NCBI GenBank assembly: GCA_025960445.1
Contig: JAICIT010000009.1
Location: forward strand, 1-16,193
From: Bradyrhizobium sp.
Lineage (GTDB): Bacteria > Pseudomonadota > Alphaproteobacteria > Rhizobiales > Xanthobacteraceae
Length of the DNA: 16,193 nt
Direction: 5' to 3'
Below, piece by piece: positions 1 through 16,193 of this stretch. Made by a program: the position numbers and the translations under genes. Position 1 is the first letter of the stretch, and every line of letters begins with the position of its first letter. The notes under the pieces were generated by a model, which ran no database searches, had not been told where the DNA came from, and was given only the letters and a program-made list of their open reading frames with translations.

Positions 1-330
1 AGCTGCATGACTCAGTGCTGTAGGTCGGAGCATTTCGCCTCTCGATGGCAGACAATAAAGTGCCAAAAGCATGTCCCATGCGGGCTCGCCGAAGAGATGA
101 TCTGATAAAATGCGATCCCGAGTTCTGCGAGCATCGTAGATCTTACAGGCGAGTTGACATAGCTGTGCTCTGGTAGGTTGGCTGACGCTTTGTCGAAGCA
201 GTTCGGCTTCGATTTTTGCAACTTCGTCGAGCTTGAGTCTGAGATCGATTTGCAGCTGATTATCCTCAGCGCTGGGCTCACTCTCGTCCCGATCGATTAC
301 GGGAATGACGAGCTGGTCTTGGCGGGACAC
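1..330 (-). CDS. winged-helix (MarR-like) regulator, N-terminal part, cut by window edge
   Basis: 110 codons are visible before the left edge. The probable start is GTG at 330-328, preceded by GAGGAG about 11 nt upstream; an in-frame stop lies a few codons further up, so the start cannot move far. Residues about 25-50 are polar and helical, with heptad-like spacing (LRLKLDEVAKIEAELLR). The diagnostic segment is RRTRDRILSDHLFGEPAWDM (about residues 68-87), followed by LLALY. It matches in position and wording the segments of the genes at 3601-4101 (LSIDPVWSMLLVIY) and 5830-6333 (LFADPAWDILLELL), so this is a third paralogue. In the paralogues the winged helix-turn-helix follows directly; here it lies outside the window. 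A DNA-binding regulator role is inferred from that kinship. It is divergent from the luxR gene, about 350 bp apart. Confidence 0.7.
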   Translation of the reverse strand, partial: MSRQDQLVIPVIDRDESEPSAEDNQLQIDLRLKLDEVAKIEAELLRQSVSQPTRAQLCQLACKIYDARRTRDRILSDHLFGEPAWDMLLALYCLPSRGEMLRPTALSHAA

Positions 331-681
331 GGACGCGGCTTCTCCTCATAGCATTGAGATTCCATACGGTCGGCCGAACTGCTTTTGGCTTGCTTTCAAA
401 CCCCAATCGTCCTCCTGCAACGCGGCAATTAACTTTTCGTTCGGATACAAAGTCCACCAAAATGAACGAAATTTTTTTGCTGAAGGGGCCGTTGCAAACA
501 GGATCTTCGAAGATGACCCAATGCAGCTCTCATCCACTGACACTTCATCGGTCGCCTTGCCGCCAGAGTCGCGGTCGCGATTTGACTGCCACTCTCGTGG
601 ATCGGGGTTGCTCCATATTTGCGGTACTTGCCTCCACCGCGTATCGGCATGGCTGAGAATTAGTAGCTCTGGAGACCAAAA
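331..681. other. divergent intergenic region between regulator and luxR
   Basis: 351 bp separate the left-edge regulator gene from luxR, and both are read outward, so two promoters are expected here. I could not identify convincing -35/-10 pairs. An A/T-rich run (AAATTTTTTT, about 470-479) and the inverted repeat at 621-640 are the only visible structures. Open frames on both strands cross this stretch but look like no family I know, and I do not call them genes. Confidence 0.5.
621..640. promoter_or_regulatory. 20-bp inverted repeat upstream of luxR, possible lux-box-like site
   Basis: GCGGT - 10 nt - ACCGC: two perfect 5-bp arms in a 20-bp frame, ending about 41 nt before the luxR GTG. LuxR-type proteins usually bind 18-20 bp dyads. 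The arms are short and GC-rich, so chance occurrence is quite possible. No matching copy was found in the P450/luxI intergenic region. Confidence 0.2.
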
Positions 682-1470
682 GTGGCGCCGGACGGGCACT
701 CACGTCTGCTCACACCGCATCATAAGTTTGAAATTGTGCAGGAGTTCGTCACCGCGTCGAAGGGCGCCAAGTCAATGAGTGACTTGCGCGACCTGATTGA
801 TGTTAGCTCGAAGGAACTCGGCTTCGATTATTATGCAATCGTCCACCACATTCGCTTCGGACACCCCTCACGCGATAAGATTCGCCTCTCAAATTACCCA
901 CTCGAGTGGCTTGCGGTACTTCGTGAGAAAGAAAGCTTCCACGATCCCGTATTGAAAGCCGCCGAACGCGCATCCAGTGGCTTTTTGTGGAGCAGGGTCG
1001 AGGATGTTCTCCCGCTGACGCAGAGTCAGCGCGATCACATGAAGCTAGCAGTGCGATTTGGTTTGGCAGAGGGATTCACAGTGCCCAATCATGTTCCGGG
1101 AGAGACCTTCGGATCATGTCATTTCGCGGTCCGTCAGCAGTCGGCACTTCCTGGTGAATGCGTGCCGGCCGCCCAGGCTCTCGGCTGCTTCGCGTTCGAA
1201 GCTGCGCGCCGGACACTACGGGAGAAGCAGGAACTTAGCGAGAATTACGTGGTCCCGGCACCACTGACTGATCGTCAACGGGACTGTGTGTTATTTGCTG
1301 CACGCGGCAAGAGTGACTCTGTAATCGCTCAGCTTCTCGACATTCGCCCTTCCACCGTCAACGAACACATTGAGGCGGCCAAGCGCCGGTACTCGGTTGC
1401 GACGCGTACCCAACTGATCGTTAGAGCACTGTTCGGAAGCGAAATCTCATTTTCGGAGGTGATTGACTAA
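682..1470 (+). CDS. LuxR-family quorum-sensing regulator (AHL-binding)
   Basis: A 262-aa protein with the two-domain layout of AHL receptors: an autoinducer-binding domain (about 15-180) and a LuxR helix-turn-helix (about 194-255, LTDRQRDCV...GKSDSVIAQLL...STVNEHI). Mapping on TraR, the ligand-pocket residues Y53, W57, D70, W85 and G113 correspond to Y72, W76, D88, W103 and G131 and are all present; TraR Y61 is replaced by Leu80. In the HTH the usual Glu of the 'REREV' motif is Gln199. The start is GTG at 682 with GGAGA six nt upstream. It presumably binds the AHL made by the LuxI at 2969-3598 and controls that gene and neighbours in the cytoplasm. Its stop codon overlaps the stop of the convergent P450 gene by 4 nt. 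Placement near luxI supports a cognate pair over a solo receptor. Confidence 0.88.
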   Translation: MAPDGHSRLLTPHHKFEIVQEFVTASKGAKSMSDLRDLIDVSSKELGFDYYAIVHHIRFGHPSRDKIRLSNYPLEWLAVLREKESFHDPVLKAAERASSGFLWSRVEDVLPLTQSQRDHMKLAVRFGLAEGFTVPNHVPGETFGSCHFAVRQQSALPGECVPAAQALGCFAFEAARRTLREKQELSENYVVPAPLTDRQRDCVLFAARGKSDSVIAQLLDIRPSTVNEHIEAAKRRYSVATRTQLIVRALFGSEISFSEVID

Positions 1471-2855
1471 GCTCTTGGGCAAAGCTCGATCGGCAAAGGA
1501 CCAACAGGCCTGCAATTCGGCCAGTGGTACCATTGCGGCGGCCGCTCACTTACTAACCGTAGCTCATGCGATTGGAGCAGGTTCCGGAGCAAAGCTCGAA
1601 CCTGCAGCGATGCAAAGTTCGCTCCCAGGCAGCCGTGCGCGCCTCCGCCAAACGGAACGAAAGCGAAGCGGTGTCGCGCGCGCACTTTGATTGGCTCGAA
1701 ACGACCAGGATCGTACCGTGCAGGCTCATCCCAAATCTGGGGCAGCAGGTGCGTCAGCATCGGATTGACCCCGACGACTGTGCCAGTCGGTATCGAGTGA
1801 CCGCCAAAAGCGGTGTCACGCAAGGCACGCCTCCAAAGGACCGGAGCAGCAGCGTTGAGGCGTAGCGCCTCCTTAACCGCCCACTCACTTTGCTCACACC
1901 GCTGTAACTCAGCAAGGTCAATGGTCGCGCTCGAAGCGATGTTTGATAAGAGCTCGTGCCGTACGCGATTTTGCCAAACCGGATCTCGAGCCAGATAGTA
2001 GAGCGTTGAAATGGTTGCCGAAGATAAAGCGTCGAAGGACGCTGCGATAGTGAAGGTCAGGTGTGCGACAATCTCTTCCTCGCTTAGACCTCCTGACATT
2101 TTCAATCGCACCAGAGCGGCTGCGAGATCGGTCCTGTCCTCGTGAGGTTCTGCATTTATAACGGTACCAAGAAGCCGGCGCACGTGGCGCTTCGCCCAAT
2201 CGGCTCTCCATTGAGCATTCCCCGGAAAGGGAAAAGGTACGATGGCAGCGGCCGAGCGCATAAGATACCGGAAAGCCAGGAGATCGGTTCGCTCTGCTTT
2301 CGACGAGTCCAAACCAAGAAACGCGGAGTAACCGTTCGTGAATGTGAGCTTCTGCGCGAATTCGTAAGTGTTGATCGTGCGACCCGCCACGATGGAGCAA
2401 AGACGCGAGATGTTCGTGCAAAACACCCCAAGATAATGCTGAAGTTGCTCCTGTTTGAATGCGGTCGCTACCAGCTTGCGGTGCCATTTGTGGTCCGCCC
2501 CGTCGCGGAGCAGAAGTCCTCCGTCGAAATGGCGCCCAAAGACGGGCTTCCAGCCCCCATAAGCCGAGAAGTTGCCTTCTCGGTCAAACAAAACGAACTC
2601 GTTAGCCTCCGGTCCAACCAGTTGAAGGTTCCAGTTTCCGCAAGCGTAGAAGCGATGAATGGGCCCATGTTCTTCGTACATTCGCCGTGCGAATGCATAC
2701 GGATCGCGGGCGGCTTCCGGTAACACCCCGACAATCGGCAAGCCTTTTTTTGCAGGTATGCTGGCGAGTTGAGCGCTGGTGACCCTAGCGAACGTCGGTA
2801 AGACTCGATTGGGCTTTGCAATTTGAAAGGCGGAGGGGGAAATGGTCGCCGTCAT
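1467..2855 (-). CDS. cytochrome P450 located between luxR and luxI
   Basis: A 462-aa haem monooxygenase, soluble by appearance. Visible landmarks: C-helix HKWHR (122-126), I-helix AASFDALSS (271-279), K-helix ExxR as EALR (329-332), YDPGRF (381-386) and the haem-ligand loop FGGGAHGCLG (402-411) with Cys409. FGGGxHxCLG is the style of CYP51/CYP120-like enzymes, not of the common camphor-type bacterial P450s. The I-helix consensus (A/G)GX(D/E)T reads ASFDA here: the acid is kept but the oxygen-activating Thr is Ala276. A longer form starting with GTG at 2900 is possible; ATG at 2855 is preferred because it has GGAA 8 nt upstream and leaves 113 bp for the divergent promoter. No ferredoxin or reductase partner is in the window. 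The substrate is unknown; the position suggests a link to AHL signalling. Confidence 0.9.
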   Translation of the reverse strand: MTATISPSAFQIAKPNRVLPTFARVTSAQLASIPAKKGLPIVGVLPEAARDPYAFARRMYEEHGPIHRFYACGNWNLQLVGPEANEFVLFDREGNFSAYGGWKPVFGRHFDGGLLLRDGADHKWHRKLVATAFKQEQLQHYLGVFCTNISRLCSIVAGRTINTYEFAQKLTFTNGYSAFLGLDSSKAERTDLLAFRYLMRSAAAIVPFPFPGNAQWRADWAKRHVRRLLGTVINAEPHEDRTDLAAALVRLKMSGGLSEEEIVAHLTFTIAASFDALSSATISTLYYLARDPVWQNRVRHELLSNIASSATIDLAELQRCEQSEWAVKEALRLNAAAPVLWRRALRDTAFGGHSIPTGTVVGVNPMLTHLLPQIWDEPARYDPGRFEPIKVRARHRFAFVPFGGGAHGCLGANFASLQVRALLRNLLQSHELRLVSERPPQWYHWPNCRPVGPLPIELCPRA

Positions 2856-2968
2856 GTCTGCTGTTCCGATGAGGAATTCGACGCTCAGCTTACATGTCAC
2901 TGCCTCAATGCCGACCCCCTGTAACTACCGGGCTTAGCCAACCGACTTATCGTGCGCATAAAAAGCCA
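2856..2968. promoter_or_regulatory. divergent P450/luxI promoter region
   Basis: 113 bp lie between the divergent starts of the P450 and luxI genes. Any AHL-dependent control of either gene should act here. I see only short dyads: TTCC-5 nt-GGAA at 2864-2876 and GGCTTAGCC at 2931-2939. Neither resembles a full lux box. Promoter elements were not resolved by eye. Confidence 0.4.
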
Positions 2969-3598
2969 ATGATCGATGTGATCCTGCCGGAAAGCCGCTT
3001 CGCCTTCGCTCAAGCCTTGCTTGAGATGCATCGCGATCGAAAGCGAATCTTCGTGGATCGGCTCGGTTGGAGCCTACCATCGCGGCAAAGCTGGCTTGAG
3101 ATCGATGAGTTTGACAGTGACTACGCCGTTTACTTGCTTGCGAGGGATTTCGACACCGGTCGGCATCAGGCTTCCGTTAGGCTCTTACCTTCGACGCAGC
3201 CCCACGTCCTCGGATCACTATTTGCACAGCTTTGCGCAGACTCCGCGCCCGTAGCGGACGACTGTTGGGAAATTTCAAGGCTCGTAGCAATACCCGCTCG
3301 AGGCAACGGCACGGCACTAGTGCGCGTCCATCGCTTACTTGCGGTCGCGCTCGTTGAGTTTGCACTGACCAATCGCATCAGGACCTATTCACTTGTTGCA
3401 GAGGCGGATCGTGTGCCGGCACTTGTCTCGGTAGGTTGGGATGTACGTCCTCTCGGACTGCCGTCTTTATACGGCGATGTGCGGCTGCAGGCGCTGCAAA
3501 TCGATATTGATGAAAGCACCTTGCCCGCGATGCGACGACGGCTTGGCATCCATCAGGCGGTACTGCGCTTCCCTGCGTCCCAGTTGCAAGCAGCCTGA
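2969..3598 (+). CDS. LuxI-family acyl-homoserine lactone synthase
   Basis: A 209-aa enzyme that would make an N-acyl-homoserine lactone from S-adenosylmethionine and an acyl donor. With the start at ATG 2969 the invariant residues fall at canonical LuxI/EsaI positions: R24, F28, W34 (RKRIFVDRLGW), D46 and D49 (EIDEFD), R71, E101 and R104 (WEISR). An upstream ATG at 2894 would add 25 residues with no homology-like content, so it is rejected; no strong ribosome site is seen for either start. The C-terminal half, which contacts the acyl chain, is more divergent (VEFALTNRIRTYSLVAEADR), and I cannot predict the chain. Its stop is 2 nt before the ATG of the winged-helix gene at 3601, so the two are almost certainly co-transcribed. 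It diverges from the P450. Confidence 0.9.
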   Translation: MIDVILPESRFAFAQALLEMHRDRKRIFVDRLGWSLPSRQSWLEIDEFDSDYAVYLLARDFDTGRHQASVRLLPSTQPHVLGSLFAQLCADSAPVADDCWEISRLVAIPARGNGTALVRVHRLLAVALVEFALTNRIRTYSLVAEADRVPALVSVGWDVRPLGLPSLYGDVRLQALQIDIDESTLPAMRRRLGIHQAVLRFPASQLQAA

Positions 3599-3600
3599 CG

Positions 3601-4101
3601 ATGGGATCAGCATTGATGTCTAACTTCCAGGGCTCGTCAGACCGCAACCGCAAACCGCCGGCAGAAGAGTCAAATTCCAAGTCAATGGCTTTGCTGATCG
3701 ACCGACTGTTGAGTCATCCCATATCGCGCGAACCGCAGGCGAGGTCCGACGCTAAACTTGTCCCCTGCGCATCTGCATTTCTCCAAGCTAGGATGACGTG
3801 GGATCGCGCGTTAAGAATAGAACTTTCAATCGATCCCGTCTGGAGCATGCTGCTCGTCATCTACGTGCGACAGGCAACCGACCCTGGCATCAAGGTAGCT
3901 TCGTTGTTGGACTTATCATGGATCGGACCGAGTACGGTTCTGGTGCGATGGGCGACAAAGCTGGTTACAGACGGAATTCTTGAGCTCGCCGACGATCGCT
4001 CCAATGATGCGGAAAAGATCGTGCGGCTGTCTTTAGACGGGCTACACAAAATTGAGAACTGGCTACGTTCCTCGACGGCCGAAGTTGCAAGGCCGTCGTA
4101 A
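3601..4101 (+). CDS. winged-helix (MarR-like) regulator, co-transcribed with luxI
   Basis: 166 aa. The N-terminal 65 residues are polar and low in complexity. From about residue 66 it follows the family pattern: WDRALRIELSIDPVWSMLL, then a winged-helix region (about 97-145) with a helix-turn-helix-like stretch (SLLDLSWIGPSTVLVRWATK) and a wing (ELADDRSNDAEKIVRLSL). It is paralogous to 1-330 and 5830-6333 but the most divergent: the F-[AG]-[DE]-PAWD core reads IDPVWS. The ATG at 3601 is 2 nt after the luxI stop; ATG 3616 (GGGA 9 nt upstream) is an alternative. The position predicts that it modulates the AHL circuit or responds to it. The effector is unknown. Confidence 0.75.
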   Translation: MGSALMSNFQGSSDRNRKPPAEESNSKSMALLIDRLLSHPISREPQARSDAKLVPCASAFLQARMTWDRALRIELSIDPVWSMLLVIYVRQATDPGIKVASLLDLSWIGPSTVLVRWATKLVTDGILELADDRSNDAEKIVRLSLDGLHKIENWLRSSTAEVARPS

Positions 4102-4182
4102 GCGGACAATTGCAGACTGCGAGGTTAAAATTGAAAATATCTTCTGCTACCCTGAAGAGAAGAGGAGAGCTGGAGACGATTC

Positions 4183-4356
4183 GTGGCCGAGGAGATCACC
4201 GAGGAGGAGGAGGGGGAGCGCTCAAAGAAAGTGCGCAAAGCGCTCTTCCTCGTTGAGGAGGCCATCAAAATTCTCGATCTAGTCGAAGCTCCGGGCGATA
4301 TTGCAGCCCACCTCGATATGGGCCGGCACCGACTTGAGGCTTTCCTCCACGAGTAA
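4183..4356 (+). CDS. 57-aa acidic small protein
   Basis: A GTG start with GGAG seven nt upstream, followed by 57 codons. The N-terminus is very acidic (VAEEITEEEEGERSKK), then comes an amphipathic helix (ALFLVEEAIKILDLV) and a C-terminal helix (AAHLDMGRHRLEAFL). The good ribosome site and the helix-rich, charge-patterned sequence argue for a real gene. The AAHLDxxxHRLE ending resembles small hypothetical proteins I associate with sphingomonads, but I cannot verify this here. It lies 81 nt after the regulator gene on the same strand and may belong to the luxI transcript. No function can be assigned. Confidence 0.6.
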   Translation: MAEEITEEEEGERSKKVRKALFLVEEAIKILDLVEAPGDIAAHLDMGRHRLEAFLHE

Positions 4357-4605
4357 CGATCACTGCGGCAAATCGCGATATTCGTTAGAATCCTCAAGTT
4401 GAGACCGAACGTGGTTGATCACGCTGCTTCGCTTCGTACTCCCCGCTCAGGCCGCTTCCGCCCTTTGCTGCAATGCTCGCTTATCCAGCGGGGCTAATGG
4501 GGCAGATGTGAAGAGTTAGAGCTAGTCATAGGTATCGCCTGGCATTGCGGAGCCAGAATGTAGTTGTAGCCAAGCGCAGTTTGGCAACGTCAATGATTGC
4601 TTCTT

Positions 4606-5502
4606 TCATTGAACAACTACTTCGCTCCAGCTCTGTTTTCGCATAAAATCTGCCACGAGTTCAGCCTGAACCGGTCGAAGCGCGTCGGTGGCAGCGAAGC
4701 GCTCGGGGACATGGCGCTTGAGAAGGACTGACGGGCATTGGCCTTCAAAATTGCCGAGGTTCGGGCGGTGCTGTTGATAGCCAATTAGCGCTGCAAGTTC
4801 CGGGCTGAAGTGACGAGCAATCTCTGGTGGATATGCAAGCCACTGATTTTCGAATGGCTTCAGCCAGCCGAGGCAGTAGCTTATAATCGCTCCCCGACGA
4901 ACGTTGTTGCTCGCGTTACCCCCAGCACCGTGAAGCGTCGAACCAAGGAAGAGCAACGCCGATCCCGGTTCCACCTCCGGAGCAAACTCGCCGGTCGGCG
5001 GGTTTGGATCGAGAGCTCGTCTGCCGTGACTCTTTGGCCAAACGAGGGTGCCGCCGTTCTCAAAATTGTAAGGCGTGAAAGGCCACATGACGTTGACGAG
5101 ATATTCGGTCTCCCCAATTTGTCCGCGCCACATGTTCTGATCGCGATGTGGAAGCTGCGGCGGCGCGCCAGGGTGCAGTGCCAGTGCTTGCGTCAGGTTC
5201 AGTTGGATTGTGTCGCACCAGGGCTCGAGCACCTGCTGAGCGATTCCGAGCACTAAGGGATGCTGGACTAGCTTTCTCGTCAACGCAGACCGCACGAGTA
5301 GCCGGCCGAAGCGTTTCGTGCGCCCGCCGTAAAAGGGACCTTGGCAAAAAGGCGTTTCAGCGAAATCTCGGGCCAGGTCGGCATCGAGCGCCTCGATGTC
5401 GCTCGGGGAAAGCAGCGAAGGAATGACGCACCAACCTTCGTCAAGCAAAGTTGATGCCCAATGCTTGATTCGAGCCCCGACGCGAGCTCGTGATTCAATC
5501 AT
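4606..5502 (-). CDS. phytanoyl-CoA dioxygenase (PhyH) family Fe(II)/2-oxoglutarate oxygenase
   Basis: 298 aa. The double-stranded beta-helix iron site is visible: H119-x-D121 (LPHRDQNMW), distal H191 (STLHGAGGN) and a 2-oxoglutarate-binding Arg at 202 or 203 (NVRRGAIISY). The N-terminal GWCVIPSLLSPSDIEALDADL (split about 23-43) is typical of PhyH proteins. The family hydroxylates acyl-CoAs or diverse natural-product intermediates next to a carbonyl or amide. In-frame starts exist at TTG 5589, ATG 5550, ATG 5517 and ATG 5502; the last is preferred for GAGAG 8 nt upstream and family-like N-terminal length. Transcribed alone on the minus strand and divergent from the regulator at 5830. I recall luxI-phyH proximity having been noted in sphingomonads but cannot confirm it here. 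The substrate is unknown. Confidence 0.85.
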   Translation of the reverse strand: MIESRARVGARIKHWASTLLDEGWCVIPSLLSPSDIEALDADLARDFAETPFCQGPFYGGRTKRFGRLLVRSALTRKLVQHPLVLGIAQQVLEPWCDTIQLNLTQALALHPGAPPQLPHRDQNMWRGQIGETEYLVNVMWPFTPYNFENGGTLVWPKSHGRRALDPNPPTGEFAPEVEPGSALLFLGSTLHGAGGNASNNVRRGAIISYCLGWLKPFENQWLAYPPEIARHFSPELAALIGYQQHRPNLGNFEGQCPSVLLKRHVPERFAATDALRPVQAELVADFMRKQSWSEVVVQ

Positions 5503-5829
5503 GTTATAATCTCTCATCCAATTTGGGCACGCGAAGTGGCGCCCGTGCATTGCAATCTCAGATGCTTTTGGCTGCGAGAACCCCGGCAATTACGGGGGTG
5601 AGTTCGTGCGGCCGCGCCTTGATTCCGCATTCCCGGCGACAATCAGCATATCCTGAGCTTTTTCGATTATCCTGCGTTCTCGCAGTTGGAGGGGAAGCGC
5701 TTCTTTCCGAAGCGCTTTCACCTCAAAACGAACCGTAAATGTCTCCAATTTGGGCCAGAATTCCGCATGTTACGATGCCCTTTGGTGTTAGGTGTGTCTG
5801 CCAACACAGGTAAAACTCCTGAGGAGCAT
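5503..5829. other. divergent intergenic region phyH / regulator
   Basis: 327 bp between two divergent genes. It contains a tandem palindromic motif at 5694-5719 (separate entry). The minus-strand frame of the dioxygenase stays open up to 5589, so part of this stretch could be coding if an upstream start is used. No promoter consensus is clear. Confidence 0.4.
5694..5719. promoter_or_regulatory. tandem palindromic GAAGCGCTTC motif, possible regulator site
   Basis: GAAGCGCTTC (5694-5703, a perfect 10-bp palindrome) recurs as GAAGCGCTTTC at 5709-5719. The spacing is 15 bp. It lies about 110 nt before the regulator start and between two divergent genes. Two adjacent dyads are a common layout for dimeric winged-helix regulators. 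No regulator can be assigned from sequence alone. Confidence 0.3.
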
Positions 5830-6333
5830 ATGACCAAGCACGCGCCTGACCTGGATGCAGAACGGCTCTTGCAACTCAGCAAAGATGTCAGCCGGATCTC
5901 AGCGACTCTCGCAGAGCTTTCAATTGGCCTCGACAGTCAATCTCCCTCCAGCGGACCTTGCATTGACCAGGACATTCCGGAGGTGTCAGAAGAAACGGTG
6001 CGCTGGATAATCAGCGCCCGAAATTCGCGTTTCAAATTTCTTCCGATGGATCTGTTCGCCGATCCGGCGTGGGATATTTTGCTCGAGCTCCTGCGAGCGG
6101 AGATCGCGCAGCAACGTGTCCCCGTATCGAACCTATGCCTCGCATCAAATGCGCCAGCGACAACTGCATTGCGATACATCAAAACGATGAATGGAGCCGG
6201 GATGATTGTTCGCGAGCCTGACCCATTCGACGGAAGGCGAGTGTACGTTTCGCTCAAGCCGGAAATTAGCTTGGCACTTCGACGCTACTGCATTCACCTA
6301 TTTGAAAAGCCGATAACGAAAAAAGTTGCGTAG
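5830..6333 (+). CDS. winged-helix (MarR-like) transcriptional regulator
   Basis: 167 aa, starting at ATG 5830 with GAGGAG three nt upstream. An N-terminal helix (about 10-32, ERLLQLSKDVSRISATLAEL) probably mediates dimerisation. It is followed by the family core SRFKFLPMDLFADPAWDIL (about 66-84) and a winged helix: recognition region LCLASNAPATTALRYIKTM (about 102-120) and wing REPDPFDGRRVYVSL (128-142), where DPxDxRRxxVxL is a MarR hallmark. It is the best-preserved of the three paralogues in the window. The frame open upstream to 5686 is Cys/Arg-rich, unlike the family, and ignored. It overlaps the PAS gene by 8 nt, so the two are likely co-translated. The regulated genes may be the PAS protein, the divergent dioxygenase, or both. 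Confidence 0.8.
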   Translation: MTKHAPDLDAERLLQLSKDVSRISATLAELSIGLDSQSPSSGPCIDQDIPEVSEETVRWIISARNSRFKFLPMDLFADPAWDILLELLRAEIAQQRVPVSNLCLASNAPATTALRYIKTMNGAGMIVREPDPFDGRRVYVSLKPEISLALRRYCIHLFEKPITKKVA

Positions 6334-6808
6334 TTCTTCGCCGGATTTGTTCGCGGCCGAACGCAGTCTGAGTACGCTGCCGCTTGAGCATAGCTGGCCG
6401 TTGTATGACCAGGCCAATCACTTCGAGCTTGGGCTCGTCCTCAATTGCGCTATCACGGATGCGCTATTGCCTGACGGCGCGGGTGAACTTGGAGTTCATC
6501 ACGCAGGATGCTGGGAATGCGAGCTAGCGGACAACTCGCTGATCTGGTCGGGCGGCGTTTATGATCTTTTTGGACTTCCCCGCGGCGCGAAAGTGAGCCG
6601 GGATGATGCGGTCGCGCTCTATTCTGAAGACTCACGTGCCATGATGGAATCGTTACGCTGCCACGCGATCAAGCATAAGCGCGGCTTTACGATCGATGTC
6701 GAGATTCTGCCCGCAAGTGGCTTCCGTCGCTGGATCAGGCTGATTGCGGCCCCGGTTGTGGAAAATGGTGTGGTTGCCAAATTACATGGTTTGAAATTCG
6801 CGATTTGA
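6326..6808 (+). CDS. stand-alone PAS (PAS_3-type) domain protein
   Basis: 160 aa. The PAS fold covers about residues 55-158: GCWECELADNSLIWSGGVYD, LFGLPRG, then the helical DDAVALYSEDSRAMMESL, then strands GFTIDVEILP, GFRRWIRLIAAPV and GVVAKLHGLKF. W-x-R-x-x-A with a final G is typical of PAS_3. No output domain is attached, so it likely senses a ligand or redox cue and acts through a partner protein. No upstream in-frame ATG exists; TTG at 6326, overlapping the regulator's end by 8 nt, is chosen on coupling, with a poor ribosome site. A later TTG (6347) is possible. The overlap suggests a functional pair with the winged-helix protein. Confidence 0.75.
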   Translation: MRSSSPDLFAAERSLSTLPLEHSWPLYDQANHFELGLVLNCAITDALLPDGAGELGVHHAGCWECELADNSLIWSGGVYDLFGLPRGAKVSRDDAVALYSEDSRAMMESLRCHAIKHKRGFTIDVEILPASGFRRWIRLIAAPVVENGVVAKLHGLKFAI

Positions 6809-6823
6809 TTGGAGCGCGCGCAC

Positions 6824-6961
6824 GTGCGACAGCAGTCCATCGTGGTCCGGCGGTTGAATCCATTGCGGACTTATGCGCAACTCGCGCTTAATCTGCCTCC
6901 TGCAAAAGCCAACTTACAGCTGCTCCCTGGCCCCACTGGGGATGCATGCCGGATCGAGTGA
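6824..6961 (+). CDS. possible 45-aa small ORF between PAS gene and hairpin
   Basis: GTG start with GGAG 9 nt upstream, 15 nt after the PAS stop, 45 codons, and a TGA that falls at the foot of the hairpin at 6958-7000. The sequence is basic at the N-terminus (VRQQSIVVRRLNPLRTY), then Leu/Pro-rich. No family is recognised. Support is only the ribosome site and the tidy position as last gene of the unit; it may be untranslated trailer. Confidence 0.3.
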   Translation: MRQQSIVVRRLNPLRTYAQLALNLPPAKANLQLLPGPTGDACRIE

Positions 6962-7000
6962 GCCCTGTTTCGTCCTCACGTCGGATGAAGCAGGGCTCAT
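6958..7000 (+). terminator. long hairpin, probable transcription terminator
   Basis: Arms GAGCCCTGTTTCGTCC (6960-6975) and GGATGAAGCAGGGCTC (6983-6998) pair over 16 positions with two G-U wobbles. One more T-A and one G-U pair extend the stem outward. The loop is 7 nt. The following TATTCTAG is only weakly T-rich. It closes the regulator-PAS unit. Confidence 0.65.
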
Positions 7001-7244
7001 ATTCTAGACAGCGTCCTGAATGCATCCGTTCGTCAACTTTCCTGTGCAGAACTGACGCTCAATTGTCCCTCTGATGTCGGGAATCATCTAAGATTTTCAA
7101 AAGAGATGGGTTGTCAGCAATCGCGTTGGAATTTGATTTGAACCGGAGCGGACCAAAGCTTTACGATCCCTTGTTCTCAAGCCGCTAACGCTGAAACGCG
7201 GCGCTCGCCACCCGGTCCACGTGTCGCTCGAACCAGGTGCCCGC

Positions 7245-9221
7245 ATGCTGTTACGCTTTCGAGAACTGCTCCATCTACACATCGACGCGGATCTCTCGAC
7301 CACGTCAGCCAGCGCAGTAGTTGAGGAGCGCTACTGGTCGCTCCGTCGACACGTCCCGATCGTCTACCTGCTAGGCCTCGTGAACCTATCCGCAATGGAG
7401 ATCGCGACCAGTGGGAGGGTAACTTTCGGACCCAATCTGCCCACGTTCATAGCTGCGTGCGGCCTTCTGCGATTGGTTCACTGGTTCGGCGAGGGACGGA
7501 CAGTGCCGCATGCGATCATGATTAAACGGATGCGCCAGACTGTGTGGTTCGCTGCGATCGTGTGCGCTGCCGTGTGCGCGCGTTGTCTCTATCTCCTGCA
7601 CGTTGGAGATGCCGCCTCGCACATGGCGGTCATGCTGTTTGGCGGCCTCACTGCAATCGGGGTTGCCTACGGCCTTACGGCACTCCCTTCCGCTGGCCGA
7701 ATCCCGCTTGTGCTGATCATTGTGCCAATCTCGATCGCAGCACTTCTGTCGCGAGAGCCGCACTTCGCGGGAGCGGCGTTCGGGTTGGTCGTCGTCGCAG
7801 CCCTGACAATGCGACTCCTCAATAGTCACAGTCGTCACTTCACTGATGTAATCCTTTCGCGCTCGCGCATTGCGTATGAGCAAGAGAAAGTGGAGCACGC
7901 GCACCAGGAGGCGGTGGTTGCGGCAACCACAGATTTCTTAACTGGACTGCCAAATCGTCGGGCTTTCGTGGCAGCGCTCGAAAGTGCCGCTGGGGGCCGC
8001 GCGTTTGCCGTTGCGATACTCGATCTCGACCGGTTTAAATCTGTTAATGATACCTTCGGCCATGCTGCCGGCGACCAATTGCTCGACCAGGTCGCTGCGC
8101 GCCTTCTCCATGTAATCGGAAATCGTGGAATGGTCGCTCGGCTCGGCGGCGATGAATTCGGGATCTTGATCCACGACGTTCCCCGCACCAGGAGCGCTCA
8201 TCTTCTCGGCAGGGAAATCCTGGATGGCGTGAACGGCCCAGTTCATCTGCATGGACGGCAGTTAGTGATTTCAGCGTGTTGCGGGCTTGCAGTTGCTCGG
8301 TCAGGGGAAGCGAAATCGCCGTCGCGACTCATGGCTGATGCGGATCTCGCGCTTTATCAAGCGAAGGAGAATGCAAGCGAGAAGATGGCGGTTTTTGAAC
8401 TCAGGATGGAGGCGCCGCGGCGGCGACGGACCGAAATTGAAGGAGCCCTGCTCGCTCCCGGAGTCCATGATAATTTCGCCATCGTGTTCCAGCCGATCTT
8501 TGAATTGAAGACGGGCCGGGTTCTCGCGCACGAGGCGCTTGCTCGATGGACGGACCCGGTGCTCGGGTCGATATCTCCGGCCGAATTCGTGCCAATCGCC
8601 GAACACCTGAACTTGATCGATGATCTGAACTCACGGTTGATGGCTCTTGCGTTCGAGAGAGCACGCCGCTGGCGAAAGGACGTCAAGCTCGCGTTCAACC
8701 TCAGCGCTCTTCAGCTCTGTTCGAGAAACTCCGCACGCGCCGTGCTTCGCGCGCTGCGCGACAGCGGCTTTGGTCCGGAGCGACTTCAAGTCGAAGTCAC
8801 TGAAACCGCGCTTCTTGCCGACTTTGAACGTGCGCGCGAAAACCTGACTGAACTCAGGAAGGCAGGAGCAACAATCGTCCTTGATGATTTCGGCGCCGGC
8901 TATGCCTCGATTGGCTATCTTCGCGAGCTTCACTTTGACCAGATCAAGCTTGATGGCGGTCTGGTAACCGCAGCACAGCACAGTTTAGATGGCAAACGCC
9001 TACTAAGGGCAGTTGTGGGTCTCTGCGAGGCACTCGGTGTAGTGACCGTGGCCGAGCACGTTGAGAGCGACGAACTCCTGAGGCTGGTTCGGGATCTCGG
9101 CTGCGACGCGGGTCAGGGATTTTGGCTCATGCGACCGGTGCCGGCAGAACAACTAGACGAATTGTCGACGATGCCATCAGTGGTGATCAGGCCCAAAGAA
9201 ATGCGCCGGCGCGCCGCCTGA
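7245..9221 (+). CDS. membrane-anchored GGDEF-EAL cyclic-di-GMP turnover protein
   Basis: 658 aa from ATG 7245 (AGG 7 nt upstream); the frame opens at GTG 7221 without a ribosome site. About six hydrophobic segments occupy residues 38-190, followed by a short coiled-coil-like linker (YEQEKVEHAHQEAVVAAT). GGDEF domain: TDFLTGLPNRRAF (about 229-241), DLDRFKSVND, and an intact RLGGDEFGIL (GGDEF about 301-305). The RxxD inhibitory site five residues before is absent (GNRG instead). EAL domain: HEALARW (EAL about 430-432), FNLSALQL, VEVTETALL, LDDFGAGYAS, IKLDGG, AEHVES, GQGFWLMRP; all metal- and substrate-binding residues I know for active EAL domains are present. It may therefore both make and degrade c-di-GMP. 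It lies 158 nt before the polysaccharide synthase gene, suggesting local control. Confidence 0.93.
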   Translation: MLLRFRELLHLHIDADLSTTSASAVVEERYWSLRRHVPIVYLLGLVNLSAMEIATSGRVTFGPNLPTFIAACGLLRLVHWFGEGRTVPHAIMIKRMRQTVWFAAIVCAAVCARCLYLLHVGDAASHMAVMLFGGLTAIGVAYGLTALPSAGRIPLVLIIVPISIAALLSREPHFAGAAFGLVVVAALTMRLLNSHSRHFTDVILSRSRIAYEQEKVEHAHQEAVVAATTDFLTGLPNRRAFVAALESAAGGRAFAVAILDLDRFKSVNDTFGHAAGDQLLDQVAARLLHVIGNRGMVARLGGDEFGILIHDVPRTRSAHLLGREILDGVNGPVHLHGRQLVISACCGLAVARSGEAKSPSRLMADADLALYQAKENASEKMAVFELRMEAPRRRRTEIEGALLAPGVHDNFAIVFQPIFELKTGRVLAHEALARWTDPVLGSISPAEFVPIAEHLNLIDDLNSRLMALAFERARRWRKDVKLAFNLSALQLCSRNSARAVLRALRDSGFGPERLQVEVTETALLADFERARENLTELRKAGATIVLDDFGAGYASIGYLRELHFDQIKLDGGLVTAAQHSLDGKRLLRAVVGLCEALGVVTVAEHVESDELLRLVRDLGCDAGQGFWLMRPVPAEQLDELSTMPSVVIRPKEMRRRAA

Positions 9222-9379
9222 GCAAGGCATTCATTCATTTAGACTGCCGCGCCCTAAACGCCGATCGGATGAGAAATTGATCCACTTCGGACTATTCCTG
9301 AAGACGCCCTTTACGTCTCGTCGATTAACCCGGCGGGAGGTTGCAGCACGGCAGCCTTTCGAACGGAAGATGATCATCA

Positions 9380-10750
9380 ATGAACGCCCCAACGCGACTG
9401 GAGCGTGTTCAAGCCACTGACCGATACCGACAATTCTATCTGTCGATCCGCGTCAAGTTTGTGATTTCCCTGGCAGCAGGATTCGTGTGGATGGCGTTCA
9501 GCGTCTATCTTGCACGGACGTGGATGGCTGATCTTGCCAACGTCACCGAGCCGCTCTTCGCAATGTGGGCGCTGACATTCATTGCCTTCGTCCCAGGCTT
9601 CATGAATGCCTTTCTCGCCGTGTCCCTGTTGCTCGACCGGCGGCCGCAAAGGCGCACCCCATTCATTTATCCAGGCGTCAGCATTCTCATCGCTGCCTAT
9701 AATGAGGAGGCGGGAATCAGCGCCACCCTGGAGAGTATTGCGCGCCTGTCTTATCCCGGCCAGGTCGAGGCACTTGTTCTCAACGACGGATCGACAGATC
9801 GCACGGTCGCCGAAGTGAAAGCGAGCAAGGCCGAGCTGCGCCTCCCTCCGAATGTCACGATTCGTCTCGTCGACCATGAGCAAAACCGGGGAAAAGCTGC
9901 GGTCCTGAACAGCGGTCTTAGAGAGGCAACACACGGTCTAATCTGCACCATCGACGGAGACAGTCGCCTGCGCGCGAACAGCTTGGGTGAAATCGTGGAG
10001 CGCTATCTGTCCGACCCACCGAACACCATGGCCGTGGCTGGCGCTGTCCTCGTCCGAAATTCACGCGCGAGCCTGATTACCGCAGCACAGGAGTGGGATT
10101 ATTTCCACGGCATTTCGGCCGTCAAGCGCATGCAGAGCATGTATCATGGCACGCTCGTCGCGCAGGGGGCCTTCTCACTCTACAGCAAGCGTGCCCTGGA
10201 GACAGTAGGTGGCTGGCCGGATTCGGTCGGCGAGGACATCGTGATGACTTGGGCCATGCTCGAGCGCGGGTACCGCATTGGCTATGCCGAAGATGCGATC
10301 GTTTTTACCGACGCTCCCACCACGTTCAGACAATTTTACCACCAGCGAAAGAGGTGGTCTCGTGGTTTGATTGAAGCCCTGCAGCGTCACAAAGCGCTGC
10401 TAATCAAACCGCGCCTTTCAACGCTGTTCGTGTGGTGGAACTGTCTCTTCCTGCCGCTCGATCTCACGTTCACGTTCATTTTCATTCCCGGACTGATTGC
10501 AGCGATGCTCGGCTACTACTGGATCGCGGGCCCGCAGACGCTCTTGTTGCTTCCGCTCGCGCTCATCTGGAACGCCGTCATCTTCAACATTCAGCGCAAG
10601 ATGTTTCAGTCGAAAGGTCTTCACGTCCGCCGAAACGTGGTCGGGCTCCTCTTCTATGTGCTCGCTTACGCCATCGTCATGCAGCCCATTTGCCTATGGG
10701 GATACGTCTCCGAGCTCGCAGGCCAACGGAAGAATTGGGGAACCAAATGA
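9380..10750 (+). CDS. family 2 processive glycosyltransferase, PgaC/IcaA-like
   Basis: 456 aa inner-membrane polysaccharide synthase. Two N-terminal membrane segments (about 27-45, 60-85) precede the GT2 domain: VSILIAAYNEE (100-110), LNDGSTDRT (134-142), TIDGDSRL with the metal-binding D192-x-D194, GED (284-286) and QRKRWSRG (322-329, the QxxRW motif of processive synthases). Three further membrane segments follow (about 350-380, 385-403, 418-445). This layout matches synthases of poly-beta-1,6-N-acetylglucosamine and related polymers; the exact sugar is not determined by sequence. ATG 9380 has GGAAG 10 nt upstream. Its stop overlaps the next gene's start (ATGA). No PilZ domain is seen, so any c-di-GMP activation would need the transmembrane face or a partner, as in PgaCD; no PgaD was recognised. 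Confidence 0.88.
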   Translation: MNAPTRLERVQATDRYRQFYLSIRVKFVISLAAGFVWMAFSVYLARTWMADLANVTEPLFAMWALTFIAFVPGFMNAFLAVSLLLDRRPQRRTPFIYPGVSILIAAYNEEAGISATLESIARLSYPGQVEALVLNDGSTDRTVAEVKASKAELRLPPNVTIRLVDHEQNRGKAAVLNSGLREATHGLICTIDGDSRLRANSLGEIVERYLSDPPNTMAVAGAVLVRNSRASLITAAQEWDYFHGISAVKRMQSMYHGTLVAQGAFSLYSKRALETVGGWPDSVGEDIVMTWAMLERGYRIGYAEDAIVFTDAPTTFRQFYHQRKRWSRGLIEALQRHKALLIKPRLSTLFVWWNCLFLPLDLTFTFIFIPGLIAAMLGYYWIAGPQTLLLLPLALIWNAVIFNIQRKMFQSKGLHVRRNVVGLLFYVLAYAIVMQPICLWGYVSELAGQRKNWGTK

Positions 10751-11691
10751 CCCCTCTGCGTGACTTGGTGACATTTGCGCTCTTCATAGGCTTCACTTGG
10801 GCGACGCCTGCTTGGGGCCAAAGCTTAAAAGCACCTGAGAGCGATTTCCTTCAGCCTGCCCTCGGCGCGGAATTGTGGATGAGTACCGATTCCGAAAAGA
10901 CCAGCGTTGTGAAGCTGACCGGGCGGACGCTTTGGAGGTTCGGGGGGGCAACCGATTATCAGGGTATAGATGTAGAACGCGCCTGGTTCACACCTCAGGG
11001 GCAGCATACGCGCGAACAGACGCGCGCCTATCTCGATTTTGCCGCTAGTGCTCGCCGAACGATAAAATGGAGCGCGAAAGTCGGAACGAATGGTCACACG
11101 ATCTTAGGTTCCGGCTCGATCCGTACGTCAGATTGGTCGAAGGAACTGTTTGTTGAGCGTGAGATCGTCGAGACTCCCCGCGGCGTCGACGATGGGATTT
11201 ATTACACGATGCTCGGCGCAAGCGCGGATCTCGTCTCCGACAGGCAAAACACCCTCAGCGCTATGGCGGGCATACAGAAGTTCACTGGCAAGAACACGAG
11301 AATACATCTTCGCGGAACGTACGTGCGGCTGATCGAGCCAAGCTTCGGCCTGAGCGTGCAGTTACGAGCTCGTTACTTTCATTCGACGATGCCCGGCGAA
11401 TTCGACTATTATTCGCCACGCGATTTCGCTCAGGTGATCCCCGTGGTTCAGTTCCGCCGGTTCGATCACACTGGCTGGATGTATCTGATCGCCGTAGGTT
11501 ACGGTGCTCAGAAAGCGACCGGCAGCCATTGGCAAGCGGCGCGTCTTGCGGATTTCCGGTTAGAAAGCCCGAAATCGTCAAATCGATTGCAGGCGTTCGC
11601 CGCGATCCAATATTCAAATAGCTCGCTTTTCGGCGCTGCCGGCAATTACAATTATGTAATGGCCCGGGTCGGTATAACCACGAGGTTCTGA
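10747..11691 (+). CDS. secreted protein, probable outer-membrane beta-barrel coupled to the polysaccharide synthase
   Basis: 314 aa. A signal peptide is clear (MTPLRDLVTFALFIGFTWAT, then PAWG|Q, cut near residue 24). The mature part has alternating polar/hydrophobic strands with many aromatic residues (KLTGRTLWRF, RIHLRGTYVRLI, FGLSVQLRARYF) and ends in ...MARVGITTRF. A C-terminal Phe is the usual outer-membrane insertion signal. The start ATG overlaps the glycosyltransferase stop, so expression is coupled. An export or anchoring role for the polymer is inferred; it lacks the TPR region of PgaA and I recognise no named family. The frame is open far upstream to 10432, but that part is antiparallel-frame shadow of the synthase gene. 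Confidence 0.75.
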   Translation: MTPLRDLVTFALFIGFTWATPAWGQSLKAPESDFLQPALGAELWMSTDSEKTSVVKLTGRTLWRFGGATDYQGIDVERAWFTPQGQHTREQTRAYLDFAASARRTIKWSAKVGTNGHTILGSGSIRTSDWSKELFVEREIVETPRGVDDGIYYTMLGASADLVSDRQNTLSAMAGIQKFTGKNTRIHLRGTYVRLIEPSFGLSVQLRARYFHSTMPGEFDYYSPRDFAQVIPVVQFRRFDHTGWMYLIAVGYGAQKATGSHWQAARLADFRLESPKSSNRLQAFAAIQYSNSSLFGAAGNYNYVMARVGITTRF

Positions 11692-12050
11692 GGCAGACTT
11701 CGCGCTCCTCGTGCCGAAGGGAAGGCGAAATGCTGCGATGCGAGTTCCGGTTTGCGAAGTGTGGAACGCTAGGAACGAAGCCCGCCTAAGAGCCACTGTT
11801 GCAAAATAGGATTTGGTCGCGCAGTTTCCCTTTTTGCAGCGCGCCGAACTGATGGGGAGCGGATGCCACAAGCCTCCGCTCCCATTTCACGGCTGAGGAA
11901 AGTATGCTCCTGATTGTGGTAGCTGCTGCCGGCTAAGCGCTGAACTTACCCCAGCATTTGCTGCGCCCCTGATTTGGATTGCATTGCGGCGCGTGGACTA
12001 ATGGCAGCAAAGGGTCGAAAACTGCCATCGGCCTACGTCAACAACAGCGG
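11692..12050. other. intergenic region after the polysaccharide genes
   Basis: 359 bp between two genes that end towards each other. It contains one clear hairpin (11855-11883) and otherwise nothing I recognise; short open frames have no ribosome sites or known motifs. Confidence 0.5.
11855..11883. terminator. hairpin, possible bidirectional terminator
   Basis: GGGAGCGGA (11855-11863) pairs perfectly with TCCGCTCCC (11875-11883), loop 11 nt. It lies between convergent genes ending at 11691 and 12051, where a terminator is expected. A T-tract is lacking on either side. Confidence 0.45.
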
Positions 12051-12473
12051 CTAATCAGTCGTCGCCTGTCTGGCGCCGAACCAGTGCGCGCCTTCACGAC
12101 TAAAAAGACAAGCCACTGCCGCAACGTTCGCGGATGACGTGACCACGATCGCGAGAATGTTACCCCAGCCGAACAGGCGCGCGAGCACCGGGGAAAAGAT
12201 CACACCCGCGACAGTCAGCGTTATTGCCGCAGCGACCCAAAGTGCAAAAATCCATCGGGCTACATTGCTACGAAAGCGAACGATACCAATGATCAGCAGT
12301 GCACCGAGCACGACTGAAATCGCAACCGAAGTTGGTGCGACCGGGTAACCTGGTAGTGGCAAGAGTAGATTGCTCAGCGATCCGGCTGCGAGGCCAATCG
12401 ATGCTAGAATGAGATACCACCGAATGGGCGCAGGCAAGGGCGAAGCTCTTTGCACATATGCAAACTGGCTCAA
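12051..12473 (-). CDS. four-helix integral membrane protein, unknown function
   Basis: Up to 140 aa. Four hydrophobic helices are visible: about 19-40 (WYLILASIGLAAGSLSNLLL), 49-66, 73-93 and 104-123, with short loops and basic residues (RFRSN, R73) on alternate sides. No catalytic motif or named family is recognised. The frame has no ATG; TTG at 12473 gives the longest form, GTG at 12455 a slightly shorter one, and neither has a strong ribosome site. It diverges from the oxidoreductase gene, about 90 bp apart, and may share its promoter region. The consistent topology makes a real membrane protein likely. Confidence 0.65.
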   Translation of the reverse strand: MSQFAYVQRASPLPAPIRWYLILASIGLAAGSLSNLLLPLPGYPVAPTSVAISVVLGALLIIGIVRFRSNVARWIFALWVAAAITLTVAGVIFSPVLARLFGWGNILAIVVTSSANVAAVACLFSREGAHWFGARQATTD

Positions 12474-12560
12474 ACGGAAATGGTCCGCAAGGATCGCGCG
12501 TCACGCTCTTGCAATGGCAGAAACAATAAACAGCGCAGATTCGATGAAAGGGCAGTATCA

Positions 12561-13475
12561 ATGAAGGCCATTGTAGTCTCTGATCGGGCCGCCGGCACGA
12601 CCGGATTGAAGCTCGTGGAGCGCCCAGAGCCACAGCCCGGGATCAACGATGTGATCGTCGAAGTTCACGCCGCTGGGTTTGTAAACACCGAGCTTACCTG
12701 GCCCTCCACGTGGACCGATCGGTTGGGCCGAGATCGCACGCCCACAATCCCAGGACACGAGGTCGCTGGAGTAGTCACAGCGCTCGGCTATGGAACGACC
12801 GGGCTGGCAGTGGGCCAGCGGGTGTTCGGACTTACGGATTGGTATCGTGACGGCACGCTCGCGGAATATGTCGCCATGGAGGCGCGCAATCTTGCGCCGC
12901 TTCCCGACGACGTTGATTTCGAAGTTGGCGCAAGTCTTCCGATCTCCGGCCTCACTGCGTGGCAGGGGCTATTTGTCCACGGGCGTCTTCGTGCCGGTCA
13001 GCGAATTATTGCGCACGGGGCGGCCGGGGCCGTGGGATCGGTCGTGACGCAACTCGCACGTGAGTTCGGCGCGTATGTGATCGGCACAGGGCGTGATCCT
13101 GATCGCCAGATCGTTCGCGACTTGGGAGCTAACGAGTTTATCGACCTCGATCGTGAGAACTTGGAGGTTGTTGGCGAAGTAGATCTGGTCTTCGATCTCA
13201 TTGGCGGTGACATCGGGAGACGGTCAGCCGCGTTAATTCGGCCCGGCGGCATCCTGGTCTCAATTGTCGGCCCAGAGGCTCCGCCGGAAACTGGCTCAAT
13301 GGTCGACTTCGTTGTTGAGGCTGATCGCCCGCAGCTCTCAGAAATTATCAAGCGGATACGGGACGGACGACTGCGCAGCAAAATCGGCGCGGTTGCAACC
13401 CTCGAAAATGCAGTCGGCGCGTTGAACCCAACCGAGCGACGGCGTGGGAAAACAGTCATCCGAGTTCGTACGTAA
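12561..13475 (+). CDS. NADPH:quinone oxidoreductase-like MDR-family enzyme
   Basis: 304 aa of the medium-chain dehydrogenase/reductase superfamily. The catalytic domain shows PGHEVAGVVTALG (about 64-76). The Rossmann fold shows AHGAAGAVGSVVTQLA (about 151-166, the AxxGxxG-type dinucleotide loop) and GTGRDPD (175-181). The cysteine cluster for structural zinc is missing and no catalytic Cys is present near the N-terminus, pointing to a zinc-free quinone oxidoreductase or enoyl reductase. The start is ATG 12561 with AAAGG 9 nt upstream; the 37 residues encoded before it are Arg/Cys-rich and not family-like. Likely cytosolic, reducing quinones or enones with NADPH; the substrate is unknown. Confidence 0.88.
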   Translation: MKAIVVSDRAAGTTGLKLVERPEPQPGINDVIVEVHAAGFVNTELTWPSTWTDRLGRDRTPTIPGHEVAGVVTALGYGTTGLAVGQRVFGLTDWYRDGTLAEYVAMEARNLAPLPDDVDFEVGASLPISGLTAWQGLFVHGRLRAGQRIIAHGAAGAVGSVVTQLAREFGAYVIGTGRDPDRQIVRDLGANEFIDLDRENLEVVGEVDLVFDLIGGDIGRRSAALIRPGGILVSIVGPEAPPETGSMVDFVVEADRPQLSEIIKRIRDGRLRSKIGAVATLENAVGALNPTERRRGKTVIRVRT

Positions 13476-13556
13476 TCCTAATGGCAAGAATGGGTGGAAA
13501 GCTGACATTAGGCTTCGATGCGACCGCTGTTTGAGCCGACTGCTACAGCCGTAGGA

Positions 13557-13584
13557 ACCGATCTGATCTAAATCAGTTTTCGGT
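13557..13584 (+). terminator. weak bulged hairpin after the oxidoreductase gene
   Basis: Nested arms ACCGA/TCGGT and CTGAT/ATCAG around a CTAA loop, with TTTT inside the 3' side. It lies about 80 nt after the oxidoreductase stop. Stability is modest. Confidence 0.3.
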
Positions 13585-13623
13585 CTAGTGCTGCTTCGCC
13601 CCCCTGACGCGGCACGCATTCAT

Positions 13624-13659
13624 TGGGCGGCCCTGCTGATGCTTCTTCCGGGCCGCCCA
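13624..13659 (+). terminator. GC-rich hairpin before a small gene
   Basis: TGGGCGGCCC (13624-13633) and GGGCCGCCCA (13650-13659) form a perfect 10-bp stem with a 16-nt loop. It ends 6 nt before the ribosome site of the small gene at 13675. It may terminate the upstream transcript or act as a 5'-leader structure. Confidence 0.4.
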
Positions 13660-13674
13660 TTCCACAGGTGGCAA

Positions 13675-13824
13675 GTGGCTACACAACCAGAAGATCGGCA
13701 AAGCCTAAAGGAAACGAACCGCCAAGTTCGCGAGGCGCTTCAGGACTGCCGTGACCTGCTAGAGCGAACGAGGGAACTGCTTCGCCGGACGGGGCAGGAT
13801 AACGAAAGGCAGCTTACCGACTGA
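13675..13824 (+). CDS. 49-aa helical small protein
   Basis: GTG at 13675 is preceded by AGG with 6 nt spacing. The product is strongly charged and helical: QSLKETNRQVREALQDCRD, LLERTRELLRRTG (heptad-like, probably coiled coil), one Cys. Longer starts back to 13588 read through the hairpin and give a hydrophobic lead unlike the rest. The 'ALxDCRxLLERTxxLLRRxGQDN' wording resembles small proteins I associate with sphingomonads. Function is unknown. It is convergent with the next small gene, 19 nt apart. Confidence 0.6.
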   Translation: MATQPEDRQSLKETNRQVREALQDCRDLLERTRELLRRTGQDNERQLTD

Positions 13825-13843
13825 CCGTCGGACCGCCGTTTCA

Positions 13844-14017
13844 TTAGTCGTTAGCTTTGTTGCTGCCTCGTCCAGCGTCGATGCTGTTTGCCTCGGCTTC
13901 GATTTCATCGGCCATCCGACGAAGAACATTGGCCGCCTCCGTGTCGCTAGTAGATCTCGCAAGGCGACGGCATTGCTCGACGCGAGAACGCATACTGGCG
14001 ACCGACTCAGAGTTCAC
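13844..14017 (-). CDS. small helical protein of the 'CRRLA ... MADE' type
   Basis: 57 aa from GTG 14017, or 49 aa from ATG 13993; neither has a strong ribosome site. The core reads MRSRVEQCRRLA, then DTEAANVLRRMADEIEAEA. This two-helix pattern (Cys-Arg-x-Leu-Ala, then an acidic helix) is shared with the gene at 14261-14431, so the two are paralogues. No function is known to me. It is divergent from the gene at 14092. Confidence 0.6.
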   Translation of the reverse strand: MNSESVASMRSRVEQCRRLARSTSDTEAANVLRRMADEIEAEANSIDAGRGSNKAND

Positions 14018-14091
14018 GATCAGGTCACTTACTTTTGATAACTCGCCGCCTCAATGGTCGCGCATATAATCTCTTTTGGCCGGGGGCTGGC

Positions 14092-14259
14092 GTGGGGTTT
14101 TACAGGCTTTTCTTCTTTGACGGTGCCGCGCACATCGAAAAGGCGCACGAGTATGACACGTCCGACGATCAAGCCGCGATTAGGATCGCCGAGGGCTGGC
14201 GCGAGGGCCGTCGAATGGAGCTGTGGCAACGCGACCGGCGAGTGAAGGTCTGGGACTAG
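14092..14259 (+). CDS. 55-aa small protein, 'FYRLFFFDGAAHIE' type
   Basis: GTG 14092 is preceded by GGGGG five nt upstream. The protein reads as two beta strands (GFYRLFFFDGAAHIEKAHEY), a helix (DQAAIRIAEGWREGRRMELW) and a basic end (QRDRRVKVWD). I recognise this as a widespread type of tiny alphaproteobacterial hypothetical protein. The longer frame from TTG 14035 adds 19 atypical residues. Its stop is 1 nt from the stop of the convergent gene at 14261. Confidence 0.7.
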   Translation: MGFYRLFFFDGAAHIEKAHEYDTSDDQAAIRIAEGWREGRRMELWQRDRRVKVWD

Positions 14260-14260
14260 C

Positions 14261-14431
14261 TCACGAGACGGCGAGAAACTTCTGCCTGATCTCTTCCTGG
14301 ATCTCCGCCTCTCGTTCCAGATCGTCCGCAACTTGGCGCAGCGGCTCTCTCGCCTGCTCAGTCAGGCAGCTGGAGGCAAGATAGCGACAGTGGGTCGCGA
14401 TCTCCCGCAGGTCATGTGGAGTGCGGTGCAT
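14261..14431 (-). CDS. 56-aa small helical protein, paralogue of 13844-14017
   Basis: ATG 14431 with GAAGG close upstream (2 nt gap). The sequence MHRTPHDLREIATHCRYLAS, then EQAREPLRQVADDLEREAEI shows the same Cys-Arg-x-Leu-Ala and acidic-helix pattern as 13844-14017. The frame remains open upstream to 14638, but that part crosses a strong hairpin and is not protein-like. Function unknown. Confidence 0.65.
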   Translation of the reverse strand: MHRTPHDLREIATHCRYLASSCLTEQAREPLRQVADDLEREAEIQEEIRQKFLAVS

Positions 14432-14529
14432 GACCTTCAAACGGGCACGCGGGCTGCGGGAGCCACGCGTTTCGCCGAAGGAGCGGCCAATGGCCCTTGG
14501 AGCGGGGTGCACTGCCCCTAAAACGACTA

Positions 14530-14557
14530 AACCCCGGCAACCGAAGCTGCCGGGGTT
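14530..14557 (-). terminator. UUCG-capped hairpin, probable terminator on the minus strand
   Basis: AACCCCGGCA (14530-14539) and TGCCGGGGTT (14548-14557) are perfectly complementary. Read on the minus strand the stem continues with a G-U and a C-G pair and is capped by UUCG, the especially stable tetraloop, then followed by TTTAGTCGTTTT. On the plus strand the cap is unremarkable. This polarity suggests it ends a leftward transcript. Confidence 0.55.
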
Positions 14558-14666
14558 CCATGCTTCGTTTGTCTTTCGACTCGCGAAGCACAGGAACACC
14601 ATAGACCGTTTCAGGACCTCCGCCAGCACAAAGTGCATTCAATCCTCGAGAATCTGGGCGATGCGT

Positions 14667-14912
14667 CTAGCGGCAGCTTTGGGTCGAAGCCGGACATCTG
14701 CCTCCTCTATAGGACGTCCGCTTTCGCGAGCTTCCAACCCGCAAGCCGACCGTCAGCTTACGGCCAGGTGATGCCATTGCGCGATGCGCCCTTGTCGGCC
14801 GCTCAGCGCTGAGCGCCGGCCACACGAAAGCGGACGCTTTTTCAGCCATGTAGCTAATGTCTGCTTTCGACCCAATGCAGACACTAGCGGCTTAGATCTG
14901 CTTTCGACCCAA
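14667..14912. repeat. cluster of short imperfect repeats with core CTTTCGACCCAA
   Basis: Two direct copies of TCTGCTTTCGACCCAA lie at 14860-14875 and 14897-14912 (16 bp identical, 37 bp apart). The first is part of a dyad TGTCTGC...GCAGACA (14858-14883). An inverted degenerate copy is at 14667-14697 (minus strand reads GTCCGGCTTCGACCCAAAGC). A weaker copy is at 14713-14757. Such units look like a dispersed intergenic palindromic repeat rather than a gene. Confidence 0.6.
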
Positions 14913-15000
14913 AAGCTAACTCTAGCCAAGCGTCCGATCTGGCAACCAGACTTTGGTCTTTCGACTGCGATCCGGAACAATTGATCGGCGACGGCATTGA

Positions 15001-15016
15001 CGCTACAATTGTAGCG
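15001..15016. promoter_or_regulatory. BlaI/CopY-like operator (TACAATTGTA dyad)
   Basis: CGCTACAATTGTAGCG is a perfect 16-bp palindrome containing TACANNTGTA, the recognition core of BlaI/MecI/CopY winged-helix repressors. It starts within a TTGACG that could be a -35 element (14997-15002), so binding would block the promoter. It lies 29 nt before the ATG at 15046. Confidence 0.6.
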
Positions 15017-15045
15017 CACTGGATCAATCGTAGCGGAGACTCGCA

Positions 15046-15669
15046 ATGGACCGAGCAACGTACATGCGGAGAACGACGCCCCTGAGACTCACGATCTGCG
15101 CAGCGGCGCTTACGCTGACTTCGGCCGCATCAGGAGCGACCTTCTTGTTCGCCTCAAGGCAGCCGCCGCTGCGGCTTTGGTGGGATGGCGCGGCGCTGCC
15201 GAACTCAGAATTCTCAATCGTCCTGCATCAAACGCCATCCAGCGACGCTACCATCTCGCGGTCGCTGCCGCCCGGAGCCTTGCAAGGCCTCCGACCTGAT
15301 CAGTTCAGCGGAGCAACGCCAAGCGCCATCGCATTCCGCTACGAGGTTGAAGCTGGGGAGCTAAGCTGCGCCGGACAAGCGGCGCTCGGGCGTGGCGAAG
15401 GGCAGTGCCAGTTCTACCCGTCCATCAGCTATGCGGACGCACTTGCACGACTCGGGGTCGCCCCACGCAACGAATTGGAGCAGCTGCGCCTCGGGATGGC
15501 TGGGGTCACGATCGAATATGCGGACGCAATGCTGAGATCGGGACTGCGCAATGCCGATGCGGAAGATCTAAAGCGATTGCGCAATCACCGAATAAGCCCT
15601 GCTGAGGTTTCTGCCGCGTCGGACCGGACGGCCGCGGCGATAATCCATGCCGAAAAGAAGCGACGCTAA
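15046..15669 (+). CDS. secreted or membrane-anchored protein, resembles tail region of M56/BlaR-type sensors
   Basis: 207 aa; ATG 15046 with GGAG 7 nt upstream. An N-terminal hydrophobic segment (about 13-37, preceded by MRRT and PLR) acts as signal peptide or anchor, placing the rest in the periplasm. Residues 105-125 show ELSCAGQ...GEGQCQFYP with two Cys that may form a disulfide. Residues 127-188 form a helical repeat (SYADALARLGV ... VTIEYADAMLRSGLRNADAE ... LKRLRNHRISPAEV), a style I associate with C-terminal extensions of sphingomonad M56 (BlaR1-like) peptidases. There is no metallopeptidase HExxH here. The BlaI-type operator in front supports membership of a BlaI/BlaR-like regulon, perhaps a cell-envelope stress response. 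Function unknown. Confidence 0.65.
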   Translation: MDRATYMRRTTPLRLTICAAALTLTSAASGATFLFASRQPPLRLWWDGAALPNSEFSIVLHQTPSSDATISRSLPPGALQGLRPDQFSGATPSAIAFRYEVEAGELSCAGQAALGRGEGQCQFYPSISYADALARLGVAPRNELEQLRLGMAGVTIEYADAMLRSGLRNADAEDLKRLRNHRISPAEVSAASDRTAAAIIHAEKKRR

Positions 15670-15763
15670 CTAGGACGTTATAGCGCCCTTGCGTCCGCAG
15701 TGAGCCAATAGGCGGCCAGGATAACTGCTGGCACCTGCGTTAAGGAATTCAGCCAGTTACGCC

Positions 15764-15790
15764 CGCTTCCCACCATTAACGGACCTTAGC
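15764..15790 (+). repeat. degenerate copy of the intergenic repeat
   Basis: CGCTTCCCACC-ATTAACGGACC-TTAGC resembles, with small gaps, the unit GCTTTCGACCCA-ATGCAGACA-CTAGC at 14863-14889. It lies between the 15046 gene and the recombinase fragment. Confidence 0.4.
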
Positions 15791-15880
15791 GCGCGTCCGG
15801 CCGTAACTCTCTAGCACACGCTGGAGGCGCCCCATGCTCTATTCACCCGCGTTCCGTTTTCCTTCCCGCAAGCCAACTAG

Positions 15881-16057
15881 CGCGAAGATGACTGGCTCTT
15901 CCCGAGCCGCCTGAAGCCGGGTTGCCACCTCACCACGCGGCAGTACGCGCGGCTGGTGGACAAGTTGGTTCAACTCGTCGGTTTGGACCCGGCCCCCTAT
16001 GGAACCCACAGCCTTCGCCGGACCAAGGTGGCGCTGCTCTATAAGAAGACCGGCGAC
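15881..16057 (+). pseudogene. tyrosine recombinase (integrase) C-terminal fragment
   Basis: An in-frame stop precedes the fragment, so it has no start. It reads REDDWLFPSR, then LTTRQYARLVDKLVQLVGLD, PYGTHSLRRTKVALLYKKTG. H-S-L-R at 16007-16018 is the HxxR motif of the tyrosine recombinase active site. The usual continuation (LLGH segment and catalytic Tyr) is missing; similarity stops at about 16057. The first catalytic Arg half is also absent. It is a dead remnant of an integrase, marking an old mobile-element boundary. Confidence 0.7.
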
Positions 16058-16058
16058 C

Positions 16059-16193
16059 GACGACAACGGGGTTATCGTATTCGAAGCTCTGGCAGGATCT
16101 AAGGGCGCTGCTCTCCATGCAGTCCTCAAGTCACACAAGCGCCGGATCAAGCTGATAGCTCTTGAAAGCTGCTCGTTTTCAATATCGCTTTGC
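16059..16193 (+). pseudogene. 5'-truncated IS110-like transposase fragment, continues past window
   Basis: From 16059 a different frame reads DDNGVIVFEALAG, then LHAVLKSHKRRIKLIALES, CSFSISLC up to the window edge. The pattern 'D-x-G-x-V-x-x-x ... IKLIALES.xxSxxLx' resembles the N-terminal DEDD nuclease region of IS110-family transposases, with the Glu in ALES. The N-terminal strand carrying the first Asp (GxDVS style) is missing: upstream is the integrase remnant in another frame and no start codon is present. The gene may continue intact to the right, but its 5' end is lost. Assigned by pattern only. Confidence 0.45.

Follow-up and report, generated by a model that had tools for sequence, protein, structure and literature searches.

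The window, by which we mean the whole stretch of 16,193 nucleotides analysed here, contains a quorum-sensing (QS) locus in which a cytochrome P450 gene is located in reverse orientation between luxR and luxI (Table 1). The sequence-only reading had claimed the order luxR plus, P450 minus, luxI plus, and our ORF and Pfam calls confirm it. Its description of the two junctions was also correct: the stop codons of luxR and the P450 gene have positions 1467-1470 in common, which gives an overlap of 4 nt, and the P450 and luxI genes diverge from each other over 113 bp, counted between the ATG codons at 2855 and 2969.

Table 1. Position and description of the features in and around the luxR-P450-luxI locus of the window.
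Feature	Position	Strand	Remarks
luxR-type AHL receptor/regulator	682..1470	+	262 aa as called; ORF; PF03472 and PF00196
Cytochrome P450	1467..2855	-	462 aa from ATG 2855; convergent with luxR, divergent from luxI
Divergent promoter region, P450/luxI	2856..2968	.	113 bp
Lux-box-like palindrome CCCTGTAACTACCGGG	2917..2932	.	One mismatch to CCCGGTANNTACCGGG
luxI-type AHL synthase (predicted)	2969..3598	+	209 aa; catalytic residues present
Small ORF	3601..4101	+	166 aa; starts two nucleotides past the luxI stop; without Pfam match
PhyH-type Fe(II)/2-oxoglutarate dioxygenase	4606..5550	-	PF05721, 79.1 bits; start uncertain, ORF to 5589
Degenerate second box CCCGGCAATTACGGGG	5582..5597	.	Two mismatches; in the PhyH/winged-helix gap; weak on its own
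MarR-like winged-helix regulator	5686..6333	+	Conserved neighbourhood member; protein start may be further in

The P450 ORF extends upstream to a GTG at 2900, and PF00067 (185.1 bits) is the sole Pfam family that it matches at E <= 0.001; no RsaL or RsaM identity was found. The ATG at 2855 is the likely start, because 461 and 462 residues are the commonest lengths among the relatives listed. The protein contains the ExxR motif (as EALR) and the FxxGxxxCxG haem loop (as FGGGAHGCLG), and its AF2 model has a pLDDT of 90.5 and a pTM of 0.90. The nearest solved folds include CYP120A1 with retinoic acid, CYP184A1 with oleic acid, and CYP102A1 (P450 BM3), all of which it resembles in overall fold and lipid-type ligands. 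The identity to the listed solved members of these families is 18-26%, whereas members of one P450 family share more than about 40%, which places the window protein outside CYP102, CYP184 and CYP120. BM3 carries a fused reductase that has no counterpart in the window ORF, and we know of no QS linkage for any of these three enzymes. A threonine following the acidic residue of the I helix is conserved, though not universal, among P450s. Alanine occupies this position in the window protein, as it does in 101 of the 120 relatives listed (the window entry counted), and the threonine is kept in the other 19 as well as in L036, L079 and the sister P450s with an aligned I helix; two bad alignment rows (L066 and L075) were disregarded. 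Loss of the catalytic threonine was therefore rejected as a trait that defines the clade.

The luxI gene (PF00765, 56.5 bits) likely starts at ATG 2969, and the best solved relative of its product by sequence is 6wn0, named as a 4-coumaroyl-homoserine lactone synthase. Ten presumed catalytic positions are invariant in all 120 LuxI matches, the window included; apart from Arg24, Phe28 and Trp34, these are positions that we take to be catalytic. The three residues just mentioned are named as conserved LuxI catalytic residues in the accessible text of PMC3704786. By these residues the window protein is predicted to be an AHL synthase. Since they and the P450 motifs are present, neither enzyme looks broken.

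The luxR product matches Autoind_bind at 88.3 bits and GerE at 32.9 bits, and is 64-88% identical to the LuxR relatives listed; its homology to them begins at about residues 13-19, and its exact start is uncertain. With TraR numbering and positions mapped by motif and by alignment to RhlR, it keeps the equivalents of Trp57, Asp70, Trp85 and Gly113 and has a leucine at that of Tyr61. Among its relatives, the Asp70 equivalent is a glutamate in 112 of 119, and the Trp57 equivalent is a phenylalanine in five loci. The P450-linked LuxR proteins would thus mostly have altered ligand pockets, the window LuxR less so.

The same luxR-P450-luxI order and orientation is found in all six of the other sphingomonad loci that are long enough to show it, so it is not unique to this strain, which the sequence-only reading had named as a finding that would speak against it. 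These loci are those of Sphingomonas solaris R4DWN (L032), two sphingomonad MAGs (L033 and L036), S. daechungensis (L034), G460 (L078) and G677 (L079), and in each of them, as in the window, a single gene lies between luxR and luxI, convergent with the former and divergent from the latter. A further locus, L035, stops within the P450 gene, and its visible part agrees with this order; the S. daechungensis P450 gene is frame-shifted. Five of the loci came from a scan of genome contigs, those of G460 and G677 were added by genus and family searches, and the window proteins were mapped on each. According to the ORF coordinates, the luxR/P450 junction ranges from overlaps of 26 nt (L079) and 4 nt (L034) to gaps of 9 nt (L033), 36 nt (L036), 38 nt (L078) and 222 nt (L032). 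The overlap itself is not a conserved feature, and the idea that P450 transcription runs antisense to luxR is therefore left unsupported; antisense control of luxR via the 4-nt overlap was rejected as a conserved trait.

Of the neighbouring genes, phyH comes after luxI and runs in its direction in five loci (L032, L033, L036, L078 and L079). In the window it is inverted and lies behind the 166-aa ORF, so that it is not directly beside luxI, and L034 and L035 have no PhyH match beside luxI; around the second box of L034, a search for remains of phyH gave no significant match. The constant partner of the QS pair is the P450 gene rather than phyH. The winged-helix ORF at 5686 has relatives that the 166-aa ORF weakly resembles. 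The window copy of the winged-helix ORF falls under the Pfam cut-off, and its L033 copy is above it (PF13463, 34 bits).

Close relatives of the P450 are confined to loci of this type in the genomes that we analysed: in all seven genome loci found whose P450 has an identity of 42% or more to that of the window, the P450 gene adjoins luxI. No luxR or luxI match was present in the stretches fetched around four of the 22 weaker P450 genes (34-39% identity; L080, L081, L093 and L094), nor in that around the bin's own P450 of 35% identity (L095). Likewise, no P450 match at E <= 1e-5 was found in any of 11 P450-less luxI loci (L082-L092), which were picked by their higher LuxI scores out of 55 LuxI-bearing genomes; three of them (L090-L092) have luxR, luxI and PhyH genes without a P450 gene. 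Those 55 genomes, with LuxI at E <= 1e-30, belong to an order-wide sample of 396 that was centred on S. daechungensis, and this species alone yielded a close P450 (E <= 1e-95) there. Of 397 genomes sampled from the family, 27 have a P450 at E <= 1e-85, of which four are 54-58% identical (G061, G062, G063 and G460), one is 42% identical (G677) and 22 are 34-39% identical. In both samples up to four P450 candidates were scored per genome. The P450 module is thus uncommon among reference genomes. Spread of the P450 gene by plasmids was rejected, as the best 40 of 635 plasmid records peak at 32.2% identity and all 635 are below 60%.

In metagenomes, the best 120 of 587 P450 matches are, apart from the window's own entry, 62-80% identical. 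The longest contig is identical in size to one of those of the 120 listed P450 matches for 17 of the 117 LuxI and 23 of the 119 LuxR matches listed, compared with means of 0.96 and 1.09, respectively, and maxima of 4 in a shifted-size control, which is indirect evidence that the P450 genes are linked to luxI and luxR there. The QS-type P450s form one clade with a support of 100/100 (19 rows against 19 other P450s), in a tree in which 12 of the 19 are metagenome proteins labelled by similarity and L079 has a long branch. The P450-linked LuxI proteins also form one clade, with a support of 100/99 (22 rows against 11 others), 14 of the 22 being labelled by matching longest-contig size alone and long branches meeting in the tree; tree rows were located by tblastn. 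Among the three closest loci, omega is 0.10-0.14 for the P450 gene, 0.11-0.21 for luxI, 0.07-0.12 for luxR and 0.15-0.18 for phyH. The P450 gene is under purifying selection.

The gap between the P450 gene and luxI contains the palindrome CCCGGTANNTACCGGG in all eight loci, exact in the seven others and with one mismatch in the window (CCCTGTAACTACCGGG). The window copy lies 36 nt upstream of the luxI ATG, with 61 nt separating it from the P450 ATG, and across the loci the distance to the luxI start is 36-57 nt. No sigma-70 promoters (-35/-10) or terminators were found in 2700-3050, and no Rfam families across the window at gathering cut-offs. In six relative genomes the exact palindrome occurs only within the QS locus, once in each and twice in S. 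daechungensis, and on this ground a large regulon controlled via the palindrome was rejected; more degenerate sites may be present outside the QS locus. Outside it, G677 and G062 have one site each with a single mismatch. When as many as two mismatches are allowed, there are 64 sites in seven genomes versus 73 for a reversed-pattern control, and hence no excess. The second box, CCCGGCAATTACGGGG, belongs to this class of sites that occur at the level of the reversed control, and 10 of 200 shuffles gave at least two matches in the window.

The exact palindrome is present in 11 of 397 sphingomonad genomes, against six for the reversed control. In nine of these it lies before luxI, five with the P450 gene and four without, and in two it lies elsewhere, at unrelated sites (L142 and L143). 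In the four P450-less loci (L144-L147) it directly precedes luxI and no P450 was matched, with the L147 contig holding only about 1 kb past the palindrome. Because it precedes luxI both with and without the P450 gene, the palindrome looks like a lux box that is independent of the P450, with the P450 gene placed back-to-back, and the P450 gene looks to have been inserted against this putative lux box. The proposal that P450 and luxI share their control is supported by this conserved lux-box-like palindrome in the divergent promoter. At the level of sequence, joint control of both genes by LuxR is well supported, and we infer that LuxR would act from the palindrome in both directions.

The window spans an entire contig of a MAG that is 72% complete, and has a GC content of 0.57 versus about 0.60. 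Its tetranucleotide composition correlates at 0.79-0.895 with the 14 other contigs of the bin, which correlate with each other at 0.94 on average (minimum 0.89), and at 0.61-0.855 with four sphingomonad stretches; composition likewise does not point to a sphingomonad. For the glycosyltransferase gene at 9380-10747, none of 14 genomes of the bin's genus gives a match at E <= 1e-20. In 13 sphingomonad genomes this gene has a close copy in two (77% identical in S. daechungensis, about 21 kb from luxI, and 60% in G345), a distant one (33-34%) in two and none in nine. On the basis of this distribution and of the QS genes, the window is most likely sphingomonad DNA that was misbinned with another genus; the alternative is transfer of the whole block.

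In the L1 RXI circuits, rsaL is divergent from luxI and encodes a DNA-binding repressor, whereas the gene interposed here encodes a cytochrome P450. As the accessible text of PMC3386692 and PMC3658600 describes them, these circuits (lasR-rsaL-lasI and ppuR-rsaL-ppuI) likewise have one gene in between, convergent with luxR and sometimes overlapping it, and most of the known genes interposed between luxR and luxI lower the response. The single interposed genes in the accessible text of the 2012 topology survey (PMC3386692) are 11 RsaL, 29 RsaM, mupX, integrases/transposases and hypotheticals; that text does not contain the term P450, and saw no RLI or RMI pattern in alphaproteobacteria, whereas the P450 locus belongs to an alphaproteobacterial lineage. 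The mupR-mupX-mupI locus of Pseudomonas fluorescens NCIMB 10586 likewise places the gene of an enzyme at X, which the available parts of PMC3386692 and PMC3658600 describe as acting on the signal; MupX is an amidase-hydrolase that degrades AHL, whereas the window enzyme is a haem oxidase. In the sphingomonad loci presented in the main texts of PMC3704786 and PMC4288048, from which the term P450 is absent, luxR, luxI and phyH occur together, with phyH beside luxI, as they do in the P450-less loci L090-L092; in the P450 loci analysed here, the P450 gene is added between luxR and the palindrome. In the accessible text of PMC5479921, CYP102A1 is cited as oxidising AHLs, and a P450 is proposed to hydroxylate AHL chains in MOLA 401 (Rhodobacteraceae), a producer of poly-hydroxylated AHLs; the P450 homolog is merely noted in that genome, whereas here the gene is inside the luxR/luxI locus. 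We found no description of a P450 between luxR and luxI in the open-licence literature. The conserved palindrome CCCGGTANNTACCGGG between the P450 gene and luxI is newly described here.

In our reading, the locus is a compact quorum-sensing module conserved in a sphingomonad lineage; to the account that follows we give a probability of roughly one half, and less to its full maturation scheme. LuxI would make an acyl-homoserine lactone, and LuxR with its ligand would bind the palindrome midway between the P450 gene and luxI, as their anatomy and conservation suggest. From there, LuxR would drive the two genes outward, with co-induction of the signal synthase and the oxidase. The P450 would oxidise what LuxI makes, the acyl chain being the most likely site, and we lean towards the view that the oxidised AHL would be the ligand preferred by the altered LuxR pocket. 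Action of the P450 on the LuxI product is plausible and ranks first among its possible roles, because among the conserved genes we recognised no enzyme besides LuxI that would build a scaffold (neighbouring ORFs were scanned against Pfam in part) and because the P450 gene and luxI share a palindrome that, in its exact form, occurs nowhere outside the locus in the relatives searched. Tailoring of the signal is preferred over its attenuation because of the changes in the LuxR pocket. Two findings, the palindrome sites with one mismatch beyond the locus and a CYP90B1 match, slightly lower the weight of this account. It is only tentatively that we propose a two-step signal, in which LuxI would supply a precursor AHL and the P450-oxidised AHL would be the true ligand of a LuxR lineage mostly changed at Asp70 or Trp57, residues that are strongly conserved elsewhere.

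Attenuation comes a close second because the geometry resembles the seat of rsaL. The P450 could be an enzymatic brake in that seat, which, as soon as LuxR is active, would convert the AHL by oxidation into a form of lower activity, in an incoherent feed-forward loop with an enzyme replacing the repressor. This is possible, at lower odds than maturation. By analogy it would fit the geometry of the Pseudomonas L1 circuits, where convergent luxR and rsaL sometimes overlap (accessible text of PMC3658600), and, in that of PMC3386692, 41 of the 48 single intervening genes are RsaL, RsaM or mupX, the last of which codes for a signal-degrading enzyme in the same position; the palindrome shared with luxI is also in its favour. 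However, topology is analogy only, and the pocket changes in most P450-linked LuxR proteins suggest adaptation to a different ligand, for which a pure brake would have no need.

It is rather doubtful that the substrate oxidised by the P450, and by PhyH in the loci that have it, is a metabolite unrelated to AHL, with the P450 gene as an output gene controlled via the shared box. Biosynthetic gene clusters linked to luxR are a recognised theme, and PhyH resembles fungal natural-product dioxygenases. Against such a quorum-controlled product, the Pfam scan, which covered the neighbouring ORFs in part, recognised no scaffold-maker besides LuxI in the conserved set; moreover, PhyH is not constant, and exact boxes are confined to the QS locus in the six relatives searched. 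P450s abound in bacteria, gene order is not fixed, and the broken S. daechungensis copy shows that the P450 can be lost, all of which would suit a chance insertion with no functional link to quorum sensing. Against this stand an order conserved over 42-80% protein identity within one clade, the purifying selection and the conserved palindrome, and we strongly disfavour it as highly improbable.

The P450 module is compact and is found in named sphingomonad species. If the two-step signal is true, a dedicated AHL-maturation enzyme would be encoded within the luxR/luxI pair. The module would give oxidised AHLs a concrete genetic source; the accessible text of PMC5479921 proposes a P450 for them but no locus. 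A conserved P450 in the seat between luxR and luxI, with a lux box common to it and luxI, would represent a novel means of shaping the signal itself.

The window contig (positions 1-16193) seems to have been misbinned in its metagenome-assembled genome, because its composition differs from that of the rest of the bin, and because its glycosyltransferase has no copy in any of the 14 same-genus genomes searched (no match at E <= 1e-20), while S. daechungensis has a counterpart that is 77% identical. A second copy of this glycosyltransferase type, broken and in pieces, is present on contig C2 of S. daechungensis (G060:C2:4227-5576).

Features of the window and of L034, the luxR/P450/luxI locus of S. 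daechungensis
Feature	Location	Remark
Glycosyltransferase	window 9380-10747	
Degenerate lux-box-like palindrome	window 5582-5597	between inverted PhyH and winged-helix ORF
Second exact box	L034 6427-6442	behind luxI and a small ORF
P450, frame-shifted	L034 8001-9403	frameshift near 9071-9113

L034 comes from a complete genome of S. daechungensis. Its P450 is disrupted by a frameshift, unlike its luxR and luxI, whose open reading frames are intact, and no phyH match was found downstream of luxI. Possible readings are decay of the locus and an error in the assembly.

Asp70 (TraR numbering) is a ligand position of LuxR proteins and is otherwise strongly conserved. It is replaced by Glu in 112 of the 119 LuxR relatives analyzed (P0242-P0360), and is retained in the window LuxR and seven relatives.

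Regarding additional boxes, the degenerate palindrome of the window is possibly a second divergent promoter; boxes as degenerate as this one occur at background frequency. No recognizable target gene adjoins the second exact box of L034. Furthermore, in four sphingomonad loci (L144-L147) the exact palindrome precedes luxI and no P450 was matched, which suggests that this palindrome may be a marker of sphingomonad lux promoters more widely.
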